Virus record (IMG/VR): IMGVR_UViG_3300044996_000123
Coordinates: 1-37,120 of that record
DNA: 37,120 nt
Strand: one strand, 5' to 3'
Source: a virus
Shown here: in pieces, positions 1-37,120 of the stretch
How the letters are laid out: each line of letters starts with the position of its first letter
Numbering within the stretch: position 1 is the stretch's first letter
The notes under the pieces: model-generated
Seen by the model: only the letters and a program-made list of their open reading frames with translations
Told to the model about the DNA's origin: nothing
Databases searched by the model: none
Made by a program: the position numbers and the translations under genes

Positions 1-180
1 ATTGCGGTGGATGTAGAATTTGCGCACAAATCCGCGGAGCAACGGGCAAAGGACAAACTGAAAGACATTGTATTGAACAGCGCAAAACAAGGTGAATACC
101 AGCCGGTTGAGCGGCTGGATTACACAAAACTGGACAATCAGGAAATAGCCGACCAGACCACAGCGGATCTGTTCGGGTAG
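1..180 (+). CDS. 3' end of an unidentified gene (partial)
   Basis: Frame 1 is open from the first base to a TAG at 178-180, giving 59 residues of a C-terminus that is charged and probably helical (it begins IAVDVEFAHKSAEQ and ends TTADLFG). The start lies outside the window. The next gene's ribosome binding site overlaps the stop, so this is the upstream member of the rightward tail-fibre operon. By position it is probably a tail or baseplate protein. I do not recognise the family, and the function is only inferred from context. Confidence 0.6.
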   Translation: MAVDVEFAHKSAEQRAKDKLKDIVLNSAKQGEYQPVERLDYTKLDNQEIADQTTADLFG

Positions 181-187
181 GAGGAAT

Positions 188-256
188 ATGGAAACAGTGG
201 AATTAGAAATACAAGATGCCGAAATAACCATCACAAAGGAGAATGAAAATGGGTAA
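188..256 (+). CDS. very small ORF (22 aa) between tail genes
   Basis: ATG at 188 sits seven bases after a strong GGAGGA sequence that overlaps the previous stop. It encodes 22 acidic residues (METVELEIQDAEITITKENE, then N-G) and stops at 254-256, just inside the next gene. The excellent binding site argues that ribosomes load here. The product may be a short peptide, or its translation may couple the upstream gene to the 249 gene. No family is recognised and it could be a decayed gene end. Confidence 0.35.
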   Translation: METVELEIQDAEITITKENENG

Positions 257-617
257 ACTTGCACCCGATGCTTTTTTAGATGCCGCGCTGGATTATGCCG
301 GCGGGGCAGATTATTTATGTGTCTGCGCTGATACACCGACTGATTATACCGGCGCATATACGACCTATATGCTGGCAAAGGTGGCGGTTGACTCCGGAGA
401 TTTCACGAAAGCGGATGATACCTCTGGGCGGAAAATTACTATTGGCGCACAAACCGGTATCAGTATCACCAACTCTGGCACAGCGACCCATATCGCGCTT
501 GTCAAAACTGGCGATACCACCTTGCGGTTTGTAACCACCTGTACCAGCCAGGTACTAACGTCCGGGGGTACTGTGGATACTCCAGCCTGGAAAATCTCTA
601 TCGCAGACCCGACCTAA
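249..617 (+). CDS. small phage structural protein, unknown family
   Basis: A 122-residue protein rich in Gly, Thr and Ala with alternating beta-like segments. The core runs from a GDFTKAD-like turn through VTTCTSQ to IADPT at the C-terminus. Proteins of this appearance are common beside tail fibres in environmental phages, but I cannot name a characterised family. Two starts are possible: ATG 243 lies almost on top of the GGAG at 237-241, while ATG 249 has normal spacing, so 249 is chosen. It lies between the 22-residue ORF and the large fibre gene and is read rightward with them. A virion-surface or fibre-associated role is inferred from composition and position only. Confidence 0.6.
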   Translation: MGKLAPDAFLDAALDYAGGADYLCVCADTPTDYTGAYTTYMLAKVAVDSGDFTKADDTSGRKITIGAQTGISITNSGTATHIALVKTGDTTLRFVTTCTSQVLTSGGTVDTPAWKISIADPT

Positions 618-620
618 CGT

Positions 621-2468
621 ATGACGACTGTACCACAGAATGTAATCCTGTTCTGGTTCGGTGCCAACGCATCCATTCCTGCTGGATGGTCGCGCGAAAC
701 ATCGCTAGACGGTAAGTTCATCGCTGGTGCAGCAGATGGCGTAAACCCTGGAGGAACCGGAGGTTCAGCCACACATACGCATACCGTTACAGATCATACT
801 CACACACAAAATTCACATACACACTCAATAACGCTGGCAACACATACGCCATCATTAACAGGTGCAAATACCAGCGGTAATGTTGTTACCAGCCACGGAC
901 ACACAGCATCAAAAACACATACGGCAACGAACCAAAATGCTACGGTGACATTAGATGCCGCAAGCAGTGAACCGCTATATAGAACGGCCATTTTTGTAAA
1001 ATCAGCAGGTACGCATGATGTTCCGGCTGGTGTGGTTGGTTTGTTCAACAGCAATACCCCCCCGACAGGATGGTACTTATGTGATGGGAATAACAGTACC
1101 CCGGATATGAACTCGAAGCATGTCAAGGGTGCTGCTGCCAGCGGGGATGGAAATTCTACTGGTGGAGCCAGTACGCATTCGCATACCAATACAGCCCACA
1201 ACCATACCCAAGATGCTCACGGGAACGCAGAAACTACAAACTCAAATACGGGTGGTTCTGCAACTTACGGCAACTCCGGGTCTAATGGTTCACAGGTAAA
1301 CCATTATCATGTTGTGACGCTGACGGGACAAACAGCAACAAACAATACCGCTTCTGTTACGATCAACAGCGCAAACACAGAGGTTGTTAGACGCGCATTG
1401 GCGTTTGTACAGAATAATACCGGTGGTTTGAAAAACAGCCTGATTGGTGTATGGATCGGAACATTGGCGTCCATACCTACCCACTGGTATCTGTGCAATG
1501 GTTCCAATGGTACGCCGGATATGCGCTCCTATTTTGTTCTCGGTACGACCGGAGCAACGGGTGGTACGGGTGGAAATAATGGGCATAATCATACAGCCAC
1601 CGCTCATACCCATACACAAAACGCGCATACTCATACGGTAAGTGTTGGTTCCGCTTCTGGTGATACGGCTAAATACACATCCAGTTCGTTAACCAGACCA
1701 GCTACTACGGGCCATTCCCACACGGGAACTGACGGCGGCGCGACAGCCACCAACCAGGATACTACCGTAACAGTTGCGACAACCACAGATACCAGACCAG
1801 CGTTCTACGAAGTAGCTTTCATTCAATATATTGAACCAGTAACATTGACAATTCAGGATGCTTCTCATGCATCTACATCCGACAACGCTACTCTGACACA
1901 ACACAACGTATTGTCGGTGGCGGACGCGGCGCACGTCTCGACGTCGGATAATGTTACCGTCACGGCGCACAATCCGGCTGGTGTTTTACTGACCGTTCAG
2001 GATGCTAATCACGCATCCAGCGCAGATGAAATCTCACTGACACAGCACAATGTTCTGGTTGTGTCAGATGCAGGACACGCGCTTGTATCTGACAACACCG
2101 ACCTGGTGCAGCATGCTGTTTTGATCGTGTCAGATGCGTACCATGCGCTGACAGCGGATAACGCGGTTCTTGTCCAGCATTATACGCTGCAGGTGGATGA
2201 CAGTTACCACCTTGTGGATTCATATATCCAGGTATTCCCAGTCATTCAATTTCCAGAGCGAGATACGATGCTGTATTACAGCGGCAGAGGAAAAGAGGAC
2301 TACACGGTTAGCCAATGGTACACGGATGAATTATGTACCGAAGCTGAAAGCGTGCTCACAACAGAAGATGGAACATCGATAGAAGCGGATTTTTACACGG
2401 ATGTGCTGACAAAGCCTATCTTCCTGTATTACAAAGAAAGGGATTACTCGATCACCACGGAGAGATGA
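621..2468 (+). CDS. tail fibre protein with collar-like and His-rich repeats
   Basis: A 615-residue fibre-like protein. Residues 1-410 hold three repeats of a tail-collar-like module (P-x-GW near the start of each, and WYLCDGNNSTPDM or WYLCNGSNGTPDM in repeats 2 and 3), each followed by a tract of HTHT and HxH pairs such as THTHTVTDHTHTQ. HxH clusters in T4-type fibres bind metal ions along a trimeric shaft. Residues about 407-537 hold five short repeats with a D-A-x-H ... S/A-D-N ... L-x-Q-H pattern. The last 75 residues form a non-repetitive cap. It probably forms a host-recognition fibre or tip. Three bases separate it from the previous stop, with no clear ribosome binding site, so it may be translationally coupled. 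Exact fold and trimerisation are inferred. Confidence 0.75.
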   Translation: MTTVPQNVILFWFGANASIPAGWSRETSLDGKFIAGAADGVNPGGTGGSATHTHTVTDHTHTQNSHTHSITLATHTPSLTGANTSGNVVTSHGHTASKTHTATNQNATVTLDAASSEPLYRTAIFVKSAGTHDVPAGVVGLFNSNTPPTGWYLCDGNNSTPDMNSKHVKGAAASGDGNSTGGASTHSHTNTAHNHTQDAHGNAETTNSNTGGSATYGNSGSNGSQVNHYHVVTLTGQTATNNTASVTINSANTEVVRRALAFVQNNTGGLKNSLIGVWIGTLASIPTHWYLCNGSNGTPDMRSYFVLGTTGATGGTGGNNGHNHTATAHTHTQNAHTHTVSVGSASGDTAKYTSSSLTRPATTGHSHTGTDGGATATNQDTTVTVATTTDTRPAFYEVAFIQYIEPVTLTIQDASHASTSDNATLTQHNVLSVADAAHVSTSDNVTVTAHNPAGVLLTVQDANHASSADEISLTQHNVLVVSDAGHALVSDNTDLVQHAVLIVSDAYHALTADNAVLVQHYTLQVDDSYHLVDSYIQVFPVIQFPERDTMLYYSGRGKEDYTVSQWYTDELCTEAESVLTTEDGTSIEADFYTDVLTKPIFLYYKERDYSITTER

Positions 2469-2469
2469 G

Positions 2470-2784
2470 ATGAACAACGATATATGGCCCCCAGATGTTC
2501 CGGTAATGACAGCCGGAGAAACGCTGACATTCTCGTGCATTATTCCAGGGTCGAGCGTATCCAGCCCCAGCATGAAAGTGTATGCAAATAAAACGGATGT
2601 TACCTCAATCATCTGCCCATCCGGTTCTATTACAGTTTCGGGAAATATCGTGACAACCAAGCCGATTGTCATGCCAGGTAACCCGGCGGCGCGGTATGTG
2701 ATAGAAATCACATGCACGGTGGACGGAAATATAGAAATTCGCCCTTTTATGGTCTATACGCGGCCAAACGGCGAGGAACGATAA
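2470..2784 (+). CDS. small beta-rich virion-associated protein
   Basis: 104 residues, predicted to be mostly beta strand (MTAGETLTFSCIIPG, KVYANKTDVTS, RYVIEITCTVDG), with an immunoglobulin-like look but no family I can name. The start follows the previous stop by one base, and its TAA overlaps the next ATG as TAATG, so it is tightly coupled within the fibre operon. Probably a small structural, adaptor or decoration protein of the tail. No catalytic motif is visible. Confidence 0.55.
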   Translation: MNNDIWPPDVPVMTAGETLTFSCIIPGSSVSSPSMKVYANKTDVTSIICPSGSITVSGNIVTTKPIVMPGNPAARYVIEITCTVDGNIEIRPFMVYTRPNGEER

Positions 2785-3491
2785 TGCCCACACTGATAGA
2801 CGGGTTATTTAACCTGTCCAACCGGATTGTAAAGCCGGTAACCACCAACCCGGTCAAGCCAAAGCCGAAGCCTGTTATTCAAACAAATGTGCCGGATACC
2901 ACTCCGCCCGCATTTCAAAACAATGTATATGACCAGGTGGCGGCATCCCTCGGCGCGCTGACTTCTGGCGGGAACACATTACAGTTTTCGTTCGGCGGAA
3001 ATTACACCGTCACGGTTACAAAGACCGGAACCGTAGTGATGGGAACCGGAACTGCAAATGCCATTCCGCAATTATCGGATGCCAACACGATCATTGATAG
3101 CAACCTGCGCATGACCGGCAGTAATGTACTTACTTTGGCGGCCAGCGGGACCGCTACAGCGACCATACCTTATTCTGGTACAGTGGCTATGCCAAAGGTA
3201 ATTGCATTGACACCCGGTGTATCTGTTTCGTGTGACTTAAACCTGGCGACAGTATTTACCCTGACCCCCGGAGAGGATGAAACCATCACGCCCAGCGGCG
3301 GAAATGCGGGGCAGACTTATACACTGGTTATTACCACTAGCGGAACGACCAGCCGGACGCTGACATTTGCCAGCCCGTGTAAAGTAACCGGAACGCTGGC
3401 AACTGGAACCGTAAGCGGTAAGGTTTTTGTGATGCAGTTTGTCTGGGATGGTACTAATCTGGCTGAAACAGCACGAACTACCGCCATGTAG
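2784..3491 (+). CDS. fibre-like protein, unknown
   Basis: 235 residues. The N-terminus (MPTLIDGLFNLSNR) is followed by a proline and lysine-rich linker and then a long Thr/Gly/Ser-rich beta region ending FVWDGTNLAETARTTAM. The reading frame is open upstream to 2712, but ATG 2784 is chosen because it overlaps the preceding stop as TAATG and starts the recognisable protein. Composition and the final 'VFVMQFVWDGTNLAE' type ending are typical of phage fibre or shaft domains. The gene sits in the middle of the fibre cluster. The specific role is unknown. Confidence 0.6.
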   Translation: MPTLIDGLFNLSNRIVKPVTTNPVKPKPKPVIQTNVPDTTPPAFQNNVYDQVAASLGALTSGGNTLQFSFGGNYTVTVTKTGTVVMGTGTANAIPQLSDANTIIDSNLRMTGSNVLTLAASGTATATIPYSGTVAMPKVIALTPGVSVSCDLNLATVFTLTPGEDETITPSGGNAGQTYTLVITTSGTTSRTLTFASPCKVTGTLATGTVSGKVFVMQFVWDGTNLAETARTTAM

Positions 3492-3499
3492 GAGGAACA

Positions 3500-4168
3500 A
3501 TGACAACGAAAATAACCGAATTAACAAGCGGAACCCCTGCACTAGCGGATATTGTGCCATACGTTTCTGACCCTGGCGGTACAGCAATCACAAAAAAAAG
3601 TACGGTATCTTCGCTGTTGTCTACAACCGGTCTCATCACGGTTCCGCTGATCAATAGTATTCCGCATAAGCAGCTGCTGGTTCTAGGCGCCAAACCAACC
3701 ATTACGAGCGGATGCGGTGCTTCTACTCAAATTGAGATGGGAACAAACAAGAACGTTTATGACTACCTGCCTTTCGATAAAGACACGGTGGAATACGCGT
3801 ATATCAATGTTGTCCTGCCCCAGGATTTCAAGCCCAGCGCGACAGACATATATGCTCAATTTTACTGGACACACCCATCCACAACGACCAATTTCAAGGT
3901 TTCGTGGGGAATCAAGGGCGTCTGCATTGCCAATGATGAAACGCTGGATGTTGTCGAAGGAACAGCGGTTTACTCCAATGATGAAGGCGGCACAACATCC
4001 GATCTGTATATTTCGCCACTGTCCGCTGCTATTACCCTGGCGGGGACGCCGGCGGCTGGTGAATTGTGCCATTTGAAATTCAAGCGCCAGGCGGATGATG
4101 CCACAAATGATACGCTGGCAGTGGATGCATATTTTATCGGCGTTTTGCTCTGGTATCCGGTGGCATAA
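3500..4168 (+). CDS. fibre or appendage protein, unknown
   Basis: 222 residues. The first 40 (MTTKITELTSGTPALADIVP, then YVSDPGG and TAITKKSTVSSLL) resemble the N-terminal attachment segment seen in many tail fibres and appendage proteins, where a K-I-T-E/D-L-T start leads into a P-x-V-D/S-D-P turn. The rest is a compact beta-rich domain without recognised motifs. A strong GGAGGA site precedes the ATG, and the stop overlaps the next start (TAATG). Likely a capsid- or tail-attached receptor-binding component. The attachment-segment likeness is from memory of the family, and the receptor-binding role is inferred. Confidence 0.55.
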   Translation: MTTKITELTSGTPALADIVPYVSDPGGTAITKKSTVSSLLSTTGLITVPLINSIPHKQLLVLGAKPTITSGCGASTQIEMGTNKNVYDYLPFDKDTVEYAYINVVLPQDFKPSATDIYAQFYWTHPSTTTNFKVSWGIKGVCIANDETLDVVEGTAVYSNDEGGTTSDLYISPLSAAITLAGTPAAGELCHLKFKRQADDATNDTLAVDAYFIGVLLWYPVA

Positions 4169-4776
4169 TGGCGAATGGAAATGCGTTTTTGCTTGGAAAA
4201 GCGACTGCCTTTGATACGACCGGAACCATACCCGGAGGCACCCGACTACTGGTTGTAGCCGTCCCGCAATTGACTACAGCAATTACGGTAAACAGTATCA
4301 GTATGACTGTGGACGTCACTGGAACAGAATCGGCGACCACTCTTTCCATTCAACATCTTGTAAACCCACCTACCGGAGCAGTGACATTCAGTAATGCCTG
4401 TTACTGGTGGGCAGTCAGAGATTCAAGTGGCGTGGTGGCTGATACGGGTTCTGATGTCGTTCCTGGAGATACTACCCGTTCTTATGCAATTGATATTCGC
4501 GGTGATAACCTGACATTTTGCGCCGCCAACGATTATTTCAATGACAACCTGAATATTACACAGGCCGCGTATACGCAGGATTATGATGTGCAATCGTATG
4601 GCAGCCATTCGTATATTTTGGGGAGATATACAGGCGGAACGCCGCAAACCAATTACACAACAACCTGCACCAGCGTGGACGATACCGACCGCTTTATATT
4701 CATTGGCGCATCTTATGAGTATGCGTTTGTTGATACCACTGGCGTAGCTTTCTTATCGGAATACGGGATCATCTAG
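4168..4776 (+). CDS. unknown structural protein
   Basis: 202 residues, low in charge and rich in Thr, Ala, Tyr and Asp. Two-thirds of the way in is an aromatic stretch (QDYDVQSYGSHSYILGRYTGG). It is coupled to the previous gene through TAATG and is the last protein before the endolysin. No known domain recognised. Length and composition fit a small tail-tip or decoration protein. No signal peptide or membrane segment is visible. Confidence 0.5.
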   Translation: MANGNAFLLGKATAFDTTGTIPGGTRLLVVAVPQLTTAITVNSISMTVDVTGTESATTLSIQHLVNPPTGAVTFSNACYWWAVRDSSGVVADTGSDVVPGDTTRSYAIDIRGDNLTFCAANDYFNDNLNITQAAYTQDYDVQSYGSHSYILGRYTGGTPQTNYTTTCTSVDDTDRFIFIGASYEYAFVDTTGVAFLSEYGII

Positions 4777-4784
4777 GAGGAAGA

Positions 4785-5501
4785 ATGATACAAGGCTGTG
4801 ACACGTCACACTGGGAAGGCGAGATCAACTGGGCGAACATGCTCTCAAAAGGCTTCCGGTTCAACTACTCGAAGGCCACGGAGGGTCTGTACTATACCGA
4901 CCCAGATTATAAAAAAGACATTCAAGCCGCCAAAGCTGCCGGACTGCTGGTGGGATCGTACCACTTCTTCCGGGCGAAAGATGACACGCTGAAGCAAATC
5001 AACCGCTTCTGCGACACGATTGCCGGAATGCCGATGGACTTGCCGCCGGTACTGGATGTGGAGGAGGCTTCTCCGGCCTACGGCTGGGCGAATTATCAGA
5101 CCGCGATCAAGCTGGCACTGACAACCATTGAACAACGCACTGGACGCAAGCCGATGGTCTACACCAGCAAGAACTTCTGGAACTACACGAACAACCCGAA
5201 GTGGGCCGGTGAGTATCCGCTGTGGGTGGCGCACTATACCACCGGCGGCGTTCCGCTATTGCCGACAGGCTGGACTACTTGGACGATGTGGCAATGGAGC
5301 GAAGCCGGAAAGGATATCGTCAATCCGTATGACGGAGTAGACCTAGACTATTTCAATGGCGAGTGGAGCGACCTGCTGAAGTTCTGCGGAAGAGAACCAG
5401 ATGTTCCGGTTGTTGTTGCGCCTGGCGAACCGCCGTCGGTTGAGGATAGGCTGCCCGGGTTCTTGAAAAAATTACAGGAGCTGATGGATAAGTGGATGTA
5501 A
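4785..5501 (+). CDS. GH25 muramidase endolysin
   Basis: 238 residues. Hydrolyses the beta-1,4 bond between N-acetylmuramic acid and N-acetylglucosamine to lyse the host. The glycoside hydrolase 25 pattern is clear: the first strand with GCDTSHW (D6), PPVLDVEE with the catalytic D91-x-E93 pair, VYTSKNFW at about 125-132, MWQWSEAG at 168-175, and the final DGVDLDYFNG at 183-192. The catalytic domain fills residues 1-200. A proline-rich linker and a short amphipathic tail (LPGFLKKLQELMDKWM) follow instead of a familiar wall-binding repeat. There is no signal peptide, so release needs a holin. GGAGGAAG precedes the ATG. The holin-like genes lie 2.5 kb away on the other strand. Confidence 0.93.
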   Translation: MIQGCDTSHWEGEINWANMLSKGFRFNYSKATEGLYYTDPDYKKDIQAAKAAGLLVGSYHFFRAKDDTLKQINRFCDTIAGMPMDLPPVLDVEEASPAYGWANYQTAIKLALTTIEQRTGRKPMVYTSKNFWNYTNNPKWAGEYPLWVAHYTTGGVPLLPTGWTTWTMWQWSEAGKDIVNPYDGVDLDYFNGEWSDLLKFCGREPDVPVVVAPGEPPSVEDRLPGFLKKLQELMDKWM

Positions 5502-5514
5502 AACTTATCCACTT
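5486..5514 (+). repeat. overlapping inverted repeats at the endolysin stop
   Basis: Two perfect 8-bp inverted repeats overlap. GGATAAGT (5486-5493) pairs with ACTTATCC (5503-5510), and AAGTGGAT (5490-5497) pairs with ATCCACTT (5507-5514). Both cannot form at once. They cover the last codons of the endolysin and the gap before the metallophosphoesterase. No T-run follows, so a simple terminator is unlikely; an mRNA switch or a weak 3' stabiliser is possible. Confidence 0.45.
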
Positions 5515-5525
5515 ACACTAATTGT

Positions 5526-6392
5526 ATGAACATATCACAAAAACAAGACGCAATCACACGCATTGACATGGATGGTTTTGTGGCTGGCTGGAAGAAGCGG
5601 ATACTGTTTCTATCTGACATCCATCTGGACAGCCCGTACTGCGACCTGCCATTACTGACGGCGCACCTGGACGAGGCGAAGCAGACGGACGCCATGGTTC
5701 TGATCGCCGGCGATCTGTGGGATGCCATGCAGGGGCGAAACGATCCACGGAGAAGCGCACGGGAGTTGAAAGAAGCATTGCGGGGGCTGGATTACTTTGA
5801 CCGGATTTTGGATGAGGCGGTCGAGTTTTTCAGGCCATACGCTGCCAACCTGGCACTGCTGGGGTATGGAAATCACGAGTATTCTGTCGTGATGCACAAC
5901 GGAACCGATTTACCGCAGCGGTTCGCGGCCATTATGCGCGGGCTGGGGTCACCGGTGGTGGTGGGCGGGTACGGCGGTTTTATTCGTATCGGTGTGTTTA
6001 CCGGATCACAGACAACGCCGCGGAGGAGTTTCAGGATTTATTACAATCACGGCGGAGGCGGCGAAGCTCCGGTCACGAAAGGGATGATCCAGACCAACCG
6101 ACAGGCGGCATACGTCCGCGGGGTAGACGTGGTGTGGAACGGTCACAATCACCAGGAGTACATCTCTCACCAAAGCACACTGGAGATCAACAACAAGGAT
6201 GTGGTGGAACAGGGGATGGTAACTTACATCCGAACGCCAGGATACAAGAATGAATACGGTGATGCGCACCACGGCTTCAACGGATTCGCGGCCAGCCGGA
6301 TGATGCAGCCGACACCCAGAGGATGTGCCTGGGGCGATCTGGTGTATCACAATGACAAGATCAGGTCAAAGTTTTTCGCGGATGTGATATGA
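5526..6392 (+). CDS. calcineurin-like metallophosphoesterase
   Basis: 288 residues with the full set of two-metal phosphoesterase motifs: SDIHLD (D31, H33), AGDLWD (D63), GYGNHE (N116, H117), NHGGGG (H175) and WNGHNH (H207, H209). Such enzymes hydrolyse phosphomonoesters or diesters, and phage members are sometimes DNA or nucleotide processing enzymes; the substrate here is unknown. No clear ribosome binding site precedes ATG 5526, so a later start such as the Met at residue 15 is possible, but all motifs lie downstream of either. Last gene of the rightward operon, followed by a strong terminator at 6429. Confidence 0.85.
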   Translation: MNISQKQDAITRIDMDGFVAGWKKRILFLSDIHLDSPYCDLPLLTAHLDEAKQTDAMVLIAGDLWDAMQGRNDPRRSARELKEALRGLDYFDRILDEAVEFFRPYAANLALLGYGNHEYSVVMHNGTDLPQRFAAIMRGLGSPVVVGGYGGFIRIGVFTGSQTTPRRSFRIYYNHGGGGEAPVTKGMIQTNRQAAYVRGVDVVWNGHNHQEYISHQSTLEINNKDVVEQGMVTYIRTPGYKNEYGDAHHGFNGFAASRMMQPTPRGCAWGDLVYHNDKIRSKFFADVI

Positions 6393-6428
6393 TATATGTA
6401 CATCCCTTTGGGGGATGACCCCATAGCC

Positions 6429-6460
6429 CCGCTGTCCAATAGGACAGCGGTTTTGTTTTT
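6429..6460 (+). terminator. Rho-independent terminator of the rightward tail/lysis operon
   Basis: Perfect 9-bp stem CCGCTGTCC (6429-6437) and GGACAGCGG (6442-6450) with an AATA loop, followed directly by TTTTGTTTTT. It lies 36 bases after the metallophosphoesterase stop. Confidence 0.9.
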
Positions 6461-6465
6461 CAGTA

Positions 6466-6474
6466 TGATATAAT
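6466..6474 (+). promoter_or_regulatory. candidate extended -10 promoter
   Basis: TGATATAAT is an exact extended -10 element (TG-N-TATAAT). No good -35 lies 16-18 bases upstream, as expected for extended -10 promoters. It sits right after the 6429 terminator and points rightward into a stretch with no convincing gene, so it could drive a non-coding transcript starting near 6481. Confidence 0.45.
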
Positions 6475-6480
6475 TGATGT

Positions 6481-6608
6481 ATCAATGGATCGGGGTATAC
6501 CGGTCGCAAGCTGGACGCAATTCGGCTCCATGCCGTGTAACGCACTGCTACGGCACATGCGTTCCATATCCAGCAAAAACACCCTGCGCGCGCGGGGTGT
6601 TTTAGTTT
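6481..6608 (+). ncRNA. candidate small non-coding RNA
   Basis: Predicted from structure only. Downstream of the extended -10 motif the sequence can fold into nested helices: CTGGA (6511-6515) with TCCAG (6569-6573), CGCA (6516-6519) with TGCG (6558-6561), and TGCCGT (6531-6536) with ACGGCA (6550-6555). A terminator-type hairpin ends it at 6576-6603. The only ORF (from 6485) runs through the terminator and looks unlike a protein. No known RNA family is recognised. The hairpins could also simply insulate the two converging operons. Confidence 0.35.
6576..6608. terminator. bidirectional terminator
   Basis: AAAACACCC (6576-6584) pairs perfectly with GGGTGTTTT (6595-6603) around a GC-rich loop of alternating G and C. 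A T-rich run follows on both strands, so it can stop a rightward small RNA as well as leftward read-through of the early operon. Confidence 0.75.
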
Positions 6609-6610
6609 AT

Positions 6611-6646
6611 AACCATGCTGATTTATTGCAATGGATCAGCATGGTT
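6611..6646. repeat. perfect 12-bp inverted repeat
   Basis: AACCATGCTGAT (6611-6622) and ATCAGCATGGTT (6635-6646) are exact reverse complements around a 12-base loop that itself contains the palindrome ATTGCAAT. It is followed by GTATTTTATG, so it may be a further weak terminator. Palindromic DNA of this length could also bind a dimeric protein. Confidence 0.6.
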
Positions 6647-6725
6647 GTATTTTATGATACTGAACCATTGGATATTATCGAATAGTTCGACACAAAATGT
6701 AATTATACTAATCGTGATTATTATG

Positions 6726-6754
6726 TTGGATAATAGACATGATGTGTCTATTAT
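6726..6754 (+). promoter_or_regulatory. candidate rightward promoter
   Basis: TTGGAT (6726-6731), a 17-base spacer and TATTAT (6749-6754) approximate a sigma-70 promoter (five of six matches at -10, weak -35). A transcript would start near 6761, cross the palindrome at 6770-6785 and end at the 6796-6827 terminator, making an RNA of about 65-70 bases with no ORF. Confidence 0.35.
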
Positions 6755-6755
6755 C
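6729..6755. repeat. 11-bp perfect inverted repeat
   Basis: GATAATAGACA (6729-6739) and TGTCTATTATC (6745-6755) flank a TGATG centre. It overlaps the candidate promoter at 6726-6754, so a bound dimer there would block it. It is AT-rich and has no T-run after it, which favours an operator over a terminator. Confidence 0.5.
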
Positions 6756-6769
6756 GAGTATGGAAGTAT

Positions 6770-6785
6770 TAGAACGGGCGTTCTA
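6770..6785. promoter_or_regulatory. LexA-box-like palindrome GAAC-N4-GTTC
   Basis: TAGAACGGGCGTTCTA is a perfect 16-bp palindrome with the GAAC-N4-GTTC form of the LexA/DinR box of Gram-positive bacteria. It lies just downstream of the candidate promoter at 6726-6754. A second copy of the same form is at 19598-19611. Confidence 0.5.
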
Positions 6786-6795
6786 GCATGCCCCT

Positions 6796-6827
6796 AAAAC
6801 GCGTCAGGATGGCTTCTGGCGCGTTTT
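6796..6827. terminator. bidirectional terminator at the end of the leftward early operon
   Basis: AAAACGCG (6796-6803) pairs with CGCGTTTT (6820-6827), and CAG (6805-6807) with CTG (6816-6818), around an eight-base loop. A- and T-rich flanks give a U-tract in both directions. The leftward HNH gene stops at 6834, seven bases away. Confidence 0.85.
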
Positions 6828-6833
6828 ATTTGC

Positions 6834-7388
6834 CTAATATGATGTTGGATATGGCTGATATCTGAATTTCACTTTCAGCGGCAAACTTTTTTTCCAGGCT
6901 TCCATGTCATACCGTTTTTCCTGCACCAGCCAGAAGCGGTCAAAGAACTCATCTGTATCTGCTCGCCCAGAACTGTGACATTTCTGGCATACCAGAGAAA
7001 GATTCTGCGGAGCATCCAGCACCGGTAATCTCTTTGACCGGTGAATAAATACATGATGCGCTTCCAGATAAGTCTGTGGTTCTCCGCAACATTCGCAGCG
7101 ATAGCCGCGCTTTTCCAGCAACTCCGTTTTAGTTATATACAGGGGCTTTACATCCGTGATCTTTCCCATGCAGCCTCCATTGACCCAATGCGTCCAGCCG
7201 TCCTCCGAAATATTCTTGGATGTAAGTAGGCAAGCGAAGTGATAGCCATGCTCCAGCAGCCAGCGGGCGGCTTCTCCGTCACCAACCCGCACATCTCGGA
7301 TCGCTGTCACAATTGCCGCGTAGGCAATTCTGGCGGCCTGGTGTTCAGTCAGGTGATATGGTAACTGGTTGGACAAATTCTTTGACAT
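6834..7388 (-). CDS. HNH endonuclease
   Basis: 184 residues. The C-terminal half holds an HNH nuclease core: C-E-C-C ahead of LEAHHVFIH, then NLSLVCQKCHSSG, so two Cys pairs would bind a structural zinc and the H-H ... N ... H residues form the metal-dependent active site. The N-terminal half is helical and unassigned. ATG 7388 is chosen; the frame stays open to a TTG at 7412, and both overlap the 3' end of the upstream gene. It is the last gene of the leftward operon. Phage HNH proteins can aid packaging or be homing nucleases; this one sits far from the terminase, so the role is open. Confidence 0.8.
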   Translation of the reverse strand: MSKNLSNQLPYHLTEHQAARIAYAAIVTAIRDVRVGDGEAARWLLEHGYHFACLLTSKNISEDGWTHWVNGGCMGKITDVKPLYITKTELLEKRGYRCECCGEPQTYLEAHHVFIHRSKRLPVLDAPQNLSLVCQKCHSSGRADTDEFFDRFWLVQEKRYDMEAWKKSLPLKVKFRYQPYPTSY

Positions 7389-7872
7389 GGTCCGGGGTAT
7401 CTGGGTCGGCAAAGATGCTCTCTGCTAATTCAACCAGCCGTTCCAGCCGCAGCTTCCACTTCGGGACTTCGCGCTCTTCACCTTTTACCCAATTGCTGAT
7501 CGTGACAACCGGGGCGGTTTTCCCACCATGGTCGTGAGCATACTCCACGGCCCGTTCCGCATAATCTTCCCATTCGTCTCCGGCATTCAGACAAGCCCTA
7601 TACTGATGCCTGGAAAGGTTGTAGGTGCGTTTGTTGGGCGGGATCAGTTTGGACATGCGCTGCTGATCCCGAATGGTATCTGTGTTCCAGCCGATTAGAT
7701 TTGCTACAACAGAGCGTACTTCCAGTTTTGAGAATGCGATCTGGTAAGCATCGCACAGGTCATTCGAAACATCCCCGATGATCCAGTACGAAGCGTCAGC
7801 CGTCTGTGCTGCCTGTATTAAGATGTTTTGGATCTCGTCCGGTAACTTGATATATGGTGATTGTTCGCTCAA
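7345..7872 (-). CDS. hypothetical protein
   Basis: 175 residues beginning at a TTG: the codon just before it is a stop and GGAAGG lies six bases upstream, so TTG is the most likely start. The sequence is mixed alpha/beta with an ISNWVKGEEREVPKWK segment near residue 125. Parts look like a DNA-associated helical protein, with a central region that could be a helix-turn-helix (VVANLIGWNTDTIRDQQRM, about residues 54-72). No family recognised. Its 3' end overlaps the HNH gene, so the two are probably co-translated. Confidence 0.5.
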   Translation of the reverse strand: MSEQSPYIKLPDEIQNILIQAAQTADASYWIIGDVSNDLCDAYQIAFSKLEVRSVVANLIGWNTDTIRDQQRMSKLIPPNKRTYNLSRHQYRACLNAGDEWEDYAERAVEYAHDHGGKTAPVVTISNWVKGEEREVPKWKLRLERLVELAESIFADPDTPDHVKEFVQPVTISPD

Positions 7873-7947
7873 TCAGGCCCTTCCAGGTGTAAAGCACTTC
7901 CCGGTCTGATAATTCCCACCACGCGCTACCCAGCGCGTATTTCTGAA

Positions 7948-8250
7948 TTACAGACCTTTTGCTATCTGGAATATCCACGCAATTACCTGACTGATAAAAA
8001 TTACAATAACGGCCCACCAGCGAGCGTCCAGTTTATCTTTGGACGTTCGCTGTTTGGCCTCGTTTTTCTCAAATTCTTCCAGGTGTTTGTCCAGTTTTAC
8101 TTCTACGTCACGCACATCATCCACAAGCCCAGGTTTGCCATTCCCGTGTACGCTTTTATCCAGTCTGGAAACAGATGTTTCGATTACAGTCAGGCGTGTG
8201 TCGATGGATGACAGTTTGTCAAAGATTTGGGTGTAGCCTGTTGCCGACAT
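7948..8250 (-). CDS. coiled-coil protein with C-terminal membrane helix (holin-partner-like)
   Basis: 100 residues. A long heptad-rich region (FDKLSSIDTRLTVIETSVS, then VRDVEVKLDKHLEEFEKNE) is followed by one hydrophobic helix (WWAVIVIFISQVIAWIFQIA) and a short basic-hydrophobic tail. This plan matches XhlA-type haemolysin or holin accessory proteins. ATG 8250 lies three bases from the stop of the two-helix membrane gene upstream. The frame is open much further upstream, but that part overlaps the neighbour and looks non-coding. It may assist lysis or act as a membrane anchor in early infection. Confidence 0.65.
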   Translation of the reverse strand: MSATGYTQIFDKLSSIDTRLTVIETSVSRLDKSVHGNGKPGLVDDVRDVEVKLDKHLEEFEKNEAKQRTSKDKLDARWWAVIVIFISQVIAWIFQIAKGL

Positions 8251-8252
8251 GA

Positions 8253-8483
8253 CTACTCGGACTTGTCTTCTGGTAAGCTGAACATGAAGGCTGACTTCTC
8301 GGCCGCATCTTCCGCGGCGATTCCGCCGATCAGGGCGATCACGGGTGCCTGCCACGCGCCAATCAGCCAGAGAATATCGTTGCCAATCTCCGGGCTGGCA
8401 TACTTGGTAACAAAGTAGGTTGCGGTTGAAATGATCACATCGCATACCATCAACCAGAATTTTCGTGAGTGCAAGAGGGACAT
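8253..8483 (-). CDS. holin-like small membrane protein
   Basis: 76 residues with two hydrophobic helices (about 8-27 and 37-56) and a charged C-terminus ending LPEDKSE. Small two-helix proteins of this kind form the inner-membrane lesion that lets the endolysin out. AAGGAG precedes the ATG with good spacing. It is paired with the XhlA-like gene at 7948. Odd point: both are in the leftward early operon, not next to the endolysin at 4785, so an early membrane role such as superinfection exclusion is also possible. Confidence 0.65.
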   Translation of the reverse strand: MSLLHSRKFWLMVCDVIISTATYFVTKYASPEIGNDILWLIGAWQAPVIALIGGIAAEDAAEKSAFMFSLPEDKSE

Positions 8484-8522
8484 GTGATTCTCCTTTTTTT
8501 ATATATTCAGTATAGCGTTAGG

Positions 8523-8843
8523 TCATGGGGTGTTTTTTAGCTTGCGTTCCATTTTATTTTTCAGGCAGAGGATGGGGTCAATGCCGATGGATCGTCCGGT
8601 CATTACAGCCATCATGATGACATCGCCGAGCTCTTCGCCGATGGCCTCAATATGCTCATCATCGCTTTTTCTCTGTTCTTTCAGGGGATTATTTCGTGTA
8701 AATCCACCTTTCCATTGCATAATTTCATCCGCCACTTCTCCCACCTCCGAGGCAAGGAACAAAAAACAATCATGCATATTGGGCGGGATTAATTTGCGCT
8801 GGTTATAATAAAACTCGACCTCATCAGTTAGTTTGGTTGTCAA
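8523..8843 (-). CDS. MazG-like nucleotide pyrophosphohydrolase
   Basis: 106 residues from a TTG at 8843, which overlaps the methylase stop as TTGA and follows GAGGAG; a longer ORF starting at 8888 has no such support. The MazG pattern is present: ASEVGEVADEIMQW, then about 30 residues on EELGDVIMMAV, giving the E-x-x-E ... E-x-x-D magnesium-binding set. Such enzymes cleave NTPs or dNTPs to the monophosphate and can lower alarmones or clean up odd nucleotides in infection. Member of the early operon between the methylase and the holin-like gene. Confidence 0.85.
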   Translation of the reverse strand: MTTKLTDEVEFYYNQRKLIPPNMHDCFLFLASEVGEVADEIMQWKGGFTRNNPLKEQRKSDDEHIEAIGEELGDVIMMAVMTGRSIGIDPILCLKNKMERKLKNTP

Positions 8844-9880
8844 AATAACTCCTCTTTCTGTTTTGTATTGCACGCTGGAGATAGCCACAGCGTTTCTTTG
8901 TGGCGGTTTTCATTGCCCAACCCTGCCATACCACGATTGGCATGCCATTTTAATTTTGTCCACTTTGGCAGGTCGTATTCCCCATCATAACCAGCCAGCA
9001 CAATATGATAATCCGGATTATCTTCGTACTTCTTGCACCACTCATATACGCGCCGTGTTACCGAACCGTCATCGTGTGTATACAATCCGCCACTTCGCAA
9101 TTCATTGCTATAGGGCGGGTCTAAAAACACGCCAGCGGGGAAACGGTGGCACATTGCCCCAATAGTAATGATCCGCTCGAAATCCCCACAGCATATTCTG
9201 ACATATCGCAACCGCTCGGCCAGTTGATTGAAATAATCCGTAATGGGCTGTAATCCTAAATCAACACCCGCACCCTCACCTCCCAAATGCAACAGCTTGC
9301 GGTTTATACCCTGACCGGTATTGCCCAAATTCAACCGCTTGCGGTTTATGCCCCTATTGTCCAAATGCAACAGCTTGCGGTTTATGCCCCTATTGTCCAA
9401 ATCCAACAGCCTGCGGGTTATGCCCTGACCGGTACTGTCTTTTACCACTTTGCCGTCGATTACTTTCCACGGCCCGCCGCCAAAGCACCAACCACTGCCA
9501 ATCCAGTTTGCCGCGCCCCATACCCACCATCCAGCCACTTTGGGGTCATAGTAATCAGGGTCTGCCTCGATACGGTCCAAACGGTTTTTCCCCTCATTCA
9601 CCAGCCACAGGTGTCTGGCAAACAAATCTGCTTCCGAGTTCAGATTATTAGCCCATCGGGCAGTTTCTTCCGGGTCATTCTTCAGCGACCGCCAGAAGTT
9701 GACGATATAATGATCCGCGTCATTCACCACTTCGTAACGATTGTCGTTTCTATCAGCTTCCAACAGCACGGCAAGGCTTCCGGCAAACGGCTCAAAATAT
9801 CCGCGCACAGCACCGAAAGCATCCCATACCACGCCTGCAATCTTGCTTTTACTGCCAAAATATGGGAAGGGGGATTTCAT
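8840..9880 (-). CDS. DNA adenine N6-methyltransferase, D12 (Dam-like) class
   Basis: 346 residues. Transfers a methyl group from S-adenosylmethionine to adenine in DNA. Motifs: FPYFGSKSKIA near the start, FEPFAGS (about 29-35) for SAM binding, VVNDAD (about 52-57), and the catalytic DPPYS at about 254-258. Between about 150 and 199 is a run of four near-identical repeats built on GINRKLLHL, placed where the target-recognition region is expected. ATG 9880 overlaps the previous stop as TGATG; a TTG at 9883 is the other option. It may protect phage DNA from host restriction or mark it for repair or packaging. The GATC specificity is not shown. Confidence 0.88.
   Translation of the reverse strand: MKSPFPYFGSKSKIAGVVWDAFGAVRGYFEPFAGSLAVLLEADRNDNRYEVVNDADHYIVNFWRSLKNDPEETARWANNLNSEADLFARHLWLVNEGKNRLDRIEADPDYYDPKVAGWWVWGAANWIGSGWCFGGGPWKVIDGKVVKDSTGQGITRRLLDLDNRGINRKLLHLDNRGINRKRLNLGNTGQGINRKLLHLGGEGAGVDLGLQPITDYFNQLAERLRYVRICCGDFERIITIGAMCHRFPAGVFLDPPYSNELRSGGLYTHDDGSVTRRVYEWCKKYEDNPDYHIVLAGYDGEYDLPKWTKLKWHANRGMAGLGNENRHKETLWLSPACNTKQKEELF
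9284..9433 (-). repeat. tandem 36-42 bp repeats inside the methylase gene
   Basis: Four repeats encode TGQGITRRLLDL, DNRGINRKLLHL, DNRGINRKRLNL and GNTGQGINRKLLHL. Two units are 36 bases, and those with the extra TGQ are 42. All are multiples of three, so unit number can change without breaking the frame. They fall in the probable target-recognition region. Confidence 0.8.
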
Positions 9881-10083
9881 CAATCATCCCTCGCAATCTT
9901 CATGGCGAGCTTGACAATCAGGGTAAAGGCCGAGCGGATACCCATGTTTTTCAACCCGCACAGGCGGTTCAACTGCCGGTCGATGTGATACTGGTCGCGT
10001 TCGCTCAATTTCATGTAAGCTATGAAAGCCGCTTCTTCTTCGGTGGTGATATCTTTCCAGAAAGGATATACTTTTGCGATCAT
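9880..10083 (-). CDS. hypothetical small protein
   Basis: 67 residues, helical, with FWKDITTEEEAAFIAYMKLSERDQYHIDRQLNRLCGLKNMG as its most protein-like stretch. ATG 10083 overlaps the preceding stop as ATGA, and its own TGA overlaps the methylase ATG. It is thus translationally coupled on both sides. No known domain. Could be a small DNA-binding or accessory protein of the methylase, judged only from position. Confidence 0.55.
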   Translation of the reverse strand: MIAKVYPFWKDITTEEEAAFIAYMKLSERDQYHIDRQLNRLCGLKNMGIRSAFTLIVKLAMKIARDD

Positions 10084-10277
10084 AGACCAGCTTCCAAAAT
10101 TTCATTCTTCAATTTCAGGTTTTCGAACTTCAACTTTTCGATGCGCGCTTTCTGATCCTTGATTTGTTCTTTCAGGTTTTCAAGCTCATTCTTCAAAGTA
10201 AAATTCTCCGCGGTCATCTCGTTGATGGTTTCCATGGCGTGTTCCATACTTGACTTGAAAGTAAGGTCGTCTGTCAT
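10080..10277 (-). CDS. small coiled-coil (leucine-zipper) protein, paralogue A
   Basis: 65 residues. Almost all of it is a coiled coil: heptads run through TLKNELENLKEQIKDQKARI to LKFENLKLKNEIL. It matches the N-terminal part of the 11317-11730 product in several places (ENF-LK, then E-E/R-LK, DQK-RI, LE/KN), so the two are paralogues. Both ends overlap neighbours by ATGA. Probably forms dimers or heterodimers with the paralogue. Function unknown. Confidence 0.6.
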   Translation of the reverse strand: MTDDLTFKSSMEHAMETINEMTAENFTLKNELENLKEQIKDQKARIEKLKFENLKLKNEILEAGL

Positions 10278-10651
10278 TCTTCATCCTGATAATGCTTGCC
10301 GTAGATCGTTTTTAAGAACTCCACGTATTTCTGGTTAATCAGGTCGATCTGGTCTGGCTTGACCACTGTGTTACGGTAACACGCCTTCGGTATCCAGCGG
10401 AAGAACCGCTCGTGAAATCTGGGATGGATGAACGCCTCGCCTGTCTTTAGGTTGATGCGATTGATGGCTGATTTGAGCGACTTTTCGGCACCGACTTGTT
10501 GGCTATATTCATCATTCGGCTTGCAGAGCGCAGTACCAAAAGTAATCAGTTGGTTGCCCTTATATATTTCGCATACCGACAGCGGGTTGCTGACATTCAG
10601 AAAGATGTCATAAACAACATCATCGCCGATGTGGATTTTATAGGTGATCAT
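10274..10651 (-). CDS. hypothetical protein
   Basis: 125 residues, mixed alpha/beta, starting MITYKIHIGDDVVYDIFLNV, with an aromatic-basic middle (FHERFFRWIPKACYRNTVVK) and an acidic end. No recognised family. It overlaps the upstream gene by 14 bases and the coiled-coil gene by four. The codons for CYRNTV fall exactly on a 16-base sequence, TGTGTTACGGTAACAC, that recurs before the 20933 gene. Confidence 0.5.
   Translation of the reverse strand: MITYKIHIGDDVVYDIFLNVSNPLSVCEIYKGNQLITFGTALCKPNDEYSQQVGAEKSLKSAINRINLKTGEAFIHPRFHERFFRWIPKACYRNTVVKPDQIDLINQKYVEFLKTIYGKHYQDEE
10367..10382. repeat. palindrome TGTGTTACGGTAACAC, copy 1
   Basis: GTGTTAC-G-GTAACAC is a perfect odd palindrome (10368-10382). 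The 16 bases are identical to 20914-20929 and are embedded here in a coding sequence. Read against the reverse complement of the second copy, similarity extends a few bases further (ACTGTG at the left, CC at the right). Confidence 0.6.
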
Positions 10652-10910
10652 AGGATTTATCGATTGGGTCTTTGATGATGAAATTTAGATATGATCCAGG
10701 CTGAAAGACGCTGAAAACACCGTCGTGATTATACAAAATCAGCGTTCCATCGAGCTGTCTCTCCAACCTAATGCACGGATCAACGGTGAATACATTCATT
10801 GGATTCTTCACTGGATTTACCGGGGTGCCAGATTGTCGGATGAAAACAACGCGCGGTTCATTAAAAACCAGATCAATAACACCCGTGGTTGTTAATGTTT
10901 GATTATTCAT
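10638..10910 (-). CDS. hypothetical beta-rich protein
   Basis: 90 residues starting at ATG 10910, which follows GAGGAGG and overlaps the VRR-NUC stop by eight bases. The longer ORF reaching 10967 is not used because its extra part lies within the nuclease gene. The protein is beta-rich (VIDLVFNEPRVVFIRQSG, IRLERQLDGTLILYNHDGVF) and ends with a basic-aromatic tail. No known domain recognised. It belongs to the early operon and may be a small accessory of the neighbouring nuclease. Confidence 0.55.
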   Translation of the reverse strand: MNNQTLTTTGVIDLVFNEPRVVFIRQSGTPVNPVKNPMNVFTVDPCIRLERQLDGTLILYNHDGVFSVFQPGSYLNFIIKDPIDKSYDHL

Positions 10911-11190
10911 AGTCCTCCTCGTCATACCACTGCATGATCTCGATTGCCTCCTCCGCCGACCGGGCAATCCGCACCGGGCCGCGAAAGTCAGCGAAAAATC
11001 TCTTTTCCGGTTCCGTCAATTTACCTCCAGAAGTTTTTACCTCAATCAGCACGATGCGCAAATATTTTGAAACGACCATCAGGTCTGGGATGCCATCACC
11101 GGTGGAGGCAAGGTCGATCACCTGGTAACCGGCCTTGCGCAGTGCCTCCACGATCTCTGCCTGATTATCGTCCCGTCGTTTGGCTCTCAC
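10903..11190 (-). CDS. VRR-NUC domain nuclease
   Basis: 95 residues, the usual size of stand-alone phage VRR-NUC proteins. The PD-(D/E)XK core is visible: GDGIPDLMV (D36), LIEVKT (E50, K52), then GGKLTEPEKRFF. This fold cuts or resolves branched DNA, and related phage proteins are thought to act as Holliday-junction or flap nucleases. The start is a GTG whose first bases overlap the previous stop (GTGA). It stands among SSB, recombinase and replication genes, which fits a role in recombination-dependent replication. Confidence 0.85.
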   Translation of the reverse strand: MRAKRRDDNQAEIVEALRKAGYQVIDLASTGDGIPDLMVVSKYLRIVLIEVKTSGGKLTEPEKRFFADFRGPVRIARSAEEAIEIMQWYDEEDYE

Positions 11191-11348
11191 TCCACCACCT
11201 CATCACCATGCAACGGGCAGTTTTTTCCCATCCAGAATAACGGGCCAATGGATGAGGGTACACCATCCCCGTGTTTGTTGTCCTCAACAGGGCAGGTGCA
11301 ACCTAATTTGACGGCCTCATCGCTTCCCGGGTTGGGTGTGTCTGTCAT
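11187..11348 (-). CDS. small Cys-rich (zinc-ribbon-like) protein
   Basis: 53 residues from ATG 11348 (MTDTPNPGSDEAV); an upstream ATG at 11369 has no binding site. A CTCP and a later NCPLHG give Cys/His ligands for one metal ion. Small proteins with the NPGSDEAV ... GCTCP ... CPLHG pattern are widespread in phages, and their function is unknown to me. Bases 11248-11339 of this gene are duplicated exactly at 14022-14113. The stop overlaps the nuclease start. Confidence 0.65.
   Translation of the reverse strand: MTDTPNPGSDEAVKLGCTCPVEDNKHGDGVPSSIGPLFWMGKNCPLHGDEVVE
11248..11339. repeat. 92-bp exact direct repeat, copy 1
   Basis: Identical at every base to 14022-14113, at an offset of 2774. 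This copy lies within the intact Cys-rich gene and covers residues from TPNPGSDEAV to GVPSS. Sequences on both sides differ between the copies. Confidence 0.95.
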
Positions 11349-11730
11349 TCTTGCTTTTCTTGTTATCATGCGCTATTACAAACAATTCTCGCAGTCTGAA
11401 AATAGTTTGTAGTTCATCAAAGGTCAGCGGATTATCTCGACCGTTATAGTAGTTTCTCATTCTCATTAGGTCGGAGTTTTTCCCATGTTCGCAATACGAC
11501 ATTGCCGCCATCCACATAGGAAACATGCCATTGATAATTTTTATTAGACTGTTATTTTTATCTTCCGCGTATTGAAGAGGTAAATCGTTTTCCAGTCCAG
11601 CAATGCGCAGCTTCTGCTCGTCTACAATACCTTTTAGGCGTTCGACTTCTGCTTTCAAGGCAAAGTTCTCGCTCATAATTTCCTGGAGGTCTTCTAATGC
11701 ACGGTCTAGGGCTGGTTCGTAATTTGTCAT
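11317..11730 (-). CDS. coiled-coil protein, paralogue B
   Basis: 137 residues from ATG 11730, preceded by AGAGGA; the frame is open to 11775. Residues 1-55 form a coiled coil (LQEIMSENFALKAEVERLKG, then DEQKLRIAGLEN) alike to the 65-residue protein at 10080-10277. The rest (SLIKIINGMFPMWMAAMSYC onward, ending basic KKSKNDRHTQPGKR) is a helical domain unique to this copy. Probably a dimeric accessory factor, perhaps pairing with the shorter paralogue. The 3' end overlaps the Cys-rich gene. Confidence 0.6.
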   Translation of the reverse strand: MTNYEPALDRALEDLQEIMSENFALKAEVERLKGIVDEQKLRIAGLENDLPLQYAEDKNNSLIKIINGMFPMWMAAMSYCEHGKNSDLMRMRNYYNGRDNPLTFDELQTIFRLRELFVIAHDNKKSKNDRHTQPGKR

Positions 11731-11793
11731 TGTGTATCCTCTGCGTGTTCCATCCCGTATTACGGGGATTACCATGCGCAGCCCGGTGGTGGT

Positions 11794-12153
11794 TTAGAAA
11801 GGCGTCTGTTCCTCAACAGGTTTCTGGGTTAGAAAATCGACTCGGACGGCCGTCACCTCAAACGATACGCCGTTTGTGCCGTCCTGCTTTTGGAACATGC
11901 GCGGAGAACCGGTGGCCTTGTCATACACCAGATGACCTTCCACCAGGACGCGGTCGCCCTTATGCAGATACTGGTTGGCATTCTCGGCCAGTTTATCCCA
12001 GCAGGATGTTTTGATCCAGATCGTGCCTTTCTTGTCTCCAAAGCCATCATCCACGGCAACGGAGAAAGATGCTACGGATTTCCCTTCCGGGGTGTAACGC
12101 ATCTCCACATCACGCCCCAAACGCCCCTCGAAAATGACTGTGTGAAATCCCAT
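11794..12153 (-). CDS. ssb: single-stranded DNA-binding protein
   Basis: 119 residues with the bacterial SSB OB-fold: GFHTVIFEGRLGRDVEMRYT at the start, then VASFSVAVDD, IWIKTSCWDKLAENANQYL and KGDRVLVEGHLVYD. The tail is short and ends PVEEQTPF, an acidic tip with final Pro-Phe as in SSBs that recruit partners. It coats single strands and would work with the Sak4-like annealing ATPase at 17719. GGAGAG precedes ATG. Lengths of 110-150 are normal for phage SSB. Confidence 0.93.
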   Translation of the reverse strand: MGFHTVIFEGRLGRDVEMRYTPEGKSVASFSVAVDDGFGDKKGTIWIKTSCWDKLAENANQYLHKGDRVLVEGHLVYDKATGSPRMFQKQDGTNGVSFEVTAVRVDFLTQKPVEEQTPF

Positions 12154-12163
12154 AATCTCTCCT

Positions 12164-12469
12164 TTAGTCCATCACTCTGCGCGGTAATTCTTTGGGCTGA
12201 TATTCCCGCTGACCGACCACCCAGTACTGGCCCGGTGCAATTTCAATCGCGCCGTGTTCCTGGTGGGTAATGGTGGTCGGCTCATCCACGACCATGACCA
12301 TCTTTCCGCCCAGGTCAAAAAGGCTGGCTACCGCACAATCCACGGAATGATGATGTCCCGTTGCTTCGCCTTCAGCCAATATGATGCGCCCGTTTCTGGG
12401 TTCGATTTCTTTTGCTCCATGCATGTCAATGTTGGCTTTGATAATGAGTACATCTCCCTGTCGTTTCAT
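12164..12469 (-). CDS. hypothetical protein with GHHH motif
   Basis: 101 residues, beta-rich. The conserved look is QGDVLIIKA ... ILAEGEATGHHHSVD ... VVDEPTTITHQEHGAIEIAPG ... YWVVGQREYQP. The repeated His and Glu in GHHH and HQEH suggest a cupin-like metal site. Genes of this kind often sit beside repeat proteins like the 12495 gene, from what I recall, and the pairing is seen here. A good AAAGGA site lies before ATG 12469. No biochemical role is known to me. Confidence 0.6.
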   Translation of the reverse strand: MKRQGDVLIIKANIDMHGAKEIEPRNGRIILAEGEATGHHHSVDCAVASLFDLGGKMVMVVDEPTTITHQEHGAIEIAPGQYWVVGQREYQPKELPRRVMD

Positions 12470-12494
12470 GGTTTATCCTTTCTGTGATTAGTAT

Positions 12495-13715
12495 TTATGA
12501 TTGATACTCTGGTAAATATTCCTTCGCGGACATTCCAAATGTCCACGCGACTGCCTCATGTGCTGTCTTTGTCTCTGGAGGTACGCGCAAATAATAATCT
12601 TTGAATGACCCGTCTGGTTCGGGCGTAGAATTGGTTACTTTGACCATTACAATAGGCTCGTCTCCTTGCACTTCGCGGCGATACAGCGTTCCAAACTCAT
12701 CCGATTGGATGACTTTCCCTGATTGCGCATATTTATCAGCACCAAACTTGTCTATCATCACTCTGCGAATTTCTGCATTGCTTTCAGTGGTAATGTTGTC
12801 AATTGTGATTTTTTCCGGTTCTGTGATAATCCACTCCGGTAATCTTACGCCGTGAACAGCATATACTCCCCAGCCATCGGGGTATGCTAGAGCGATACCA
12901 TTTGGATTATGTAATCTGCCCTGTTCATCCAGATGTAAAATATTGTGTCGTTCGGATATTAAACAGATATTCTTGAACGGCAAGTACCACCCGGCTGATT
13001 TACATACTTTCCATTGACCGGATAGTTTTTCAGTTTCAGCAATTAATCCGCACTCGTCATGGAAATATCTATAAAATGCCAGCCAATTTGTATCGTGTTG
13101 GCCATATCCAGAATTCCAGACGGAATCCCCGACGGAATCCCCGACGGAAGCCCCGACGGAAGCTCTGACGGAATCCCAGACGGAATCCCCGACGGAATCC
13201 CAGACGGAAGCCATGACGGAATCCCCGACGGAAGCCCCGACGGAATCCCCGACGGAATCCCCGACGGAAGCCCAGACGGAAGCCCTGACGGAAGCCCAGA
13301 CGGAAGCCCTGACGGAAGCCCTGACGGAAGCTCTGACGGAATCCCTGACGGAAGCCCTGACGGAAGCTCTGACGGAATCCCAGACGGAATCCCCGACGGA
13401 ATCCCAGACGGAAGCCATGACGGAATCCCCGACGGAATCCCCGACGGAAGCCCAGACGGAAGCCCCGACGGAATCCCTGACGGAAGCCCTGACGGAAGCC
13501 TTATCTTTTACCATTGCGTAAATCAACGCGTTTGCCATCGGGCTGGTTGTCCAAATAATTTTTGGCTCTTTCAAACCCACTACAGCATACATCTCGCGGA
13601 TTCCTTCTTCAGCCAGCGGTCTATTCGCTGGTTCGGTGAATAACCCGTAGCCAGTCCATTCTTTTAAATAGGCAGGAAACTTATCTGTCTGTTCTTTTGT
13701 TAGTTGAGTGATCAT
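12495..13715 (-). CDS. DUF6745-like protein with 32 tetrapeptide repeats
   Basis: 406 residues from ATG 13715 after GAGGAAATT; the longer ORF to 13874 would overlap the exonuclease remnant. Residues 1-72 form a helical N-terminus, then come 32 uninterrupted repeats of [A/D]-S-V-[R/G/W/M], then a globular domain (about residues 205-406) from GQHDTNWLAFYRYFHDECGL through LISERHNILHLDEQGRLHNP to EAVAWTFGMSAKEY. That domain matches what I know as DUF6745, which often carries such repeats. The array could form a regular solenoid. Function unknown. The neighbour with the GHHH motif is downstream. Confidence 0.7.
   Translation of the reverse strand: MITQLTKEQTDKFPAYLKEWTGYGLFTEPANRPLAEEGIREMYAVVGLKEPKIIWTTSPMANALIYAMVKDKASVRASVRDSVGASVWASVGDSVGDSVMASVWDSVGDSVWDSVRASVRASVRDSVRASVRASVRASVWASVRASVWASVGDSVGDSVGASVGDSVMASVWDSVGDSVWDSVRASVGASVGDSVGDSVWNSGYGQHDTNWLAFYRYFHDECGLIAETEKLSGQWKVCKSAGWYLPFKNICLISERHNILHLDEQGRLHNPNGIALAYPDGWGVYAVHGVRLPEWIITEPEKITIDNITTESNAEIRRVMIDKFGADKYAQSGKVIQSDEFGTLYRREVQGDEPIVMVKVTNSTPEPDGSFKDYYLRVPPETKTAHEAVAWTFGMSAKEYLPEYQS
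13116..13499 (-). repeat. 12-bp tandem repeat array, 32 units, in frame
   Basis: Each unit encodes Ala/Asp-Ser-Val-x; on the + strand the units read GACGGAATCCCC, GACGGAAGCCCT and variants. A block of units (DSVM, ASVW, DSVG, DSVW, DSVR) occurs at units 7-11 and again at 24-28, so a larger internal duplication took place. Because the unit length is a multiple of three, long ORFs appear in other frames and on the other strand; these are artefacts. Confidence 0.93.
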
Positions 13716-13752
13716 AATTTCCTCATATTCATCATACTGTGATAAGTTTGCT

Positions 13753-14019
13753 CTATTCGGAGGTGTCGGTCTGGAAATCCTGCAAATACACGCCACACAT
13801 CTTTTGGTACAGGCGAAGTGTGAGCTCCACATCGTTGCCGCAGTACGCCCGCAGCGTCTCTGGCTCCATTCCATCCACCAGAGAGCCGTTCAGTTCCGGT
13901 AGTGGGTTCTCTATGCCGTACCGTTTGCAGACAAATTTCAGACCTTTCGCCGGCCCCCAGCCGTACAAGATGCCCATCAGATCAATGGTCGGATACTCGC
14001 TGTACTTGCGCAACTCCGG
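13753..14019 (-). pseudogene. 3' remnant of a 3'-5' exonuclease gene
   Basis: About 89 residues with no proper start: the frame begins right after a TAG (14020-14022) created at the junction with the 92-bp repeat. It contains YPTIDLMGILYGWGPAKGLK and YCGNDVELTLRLYQKM, the latter resembling the exo III motif (Y-x3-D) of DnaQ/PolB-type 3'-5' exonucleases. The exo I and exo II parts, with their Asp/Glu residues, are missing, so it cannot be catalytic. A short product from an internal ATG at 13977 is possible but would lack the active site. It lies between the chimeric ORF and the DUF6745-like gene. Confidence 0.7.
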
Positions 14020-14149
14020 CTATGGATGAGGGTACACCATCCCCGTGTTTGTTGTCCTCAACAGGGCAGGTGCAACCTAATTTGACGGCCTCATCGCTTC
14101 CCGGGTTGGGTGTTCTTTCAGGAGTATCTGGCAATTCGTTTTTGTTCAT
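13982..14149 (-). CDS. chimeric ORF: half a Cys-rich protein joined to exonuclease DNA
   Basis: 55 residues from ATG 14149, which overlaps the previous stop as ATGA. Residues 1-12 (MNKNELPDTPER) are unique. The next 31 or so, TPNPGSDEAV to GVPSS, are encoded by the 92-bp repeat and equal the Cys-rich protein at 11187. The last 12 (AGVAQVQRVSDH) come from the exonuclease sequence read in the wrong frame. It keeps CTCP but loses the CPLHG half of the metal site, so it is probably non-functional, though still in a position to be translated. Confidence 0.55.
   Translation of the reverse strand: MNKNELPDTPERTPNPGSDEAVKLGCTCPVEDNKHGDGVPSSIAGVAQVQRVSDH
14022..14113. repeat. 92-bp exact direct repeat, copy 2
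   Basis: Exact copy of 11248-11339. Its left edge is the breakpoint with the truncated exonuclease; its right edge leads into a different 5' coding end. See the chimeric ORF at 13982. Confidence 0.95.
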
Positions 14150-14790
14150 TTGTCTGTCTCCATCTGCAATTTAGCCAGTTCTATTGCCGCTAGATACATT
14201 TTTGCATGGCGGTTATCGCCGTGAGTTTCTATGACCCGCTTGGTAAAATCATCCAATGAGCCATAGAAACATCCACAGACTACGGCAATGCCTTTTTCCT
14301 CTCGGAAGAAGGTGGTAGTACTATTGCGAGAGCCAATAGGGCTAACTGTCAGGTAATCGGTTTTTTTTGATACCCACGCATCACCGTACACCCGCGCATC
14401 GCCGTACACCCACGCATCGCCGTACACCCACGCATTGCCGAATACCTGCGCATTGCCGAATACCCGCGCATCGCCGTACACCCACGCATTGCCGAATACC
14501 TGCGCATTGCCGTACACCCACGCATCACCGTACACCCGCGCATCGCCGTACACCCGCGCATCGCCGTACACCCACGCATTGCCGAATACCCGCGCATCGC
14601 CGTACACCCGCGCATCGCCGTACACCCACGCATTGCCGAATACCTGCGCATTGCCATCCTGCGATAAATTTTTTTCGCTTTCAATCCATCCGCCTAATTC
14701 GCCAGCATTTATTCCGGGCAAATCAATCAGATATTTGATGCGGCGCAATCCATATTCGTTTACCTCGTCAGTAAGCTCATATTTTTTCAT
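14146..14790 (-). CDS. hexapeptide-repeat (left-handed beta-helix-like) protein
   Basis: 214 residues. The N-terminus (YELTDEVNEYGLRRIKYLID ... GELGGWIESEKNLS) leads into 16 tandem hexads of the form G-[D/N]-A-[R/W/Q]-V-[Y/F], such as GDARVY and GNAWVY. A small residue and an aliphatic one at fixed positions suit a left-handed beta-helix. The C-terminal domain (FFREEKGIAVVCGCFYGSLD ... HGDNRHAKMYLAAIELAKLQ) also occurs in similar proteins of phages and gut bacteria, to my knowledge uncharacterised. ATG follows GAGGTAAG. No acyltransferase active-site His is evident in the repeats. A binding or scaffolding role is inferred. Confidence 0.7.
   Translation of the reverse strand: MKKYELTDEVNEYGLRRIKYLIDLPGINAGELGGWIESEKNLSQDGNAQVFGNAWVYGDARVYGDARVFGNAWVYGDARVYGDARVYGDAWVYGNAQVFGNAWVYGDARVFGNAQVFGNAWVYGDAWVYGDARVYGDAWVSKKTDYLTVSPIGSRNSTTTFFREEKGIAVVCGCFYGSLDDFTKRVIETHGDNRHAKMYLAAIELAKLQMETDK
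14368..14655 (-). repeat. 18-bp tandem repeat array, 16 units, in frame
   Basis: Units encode G-[D/N]-A-x-V-[Y/F]. On the + strand they read like GTACACCCACGCATCGCC and GAATACCTGCGCATTGCC. Copy number can change without a frameshift. Long ORFs in the other frames across this span follow from the repeat. Confidence 0.93.
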
Positions 14791-14792
14791 TC

Positions 14793-14963
14793 TTACCTCG
14801 TATGATCGGATTTGATCTTCGAAATCATCCGTTCGATCATCTCTTCCAGAGTATCTTGGCTGCCGGCGCGGTACCTGGCGAGTTCACCGGCTTTGTACAT
14901 GATTGCGCCAACGACTAGAATGGTGATCAATTCAATAAGCCAAATTAAGAAGTCTTCTGTCAT
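14793..14963 (-). CDS. small single-pass membrane protein
   Basis: 56 residues from ATG 14963, which overlaps the previous stop as ATGA. Residues 5-22 (FLIWLIELITILVVGAIM) form a membrane helix, followed by a charged cytoplasmic-type tail with amphipathic character (DTLEEMIERMISKIKSDHTR). No family known to me. Could be an early phage membrane protein such as an exclusion factor or a membrane anchor of replication. Function is not shown. Confidence 0.6.
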   Translation of the reverse strand: MTEDFLIWLIELITILVVGAIMYKAGELARYRAGSQDTLEEMIERMISKIKSDHTR

Positions 14964-15328
14964 GCTAACTCGCCCGCCAGGCATACCCTGTGCGTCTTTT
15001 CATGCTGGATGATGGCTGTATAAAAATAGCCGTCTGCGACCATATCTTTGATGGATCTCAAAGAAAATTTACTGCCTTGATAAAGTCCATTGGGGTCTTC
15101 CAGAACAATGTACTTTGCCTCGCGGTACAATTCGTTGCAGGTGTTGTGACTCGGTTTGGGCACATAGTGAGGGACAAAAGCTTTCTTGTATTTCATTCGC
15201 GCGGCAAAGTGGTGCAAACTCCGGCAAGAAGCGCAGAACTTGCGATGCCTGTCTGGGGAAAGAAACATTTCGCCGCAATCGTCACAGGCGCGGATATTAT
15301 CCAGGAAACAAAGCTGAATGATTTTCAT
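14960..15328 (-). CDS. zinc-finger-like small protein
   Basis: 122 residues. Near the N-terminus, CDDCGEMF and FCASCR form two C-x2-C pairs that would hold a zinc ion in a ribbon. After this come a basic stretch (RMKYKKAFVPHYVPKPSHN) and an alpha/beta tail with SLRSIKDMVADGYFY. Such a plan suggests nucleic-acid binding. No named family. Start overlaps the stop of the 47-residue gene (ATGA), and its own stop overlaps the membrane gene. Confidence 0.6.
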   Translation of the reverse strand: MKIIQLCFLDNIRACDDCGEMFLSPDRHRKFCASCRSLHHFAARMKYKKAFVPHYVPKPSHNTCNELYREAKYIVLEDPNGLYQGSKFSLRSIKDMVADGYFYTAIIQHEKTHRVCLAGELA

Positions 15329-15468
15329 AGCCCAACCGCCTTGTTGATGAAATTAATATCTTCGGCTGTGATCTCGTCTGTGCTTTTATAATTCTTGGCG
15401 ATCATCAGCAGCCTGGTCACAAAATCAAAACTCCTGATATAAACTTCGTATACTTCTGATTCAGTCAT
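15325..15468 (-). CDS. small acidic helical protein (47 aa)
   Basis: ATG 15468 to TGA 15325. The product (MTESEVYEVYIRSFDFVTRL ... KSTDEITAEDINFINKAVGL) is helical and protein-like. It overlaps its upstream neighbour by eight bases (ATGACTGA) and its downstream neighbour by four (ATGA), exactly the style of this operon, which supports a real gene. No known family. Confidence 0.6.
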   Translation of the reverse strand: MTESEVYEVYIRSFDFVTRLLMIAKNYKSTDEITAEDINFINKAVGL

Positions 15469-16000
15469 GGACAATTCCCTCCGTTAGCTTTTTGATACTC
15501 TCGTCAACTCGTTCCAGCCGGTATTTTTCAGCTACGGTTTTCACGCCTGGCAGCATACGCGCATCACTACTCGCGGTCTGTAAGGCAGCTTCGTAAGCTT
15601 GTAAGAATCTGGCCCGGTCTGCTACTTGATTTTCAGAGGAGCATAGATTCTGCCAACCAAACTGGTTCACGATCTTCTCGATCAGCGGGGAGCTAAACTC
15701 CGGCTCACGGTAATACCCAACGCTTTCGATCTGATTCAAAACTTCCCCCCAGGCTTCCAGCGCAGACGGAGCAGCATTTGAGAGAACAATATCCAGCGCA
15801 GCTTGCCGCCACTGCCCCGGTGAAGGGAAGAAGGCGTTGGAAGTGGCAAGATATGCTTTGGCTCCCGCTTCCAGCGCGTCCTTCGGCAAGTCTGAAAGGA
15901 TCATGTGGTAAATCTCCGGCGCGCCCTGCTTCGCCACGTAGTTCGGGTAGGCGATGGACATCGTTCCCATGATGACTTTGACTTCAGCCAGGCTTGCCAT
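15461..16000 (-). CDS. putative helicase loader (G39P-like)
   Basis: 179 residues, all-helical. The pattern ASLAEVKVIMGTMSIAYPNY ... YHMILSDLPKDALEAGAKAYL ... FFPSPGQWRQAALDI is like the N-terminal domain of phage SPP1 G39P and related loaders, which bring the host or phage replicative helicase to the origin. The C-terminal half is less conserved, as in that family. GGAGAG lies before ATG 16000, and the start overlaps the DnaD-like gene by 17 bases. Adjacent initiator and loader genes are the usual arrangement. No helicase is encoded in the window, so the partner would be the host helicase. Confidence 0.65.
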   Translation of the reverse strand: MASLAEVKVIMGTMSIAYPNYVAKQGAPEIYHMILSDLPKDALEAGAKAYLATSNAFFPSPGQWRQAALDIVLSNAAPSALEAWGEVLNQIESVGYYREPEFSSPLIEKIVNQFGWQNLCSSENQVADRARFLQAYEAALQTASSDARMLPGVKTVAEKYRLERVDESIKKLTEGIVHD

Positions 16001-16781
16001 AAATCTCTCCTTCCTCGTCAGGCGTCAGGCCGAAAATCGCCATGTTTGTATCCTCGTGTTTATTCTTCTTTGGCTTATCGCCCCGGCCTTCCACGGCCCA
16101 GCGTTCTAAAATCGCCCGGATATATTTCCAGCGGCGGACGTTTGCTTTGACGGCCTCGGCAATGGCATCCGCCACCCATTGCGGCCCGTAATCTTTCTCG
16201 GCTGACTTGATCTCATCTGCGATGAGCGGTGTCAGAAGTCCGATGTTGTTCTCGTAAACCGAGAAGACACTTTCGGTGTTCCCGGCTGCACTGTGGCTAC
16301 TGTGGCTATGTGGTATTGTGGTTATGTGGTTAGATGAAGAGTGTGAATTAATAGAGGGAGAAAAAAAAGTCTGACCTGTACTCTGACCTGTACTCTGACC
16401 TGTACTCTGACCTGTACTCTCATCCAGAGTTACGTTATTTCTGAATTCAGAATTTTCTGAACTCTGGTCATTTTCATTCATCACAACGCCATCATAGTTA
16501 CGCGGGTTTGTCCAATTATGGACAATAATCACTTGGTTGTGCTGTCGTTTCGCGCAGGTGATATAGCCTTCGCTGGCCAAATGCTTGCGATGTTCCTGAA
16601 TTAGTCTGACCGGTTTATTCAGATCAGAAGCCGCGTATTCGTCTTTCCATTCTTTTATTTGACCGTTATCCCAATCGGCCTGATCCAGAATGTATAAGTA
16701 CAGATACCAGGCCTGGCCAAGTTGCTCGATGTGCTTCGGCTCAAGAAGGCCTCTTTTGATCTTGATCCATGTTTTTTTCAC
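15984..16781 (-). CDS. DnaD-like replication initiator
   Basis: 265 residues from a GTG at 16781 that overlaps the upstream stop as GTGA and follows GGTGAG; a longer ORF to 16835 is less likely. Residues 1-95 form a winged-helix domain (KHIEQLGQAWYLYLYILDQA ... HRKHLASEGYI). A Ser/Thr/Asn-rich linker carries four STGQ repeats. Residues about 180-245 form the DnaD/DnaB_2 domain: VYENNIGLLTPLIADEIKSA ... WVADAIAEAVKANVRRWKYI ... ILERWAVEGRG. Such proteins bind the phage origin and recruit the loader and helicase, so an origin may lie in or near this gene. Confidence 0.85.
   Translation of the reverse strand: MKKTWIKIKRGLLEPKHIEQLGQAWYLYLYILDQADWDNGQIKEWKDEYAASDLNKPVRLIQEHRKHLASEGYITCAKRQHNQVIIVHNWTNPRNYDGVVMNENDQSSENSEFRNNVTLDESTGQSTGQSTGQSTGQTFFSPSINSHSSSNHITTIPHSHSSHSAAGNTESVFSVYENNIGLLTPLIADEIKSAEKDYGPQWVADAIAEAVKANVRRWKYIRAILERWAVEGRGDKPKKNKHEDTNMAIFGLTPDEEGEIYGKPG
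16371..16418 (-). repeat. 12-bp tandem repeat, four units, in frame
   Basis: CTGACCTGTACT on the + strand is repeated four times without change, encoding STGQ four times in the linker of the DnaD-like protein. In many phages repeats within the initiator gene act as the origin (iterons), so this is also a candidate initiator-binding site. Confidence 0.9.
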
Positions 16782-17329
16782 AGGCTCACCATTTTGTTTC
16801 TGATACTGTCCCGCAGGTCGAACGCCGAGTAGCATGGGAAGAGCTTTGATAACGGCATCTCCCAGTTGTTGTAGCGGTTAAAAAAACTCGTGCCATCGCT
16901 CCGGTAACGCAGATCACCCTTCTTGTGGAACTCGGCCCGCTCAAATAGCCAGTTCTTCGGCGCCCAGCCGCACACCGTCACGATCTGCTTCACCCAGTTA
17001 TACGAAGTGAAGATGTATGCCTGCGCGTTCAATCGCCGCTGGTCGTCCACGAAATTGGCCACCATGACCTCTTTTACGGTGACCTTTCTGGTCTGTGTCT
17101 TAACGTCCACCCGCACGCCGTCCAGTACCAGGTCGTACCCGCCGTCATAACCCTGCTGGTGCTTCATCAGCGGCATTCCCAGCATCCACAGCACCGCGTT
17201 CTGGCCAATCACACCTGATAGCTGCATCTCCAGCGTCCCCGGTTCCCTGGTCACCGATTTCACCATATTCCCAAGCGCGTACTCATGACACCAGTCCCTG
17301 AAATTCCGGGTTAGCGGGATGTCAATCAT
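16778..17329 (-). CDS. putative PD-(D/E)XK nuclease-like protein
   Basis: 183 residues from ATG 17329 after AGAGG; a TTG at 17335 is the alternative. The centre reads GQNAVLWMLGMP ... YDGGYDLVLDGVRVDVKTQT. The D-x15-type spacing to D-V-K, with a preceding helix, is the signature of restriction-like nucleases that bind metal with D, D/E and K. The second half (FTSYNWVKQIVTVCGWAPKN ... FHKKGDLRY) is typical of phage proteins annotated as endonuclease-like. Cleavage activity is inferred. Overlaps genes on both sides and sits next to the initiator. Confidence 0.65.
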   Translation of the reverse strand: MIDIPLTRNFRDWCHEYALGNMVKSVTREPGTLEMQLSGVIGQNAVLWMLGMPLMKHQQGYDGGYDLVLDGVRVDVKTQTRKVTVKEVMVANFVDDQRRLNAQAYIFTSYNWVKQIVTVCGWAPKNWLFERAEFHKKGDLRYRSDGTSFFNRYNNWEMPLSKLFPCYSAFDLRDSIRNKMVSL

Positions 17330-17531
17330 CCGCAACCTCTGGGATATAAATCCTATGATTGGTGAAATCCTGCCAAACCAGCTTTGGTCTTTGGGCGTGC
17401 GACATACTAAACAGCCTTAAGGCATATTCCACGCTGTCGGTATAATAGACAGCGCAACCTTCCGGAACATCGTACGGAGGGATGAGCTTGATCATCACAA
17501 CCCTGTTATCCACAAATTGCTGACCGGTCAT
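17322..17531 (-). CDS. hypothetical small protein
   Basis: 69 residues from ATG 17531, chosen because GGAG lies seven bases upstream and a small gene ends just before it; the frame is open to 17558. The protein starts MTGQQFVDNRVVMIKLIPPY and has YYTDSVEYALRLFSMSHAQR. Mixed alpha/beta. No recognised domain. The stop overlaps the nuclease-like gene by eight bases. Confidence 0.55.
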   Translation of the reverse strand: MTGQQFVDNRVVMIKLIPPYDVPEGCAVYYTDSVEYALRLFSMSHAQRPKLVWQDFTNHRIYIPEVADD

Positions 17532-17532
17532 A

Positions 17533-17676
17533 TCAATCTCCAAAATCAAAGGCGCCATGTTTTACTGCCAGAATGAACAGGATCAAGCAGAATACGATTA
17601 GCGCAAAATCATGGAAATTAGTAAGTCGGTCTAGGATGAAAGCCAGACACATGCTGATAAACATAACTGTGTACAT
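17533..17676 (-). CDS. small two-helix membrane protein (47 aa)
   Basis: ATG 17676 with a strong GGAGG five bases upstream, TGA at 17533. Two hydrophobic segments (MYTVMFISMCLAFIL and FALIVFCLILFILAV) flank a short polar turn (DRLTNFHD). The stop is one base from the next gene's ATG. A small holin-like or toxin-like membrane protein by size; its place at the front of the replication genes argues against late lysis. No family recognised. Confidence 0.65.
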   Translation of the reverse strand: MYTVMFISMCLAFILDRLTNFHDFALIVFCLILFILAVKHGAFDFGD

Positions 17677-17718
17677 AAGAACCTCCGGCGGTCTTTGCCC
17701 CGGCCGCCAGGGTGATGT

Positions 17719-18684
17719 TTAGAGGTTAGTAATGCAGATGTTGGCGGCCTGCAATTTTCGCAGATACTCGTCATTCTTTTCCGGCGTGTTGGCTGGGTTT
17801 TTCATGGCCTTGTTGATACCAAGAACCTTGTTTTTTAACTCTTCTTTGTCGCACTCGCCGTACGTTCGACCATCGCTGCCAACCATTGCGCGGGCTTCCT
17901 CGGTAGTCATGGATGGCATTGCAGAAACCAGCGCGTCCAGTGGAGTTTGTTCGACCGGCTTCACCTCAACAGGTTTTGTTTTCTCGGACTGTTTAACTTC
18001 TTCACCGGAGTTAAGCCAGTTAACCAGGATGTCAAAAAACTTTGCGTCCGGCTTATTGACTACCTTATCGGCAACGGCTTCGCAACGCGATTTTGACACG
18101 ATGCAGTTATGGTCTAAATCCATATCGCAGACGAGCGTAAACTCGTATTCCATGCCCTGACGCTGGATGGGCGCCATGCCAATTTTCTTTGGAACTTGGC
18201 GGCCCTTGTCGTTGGTTTCGAGGATGTACTCGGTTTTTGAGCGCATTGTGGCTATAATGTGCGCGGGGCTTTGGAGCATGGCATCCACCAGCTTGCGCTG
18301 CAATGGAGTAACATCCTTCCAGGCAGTGTAGGTGTTGTTGGACTGACTGCGCTTGGCGGCTTGGTCTACCATATCCAACGCCCCACCTTCACCTTCCCAG
18401 GCATGTGAGAGCGAGTCTATGACGATTACGTCATAACCGGCTTTCTCCGCGGTTTCGATAGCGTCAATGTACAAAGCGGGTGAGAAAGTGTGCAACTCCA
18501 ACACATCGAAGTTAAACTTGTCGGAATACAAAGAGGCCGATCCCCGCTCGGTGTCGATCACGGCGATCTTGCCGCCGAGTGTCTTGGCGGCGGTCAGGGC
18601 GGTGTAGGTCTTTCCTGATCCTGACGGACCGTCAATAGCTAAACGTAACTTGCTTTTTCGTTTGGTTGCCTTGATAAATTCCAT
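17719..18684 (-). CDS. Sak4-like RecA-fold ATPase (recombinase)
   Basis: 321 residues. P-loop ATPase with Walker A GPSGSGKT (19-26) and a Walker B strand YDVIVIDSLS (about 84-93), then TAWKDVTPLQRKLVDAMLQS and a sensor-like strand HIIATMRSKTEY. This is the pattern of phage AAA_24/Sak4 proteins, shortened RecA-like enzymes that promote single-strand annealing together with SSB. A linker rich in Lys, Pro and Val (about 228-246) leads to a helical C-terminal extension. GAGG precedes ATG 18684, which directly follows the stop of the zinc protein. With ssb at 11794 and the VRR-NUC gene it forms a recombination set. Confidence 0.85.
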   Translation of the reverse strand: MEFIKATKRKSKLRLAIDGPSGSGKTYTALTAAKTLGGKIAVIDTERGSASLYSDKFNFDVLELHTFSPALYIDAIETAEKAGYDVIVIDSLSHAWEGEGGALDMVDQAAKRSQSNNTYTAWKDVTPLQRKLVDAMLQSPAHIIATMRSKTEYILETNDKGRQVPKKIGMAPIQRQGMEYEFTLVCDMDLDHNCIVSKSRCEAVADKVVNKPDAKFFDILVNWLNSGEEVKQSEKTKPVEVKPVEQTPLDALVSAMPSMTTEEARAMVGSDGRTYGECDKEELKNKVLGINKAMKNPANTPEKNDEYLRKLQAANICITNL

Positions 18685-18861
18685 TTATTCCTCTTCTGAA
18701 TAGTCGAGTGGTACTTCACCTTCCACTCGTTGACCGCAGAAAGAACAGCGATAGTAAAGATGCGTTTCTCTGCGATAGATCACCTCACCGGCGATAAACG
18801 CGATCGGTCCTTCTTCGATCACCTCCTCCTCAATGTCTAAACTTTCGTGCTGGCAGGTCAT
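18685..18861 (-). CDS. small zinc-ribbon-like acidic protein (58 aa)
   Basis: ATG 18861 overlaps the winged-helix gene's stop (ATGA), and TAA at 18685 abuts the recombinase ATG. Very acidic N-terminus (SLDIEEEVIEEGP), then YYRCSFCGQRVEGEVPLDYS with one C-x2-C pair and an earlier C/H pair (TCQHE) that could complete a metal site. Operon overlaps on both sides support a real gene. Function unknown. Confidence 0.65.
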   Translation of the reverse strand: MTCQHESLDIEEEVIEEGPIAFIAGEVIYRRETHLYYRCSFCGQRVEGEVPLDYSEEE

Positions 18862-19055
18862 ATAGCCCGTAGGGAGCGGTGGCGGCCCGGGGTGAAGGAA
18901 AGCTTCCCTTCGCTGATCAGTGTTTGAACATGGTATTTGACTGGCGTTTTTGTTACTCCGACCGCGCCGGCAATCTCGTCTAACGAGCAGCCTGGGTGTT
19001 CAGTGATGTAAACCAGTACGGCCTTCCTTGTGGTTCCGTGTGCAATACGTTCCAT
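18858..19055 (-). CDS. winged helix-turn-helix regulator, first gene of the early operon
   Basis: 65 residues from ATG 19055 after AAGGAAG; a TTG at 19076 is the other option. The whole protein is one winged HTH: RKAVLVYITEHPGCSLDEIA, then GAVGVTKTPVKYHVQTLISE as turn and recognition helix, then the wing KLSFTPGRHRSL. It is ArsR/MarR-like in layout. As the first early gene directly behind the operator region it may be a Cro-like or auto-regulatory switch protein. DNA target not shown; the TAGCACTT sites beside it are the obvious candidates. Confidence 0.75.
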   Translation of the reverse strand: MERIAHGTTRKAVLVYITEHPGCSLDEIAGAVGVTKTPVKYHVQTLISEGKLSFTPGRHRSLRAI

Positions 19056-19059
19056 CCAG

Positions 19060-19137
19060 TAGCACTTCCTTTCCAAGTAGCTATTTTTGGGTATATAGTA
19101 ACAAAGTGCTAACTACTTGTCAAGTGTTTTAGCACCT
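19060..19137. promoter_or_regulatory. operator cluster with TAGCACTT half-sites
   Basis: TAGCACTT at 19060-19067, its reverse complement AAGTGCTA at 19104-19111, and TAGCACCT at 19130-19137. GTGCTAA (19106-19112) and TTAGCAC (19129-19135) form an inverted repeat spaced by 16 bases that straddles the -35 of the early promoter. The sites lie between divergent regulator genes, as expected for a lysis-lysogeny control region. Confidence 0.6.
19095..19123 (-). promoter_or_regulatory. main leftward early promoter
   Basis: On the minus strand TTGACA (complement of 19118-19123), exactly 17 bases, then TACTAT (complement of 19095-19100). Perfect -35 and four of six at -10. The spacer contains a TAGCACTT operator half-site. 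It is the only strong promoter facing the 12-kb leftward operon. Confidence 0.8.
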
Positions 19138-19138
19138 A

Positions 19139-19167
19139 TTGCAAAATTAGTACAATGGTGATACATT
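19139..19167 (+). promoter_or_regulatory. possible rightward promoter for the repressor gene
   Basis: TTGCAA (19139-19144), 17 bases, TACATT (19162-19167), four of six matches each; an alternative -10, TACAAT, is at 19151-19156. It faces the HTH gene at 19186 and starts next to the TAGCACCT half-site. Confidence 0.4.
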
Positions 19168-19185
19168 TGAATTAGAAAGGTTAGA

Positions 19186-19545
19186 ATGAAATTTGGAGAA
19201 TGGCTTTATGGTGAATTTATCAAGTGGCGCGGGAAAACCACCAAGAGCAAATCTGAATTCGCAGACTGGCTTGGCCTGAAACAAACTATTGTAAACAGAT
19301 ATATGCTCTACCCGGATATGTTGCCTTCTGTCGAAACGATCCGGACAATCGAGCAGAAACTACCCGGCGTTCATTCAGTGCTATTCACCCGTGATATTTC
19401 GGAGTCTGTCTCCGAGATTGTCAGGCAGGCCATCCAGGAAGCTTTATCTGACTGTGAAGCCCATAACATCAGCCCTACCAGCGAAGCTGGTAAGGCAATC
19501 ATCTCATCGGTGCTGTCCAGGTATGGGATCAAATCCAGTTCGTAG
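19186..19545 (+). CDS. HTH repressor candidate
   Basis: 119 residues. Residues 1-62 look like a Cro/CI-type HTH: FGEWLYGEFIKWRGKTTKSK, then SEFADWLGLKQTIVNRYMLY, then VETIRTIEQKLPG. The remainder (SESVSEIVRQAIQEALSDCE ... GKAIISSVLSRYGI) is helical and could serve dimerisation. AAAGG precedes the ATG. It is read away from the early operon across the shared operator region, the classic position of a lysogeny repressor. It lacks a LexA-type peptidase domain, so induction would need another route. Confidence 0.7.
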   Translation: MKFGEWLYGEFIKWRGKTTKSKSEFADWLGLKQTIVNRYMLYPDMLPSVETIRTIEQKLPGVHSVLFTRDISESVSEIVRQAIQEALSDCEAHNISPTSEAGKAIISSVLSRYGIKSSS

Positions 19546-19597
19546 CAATTCCCGCTCGCTTCAATGTTCATTCGTTATCTCCCTGTGCAATGATTAT

Positions 19598-19611
19598 AGA
19601 ACATCCGTTCT
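19598..19611. promoter_or_regulatory. LexA-box-like site GAAC-N4-GTTC
   Basis: AGAACATCCGTTCT, same form as the site at 6770-6785, with TAGAAC at the left of both. It sits 49 bases before a strong ribosome binding site and start codon, directly after a TGATTATAG sequence that resembles an extended -10. A repressor bound here would block that promoter. Confidence 0.5.
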
Positions 19612-19659
19612 CTGAAGCAATACTGTCATATACAACATGATATACCGAAGGAGGATTCA

Positions 19660-19809
19660 ATGGGTACATTACGGAATTTGCTAGTGGCACGGCGTAAAGG
19701 CTCTGGAGTAGTACTGATCCTGGTCGGTTTAGCTGCATTGGGGACAGATTTCTGGTGGTTGTCTATCATTGCGATCTTCGTTGGTGTTTTGTTCCTGGTA
19801 TTGAAATAG
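19660..19809 (+). CDS. small membrane protein (49 aa)
   Basis: ATG 19660 after a near-perfect AAGGAGGA, stop TAG at 19807-19809. Basic N-terminus (MGTLRNLLVARRKG), then two hydrophobic segments (SGVVLILVGLAALG and FWWLSIIAIFVGVLFLVL) with a short turn. Lies between the repressor candidate and attP, so it would be expressed from the prophage, perhaps only on DNA damage given the LexA-like site. Candidates: lysogenic conversion, exclusion or SOS-induced membrane peptide. No family recognised. Confidence 0.7.
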   Translation: MGTLRNLLVARRKGSGVVLILVGLAALGTDFWWLSIIAIFVGVLFLVLK

Positions 19810-19917
19810 CATTGGACTATTTATATCCGGAAAGCCCTATATATAGGTGCTCAAAGAATGAATAATCGTATATGTACTGGTAATTCTGGAAAGAATCGGC
19901 TGGGAATGCGGACACGA

Positions 19918-19961
19918 CTCATAAGCCATTGGTTGTGGGTTCAAATCCCACCCTCGCCACC
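19918..19961 (+). other. attP: attP core: 3' half of a CAT-anticodon tRNA gene
   Basis: The sequence reads as the 3' half of a tRNA: anticodon loop CTCATAA (19918-19924), 3' anticodon strand GCCAT, five-base variable loop TGGTT, T-arm GTGGG-TTCAAAT-CCCAC (19935-19951), acceptor strand CCTCGCC (19952-19958), discriminator A, then CC. The matching 5' half (GGCGAGG and D-arm) is absent, so this is not a tRNA gene. Just upstream of an integrase it is the expected attP core, able to rebuild the host tRNA (elongator tRNA-Met most likely; tRNA-Ile2 also has CAT) after integration. Confidence 0.85.
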
Positions 19962-19976
19962 TAAAAACACCGCTAT

Positions 19977-20019
19977 ATATGGGGGTAACGTGCTCTATAA
20001 CCGGCACATATGGGGGTTA
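19977..20019 (+). repeat. direct repeats ATATGGGGGTWA beside attP
   Basis: ATATGGGGGTAA (19977-19988) and ATATGGGGGTTA (20008-20019), 31 bases apart. A palindromic CCTATATATAGG lies on the other side of the core, near 19842. Paired short repeats flanking a core are typical arm-type binding sites of tyrosine integrases. The second copy overlaps the integrase start, so it may also tie integrase expression to binding. Confidence 0.5.
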
Positions 20020-20912
20020 TTTTGAGTAAAACACCTTATACATCTGATGAGATTCAAATACAAGGGATTATGGATCTCCTGGACATGTACCTGCGCTGCG
20101 TAGAGGTGTCCGGAAGGTCGCCGGCAACAATAGATTTCTATACAAAAAAGCTGTTGCCCTGGGCGTGCTGGCTGGAAGATCGTCAGATATACAGTATGAA
20201 CCAGATCAATGCGGAAGTAGTCCGGAACTATCTGGCCTACCTGCAACTCACCCACAATCCCGGGGGGGTTCATGGTGCTTATCGTTCGATACGCTCTTTC
20301 CTCCGGTGGTACGAGTTAGAAACGGACGCCAGGACGGGAATACATAAGGTCAAACTCTGCTCTCCGAAACCGGAGCGGCTGGAACCAGTTCCGCCGGAAG
20401 ATATTATCAGGATGCTGGAAGTCTGCGGCGTGAAAGAAAAAGCTATATTGCTGTTCCTCTACGATACCGGTATCCGCGCGCGAGAATGGTCTGTACTGAC
20501 GCGAAAACAATACAACATGATCACAGGGGAGATCGTCCTGACTGATACGAAGAACGGGGAACCTCGTAAAGTATGGCTGGGTGCGAAGGCACGCCGTGCG
20601 ATGCGAGCCTACCTGCTCCACAGGAACGACAACTGCCAATCATTATTTAGTAATCGCTATGGTGAGCCTTATAAAAATGGCAGCATACAGCACATTCTAG
20701 CTGCTATCTGCAAGAGGGCTGGAACGCACATCTGGTATCCCCACGCATTCCGGCGATCCTACGCATTAAACTGCCTTCGCTCCGGGGTGGATATTTTCAC
20801 GCTTCAATTGTTAATGGGCCATAAAGACCTGCAAGTCCTCCGTAGATATCTGAAACAGACGGAAGATGATCTGCGCCTATCCGTTCGATTTAGCCCCGGG
20901 GATCACTTATAG
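20010..20912 (+). CDS. int: tyrosine integrase
   Basis: 300 residues counted from ATG 20010; a TTG at 20022 behind GGGGG is an equally possible start. Catalyses site-specific integration and excision. The SAM-like core-binding domain spans about 20-105. The catalytic residues are all visible: TGIR (R156), TKNGEPRKV (K181), HAFRR (H245, R248), GHKDL (H271) and the nucleophile in RRYLKQ (Y280). The attP core lies 48 bases upstream. There is no long N-terminal arm-binding domain, so if the flanking repeats are used, binding may be through the first 20 residues. Confidence 0.92.
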   Translation: MGVILSKTPYTSDEIQIQGIMDLLDMYLRCVEVSGRSPATIDFYTKKLLPWACWLEDRQIYSMNQINAEVVRNYLAYLQLTHNPGGVHGAYRSIRSFLRWYELETDARTGIHKVKLCSPKPERLEPVPPEDIIRMLEVCGVKEKAILLFLYDTGIRAREWSVLTRKQYNMITGEIVLTDTKNGEPRKVWLGAKARRAMRAYLLHRNDNCQSLFSNRYGEPYKNGSIQHILAAICKRAGTHIWYPHAFRRSYALNCLRSGVDIFTLQLLMGHKDLQVLRRYLKQTEDDLRLSVRFSPGDHL

Positions 20913-20913
20913 G

Positions 20914-20930
20914 TGTGTTACGGTAACACA
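20914..20930. repeat. palindrome TGTGTTACGGTAACACA, copy 2
   Basis: Perfect 8-bp arms around a central G, three bases before the ATG of the next gene and just after the integrase stop. Its first 16 bases recur at 10367-10382. The position suits an operator or translational hairpin for the 20933 gene. Confidence 0.6.
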
Positions 20931-20932
20931 GT

Positions 20933-21547
20933 ATGAATACCGATATCATTCATTGGCCGTATAATATAAACATGGACGAAACAAAAAAGGAAATTGAACC
21001 GCTAGAGAATGACGGCGTTATAGAGGTTGGAACTCATGGGCATCCGGTTATACGCGACATCCGCCTGGCGGCCACCGGAGAGATACATCGAGTCACTTGC
21101 GAAGAACCAGATCATCAGAGGGTTTTGGCCAGTGGGGCAATTCTGGATACGGTTACGGGGGCATTTTTGAAGGGTCCCCCGCGCGGTGGAGCCTATGCGA
21201 TCACAAAAGAAAACCAGGGGGAGAAAAAAGGCGACTTCTTCCAGCAGCGGGCGCAAGAGATCGTGCGCGGCGCGATGGCTAAACACACCAAGCATGTTAA
21301 TTGGGAGGGCGGCGCGGACTCGATTGCCGGCAGGATCATCCAGATCGCCCTGGATGGCGGAAACCGGGACAGTATCGAGGCCGCAAAATTTATTTTCGGC
21401 GCGGCTGGCCTGTTGCGGGACAGACGATACAAAGACCAGCCGGACGGAGTACAGGTATCCATATCTGCGGACGTTGCCAAAGAAATGCTCGCGATGCTGC
21501 GTGATCGGCGGGAGATCATAGACGGGCAGATTATAGACGAGGATTAG
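20933..21547 (+). CDS. probable terminase small subunit
   Basis: 204 residues from ATG 20933; ATG 20972 (MDETKKEIEPLEN) is an alternative, preceded by TATAATATAAAC. No good ribosome binding site lies before either. The C-terminal half is helical: GADSIAGRIIQIALDGGNRD ... AAKFIFGAAGLLRDRRYKDQ ... VAKEMLAMLRDRREI, a type of sequence seen in small terminases that recognise phage DNA before packaging. The large subunit lies 2 kb downstream beyond the island. The assignment rests on position and overall appearance, with no diagnostic motif. A different DNA-binding role is possible. Confidence 0.45.
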   Translation: MNTDIIHWPYNINMDETKKEIEPLENDGVIEVGTHGHPVIRDIRLAATGEIHRVTCEEPDHQRVLASGAILDTVTGAFLKGPPRGGAYAITKENQGEKKGDFFQQRAQEIVRGAMAKHTKHVNWEGGADSIAGRIIQIALDGGNRDSIEAAKFIFGAAGLLRDRRYKDQPDGVQVSISADVAKEMLAMLRDRREIIDGQIIDED

Positions 21548-21561
21548 GTTAACATCCTATT
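21547..21561 (+). repeat. direct repeat GGTTAAYATCCTATT, left copy
   Basis: GGTTAACATCCTATT here and GGTTAATATCCTATT at 21775-21789 differ by one base and lie 228 bases apart in the same orientation, bracketing the HTH gene. They could be operator sites for that protein or scars of an insertion. Confidence 0.65.
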
Positions 21562-21772
21562 TGGGCCTTTGCGTTGACCGGTGCTCCAGGTAGTAGATCA
21601 TCCCGGCTAATGGGATGACCCAGTCCCGGCCAAATTTACGGGCCCCGGGTATCCGGCCATGTTGGGCCGCGCCCACAATCCCTGTGTATGTTATCCTGAC
21701 CCCGGCGTCTAGGGCATACTGGACGGCTTCGGTCGTGGTCATGATCTCCATAGTATCATCGCTAGTGTTCAT
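21557..21772 (-). CDS. small HTH protein (excisionase- or Aca-like)
   Basis: 71 residues. The core TTTEAVQYALDAGVRITYTG followed by VGAAQHGRIPGARKFGRDWV is the MerR-type/HTH_17 pattern in which a helix-turn-helix is followed by a wing that ends in W-V/x-I-P. Phage excisionases look like this. It is convergent with the 20933 gene and is the last gene of a leftward set with the acidic protein and the 74-residue protein. That gives two readings: Xis for the nearby integrase, or an Aca-type repressor at the end of an anti-CRISPR operon. Both ends carry the GGTTAAYATCCTATT repeat. Confidence 0.7.
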   Translation of the reverse strand: MNTSDDTMEIMTTTEAVQYALDAGVRITYTGIVGAAQHGRIPGARKFGRDWVIPLAGMIYYLEHRSTQRPK

Positions 21773-21774
21773 AT

Positions 21775-21789
21775 GGTTAATATCCTATT
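21775..21789 (+). repeat. direct repeat GGTTAAYATCCTATT, right copy
   Basis: GGTTAATATCCTATT, one base different from 21547-21561. It ends one base before the solitary CRISPR repeat, so it takes the place a CRISPR leader end would have. Confidence 0.65.
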
Positions 21790-21790
21790 G

Positions 21791-21823
21791 GTCGCTCCCC
21801 GTATGGGGGGCGTGGATTGAAAC
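21791..21823 (+). CRISPR. solitary type I-C-like CRISPR repeat
   Basis: 33 bases that begin GTCGCTCCCC and end GTGGATTGAAAC, the form of type I-C repeats. CGCTCCCC (21793-21800) pairs with GGGGGGCG (21805-21812) through one T-G wobble around a GTAT loop, which is the stem Cas5d would recognise. The 3' handle is intact. No second copy exists anywhere in the window and no cas gene is present, so it is not an array. It may be an RNA anti-CRISPR (a solitary repeat unit that occupies Cas proteins) or a relic. A GC-rich hairpin follows at 21844-21868. No convincing promoter was found upstream. Confidence 0.75.
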
Positions 21824-21843
21824 CTTCTTATTACATATGGGGC

Positions 21844-21868
21844 TGCCGCGGTCAATCACCCCGCGGCA
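21844..21868. terminator. GC-rich hairpin after the solitary repeat
   Basis: TGCCGCGG (21844-21851) and CCGCGGCA (21861-21868) form a perfect 8-bp stem with a nine-base loop, 20 bases after the CRISPR-like repeat. No T-run follows on either strand, so termination would be imperfect. It could cap or stabilise a short repeat-containing RNA. It also lies just past the stop of the leftward acidic gene. Confidence 0.45.
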
Positions 21869-21890
21869 TGTAGAAAAACTACTGGATGAT

Positions 21891-22448
21891 CTACTCGGCC
21901 CGGGCCAGGTCTCTGGCGGCCAGGATGGCGTCCTGGATCGATCCAGCGATCACGGCATGCTCTGACTCGGCGTAGTCGGCGTACTCGGCGGCCATAGACG
22001 ATATCTGATCATCGGTGAGAGCGGCTAGCTCGGCGTCGTTGGGGAGCGCCTGATCGATCCACTCCGAGGCATGCCAGAGCGTCCAGTCGGACGACGGCAG
22101 CTGCCCGAGCTCATCTACCAGCTGATCCCAGGCGGCGCGCGCGTCGTCGTCCAGGTTACCCGCCAGGTGACGGCCGTCATAGTCGATGGACGATCCAGCT
22201 ATGATACGGTCGACCAGCTCCGCAGCCCCCTGCATATACGCGACAGCGGCGGTCTGATCCGGGCGGGTGATGGTGGCTGCTAGCTCATGCTGATGCCAGC
22301 GTGTCCTGGTGATCGCGTTGGCATCGTCCTCTTGGACGATGCCATACTGACCGTTCGACAGAACAACGTAGACGACGGTTTGGGTTGCCTGGTTGGTAAA
22401 ATACGGATCCGGCTCCGGGCGGGTGTTGACGACGATTAATTCTGACAT
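21891..22448 (-). CDS. acidic, lysine-free protein of unknown function
   Basis: 185 residues with about 32 Asp/Glu, some 10 Arg and no Lys at all, so the net charge is near -20. The N-terminal third is beta-like (QTVVYVVLSNGQYGIVQEDD), the rest helical and strongly acidic (NLDDDARAAWDQLVDELGQL). GAGGAG precedes ATG 22448, and a TATAAT-type promoter lies before that. DNA mimicry is a common basis for anti-restriction and some anti-CRISPR proteins, and this charge pattern would fit, but no family is recognised. It is in the island beside the solitary CRISPR repeat. Confidence 0.7.
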   Translation of the reverse strand: MSELIVVNTRPEPDPYFTNQATQTVVYVVLSNGQYGIVQEDDANAITRTRWHQHELAATITRPDQTAAVAYMQGAAELVDRIIAGSSIDYDGRHLAGNLDDDARAAWDQLVDELGQLPSSDWTLWHASEWIDQALPNDAELAALTDDQISSMAAEYADYAESEHAVIAGSIQDAILAARDLARAE

Positions 22449-22472
22449 AATAATCTCCTCTGAACTAGATAG

Positions 22473-22492
22473 ATTATACCCTGCGATAGGGT
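22473..22492 (-). promoter_or_regulatory. promoter and operator of the acidic gene
   Basis: Exact TATAAT on the minus strand (complement of 22473-22478), 19 bases or so before the ribosome binding site. ACCCT-GCGAT-AGGGT (22478-22492) is a dyad lying in the spacer, so a repressor there would block the promoter. The -35 is weak. Confidence 0.5.
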
Positions 22493-22562
22493 TAGCAGCA
22501 CACCTGCTATACCCGCCGCCGGTAGCGGGCCGGCTGTCATCCTCTGGGCGGGTGGTTAATAC

Positions 22563-22787
22563 TTATTTGTACGTTCCAGCCTTGATGAAATACCCCTCGC
22601 CGCCCTTACGCACGGCCGTATTGACCACCGCCTTCATCGCTGTCAGCGTCCCGCTATATGGTAGTTGGTCGGGATACTTATTATCGAAGAACAACATCCA
22701 GGAGCCGGTTAGGGGGTTCTGAACAATCTGCACTCCGCCATAGTCCACGCTATTACACACCATGCCAAAATAATTAATCTTGTTCAT
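22563..22787 (-). CDS. small unknown protein, anti-CRISPR candidate by context
   Basis: 74 residues from ATG 22787, with AAAGG nine bases upstream; ATG 22793 is too close to it. The protein is compact and probably alpha/beta: MNKINYFGMVCNSVDYGGVQ, NPLTGSWMLFFDNKYPDQ, TAMKAVVNTAVRKGGEGYFI. No homologue recognised. It is the first gene of the three-gene leftward cassette in the island. Small size, own upstream control region and an HTH gene at the cassette end are how anti-CRISPR genes are usually found, but nothing in the sequence proves it. Confidence 0.6.
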   Translation of the reverse strand: MNKINYFGMVCNSVDYGGVQIVQNPLTGSWMLFFDNKYPDQLPYSGTLTAMKAVVNTAVRKGGEGYFIKAGTYK

Positions 22788-22826
22788 TTTCATGATCCTT
22801 TCTGTGATATACACATAGTGTAGCAT

Positions 22827-23292
22827 GATACACTGGCGTTACCAGTGATTAATGTCATATATATGATGTGACATTTGTCATGTCTGGTGTGAGAGACTGC
22901 AAGCCCCCTCGCATATACTCCCGGGGGGTATGTTGCGTCTGGTATGCGATCCTGGCCGGTATCATGCGTATGCTTGCGATAATTGACATTATCGAAAGCA
23001 AGCCCCCCACCTGTACGGGTATGCACGATGGCATGGCTATATGTACGGGTATGGGTGACGATACCCCAGATCGAGCCGGATCAGGCGTGTTTCTTCAGCG
23101 TCAGCAAGCGGATGGTCGGTAGGGTGGGGGCTCGTTGGTTGATCCTATTGGCAGACCGTTGGCTTACAGTGCGCGCATTTCTCACCCAATAATTTCCTCC
23201 AAGTTACCGATATTCAGGTAAGTTACGTTCTAGTAATATCTCCCCACCTCTTTCGCGTAAAACGCAGCTACTTATCTCTGTATCATGTATGT
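22827..23292. other. structured non-coding tract of the island
   Basis: About 466 bases without a convincing gene. It holds CACTGG-CGTTA-CCAGTG (22831-22847), TCATATATATGA (22855-22866), TGACA-TT-TGTCA (22869-22880), a long hairpin built from GCTTGCGATAAT, TGAC and ATTATCG then GCAAGC (22972-23003), and a 12-base direct repeat TGTACGGGTATG at 23012-23023 and 23042-23053, 30 bases apart. GCAAGCCCCC occurs twice. The left palindromes are placed to control the leftward cassette. The right part may be a structured RNA or an iteron-like site. Confidence 0.5.
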
Positions 23293-23481
23293 ATGAGCCT
23301 AGACAAAGGTATTCTTCATGGCAAGGAACATCGGAAACCCTATTGGAGGTCTGGTAAATACGATCTTACCTGTCGTCCGCATGGTAGCTGTCCGTGGTGT
23401 TACTGTAACCGAATGCACGGGGCAAGATTAGCTGATTTAGAGTGGTTGGAGATCAAAAGATGCTGGCATAAAAAACAGTAG
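23293..23481 (+). CDS. small zinc-knuckle protein before the terminase
   Basis: 62 residues. The centre LTCRPHGSCPWCYCNRMHGA has C, H, C-P-W-C and later H residues for one zinc ion, and the end is basic. Small proteins with HGSCPxC are common in phages near packaging or replication genes, to my knowledge uncharacterised. No clear ribosome binding site lies before ATG 23293. It ends 24 bases before the terminase GTG. Confidence 0.6.
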   Translation: MSLDKGILHGKEHRKPYWRSGKYDLTCRPHGSCPWCYCNRMHGARLADLEWLEIKRCWHKKQ

Positions 23482-23505
23482 GTTGTATAACCCTATACTG
23501 TAATT

Positions 23506-25059
23506 GTGGATGAAATCAAGAATTATATAGAGTCGCTCACGCCGGAGCAGATCAAGGCTACGGAAGAGTTACTCTTATCTGTTGTTGCCAGAGAGAATGA
23601 TAATGTTGAGGGTTTTTCCGCTTTCTTTGAGGTTATTACTGGCAGAAGGCTAACGAAGTTTGCTATTGATTGGATTGAGCAGTTGTATGAAGCCAGGGAA
23701 CAGGGGAAGTATTTTGCTATTGAGGCTTTTCGTGGCAGTGCCAAGACAACGGTATTGACCAGTTTTCTTTGTTTTCGGATTGGGCATGAGCCAGATAAAA
23801 CTTATTTGACTGTTCAGGTGGGTGATGATATTGCACAGGACAATTCCGAGAAAGTAGCGGATATTATAGCCAATAATCCGGGGTGGAAGTCGTGTTTTCC
23901 GAATGTTGTTCCAGATATGGAGAAGGGCTGGGGGGCTGGTGGGTATGAAGTAAAGAGGGATGATATTCCGTATGGTCAATGGAGAAGGCTGAACTCGGAC
24001 AGGAAAGACCCGACGTTCATTGGATTGGGGTATAAAAGCCGGGCAATTATTGGTAAGCGCGTTACCGGGATGTTGTTGATTGATGACATTCTGGATGAGA
24101 ACAATACGGCCAGCGATAAGGAGATGGAGACTGTCAGGAAGATTATGACAGGTACTCTATTTCCTACTATCGTAAAAGGCGCGTGGATGTGCTGTGTCTT
24201 TACGCCGTGGAAAGAAAATGATCCGGTCATGGGAATGACGGAGTTGGATGAATTTATTCGCGTAAAGACGCCGATTGTGATTGAGTGTGAGGATGGTTTT
24301 GATTTAGATGGGGTGAAGTATAAGAGCATTTGGCCGTCCAGATTTCCGGAGAGCGAGATTAGGATCAGGCGGGCGATGAGTGCGAAGATCGAATTTGCCA
24401 GGATGTATCTATTGGATTTGAGTAAGGCGGATAGTCAGGTGTTCCGGTTCTATGATTTTCCGGCAGCGCAGATCAACGGTGCGTGGCCGGTTGTCGGCGG
24501 GGTGGACTATGCGTCCTCTATGAAGAATGTTGGCGGCGGAGCCAAATTAGATACGGATTATTTCGCTCTGGCGTATGTGTGCAAATTGCCGATGGGTGGA
24601 GCGGTAGTGATGGACGGAGTGCTGGAGAGAACCACCATGCTTCCCGCATTGGGTTATGTGGAGAAGGCGCAGGGAACATTTCCGGGGTGGCAGCATTGTG
24701 TGGTCGAGGGAGATGGTAAAGGCGAGGAATTTATACAGGCTTTGATGATGAAGCCTGGATTGAAGATCACTCCGATGAAAACCGGCGGCAAAGGGAAGAT
24801 GGAAAGGCTGGAGCGGCAAATGGGCCCGTGGCTTGAAAGCATGCGCGTAAGGATTTCGGATGCCGATACTCCGTTCCTGAACGAACTGCGGAAAGAATTG
24901 CGGGAGTACCCTAACAATAGACATGATGATGCAATGGATGCAGTCTATTGGGCTTTGCGCGGTATGCCGGATGTGCTGGCTATGCCTTACAACAACGATG
25001 AATTACCGTCTTTTGAGAAGAAGAAGACGTTGAACCCGTTCTTGGCTTTGGGAGGCTAA
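23506..25059 (+). CDS. terL: terminase large subunit
   Basis: 517 residues from a GTG at 23506. Packages DNA into the prohead using ATP and cuts the concatemer. ATPase: FRGSAKTT (Walker A, R76-T82) and GMLLIDDIL (Walker B, D193-D194), followed by a coupling-type FTPWKEND. Nuclease, RNase H fold: GGVDYASS (D334), VVEGDGKGEE (E401) and HDDAMDAVYWAL (D475, D478). All expected acidic residues are present. The stop abuts the portal ATG (TAAATG). It is unusual that about 2 kb of accessory DNA separates it from the probable small subunit. Confidence 0.93.
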   Translation: MDEIKNYIESLTPEQIKATEELLLSVVARENDNVEGFSAFFEVITGRRLTKFAIDWIEQLYEAREQGKYFAIEAFRGSAKTTVLTSFLCFRIGHEPDKTYLTVQVGDDIAQDNSEKVADIIANNPGWKSCFPNVVPDMEKGWGAGGYEVKRDDIPYGQWRRLNSDRKDPTFIGLGYKSRAIIGKRVTGMLLIDDILDENNTASDKEMETVRKIMTGTLFPTIVKGAWMCCVFTPWKENDPVMGMTELDEFIRVKTPIVIECEDGFDLDGVKYKSIWPSRFPESEIRIRRAMSAKIEFARMYLLDLSKADSQVFRFYDFPAAQINGAWPVVGGVDYASSMKNVGGGAKLDTDYFALAYVCKLPMGGAVVMDGVLERTTMLPALGYVEKAQGTFPGWQHCVVEGDGKGEEFIQALMMKPGLKITPMKTGGKGKMERLERQMGPWLESMRVRISDADTPFLNELRKELREYPNNRHDDAMDAVYWALRGMPDVLAMPYNNDELPSFEKKKTLNPFLALGG

Positions 25060-26832
25060 ATGGATTTTTCATACTATACACAATTGGCAACAGAAATGAT
25101 CGGGAATGATGGCAAAAGAAATGACTTGTTCTCGAAAATGGATGACATGTACCATGTAAAGTGGGAATTACCACCCGCTTTGAAGTCATATAAGTGGATC
25201 AGAACGGTAAAAAATAGTGATCCCAGAGATGCGGTTCAGACTGCAATTCAGATATTTTCCGGGTTGGATCCAAGAATTAAGATCGTGCCACTCGCTGATG
25301 ATGACGCGAACAAGGATCAGGCGGAAACCTGGGAACGGTATCTCGGTATATGCCTGAAAGAGGCTTCATTGAGACGCAGAACTTCTGTGATTCGTGATCT
25401 GATGCGCTCGGCTATTCTATATGATATGGTGGCCGCCCAGGTAACCTATTTGCCGTGGCAGGAAAAGATTGCTAAACGACCGGGTGAAGAAAAACGCTGG
25501 AAAAACGCACGGGATGAGTACGGAGATTGGATTGTCACCGTCAGACACCCCAAAGATGTGCATGTCAATTACTCTGATATTGTCCCGGAACAGATTCTGT
25601 ATGTCAGCAAATGGAAAGTGGCGGACGTGATCAATTTCTACGGTAAATCCGCAAAGGAATTGACTTCCAGGGTGAATGAGGGAAACCCGTCAAACCTGAA
25701 CGATGATATTTATATTTATGAGTATTGTGATATTGACCGAAAAGTTGTGTGGGCTTCCGGGGATGGGTATGGCGGCGGGGCTACCTATAGAATTTTAGAC
25801 GAAGATCACGGATTGCCTTTCATGCCGTGGGCTTGTCGCGTGGGCGGCACTACTTTGGATACTGACCCACAGTATCAAGTTAGTCCTTTATTGGCACCCA
25901 TCTATCATTCTGGTGATTGGGAGACCGTGAATATCGCGCAAAGTTTGTTGATCTCTGACATGATCGCCAGGGCCGCTGCCCCCAGACATATCTTTCAAGG
26001 GCCGGGCGGCGAAGTGGTTGAGTTTGACTATATGACACCCGGTGGCAGGGTGGATTTGCCAACCGGTGTGGACTATAAGTCTATCCCAGTAGAGCCGGTT
26101 GACCCAAATATTCCGACCGCTTTGAACTTATTGACGCAATCCATGTCAAAAAGCACCCTACCCAGAATGATGACAGAGGGCAATACACCAGTGAACGTGA
26201 ACTTTGCCACTTATAACATGTCCATTCAAACTGGTGTTGCAAAAATCAGGCAATATCGGGAACTTGCCGAACAGGTCACTGCGGATATTTGCAAATTGTT
26301 CTTCAAGTGGATCAGACATAACAATAGTGCGGTGTTCTATAACGACCGTTCTGCGGATGCATTTGGAAAACAAATGATACTTGATCCTAATGCTTTGCCA
26401 GAAAGGCTGAATTTGAGCGTTGAGCTATCGCCGGACGTGGCAACCGATAGACAGCAAAAGATTAATGCTGCTATGATGGCCCTGCAATTAGGCTTCCCCA
26501 AAGAATATGCACTGGAAGAAATCGGGGTTACAGATCCAGCAAGGGCTATGCGCATTTCTGATAAGGAGAAGGTGCGCGAGGCGATGCTGCAGAATGAACT
26601 TGCGCTGATGCAACAGAAGGGCCAAATGGCTTTGCAATTACAACAGTCACAAATACAGCAGCAGGCGCAGGTAAACCAGATGGCAAATAACGCGCCATTA
26701 CCGCAGAACCCGGCTAACGGGATTGGTTTTGATCCGAACCAGGGCGGTATCCCGGCGCAGATGATGAACCCGGAAATGACCAGGGAAATGCAGACTGGCA
26801 TGACGCAGGGAGGGCAGGATGTCGGATTCTAG
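25060..26832 (+). CDS. portal protein
   Basis: 590 residues. Forms the dodecameric ring at the packaging vertex. Position after the large terminase, length, and a central alpha/beta body (SVIRDLMRSAILYDMVAAQV ... DWIVTVRHPKDVHVNYSDIV ... RYRELAEQVTAD-like crown helices) support the call. The last 80 residues are Gln, Met and Asn-rich (ALMQQKGQMALQLQQSQIQQ), as in many portals whose tail faces the capsid interior. It overlaps the next small ORF by 14 bases. No catalytic motif is expected. Confidence 0.8.
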   Translation: MDFSYYTQLATEMIGNDGKRNDLFSKMDDMYHVKWELPPALKSYKWIRTVKNSDPRDAVQTAIQIFSGLDPRIKIVPLADDDANKDQAETWERYLGICLKEASLRRRTSVIRDLMRSAILYDMVAAQVTYLPWQEKIAKRPGEEKRWKNARDEYGDWIVTVRHPKDVHVNYSDIVPEQILYVSKWKVADVINFYGKSAKELTSRVNEGNPSNLNDDIYIYEYCDIDRKVVWASGDGYGGGATYRILDEDHGLPFMPWACRVGGTTLDTDPQYQVSPLLAPIYHSGDWETVNIAQSLLISDMIARAAAPRHIFQGPGGEVVEFDYMTPGGRVDLPTGVDYKSIPVEPVDPNIPTALNLLTQSMSKSTLPRMMTEGNTPVNVNFATYNMSIQTGVAKIRQYRELAEQVTADICKLFFKWIRHNNSAVFYNDRSADAFGKQMILDPNALPERLNLSVELSPDVATDRQQKINAAMMALQLGFPKEYALEEIGVTDPARAMRISDKEKVREAMLQNELALMQQKGQMALQLQQSQIQQQAQVNQMANNAPLPQNPANGIGFDPNQGGIPAQMMNPEMTREMQTGMTQGGQDVGF

Positions 26833-27028
26833 GAAGCAGATGTTGATTGATATTCTAGAAGCGCGACTTTATGTACAGGAACTTTTAGGCGAGGTGAATG
26901 ATGCCGGACAGACAAGTAATGACCGGGGATACCTGGGAAACCATAGCGAAGAAATACGGGGTGACGGTGGCACAACTGAAGGCGTCGAACCCTGGCGTTT
27001 CCATACTGTCGCCGGGTCTGGTAATTAG
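26819..27028 (+). CDS. small ORF overlapping portal and LysM genes
   Basis: ATG 26819 has a good GGGAGGGC site inside the portal's end. The first 28 residues (MSDSRKQMLIDILEARLYVQ, then ELLGEVND) look like a real amphipathic helix. From 26898 on the LysM gene is read in another frame, and the last 43 residues here look random. It may be a short leader gene, or the true N-terminus of the LysM protein joined by a frameshift. Confidence 0.35.
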   Translation: MSDSRKQMLIDILEARLYVQELLGEVNDAGQTSNDRGYLGNHSEEIRGDGGTTEGVEPWRFHTVAGSGN

Positions 27029-27833
27029 AGTACCGACAGACGCTTCTCCCAGAGGGAATATGCGCAGCAGCGGTATGGGCTATGCTTATAGTCCTGTTCC
27101 TGGCGCATTTTGGGATGCACGAAATAAAGTGTTGGGTGAGTTAAATCAGACTTTGTTTAACGGTCAAGATCTTATTGGATTTGCGGCCAATAGAATCGGT
27201 TTAGGCGCAAAAAGGGTGGGCGATTTCTTTACGACATCTGAACAGGAAAGAAAGATGCAGGAAGATCTAAACAGAAGAAATGCGCTGATTCGCGAAGGAA
27301 TGTCTCTGCAATCTGCCAATGCCGCTGTTGCATCCAGTAACCGCTATCAGGCACAATATGACGCCTGGTTAGCAGCTCAAAACGGCGCGAATATGGCGAA
27401 TTTTAAGAGGTACGAATATGCTAATCAGCCTGTGATCCAGCCCAAACCGATGACATCTACGCAAAACAAGATTGGGAGTTTACAGAACGCCGCTCAACAA
27501 CAGGCAAATTATAACGCTGTATACGGTGGCGGTCCGACTGCACTTGCAGAGGGCGGATATACAGTCAATGTGAATAATGTTCCGTACCTGACTTACCCCG
27601 GTTTGACGAATACCGCTGTTAATCAATATACCGGCGTGAATGTACCTACAAGCAAACCAGAAAATCCCAAACCGAAACCATTGGGCGCAAATTATGTGAT
27701 CTACGACCCGAACGGAAAGATTATTTATAGCGCAGAGCAGGCGGCGCAGGCAAGATATAACGCCAACCATCCCGAACAGATTGATCCGACCAAATACTTC
27801 GGTTCTGTCGGACAATACACCTGGAAGTTCTAA
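26898..27833 (+). CDS. LysM-domain virion protein
   Basis: 311 residues from ATG 26898 after GAGGTGA. Residues about 8-46 are a LysM domain: MTGDTWETIAKKYGVTVAQL, then NPGVSILSPGLVIRVP. LysM binds N-acetylglucosamine chains of peptidoglycan. The rest is Gln, Asn and Ala-rich with helical stretches (EQERKMQEDLNRRNALIREG) and ends in a Tyr-rich tail. A LysM protein between portal and capsid genes is probably a virion component used at wall penetration, perhaps an ejection protein. Its stop overlaps the giant gene as TAATG. Confidence 0.7.
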   Translation: MMPDRQVMTGDTWETIAKKYGVTVAQLKASNPGVSILSPGLVIRVPTDASPRGNMRSSGMGYAYSPVPGAFWDARNKVLGELNQTLFNGQDLIGFAANRIGLGAKRVGDFFTTSEQERKMQEDLNRRNALIREGMSLQSANAAVASSNRYQAQYDAWLAAQNGANMANFKRYEYANQPVIQPKPMTSTQNKIGSLQNAAQQQANYNAVYGGGPTALAEGGYTVNVNNVPYLTYPGLTNTAVNQYTGVNVPTSKPENPKPKPLGANYVIYDPNGKIIYSAEQAAQARYNANHPEQIDPTKYFGSVGQYTWKF

Positions 27834-30800
27834 TGGCTAAAACGAAATCAACCAAAATTGAGGACATTCAGCAAAATATAGCCGCCAACATTGAGGCCGG
27901 GAATATTTCTGTAAAAAGGCCGGCAGAACTGAAACAGGAGCCCGTTTTACAACAACCGGTTCAGGCGAAAGCGTCTGATATCGGAAGTGCTGAATCTCCC
28001 GTAATAGACCCTAAACAATCCAACGAAAACTTTGAACCTGGCGGCAAAACGGGTATGAGCGGTGAACCGCTGCCGACTATCCAGCGGACTGATGGAACGA
28101 AGTGGATGGCAACCATGTTTGACCAGTACGGGAAACCTTACTGGGGAGATATTGACCCAGACCCCAATTTCTGGGGAGAGGTCAGTAATGCCATGAAGAA
28201 CTGGTGGGGAAATGTCCTTTATGATTTTCAGAACAAGGACACGACACCAATTGTGATCATCCAGAAAGATAACTGGGATGAAATCCCAGAATCGTTTAAA
28301 CAAGCCGGTGTTGCTATATCTGATAAGACGGGTACTTTCGTTGAGGATGCAACCAAAGCCGCCTCCCCTGTCTTGCAAACTGTTGGAGAGGCTGTATCTA
28401 CCGCTGGAAGAGCCTGGACAAACGCCGAAAGACTGACCTTACCCTATGGAATCGGATATGTGCTGAAAGGCGTAAAACAATTACTTGGCGGGGGTATGGA
28501 ATTGCTCGGCAATATTGGGTACGGCGCGGAGCGATTGATTGGAACCATTGCAATCAAGGCAAAGATGGGAGAGGATATTTCCGGGTATGAAGCCTGGGCT
28601 GCTTCGCGCATCGCTTATTCATCCCTATTCAAAGACGGATTAATCGCTGAATACTTGCGAAGATACAGGGCGGGCGAAAACCCGATCTTGTTGATGCAGG
28701 AATTGCAGAATCCGCTGGCAGAAATGGTCGGCCAGTCTTTTTTAGATCCACTGAATTTACTATTTCCGGGTGGTGCTGGAGCCGCAAAAGCAGGCGTCAA
28801 AGGCGTGATGATCGCCGATGATGGGGCTGATCTGTTGAAAAGCGTGAATGCAGTAACAGATATTGCCAAAGCAGAAAGTATTGTTGATTCGCTGGATACT
28901 GTTTCGGATGTATCCAGGGTTACAAATGCCGTGGGCGATACCGCCAAAGTTGCGGGTAATCTGGGTGAAGCGGCAAACGCTGCCGACAATCTGGGTGACA
29001 TTGCCAGAACAACCAACGCTGTTTCTGACACAGCGAATTTGGCGGAAGAGGTGGTTGATTCTGCCAAAGTAGTTAAAAGGGTTGAATCACCCACACAAAA
29101 GTTATCTTCATGGCTTGCCGAACGGGTAAAAATTCGCACAGCGGAACAAGTGAAAAGCGCAACGCAAAGGAGCATCTTCTCGCCAGTTTCAACCGCTTTG
29201 CAAGCCAGATTAGTGGATAAGATGCACGATGCCTTTACCATCCTGGCAAAGTCTAAACAAATTCGCACGATGGAAGACTTTGGAAATGTTGTACACGACA
29301 TGTTAAAGATCGTGGCTGGAACAGACGCGGAACGATTAGAGGCTGTTGCGAGAATATCTAAAATGCCGGAAGCGCAAATACTTCTCGGCGATGATATGCT
29401 GGACGCTTTTCTTGGTTTCAAGCAGATGTTCAGCAATTCTGACGGCGTGTTTGACATTAAGGGCATTACAAAACTGTTGGAGAGTGTCAAAGGGGATGGA
29501 GCCAACGCATTGACCTTCCTGACAGATAAGTTATCTAAACGGATTGAAAACGCAGCGGCCAGAATGTTCCCGTCTATTGTGAAACAGGCAGAACAAGCGA
29601 AGGCGGTACAAGTCGCATTAGAATCCGGCAAAGACATTCCAGCTTACATGCTAACTTTGGCAAAGAACGGAAAACTTGGAACTGTAAACCCGGCACTTGT
29701 CAGGATATTGCAATTCCATGAAGCGGTACAAAAGAACCTGGTCGGCCCGATCAATCGCTTCTTTGCCTTTACCTATATGGGTATCAACCCGGCATTTGCT
29801 ACCAGAAACTATCTGACTAATATGTTCCATATTGGAATAGATCACCCAGATGCTTTGCTGGGCGGGTTCAAGTATTCCGGTGCCAGAGCAGATAGAATAT
29901 TGGATGGCTGGGGAGCCGGTCACCTTGCAACGATTGGTTTCAAGGGTGGTGGTATCGAAAATACCATTGATGGTAAATCTATCTGGGATCGGATGGCTTT
30001 CTCTCGCAGGTGGAATGCAAAGATCGAGACAGCTTCAGCAAAGATGGTGGCCGCGAAGACGGTGGATAGAGAAATGCGCAGGATGTGGAAGGTGATGATG
30101 CAGGATGCGCAAGGTATTCTTGCGGATGCAGGCTTCACACCGGCGCAGGTCGAGGCTATCAAAAACGGCACCTGGGATAATTACGGGGATGTGTGGAAGG
30201 CTATCAAGGACACCGTTGCCGGGAAACAGGTGGATCTTGGAGATTTCCTTTCTGTAGACCAGATCGCAGAATTGCACAAAGCAGAACTGGACGATGTGGT
30301 TTTAGATATTATTCGCCAGCACCGGGACAATCCGGCTGAAATGAAGCGAATGTTACGCCAGACCATCGAGGAAAGACGAAGACTGGCTGACCGGGCAAAT
30401 GCACAGGAAGCTGCCGGCAAGGCACCAGATGGGATTCACAGAGAAGTGCAGGACATGGAAGATGACCTGCTAAAAAAACTGGATGAACTGGACGAGGATT
30501 CTGGTAATTACGAATATGACCTGCTTTCCCGTAAGAACCTGAAAAAAGATGAGACTGTGCGGGTGTATCAGAATGCTTTTGATGGGCAGGTGGATCAGAT
30601 CAACCGAACGCTTGGAACAACTGGTGATTATCGCAAGTTGAATGCGGCCAGAGCCAGACGCGATACTGCCTGGAAAACGTATTCAGATACCTTGCGGCGA
30701 AAGACACAAGAACTGCACGCGAATATCGAAAAAGCCATTGACGATATTATCGAGGAACAACGAGCCGGCAAGATCACCGAATCGGAAGCGGCTATCAAGA

Positions 30801-33800
30801 AACATACTGCCTGGAAAAAGTTTTATGCAACAAAAGAAAAACTTAACACTTCTTTGCGAAAACAGTTGTTTGCGGAATATGACGGCGCATTAGAAGACCT
30901 GAAAGCCGCCTACCCCGATGTGCTGGTGGAAGATTCCGCTGTATTGAAAGCGCAAAATCTGGGGGAAGAGTGCAACCAGATGGATAAAGCGGACAAGGAG
31001 TATTTTAGAAGTACGGGAAAACTTCGCGTCATTGAGAAACCTAAATACACCGAAAAGACTAAACGCGCCACAGAATTGATCGAAAAGGTCAGTGATGGCA
31101 AAGCCACCCAAAAGGACGTGGACGAGTTATCCGACCTGGTTGGTTTGAGAAAAACCCTTTCACCAGAGGACGCAAAGAAGCTTGACGTATTACAGGGAAA
31201 ACGCGCGAATGTGCAGGAGGAGCTAAAAAAGTGGCGGTCAAAATCATATAAGACTTCCAGACAGGAAGCAACCATTGGAAAAAATACAGCGAAACAATCA
31301 CGGATGAATGTTACGGAAATCAATGAGCGCAGAAGGACCAATAAAGTCGCGGAACTTGAGCGGGAATTGAGTGATATTGATGGCGAAATCTCCGATTTGC
31401 GCCCGCTGGATGTGAACGATGCAGACCAAATGGATGATTTAACGTACAGGGCCGGGAATAAGATTGGAGCGGAAATAGCCGGTGATGGCGAGACCCAGAA
31501 TGTTGGAGCTCACATAAAGAACGCCACACCAGAGATACCGACACAATATGATATGGCGCAGGAAACGGTCGCGGAGATCGAGCGCACGGTAAATATGGTG
31601 ATGGATTCTCTTGGAAACTATGTTCCCAAAAAACCGATTGTTTTGACAACCGCGCAGGAAAAGGCACTCGCTCAATTTGGTAAGGTTATTGAAGGGCGTA
31701 TGGCAACGGCCAGAGCCACGGCAATGAAGATCAGCGGCGCGGCGCGTAAATTCACTCTGTTGGATTACCGAGATAAGCGTGGAATAGATGCACTGCTGGC
31801 CTATGTTTACCCGTATCAATACTGGTATTCCAGAACCTACGGTAACTGGATGAAACGAATCGTAAAAAACCCTTATTTGGGCGCGACCTATGGCAGATAC
31901 CGTGATTACATGGAAAAGATTCATGCCGGGATGCCAGAGTGGTACAGATACCAGGTGAATACCAATGAATTACTTGGAATTGACAGTGAAAATCCGTTGT
32001 ACTTCAACCTGGAAGCGACACTCAATCCGCTGAATGGGATCATCGGCGTGGACTTTGACGACCCGCAGAGGAGAGAGTCTGCTTTTGGCGCAACCGTGGA
32101 TGGTCTTGGCAAATTCGGCCCTTCTGTTTGGACACCTATTTCAATGGCTGTGGCGTTGGATTATTGGATCAAGGGAAATCCTGAATCTGCCGGCGTATTT
32201 GCCGGGCGCATGGTTCCAATCACCAGTGCAATCAAAGGCGCATCTGCGATGTTGGGTGTAAAGGGCAATAACCCGATCATTACACCAGCCGGTATCGAGC
32301 TTGATCCGTTGATGCTGATGCAGGGCGGCATGTCAAATTATGACCGCCGGCGCGTTGGTAGGACTCTGGGGCAGATGGTAAATAATGGCGTGATCACCCT
32401 CGAACAGGCAGACGATGCTGCTTATCAACAGTCCGGTGAAATATGGAATATGGCAATGCAGTATTCTGTTAACAACCCGGAAAAGCCGTTCTACTCGCAA
32501 AGAGGATTCTCGCAGGCTATGGGCGGCGTGCTGGGAATTGGCTTCAAGGGGAGAAATACCGGGGATGCCCTGATTGACAAGGCATATTCTGAAATGAACG
32601 CTATTATGCTAAACAAGCCGAATATGTCACCTGAAAAGTACGCAATGGCGTGGCAGAAATTCAAAGAACGCTACCCGTTCATGGAAACGGTGATGCTATC
32701 GCGAAAGTCGGATGATGTTCGGGACGAGGCATACGTATGGGCGGTGCTAAACAGGATACCGCCAGGTTCACAGGATAATATCATCGACTCGGTTGGATTG
32801 AGCCGTAATATTCTAAACGCTTTTTATGACAACAAGGGACTTGCGGGGATGGCTGAAACAGACCGGATGCACCTGATTGCCGCAGCGCGCGATATTGGTA
32901 TTGTGCTGGCGGTGCCGGATGGAACCACATCACACGAATGGGCGGCGGTGCGGGCCAGAAATTCTTTGTTGAACCGGTATAGCGTTGAGACGTTTGGTAC
33001 TGATACCAAAGAACTTGTGGATCAGTATTACCAGGTGCTTGGAACCAAAGATTACTCAAAAGCTGAAATGTTTTTACAACAGCACCCGAATGTGCAGAAT
33101 TATTTGCAGTACAGACAACAGGTTGTTTTGGCTGATCCGCTGTTGTCCAAATATTATGGCGGATTGGATTACCTGGAAAACTATTATCGCTCTCAATTTT
33201 ACCGGGAAGCCGGCAAGAAATTCGGCGCAGAAGTGTTTGAACAACTGGACGGGTATTACTATCTCAAAGATAACAACGGTGATACCGCTCAATATTTGAG
33301 GGATTTTCCGAAAGTCAAAGAATACTGGAAATTGAAAGATAATTATGAGGGCAAGATTGCGGAAGCAATAGACAAAGCATCCGATCTCTTTCCTGAACAG
33401 CCGAAGCCGCTGATCCGAACAGACGCACAATTAAATTCTGTTGGGGCGCAGGATATTTTGAAGGGGATTAGCGAAACTACACCGGATGAGGATAATGCTG
33501 CTTTGCTGATGAAATATCAGAAAAGTAAAACGGATAGCAGTAATGGAAACTTCTCGATTTCTGCTGAAATTGATCGGGTTGCCGAAGAACGCTGGCCGGG
33601 TATTCTGACAAAGTACGAGAATTTTAAATCTATGTCAATGGATACAACAAAGGCAAGAAAGTATTACAACGATAACCCAGACATTGCCGCATACGAGAAC
33701 TTTGGCAAGTCTATGCGGAATTTGTATTCCAATACGGTAAGAGGAAACTTTGACCAGGCAGAGAAATATAAGCGGCTTGTTATTATGTCGCAGATGGATG

Positions 33801-33925
33801 AATATACCTACGAACTGATTAAATTGTCTGACGGAAATTTACCGTCTGTTGTAATAAAGTTGTTGAACCAGATTGGCCAACCGCTTGGAATGACTGCCGA
33901 AGAGGTGCTATCCTACATTCCATGA
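27833..33925 (+). CDS. giant virion protein (2030 aa), probable internal/ejected protein
   Basis: 2030 residues. Residues 1-150 are polar; 170-260 contain Gly-rich and hydrophobic helices (GVKQLLGGGMELLGNIGYGA); about 640-665 holds FFAFTYMGINPAFATRNYLT, a motif recalled from other giant phage proteins; about 840-1190 is long coiled coil rich in Lys and Glu; 1320-1345 has a conserved-looking YPYQYWYSRTYGNWMKR; the rest is helical with repeated NP and YGG turns. No enzyme motif stands out. Size, place between portal and scaffold, and helical make-up fit an internal protein ejected with DNA, or a polyvalent-type protein. Followed by a strong terminator. Confidence 0.65.
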   Translation: MAKTKSTKIEDIQQNIAANIEAGNISVKRPAELKQEPVLQQPVQAKASDIGSAESPVIDPKQSNENFEPGGKTGMSGEPLPTIQRTDGTKWMATMFDQYGKPYWGDIDPDPNFWGEVSNAMKNWWGNVLYDFQNKDTTPIVIIQKDNWDEIPESFKQAGVAISDKTGTFVEDATKAASPVLQTVGEAVSTAGRAWTNAERLTLPYGIGYVLKGVKQLLGGGMELLGNIGYGAERLIGTIAIKAKMGEDISGYEAWAASRIAYSSLFKDGLIAEYLRRYRAGENPILLMQELQNPLAEMVGQSFLDPLNLLFPGGAGAAKAGVKGVMIADDGADLLKSVNAVTDIAKAESIVDSLDTVSDVSRVTNAVGDTAKVAGNLGEAANAADNLGDIARTTNAVSDTANLAEEVVDSAKVVKRVESPTQKLSSWLAERVKIRTAEQVKSATQRSIFSPVSTALQARLVDKMHDAFTILAKSKQIRTMEDFGNVVHDMLKIVAGTDAERLEAVARISKMPEAQILLGDDMLDAFLGFKQMFSNSDGVFDIKGITKLLESVKGDGANALTFLTDKLSKRIENAAARMFPSIVKQAEQAKAVQVALESGKDIPAYMLTLAKNGKLGTVNPALVRILQFHEAVQKNLVGPINRFFAFTYMGINPAFATRNYLTNMFHIGIDHPDALLGGFKYSGARADRILDGWGAGHLATIGFKGGGIENTIDGKSIWDRMAFSRRWNAKIETASAKMVAAKTVDREMRRMWKVMMQDAQGILADAGFTPAQVEAIKNGTWDNYGDVWKAIKDTVAGKQVDLGDFLSVDQIAELHKAELDDVVLDIIRQHRDNPAEMKRMLRQTIEERRRLADRANAQEAAGKAPDGIHREVQDMEDDLLKKLDELDEDSGNYEYDLLSRKNLKKDETVRVYQNAFDGQVDQINRTLGTTGDYRKLNAARARRDTAWKTYSDTLRRKTQELHANIEKAIDDIIEEQRAGKITESEAAIKKHTAWKKFYATKEKLNTSLRKQLFAEYDGALEDLKAAYPDVLVEDSAVLKAQNLGEECNQMDKADKEYFRSTGKLRVIEKPKYTEKTKRATELIEKVSDGKATQKDVDELSDLVGLRKTLSPEDAKKLDVLQGKRANVQEELKKWRSKSYKTSRQEATIGKNTAKQSRMNVTEINERRRTNKVAELERELSDIDGEISDLRPLDVNDADQMDDLTYRAGNKIGAEIAGDGETQNVGAHIKNATPEIPTQYDMAQETVAEIERTVNMVMDSLGNYVPKKPIVLTTAQEKALAQFGKVIEGRMATARATAMKISGAARKFTLLDYRDKRGIDALLAYVYPYQYWYSRTYGNWMKRIVKNPYLGATYGRYRDYMEKIHAGMPEWYRYQVNTNELLGIDSENPLYFNLEATLNPLNGIIGVDFDDPQRRESAFGATVDGLGKFGPSVWTPISMAVALDYWIKGNPESAGVFAGRMVPITSAIKGASAMLGVKGNNPIITPAGIELDPLMLMQGGMSNYDRRRVGRTLGQMVNNGVITLEQADDAAYQQSGEIWNMAMQYSVNNPEKPFYSQRGFSQAMGGVLGIGFKGRNTGDALIDKAYSEMNAIMLNKPNMSPEKYAMAWQKFKERYPFMETVMLSRKSDDVRDEAYVWAVLNRIPPGSQDNIIDSVGLSRNILNAFYDNKGLAGMAETDRMHLIAAARDIGIVLAVPDGTTSHEWAAVRARNSLLNRYSVETFGTDTKELVDQYYQVLGTKDYSKAEMFLQQHPNVQNYLQYRQQVVLADPLLSKYYGGLDYLENYYRSQFYREAGKKFGAEVFEQLDGYYYLKDNNGDTAQYLRDFPKVKEYWKLKDNYEGKIAEAIDKASDLFPEQPKPLIRTDAQLNSVGAQDILKGISETTPDEDNAALLMKYQKSKTDSSNGNFSISAEIDRVAEERWPGILTKYENFKSMSMDTTKARKYYNDNPDIAAYENFGKSMRNLYSNTVRGNFDQAEKYKRLVIMSQMDEYTYELIKLSDGNLPSVVIKLLNQIGQPLGMTAEEVLSYIP

Positions 33926-33960
33926 TCCCGTAAAAACACCCCCTCAAAACCTGTTATTCT

Positions 33961-33996
33961 GAATGTGTAGAACAAGTTTTCTACACATTCTTTTTT
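33961..33996 (+). terminator. strong terminator between giant gene and scaffold
   Basis: GAATGTGTAGAA (33961-33972) and TTCTACACATTC (33979-33990) form a perfect 12-bp stem with a six-base loop, followed by TTTTTT. It lies 36 bases after the giant gene's stop and 16 before the scaffold start, so scaffold and capsid need read-through or another promoter. Confidence 0.92.
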
Positions 33997-34011
33997 GAAA
34001 GGGTATGAAAA

Positions 34012-34662
34012 ATGTCAGATCCAATTGAGGAAAGCGGGGTGGAAGTTTCCGGTCAGGGTGTGCCAACACCCGCATCGGGAAGCCCATCTGACAGCTCAAA
34101 TTCTCAAAGTGTTGCACCAGAGGATGTTCTTGTAGAGAAGATTCTTGCGAAGCTCGAACCGCGGTTGCGCCCCATGATGCAATCCGTCAAAGATAAACGC
34201 ATCAGCGACTTTGAGAAACGCCTGAACCAACTGCAAGATCAGACTACGAAGGAGCTTGTTGACTCTGGACTATCGGAGAAAGAAGCCAAAGAGGCTGTTT
34301 CTCAATACGTCCAAAAGCCGCAACCCATCGCGCAAACAGACAATCGCCCCGGCACGGCGGTCAATGTTTCCGAACTGCAACGCGCCGTTCTGTCTCTGGC
34401 TGGACTGAACGAATCAGACCCGGATGTGATCCTGCTATCAAACCGCAACCTTCCCGCCGATGCTTACGCCAGTGAAGTGAAGGCCATCGTAGACCGCAGG
34501 AAAACCCCGCCGCCAATTTCAACGGCGACCCAACCAGTTACCATCAGCCAGACAGACCTTTCAGCGGAATACCGCAGAGAACTTTCGGGCATACCACAGG
34601 GAGATATTCATTCTCTGATGAACCTGAAACAGAAGTACCGCGAGAAAGGGCTGTCCATATAG
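34012..34662 (+). CDS. scaffolding protein
   Basis: 216 residues, acidic at the N-terminus and disordered (Ser, Pro and Gly-rich to residue 40), then charged helices (KILAKLEPRLRPMMQSVKDK, FEKRLNQLQDQTTKELVDSG) and a basic end, KQKYREKGLSI, suited to bind the inner face of capsid subunits. Position directly before the major capsid gene and the helical, low-complexity build are those of phage scaffolds. AAAGGG precedes ATG 34012. No protease domain is visible. Confidence 0.72.
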   Translation: MSDPIEESGVEVSGQGVPTPASGSPSDSSNSQSVAPEDVLVEKILAKLEPRLRPMMQSVKDKRISDFEKRLNQLQDQTTKELVDSGLSEKEAKEAVSQYVQKPQPIAQTDNRPGTAVNVSELQRAVLSLAGLNESDPDVILLSNRNLPADAYASEVKAIVDRRKTPPPISTATQPVTISQTDLSAEYRRELSGIPQGDIHSLMNLKQKYREKGLSI

Positions 34663-34670
34663 GAGACTAA

Positions 34671-35804
34671 ATGTCTGTTTACGATCAACCCAAAAGTACC
34701 TACAGCGACACCGGCCCGGATATTCGGGTAATTTCCGATGTCGTCAAGATGATCGACCCGCGAGATACCCCGCTGATCATCGCGCTGGGCGGTTTGGATT
34801 CCGCAAGCTCCAAATTCCGCATCAACCGCAATGGCACCAAGATTGAATGGCTGGAAGACGCCCTCTCTTCGCTGACCACAACGGCGGATGACACCACAAC
34901 CATTGCAACCAACAGCACCAGCTTTGCTGTTACGGACGCCTCTCTGTTCAAAGATGGCGATGTAATCAAGGTGGATTCCGAATACATGGTTGTATCGGCT
35001 TCTGATGCGACCAACAATACCATCTCTATTTACTCGCGCTCTTACGGCGGCACCAATGCAACTCACGCCAGCACTTCTGCGATTGAGATCGTTGGCCAGG
35101 CCCGCCTCGAAGGTGATGACGCAGACTATCGTGGTATTGCACAGCTTTCTGTGCCGTACAACTATACTGCCATCTTCCAGGAAGGGTTGAAGATCACCGG
35201 CACCCAGGAAGTGATCAGCCAGTACGGTATCGCTGACCAATGGGAATACCAGGCGATGAAGGAAATCCCCAGCTTGATGCGACTGATTGAAAAATCGGTC
35301 TTCCAGGGTATCCGCGCCGCTGGCACCGTTAGCGCGCCGCGTTCCTTTGGCGGTTTGGCCACCTTCGTTACCACAAATACCACCTCCACTACCGGGAAGG
35401 TGAATAAGACGATGGTGGACGACCTGGCCGAAAGCATCTACGGTTATGGTGGAAACCCGGATTTGTTCGTGGTTCATCCCTCATCCGCTCGCGATCTGCG
35501 CGATGTCTATGACAGCTCATCCTTTGTGAATGTGACCCTGCAAAATACCGAATTTGGTATGCTGCCAATCACTTCCGTAAATACTGGATGGGGTTCGTTG
35601 CAGCTTGTTCAGAGCCGCTTCTGCCCGACTGGCCGCGCATACATGCTGGATTCAAAGCGTGTTGGGATGTACACTTTGCGCCCATTCGGATGGCGTGAAG
35701 TGGCCCGTTCCGGCGATTCGCGTAAGGGCGAGGTTATCGGCGAGTTCTCGCTTGTCGTTGCCAATGATGCAGCCCACGGTTACATGAGCGGCATCGTCAC
35801 CTAA
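34671..35804 (+). CDS. major capsid protein, SU10/DUF5309-like
   Basis: 377 residues. An HK97-fold capsid subunit. Starts with DIRVISDVVKMIDPRDTPLI, as in DUF5309 capsid proteins, then a beta domain inserted at about 80-140 with repeated Thr/Ser, then YNYTAIFQEGLKITGTQEVI and the A-domain-like LFVVHPSSARDLRDVYDSSS ... GMLPITSVNTGWGSLQLV. GGAG precedes ATG, and it follows the scaffold gene by eight bases. It is high in Thr and has better codon bias than its neighbours, consistent with strong expression. Confidence 0.85.
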   Translation: MSVYDQPKSTYSDTGPDIRVISDVVKMIDPRDTPLIIALGGLDSASSKFRINRNGTKIEWLEDALSSLTTTADDTTTIATNSTSFAVTDASLFKDGDVIKVDSEYMVVSASDATNNTISIYSRSYGGTNATHASTSAIEIVGQARLEGDDADYRGIAQLSVPYNYTAIFQEGLKITGTQEVISQYGIADQWEYQAMKEIPSLMRLIEKSVFQGIRAAGTVSAPRSFGGLATFVTTNTTSTTGKVNKTMVDDLAESIYGYGGNPDLFVVHPSSARDLRDVYDSSSFVNVTLQNTEFGMLPITSVNTGWGSLQLVQSRFCPTGRAYMLDSKRVGMYTLRPFGWREVARSGDSRKGEVIGEFSLVVANDAAHGYMSGIVT

Positions 35805-35815
35805 TCATAATCCAG

Positions 35816-35839
35816 AGAGGGGCGGGAAACCTCCCCTCT
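35816..35839. terminator. hairpin with GAAA tetraloop after the capsid gene
   Basis: AGAGGGG (35816-35822) pairs with CCCCTCT (35833-35839); inside it GG pairs with CC around GAAA. A C-T mismatch lies between the helices. It stands 11 bases after the capsid stop. There is no T-run, so it may act as an mRNA stabiliser of the abundant capsid message or as a weak terminator. Confidence 0.55.
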
Positions 35840-35849
35840 AACACAATTG

Positions 35850-36728
35850 ATGTACCTGATGGCAAAGTGTAAGAAAAAAAGAAAAAGTAGAATGGAAAAA
35901 TTAGCGATAGGAATAGCAGCATACGGTCCACAGCCCGCCGAATGGTGGGCTAAATTCGCACTTATGTGCGGTACTTTGCATAATTACAACATCCAATTGG
36001 ATTCGATTATTACCGCCAATACGATGGCGACGGATCATAACCGGAACGCGGTTGTAAAAAGTTTTCTTTCCAAAGATGCGGAATGGTTACTCTGGGTGGA
36101 TACAGATAATCTAATTCCGCTGGGCGGTGTCAGGAGATTGTTGGACACCGGGAAGAAACTGGTAACCGGATTGTATTACTTGAAATCTGAACCGTACCGC
36201 CCGGTTGCGTTTACGCGGGAACCAGACAATAGATATAAACCGATTGAGAATTGGCGCAGGGGGGAATTGTTGCAAATTGATATGGCCGGGATGGGGTGCT
36301 GTTTGACCCACCGCTCTGTGTATGACGACATACGCGATCAAACAACCGTCACTGAATCAACCAACGGGCATTTGGTTGTGTTGCATAACACACAGATCAA
36401 AGGCGAGATCAAGAAAGAAATCGTTGCAACGGAAGGATATGCCGAAGATGGTATTTACAAACTTCCGTTATATCTGCCAAACCATGAGGATGACTACCCG
36501 TATTTTATGAGCAACTACCTTCGTACAGAGGATGTCCACTTTTACGAGGTGGCGCAATTATGCGGTTACCAGGCGTGGTGTGATACCAGCGTAGAAGTAG
36601 AGCATTTAGGAATGCGTTCCGTGACTGGCGAAACCTACCGAAAGCACATGAAAGAGACGCAATATAAAACTACTGGAGTGAAGGATTACATCCTGGGAAA
36701 GGCGGTATCTCACGATGTTAGTTCTTGA
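35850..36728 (+). CDS. GT-A fold glycosyltransferase
   Basis: About 292 residues from ATG 35850; ATG 35859 or 35892 (MEKLAIGIAAYGP) are alternatives and none has a clear ribosome binding site. After the first strand LAIGIAAYG comes SIITANTMATDHNRN and then WLLWVDTDNLIPLGG, whose D-T-D forms the DxD metal site for a nucleotide-sugar. Later LQIDMAGMGCCLTHRSVYDD and an EDVHFYEVAQLCGY stretch match acceptor-side motifs of GT-2-like enzymes. It may glycosylate a virion protein or host surface. The end overlaps the methyltransferase gene by 14 bases. Confidence 0.8.
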   Translation: MYLMAKCKKKRKSRMEKLAIGIAAYGPQPAEWWAKFALMCGTLHNYNIQLDSIITANTMATDHNRNAVVKSFLSKDAEWLLWVDTDNLIPLGGVRRLLDTGKKLVTGLYYLKSEPYRPVAFTREPDNRYKPIENWRRGELLQIDMAGMGCCLTHRSVYDDIRDQTTVTESTNGHLVVLHNTQIKGEIKKEIVATEGYAEDGIYKLPLYLPNHEDDYPYFMSNYLRTEDVHFYEVAQLCGYQAWCDTSVEVEHLGMRSVTGETYRKHMKETQYKTTGVKDYILGKAVSHDVSS

Positions 36729-37120
36729 AATTGGCGCAAATATCAAGCCGCAGGCAAAGTATGTGTGGGAAAACGCGACCATTGAAACAATGGACGCAGA
36801 TGCTGCGCAGAACCCTACCTACATAAACGATGCCAGAAAGATGCCGGAACATCTATACGGGAAATTCGATGCAGTTTTTGCAAGCCATGTATTAGAACAT
36901 ATCCCTTATTGGGAAGCACACGCCGCCCTGATTGAATGGGGTAAGGTGATCAAGCCTGGCGGAGAATTACATATCGTTGTGCCGTCGTTGGAGTGGGCGG
37001 CAGAACAGATTTTATCTGAAAAGCCCAGCAAGGCCATTATGCCGCACCTGTTTGCTGGATTGACAACGGCATGGGATGTTCACTTATCTGGATATACCAT
37101 GCGCAACCTACGCTCATACA
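36715..37120 (+). CDS. SAM-dependent methyltransferase (partial)
   Basis: 135 residues before the window ends. Class I methyltransferase of the methyltransf_11 type: MLVLEIGANIKPQ as a glycine-motif strand, TIETMDADAA as the acidic motif II, FDAVFASHVLEHIPYWEAHA as motif IV, and VIKPGGELHIVVPS. It overlaps the glycosyltransferase gene and is probably translated with it, which suggests the two modify the same sugar-bearing target. The C-terminus is outside the window. Confidence 0.82.
   Translation, partial: MLVLEIGANIKPQAKYVWENATIETMDADAAQNPTYINDARKMPEHLYGKFDAVFASHVLEHIPYWEAHAALIEWGKVIKPGGELHIVVPSLEWAAEQILSEKPSKAIMPHLFAGLTTAWDVHLSGYTMRNLRSY

Follow-up and report, generated by a model that had tools for sequence, protein, structure and literature searches.

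The window analysed here is a whole 37,120-base virus record. It contains two operons that converge on a gap of 441 bases, and the question raised by this locus is whether the gap carries a small RNA gene of its own. The window encodes an SU10-type capsid, a terminase, an integrase and a GH25 lysozyme, together with a RecA-like ATPase and a DnaB-type replication gene, and on our best reading the host phage is temperate and podovirus-like. The rightward late operon ends with a metallophosphoesterase-like gene (5526-6392, + strand; Pfam PF00149, E 9.2e-6; phrog_7339 DNA repair exonuclease, E 4e-15), and the leftward operon ends with an HNH endonuclease-like gene (6834-7412, - strand; PF01844, E 4e-5; PHROG HNH families), the gap being counted between the stops at 6392 and 6834. 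Beyond 6608, mechanical open reading frames aside, tandem genes occupy the - strand to about 19.1 kb, and the initial annotation was right to place the span between converging operons. From left to right, the gap contains a terminator (T1), the extended -10 element TGATATAAT, the candidate RNA, its terminator (T2), a further hairpin (T3), an 11-5-11 palindrome and the terminator of the leftward operon (T5). Because its neighbours converge and T1 splits it from the phosphoesterase mRNA, the candidate RNA does not qualify as a leader, and it is not an obvious 3' UTR either.

T1 (6429-6460, + strand), the late-operon terminator, has a 9-bp stem (7 GC) and a T-rich tail. The candidate promoter, TGATATAAT, follows at 6466-6474 (+ strand), and no -35-like hexamer was found at a spacing of 16-18 nt from it. 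The extended -10 promoter annotated at this site was present as an exact element, but its frequency was not above chance, with one TGNTATAAT in the 37-kb window compared to 1.47 in shuffled sequences. Across 38 loci with related phosphoesterase genes, 22 extended -10 sites were counted compared to 8.1 ± 2.4 in shuffles (about 2.7-fold; maximum of 16 in 50 shuffles), and a promoter of this type is therefore plausible in such phages. From the promoter and the terminator we infer transcription of a candidate small RNA (6481-6608, + strand), starting 7 nt past the -10 element and ending at the tail of T2, TTTTAGTTT. T2 (6576-6603, + strand) was found to be the hairpin terminator with a U-tract that had been described: 6575-6608 folded at -19.1 kcal/mol (z -4.4), a value equalled by 0 of 200 shuffles. 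It supplies the candidate with an intrinsic terminator of its own, as in a stand-alone phage sRNA gene. T2 could stop leftward transcripts too, because U-tracts stand on both strands.

Within the candidate RNA and its promoter, the terminator alone exceeded chance, and the part ahead of it folded slightly better than shuffled sequence. When the RNA minus its terminator was examined, the shuffle tests gave z values of -1.4 (19 of 200 shuffles equal), -1.8 (17 of 300) and -1.7 (14 of 200); a stretch with chosen ends, 6506-6576, reached z -2.4 (2 of 200 shuffles equal). Nested helices had been proposed for this region, and both the outer helix (6510-6515/6569-6574) and the inner helix (6536-6544/6558-6566) were present, but the simple nest differed from the energy minimum. 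In the minimum, the outer helix encloses two hairpins and forms a middle domain (6510-6574, + strand; z -2.3 to -2.4, ends chosen), and a separate 5' hairpin at 6488-6505, missing from the initial annotation, is also formed. A self-complementary loop, GGUAUACC, was considered as a site for a kissing dimer and was rejected, the window RNA being not above shuffles (p 0.12). The same test was applied to nine RNAs (compared loci carry L numbers); L203 gave p 0.07, and the one low value, 0.0075, came from L053, where another hairpin was involved.

Relatives of the whole RNA were sought by several routes. Rfam (4227 families) yielded no match in the window at the gathering threshold, and its sub-threshold matches were terminator-like or due to chance. 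No whole-RNA homologue was detected by blastn in named phages or plasmids, and a search with an exact 28-mer found no relative in viral contigs. Single-sequence covariance models, run on 44 and 28 sources, returned the window itself and otherwise terminator-driven or weak matches only. A helix-based pattern gave 21 matches; in 17 of them the surrounding 117-124 codons contained a spanning open frame of 106 codons or more, and these were rejected, while the remaining four (L025, L032, L035 and L036) were judged by eye. The nearest relative of the region, L003 (66% phosphoesterase identity), has about 120 bases between its converging genes and is without the candidate span. The three contigs nearest by terminase (L004, L005 and L006) end short of the region, as do contigs whose terminase is identical or 91% identical. 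In the collections searched, no relative of 80-95% identity was found that covers 6400-6830. No relatives of the terminase and phosphoesterase were found in bacterial genomes, and none of the HNH protein in viral contigs.

The stretch following the phosphoesterase gene was read in 12 of 42 loci. A promoter-like site, a noncoding stretch and a clear terminator were present in four of those read, preceding same-strand genes in L040 and L049 and lying beside the integrase in L051 and L053. The four loci have no sequence in common with the window RNA, and this anatomy was rejected as homology. For the independent small RNA gene proposed initially, the anatomy was confirmed (an extended -10 element past the operon terminator, about 128 nt, an own terminator and no good frame), but a whole-RNA homologue was not found. 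In L040 (5783-6214; likewise in L041), a terminator and TGGTATAAT are followed by about 390 nt in which no gene is convincing and by a closing terminator. The 390-nt stretch opens with a DUF3800-VI RNA (RF02915, 50 bits), which in this locus with a related phosphoesterase gene stands right after the terminator and the extended -10 site; no match to RF02915 was found in the window.

The 5' hairpin was encountered again in other phages. This hairpin, P1 (6487-6506, + strand; GAUCGG-GGUAUA-CCGGUC), is encoded by the 20-mer GGATCGGGGTATACCGGTCG, and the 20-mer is identical in two unrelated uncultured phages, at L203 2411-2430 (+) and L206 4250-4231 (-). Agreement with the window around P1 extends over 20 bases in L203 and 22 in L206. 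Both copies are outside long open frames, and a terminator-type hairpin follows each on the same strand. With up to three mismatches allowed, P1 was found in the three exact-copy phages among 20 phage records and in none of the other 17. Covariance-model scores (E 0.0019 for L203 and E 0.045 for L206) carry little weight, the contigs having been chosen beforehand by the pattern. The 17-base hairpin core was absent, as DNA or RNA, from the open literature searched. Two further matches were rejected, one in Rhodobacteraceae phage LS06-2018-MD07 (E 4), which lies inside an annotated gene, and one in a Rhizobium plasmid (E 0.9, one mismatch), where an open frame runs across the site.

A viral scan with the 17-mer GGATCGGGGTATACCGG recovered nine contigs, about six of them distinct, and seven of the nine were set aside, the site lying in each within an open frame 106 or more codons long. 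The size of the collection was estimated at ~4.4e10 bases from 21 matches to a pattern with 20 fixed bases and 261 spacings. By this estimate, about 5 matches to the 17-mer are expected by chance, and the observed count would be ordinary. About 0.1 matches are expected for the 20-mer, a length chosen after the matches were seen. The argument against chance is weakened because of this post hoc choice, and because a coding pair, L200/L202, likewise shares 20 consecutive bases with the window, shifted by one. The identical copies support an element at the RNA level, and they contain no covariation because they are identical. In six comparisons among the three loci, the flanks of P1 showed no similarity above shuffles, and L203 and L206 have terminases like those of different phage groups. 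For these two reasons, the shared unit would be the hairpin and not the RNA, if the identity is not due to chance, and the hairpin is perhaps portable.

The two other copies of P1 have different surroundings. In L203, P1 is in a noncoding leader that has the terminase side at one end and, at the other, a gene whose PHROG matches are late-regulator/sigma-like; it lies inside a multibranch fold (z -3.9) with about 13 pairs in its closing helix, and a promoter-like TGTTATTAT was seen upstream by eye. In L206, P1 is downstream of tRNA-Glu and directly before a terminator, in a noncoding stretch that starts, by eye, at TTGAAA-17-TATAAT. This stretch of about 500 nt (4690-4180, - strand), made up of a promoter, the embedded tRNA-Glu and the terminator, has a GOLLD/ROOL-like layout, and the tRNA was its sole Rfam match. 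GOLLD and ROOL are phage noncoding RNAs that are often near tRNAs, according to PMC12286853. L206 resembles them in having a tRNA within a long noncoding stretch, at the end of which stand P1 and a terminator. Compared to the candidate RNA, GOLLD and ROOL are several times as long and have elaborate folds, and no match to either Rfam model was found in the window, L203 or L206. It is possible, though on balance doubtful, that unrelated phages retain GAUCGG-GGUAUA-CCGGUC without any change, as a portable hairpin just upstream of intrinsic terminators in noncoding transcripts that are otherwise dissimilar. Such a hairpin would be a module binding a conserved protein or the transcription machinery, and it would mark an undescribed set of phage RNAs.

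Our best explanation, to which we give about an even chance of being correct, is that the span is a lineage-specific, free-standing phage sRNA gene, its product a discrete RNA that acts in trans and docks through P1. RNA polymerase would start at about 6481 from the extended -10 promoter just past T1, and the RNA would be about 125-130 nt long with its stop at T2, or up to about 175 nt long via T3 if T2 were passed. Its layout would be P1, the middle domain with its closing helix of 6 bp, and the terminator. Regulatory action would most likely be in trans; P1 would be where a protein or a second RNA docks, with specificity residing in the middle domain and the loops. The sRNA gene is favoured because the order and spacing of promoter and terminator are right with no coding signal between them, because the neighbours converge and phages that share the phosphoesterase family are enriched in extended -10 elements, and because P1 is shared with L203 and L206, noncoding and ahead of a terminator in each. 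It is weakened because a whole-RNA homologue was not found and L003 is without the span, because the non-terminator fold is near chance and one TGNTATAAT is expected by chance, and because the 17-mer match count is ordinary and the P1 flanks are dissimilar.

The main rival, and the one most deserving of weight, is a terminator or insulator array between the converging operons, in which T1, T2, T3 and T5 would block readthrough both ways and the TATAAT-like site would be fortuitous or would yield a functionless short transcript; we regard it as a serious possibility that falls short of probable. The hairpins stand in a row, and each strand of T2 and of T5 has a U-tract, T5 (6795-6828, - strand) being the leftward-operon terminator after the HNH gene, with 13-nt arms and T-rich tails. 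The strongest fold among 247 segments sampled along the phage, a 95-nt segment from 6601 (z -7.1), is that of T3 and not of the candidate RNA. The near-chance folding ahead of T2, the single TGNTATAAT expected by chance and the fact that L003 does without the span also agree with an array. An array, however, needs neither the ~100 bp of non-terminator sequence behind an exact extended -10 element nor a P1 shared with two other phages. T3 itself (6608-6649, + strand), a 19-pair hairpin with a T-rich tail, may be a back-up terminator or another structure, and its right arm is also able to pair with 6657-6670, which makes two alternative structures possible.

The palindrome GATAATAGACA-TGATG-TGTCTATTATC (6729-6755) was found in one copy in the window. 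Near copies are located immediately past the phosphoesterase stop in L003 (3904, 4 mismatches) and L053 (4917, 2 mismatches). Among the matches listed in a wider scan, palindrome-like sites outside frames of at least 90 codons were found in L091, L141, L176 and L184, the L184 site being about 300 bp from the integrase, and most of the matches listed are probably due to chance. Could the palindrome be a conserved operator or a recombination site? A role as attP is unlikely, because a tRNA-like 3' end adjoins the integrase instead. This end (GGTTGTGGGTTCAAATCCCACC...CGCCACC, 19890-19962), which by eye immediately precedes the integrase gene (20010), is likely to be an attP in a tRNA gene; ARAGORN detected no tRNA or tmRNA genes in the window. 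In L059, a tmRNA-family match (2695-2784), with the whole model in 90 nt, lies about 750 nt past the phosphoesterase gene and may be a fragment that marks an att site. The window also contains internal repeats in steps of about 11-12 bp at 13111-13416, inside the gene of a DUF6745 protein (12495-13874), and in steps of about 54 bp at 14369-14790, within the coding frame 14146-14790; relatives match in many shifted registers.

An antisense regulator of the HNH gene, in which the 5' part of the RNA would pair with the region of the HNH translation start, is improbable. This pairing was the best among 45 gene starts, at -67.3 kcal/mol, a value reached by 0 of 160 dinucleotide shuffles when the HNH gene was considered alone, but by 6 of 160 when all 45 genes were considered. 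It is interrupted many times over its 78 nt, and its energy takes no account of what unfolding P1 would cost; the longest perfect complement elsewhere in the phage is 10 nt, equal at several unrelated places.

A small protein of 66 amino acids, made from a nearly leaderless ATG at 6485, has very little probability: the open frame of 66 codons (6485-6685) crosses the candidate span from 5 nt past the predicted RNA start, and its part in the terminator region (6575-6682) has a gene-like codon score of +0.16, but 6485-6574 scores -0.26, the out-of-frame level, compared to a mean of +0.19 for genes, no ribosome-binding site (Shine-Dalgarno) is visible by eye ahead of the ATG, no Pfam or phage match was found for the frame, and the frame passes through T2 and T3. 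The earlier statement that the span holds no convincing ORF agrees with these data, and the span looks noncoding in the manner of a stand-alone phage sRNA gene.

The 6S and late-operon leader RNAs of lambda combine a promoter, a short RNA and an intrinsic terminator under antitermination control. The window candidate resembles this layout in its promoter, short span and terminator, and in L203 and L049 the layout stands ahead of structural genes. A 6S-type late leader was rejected for the window RNA, which cannot be an antitermination leader because it has no downstream gene on its own strand.

Stand-alone, trans-acting phage sRNAs are described in PMC12197685, including PreS/LPR1 of lambda, VpdS of VP882 and 24B_1 of Phi24B, and PreS is located there between two phage genes. 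The candidate is like them in being a predicted short noncoding RNA of a temperate phage. In that text, PreS/LPR1, VpdS and 24B_1 have been seen as RNA, some of them binding Hfq and with targets, whereas the window candidate is a prediction from sequence. Phage sRNAs as such are already known from the same source, and the candidate would be a new sRNA without a known relative; as matters stand, it is one further orphan phage sRNA candidate. The hairpin module, if confirmed, would be new. If P1 is a true module, it would provide a 20-base handle to find phage noncoding RNAs that covariance libraries overlook, since divergence has left nothing alike outside the hairpin, and it would serve as a defined bait with which to fish out the partner of P1.
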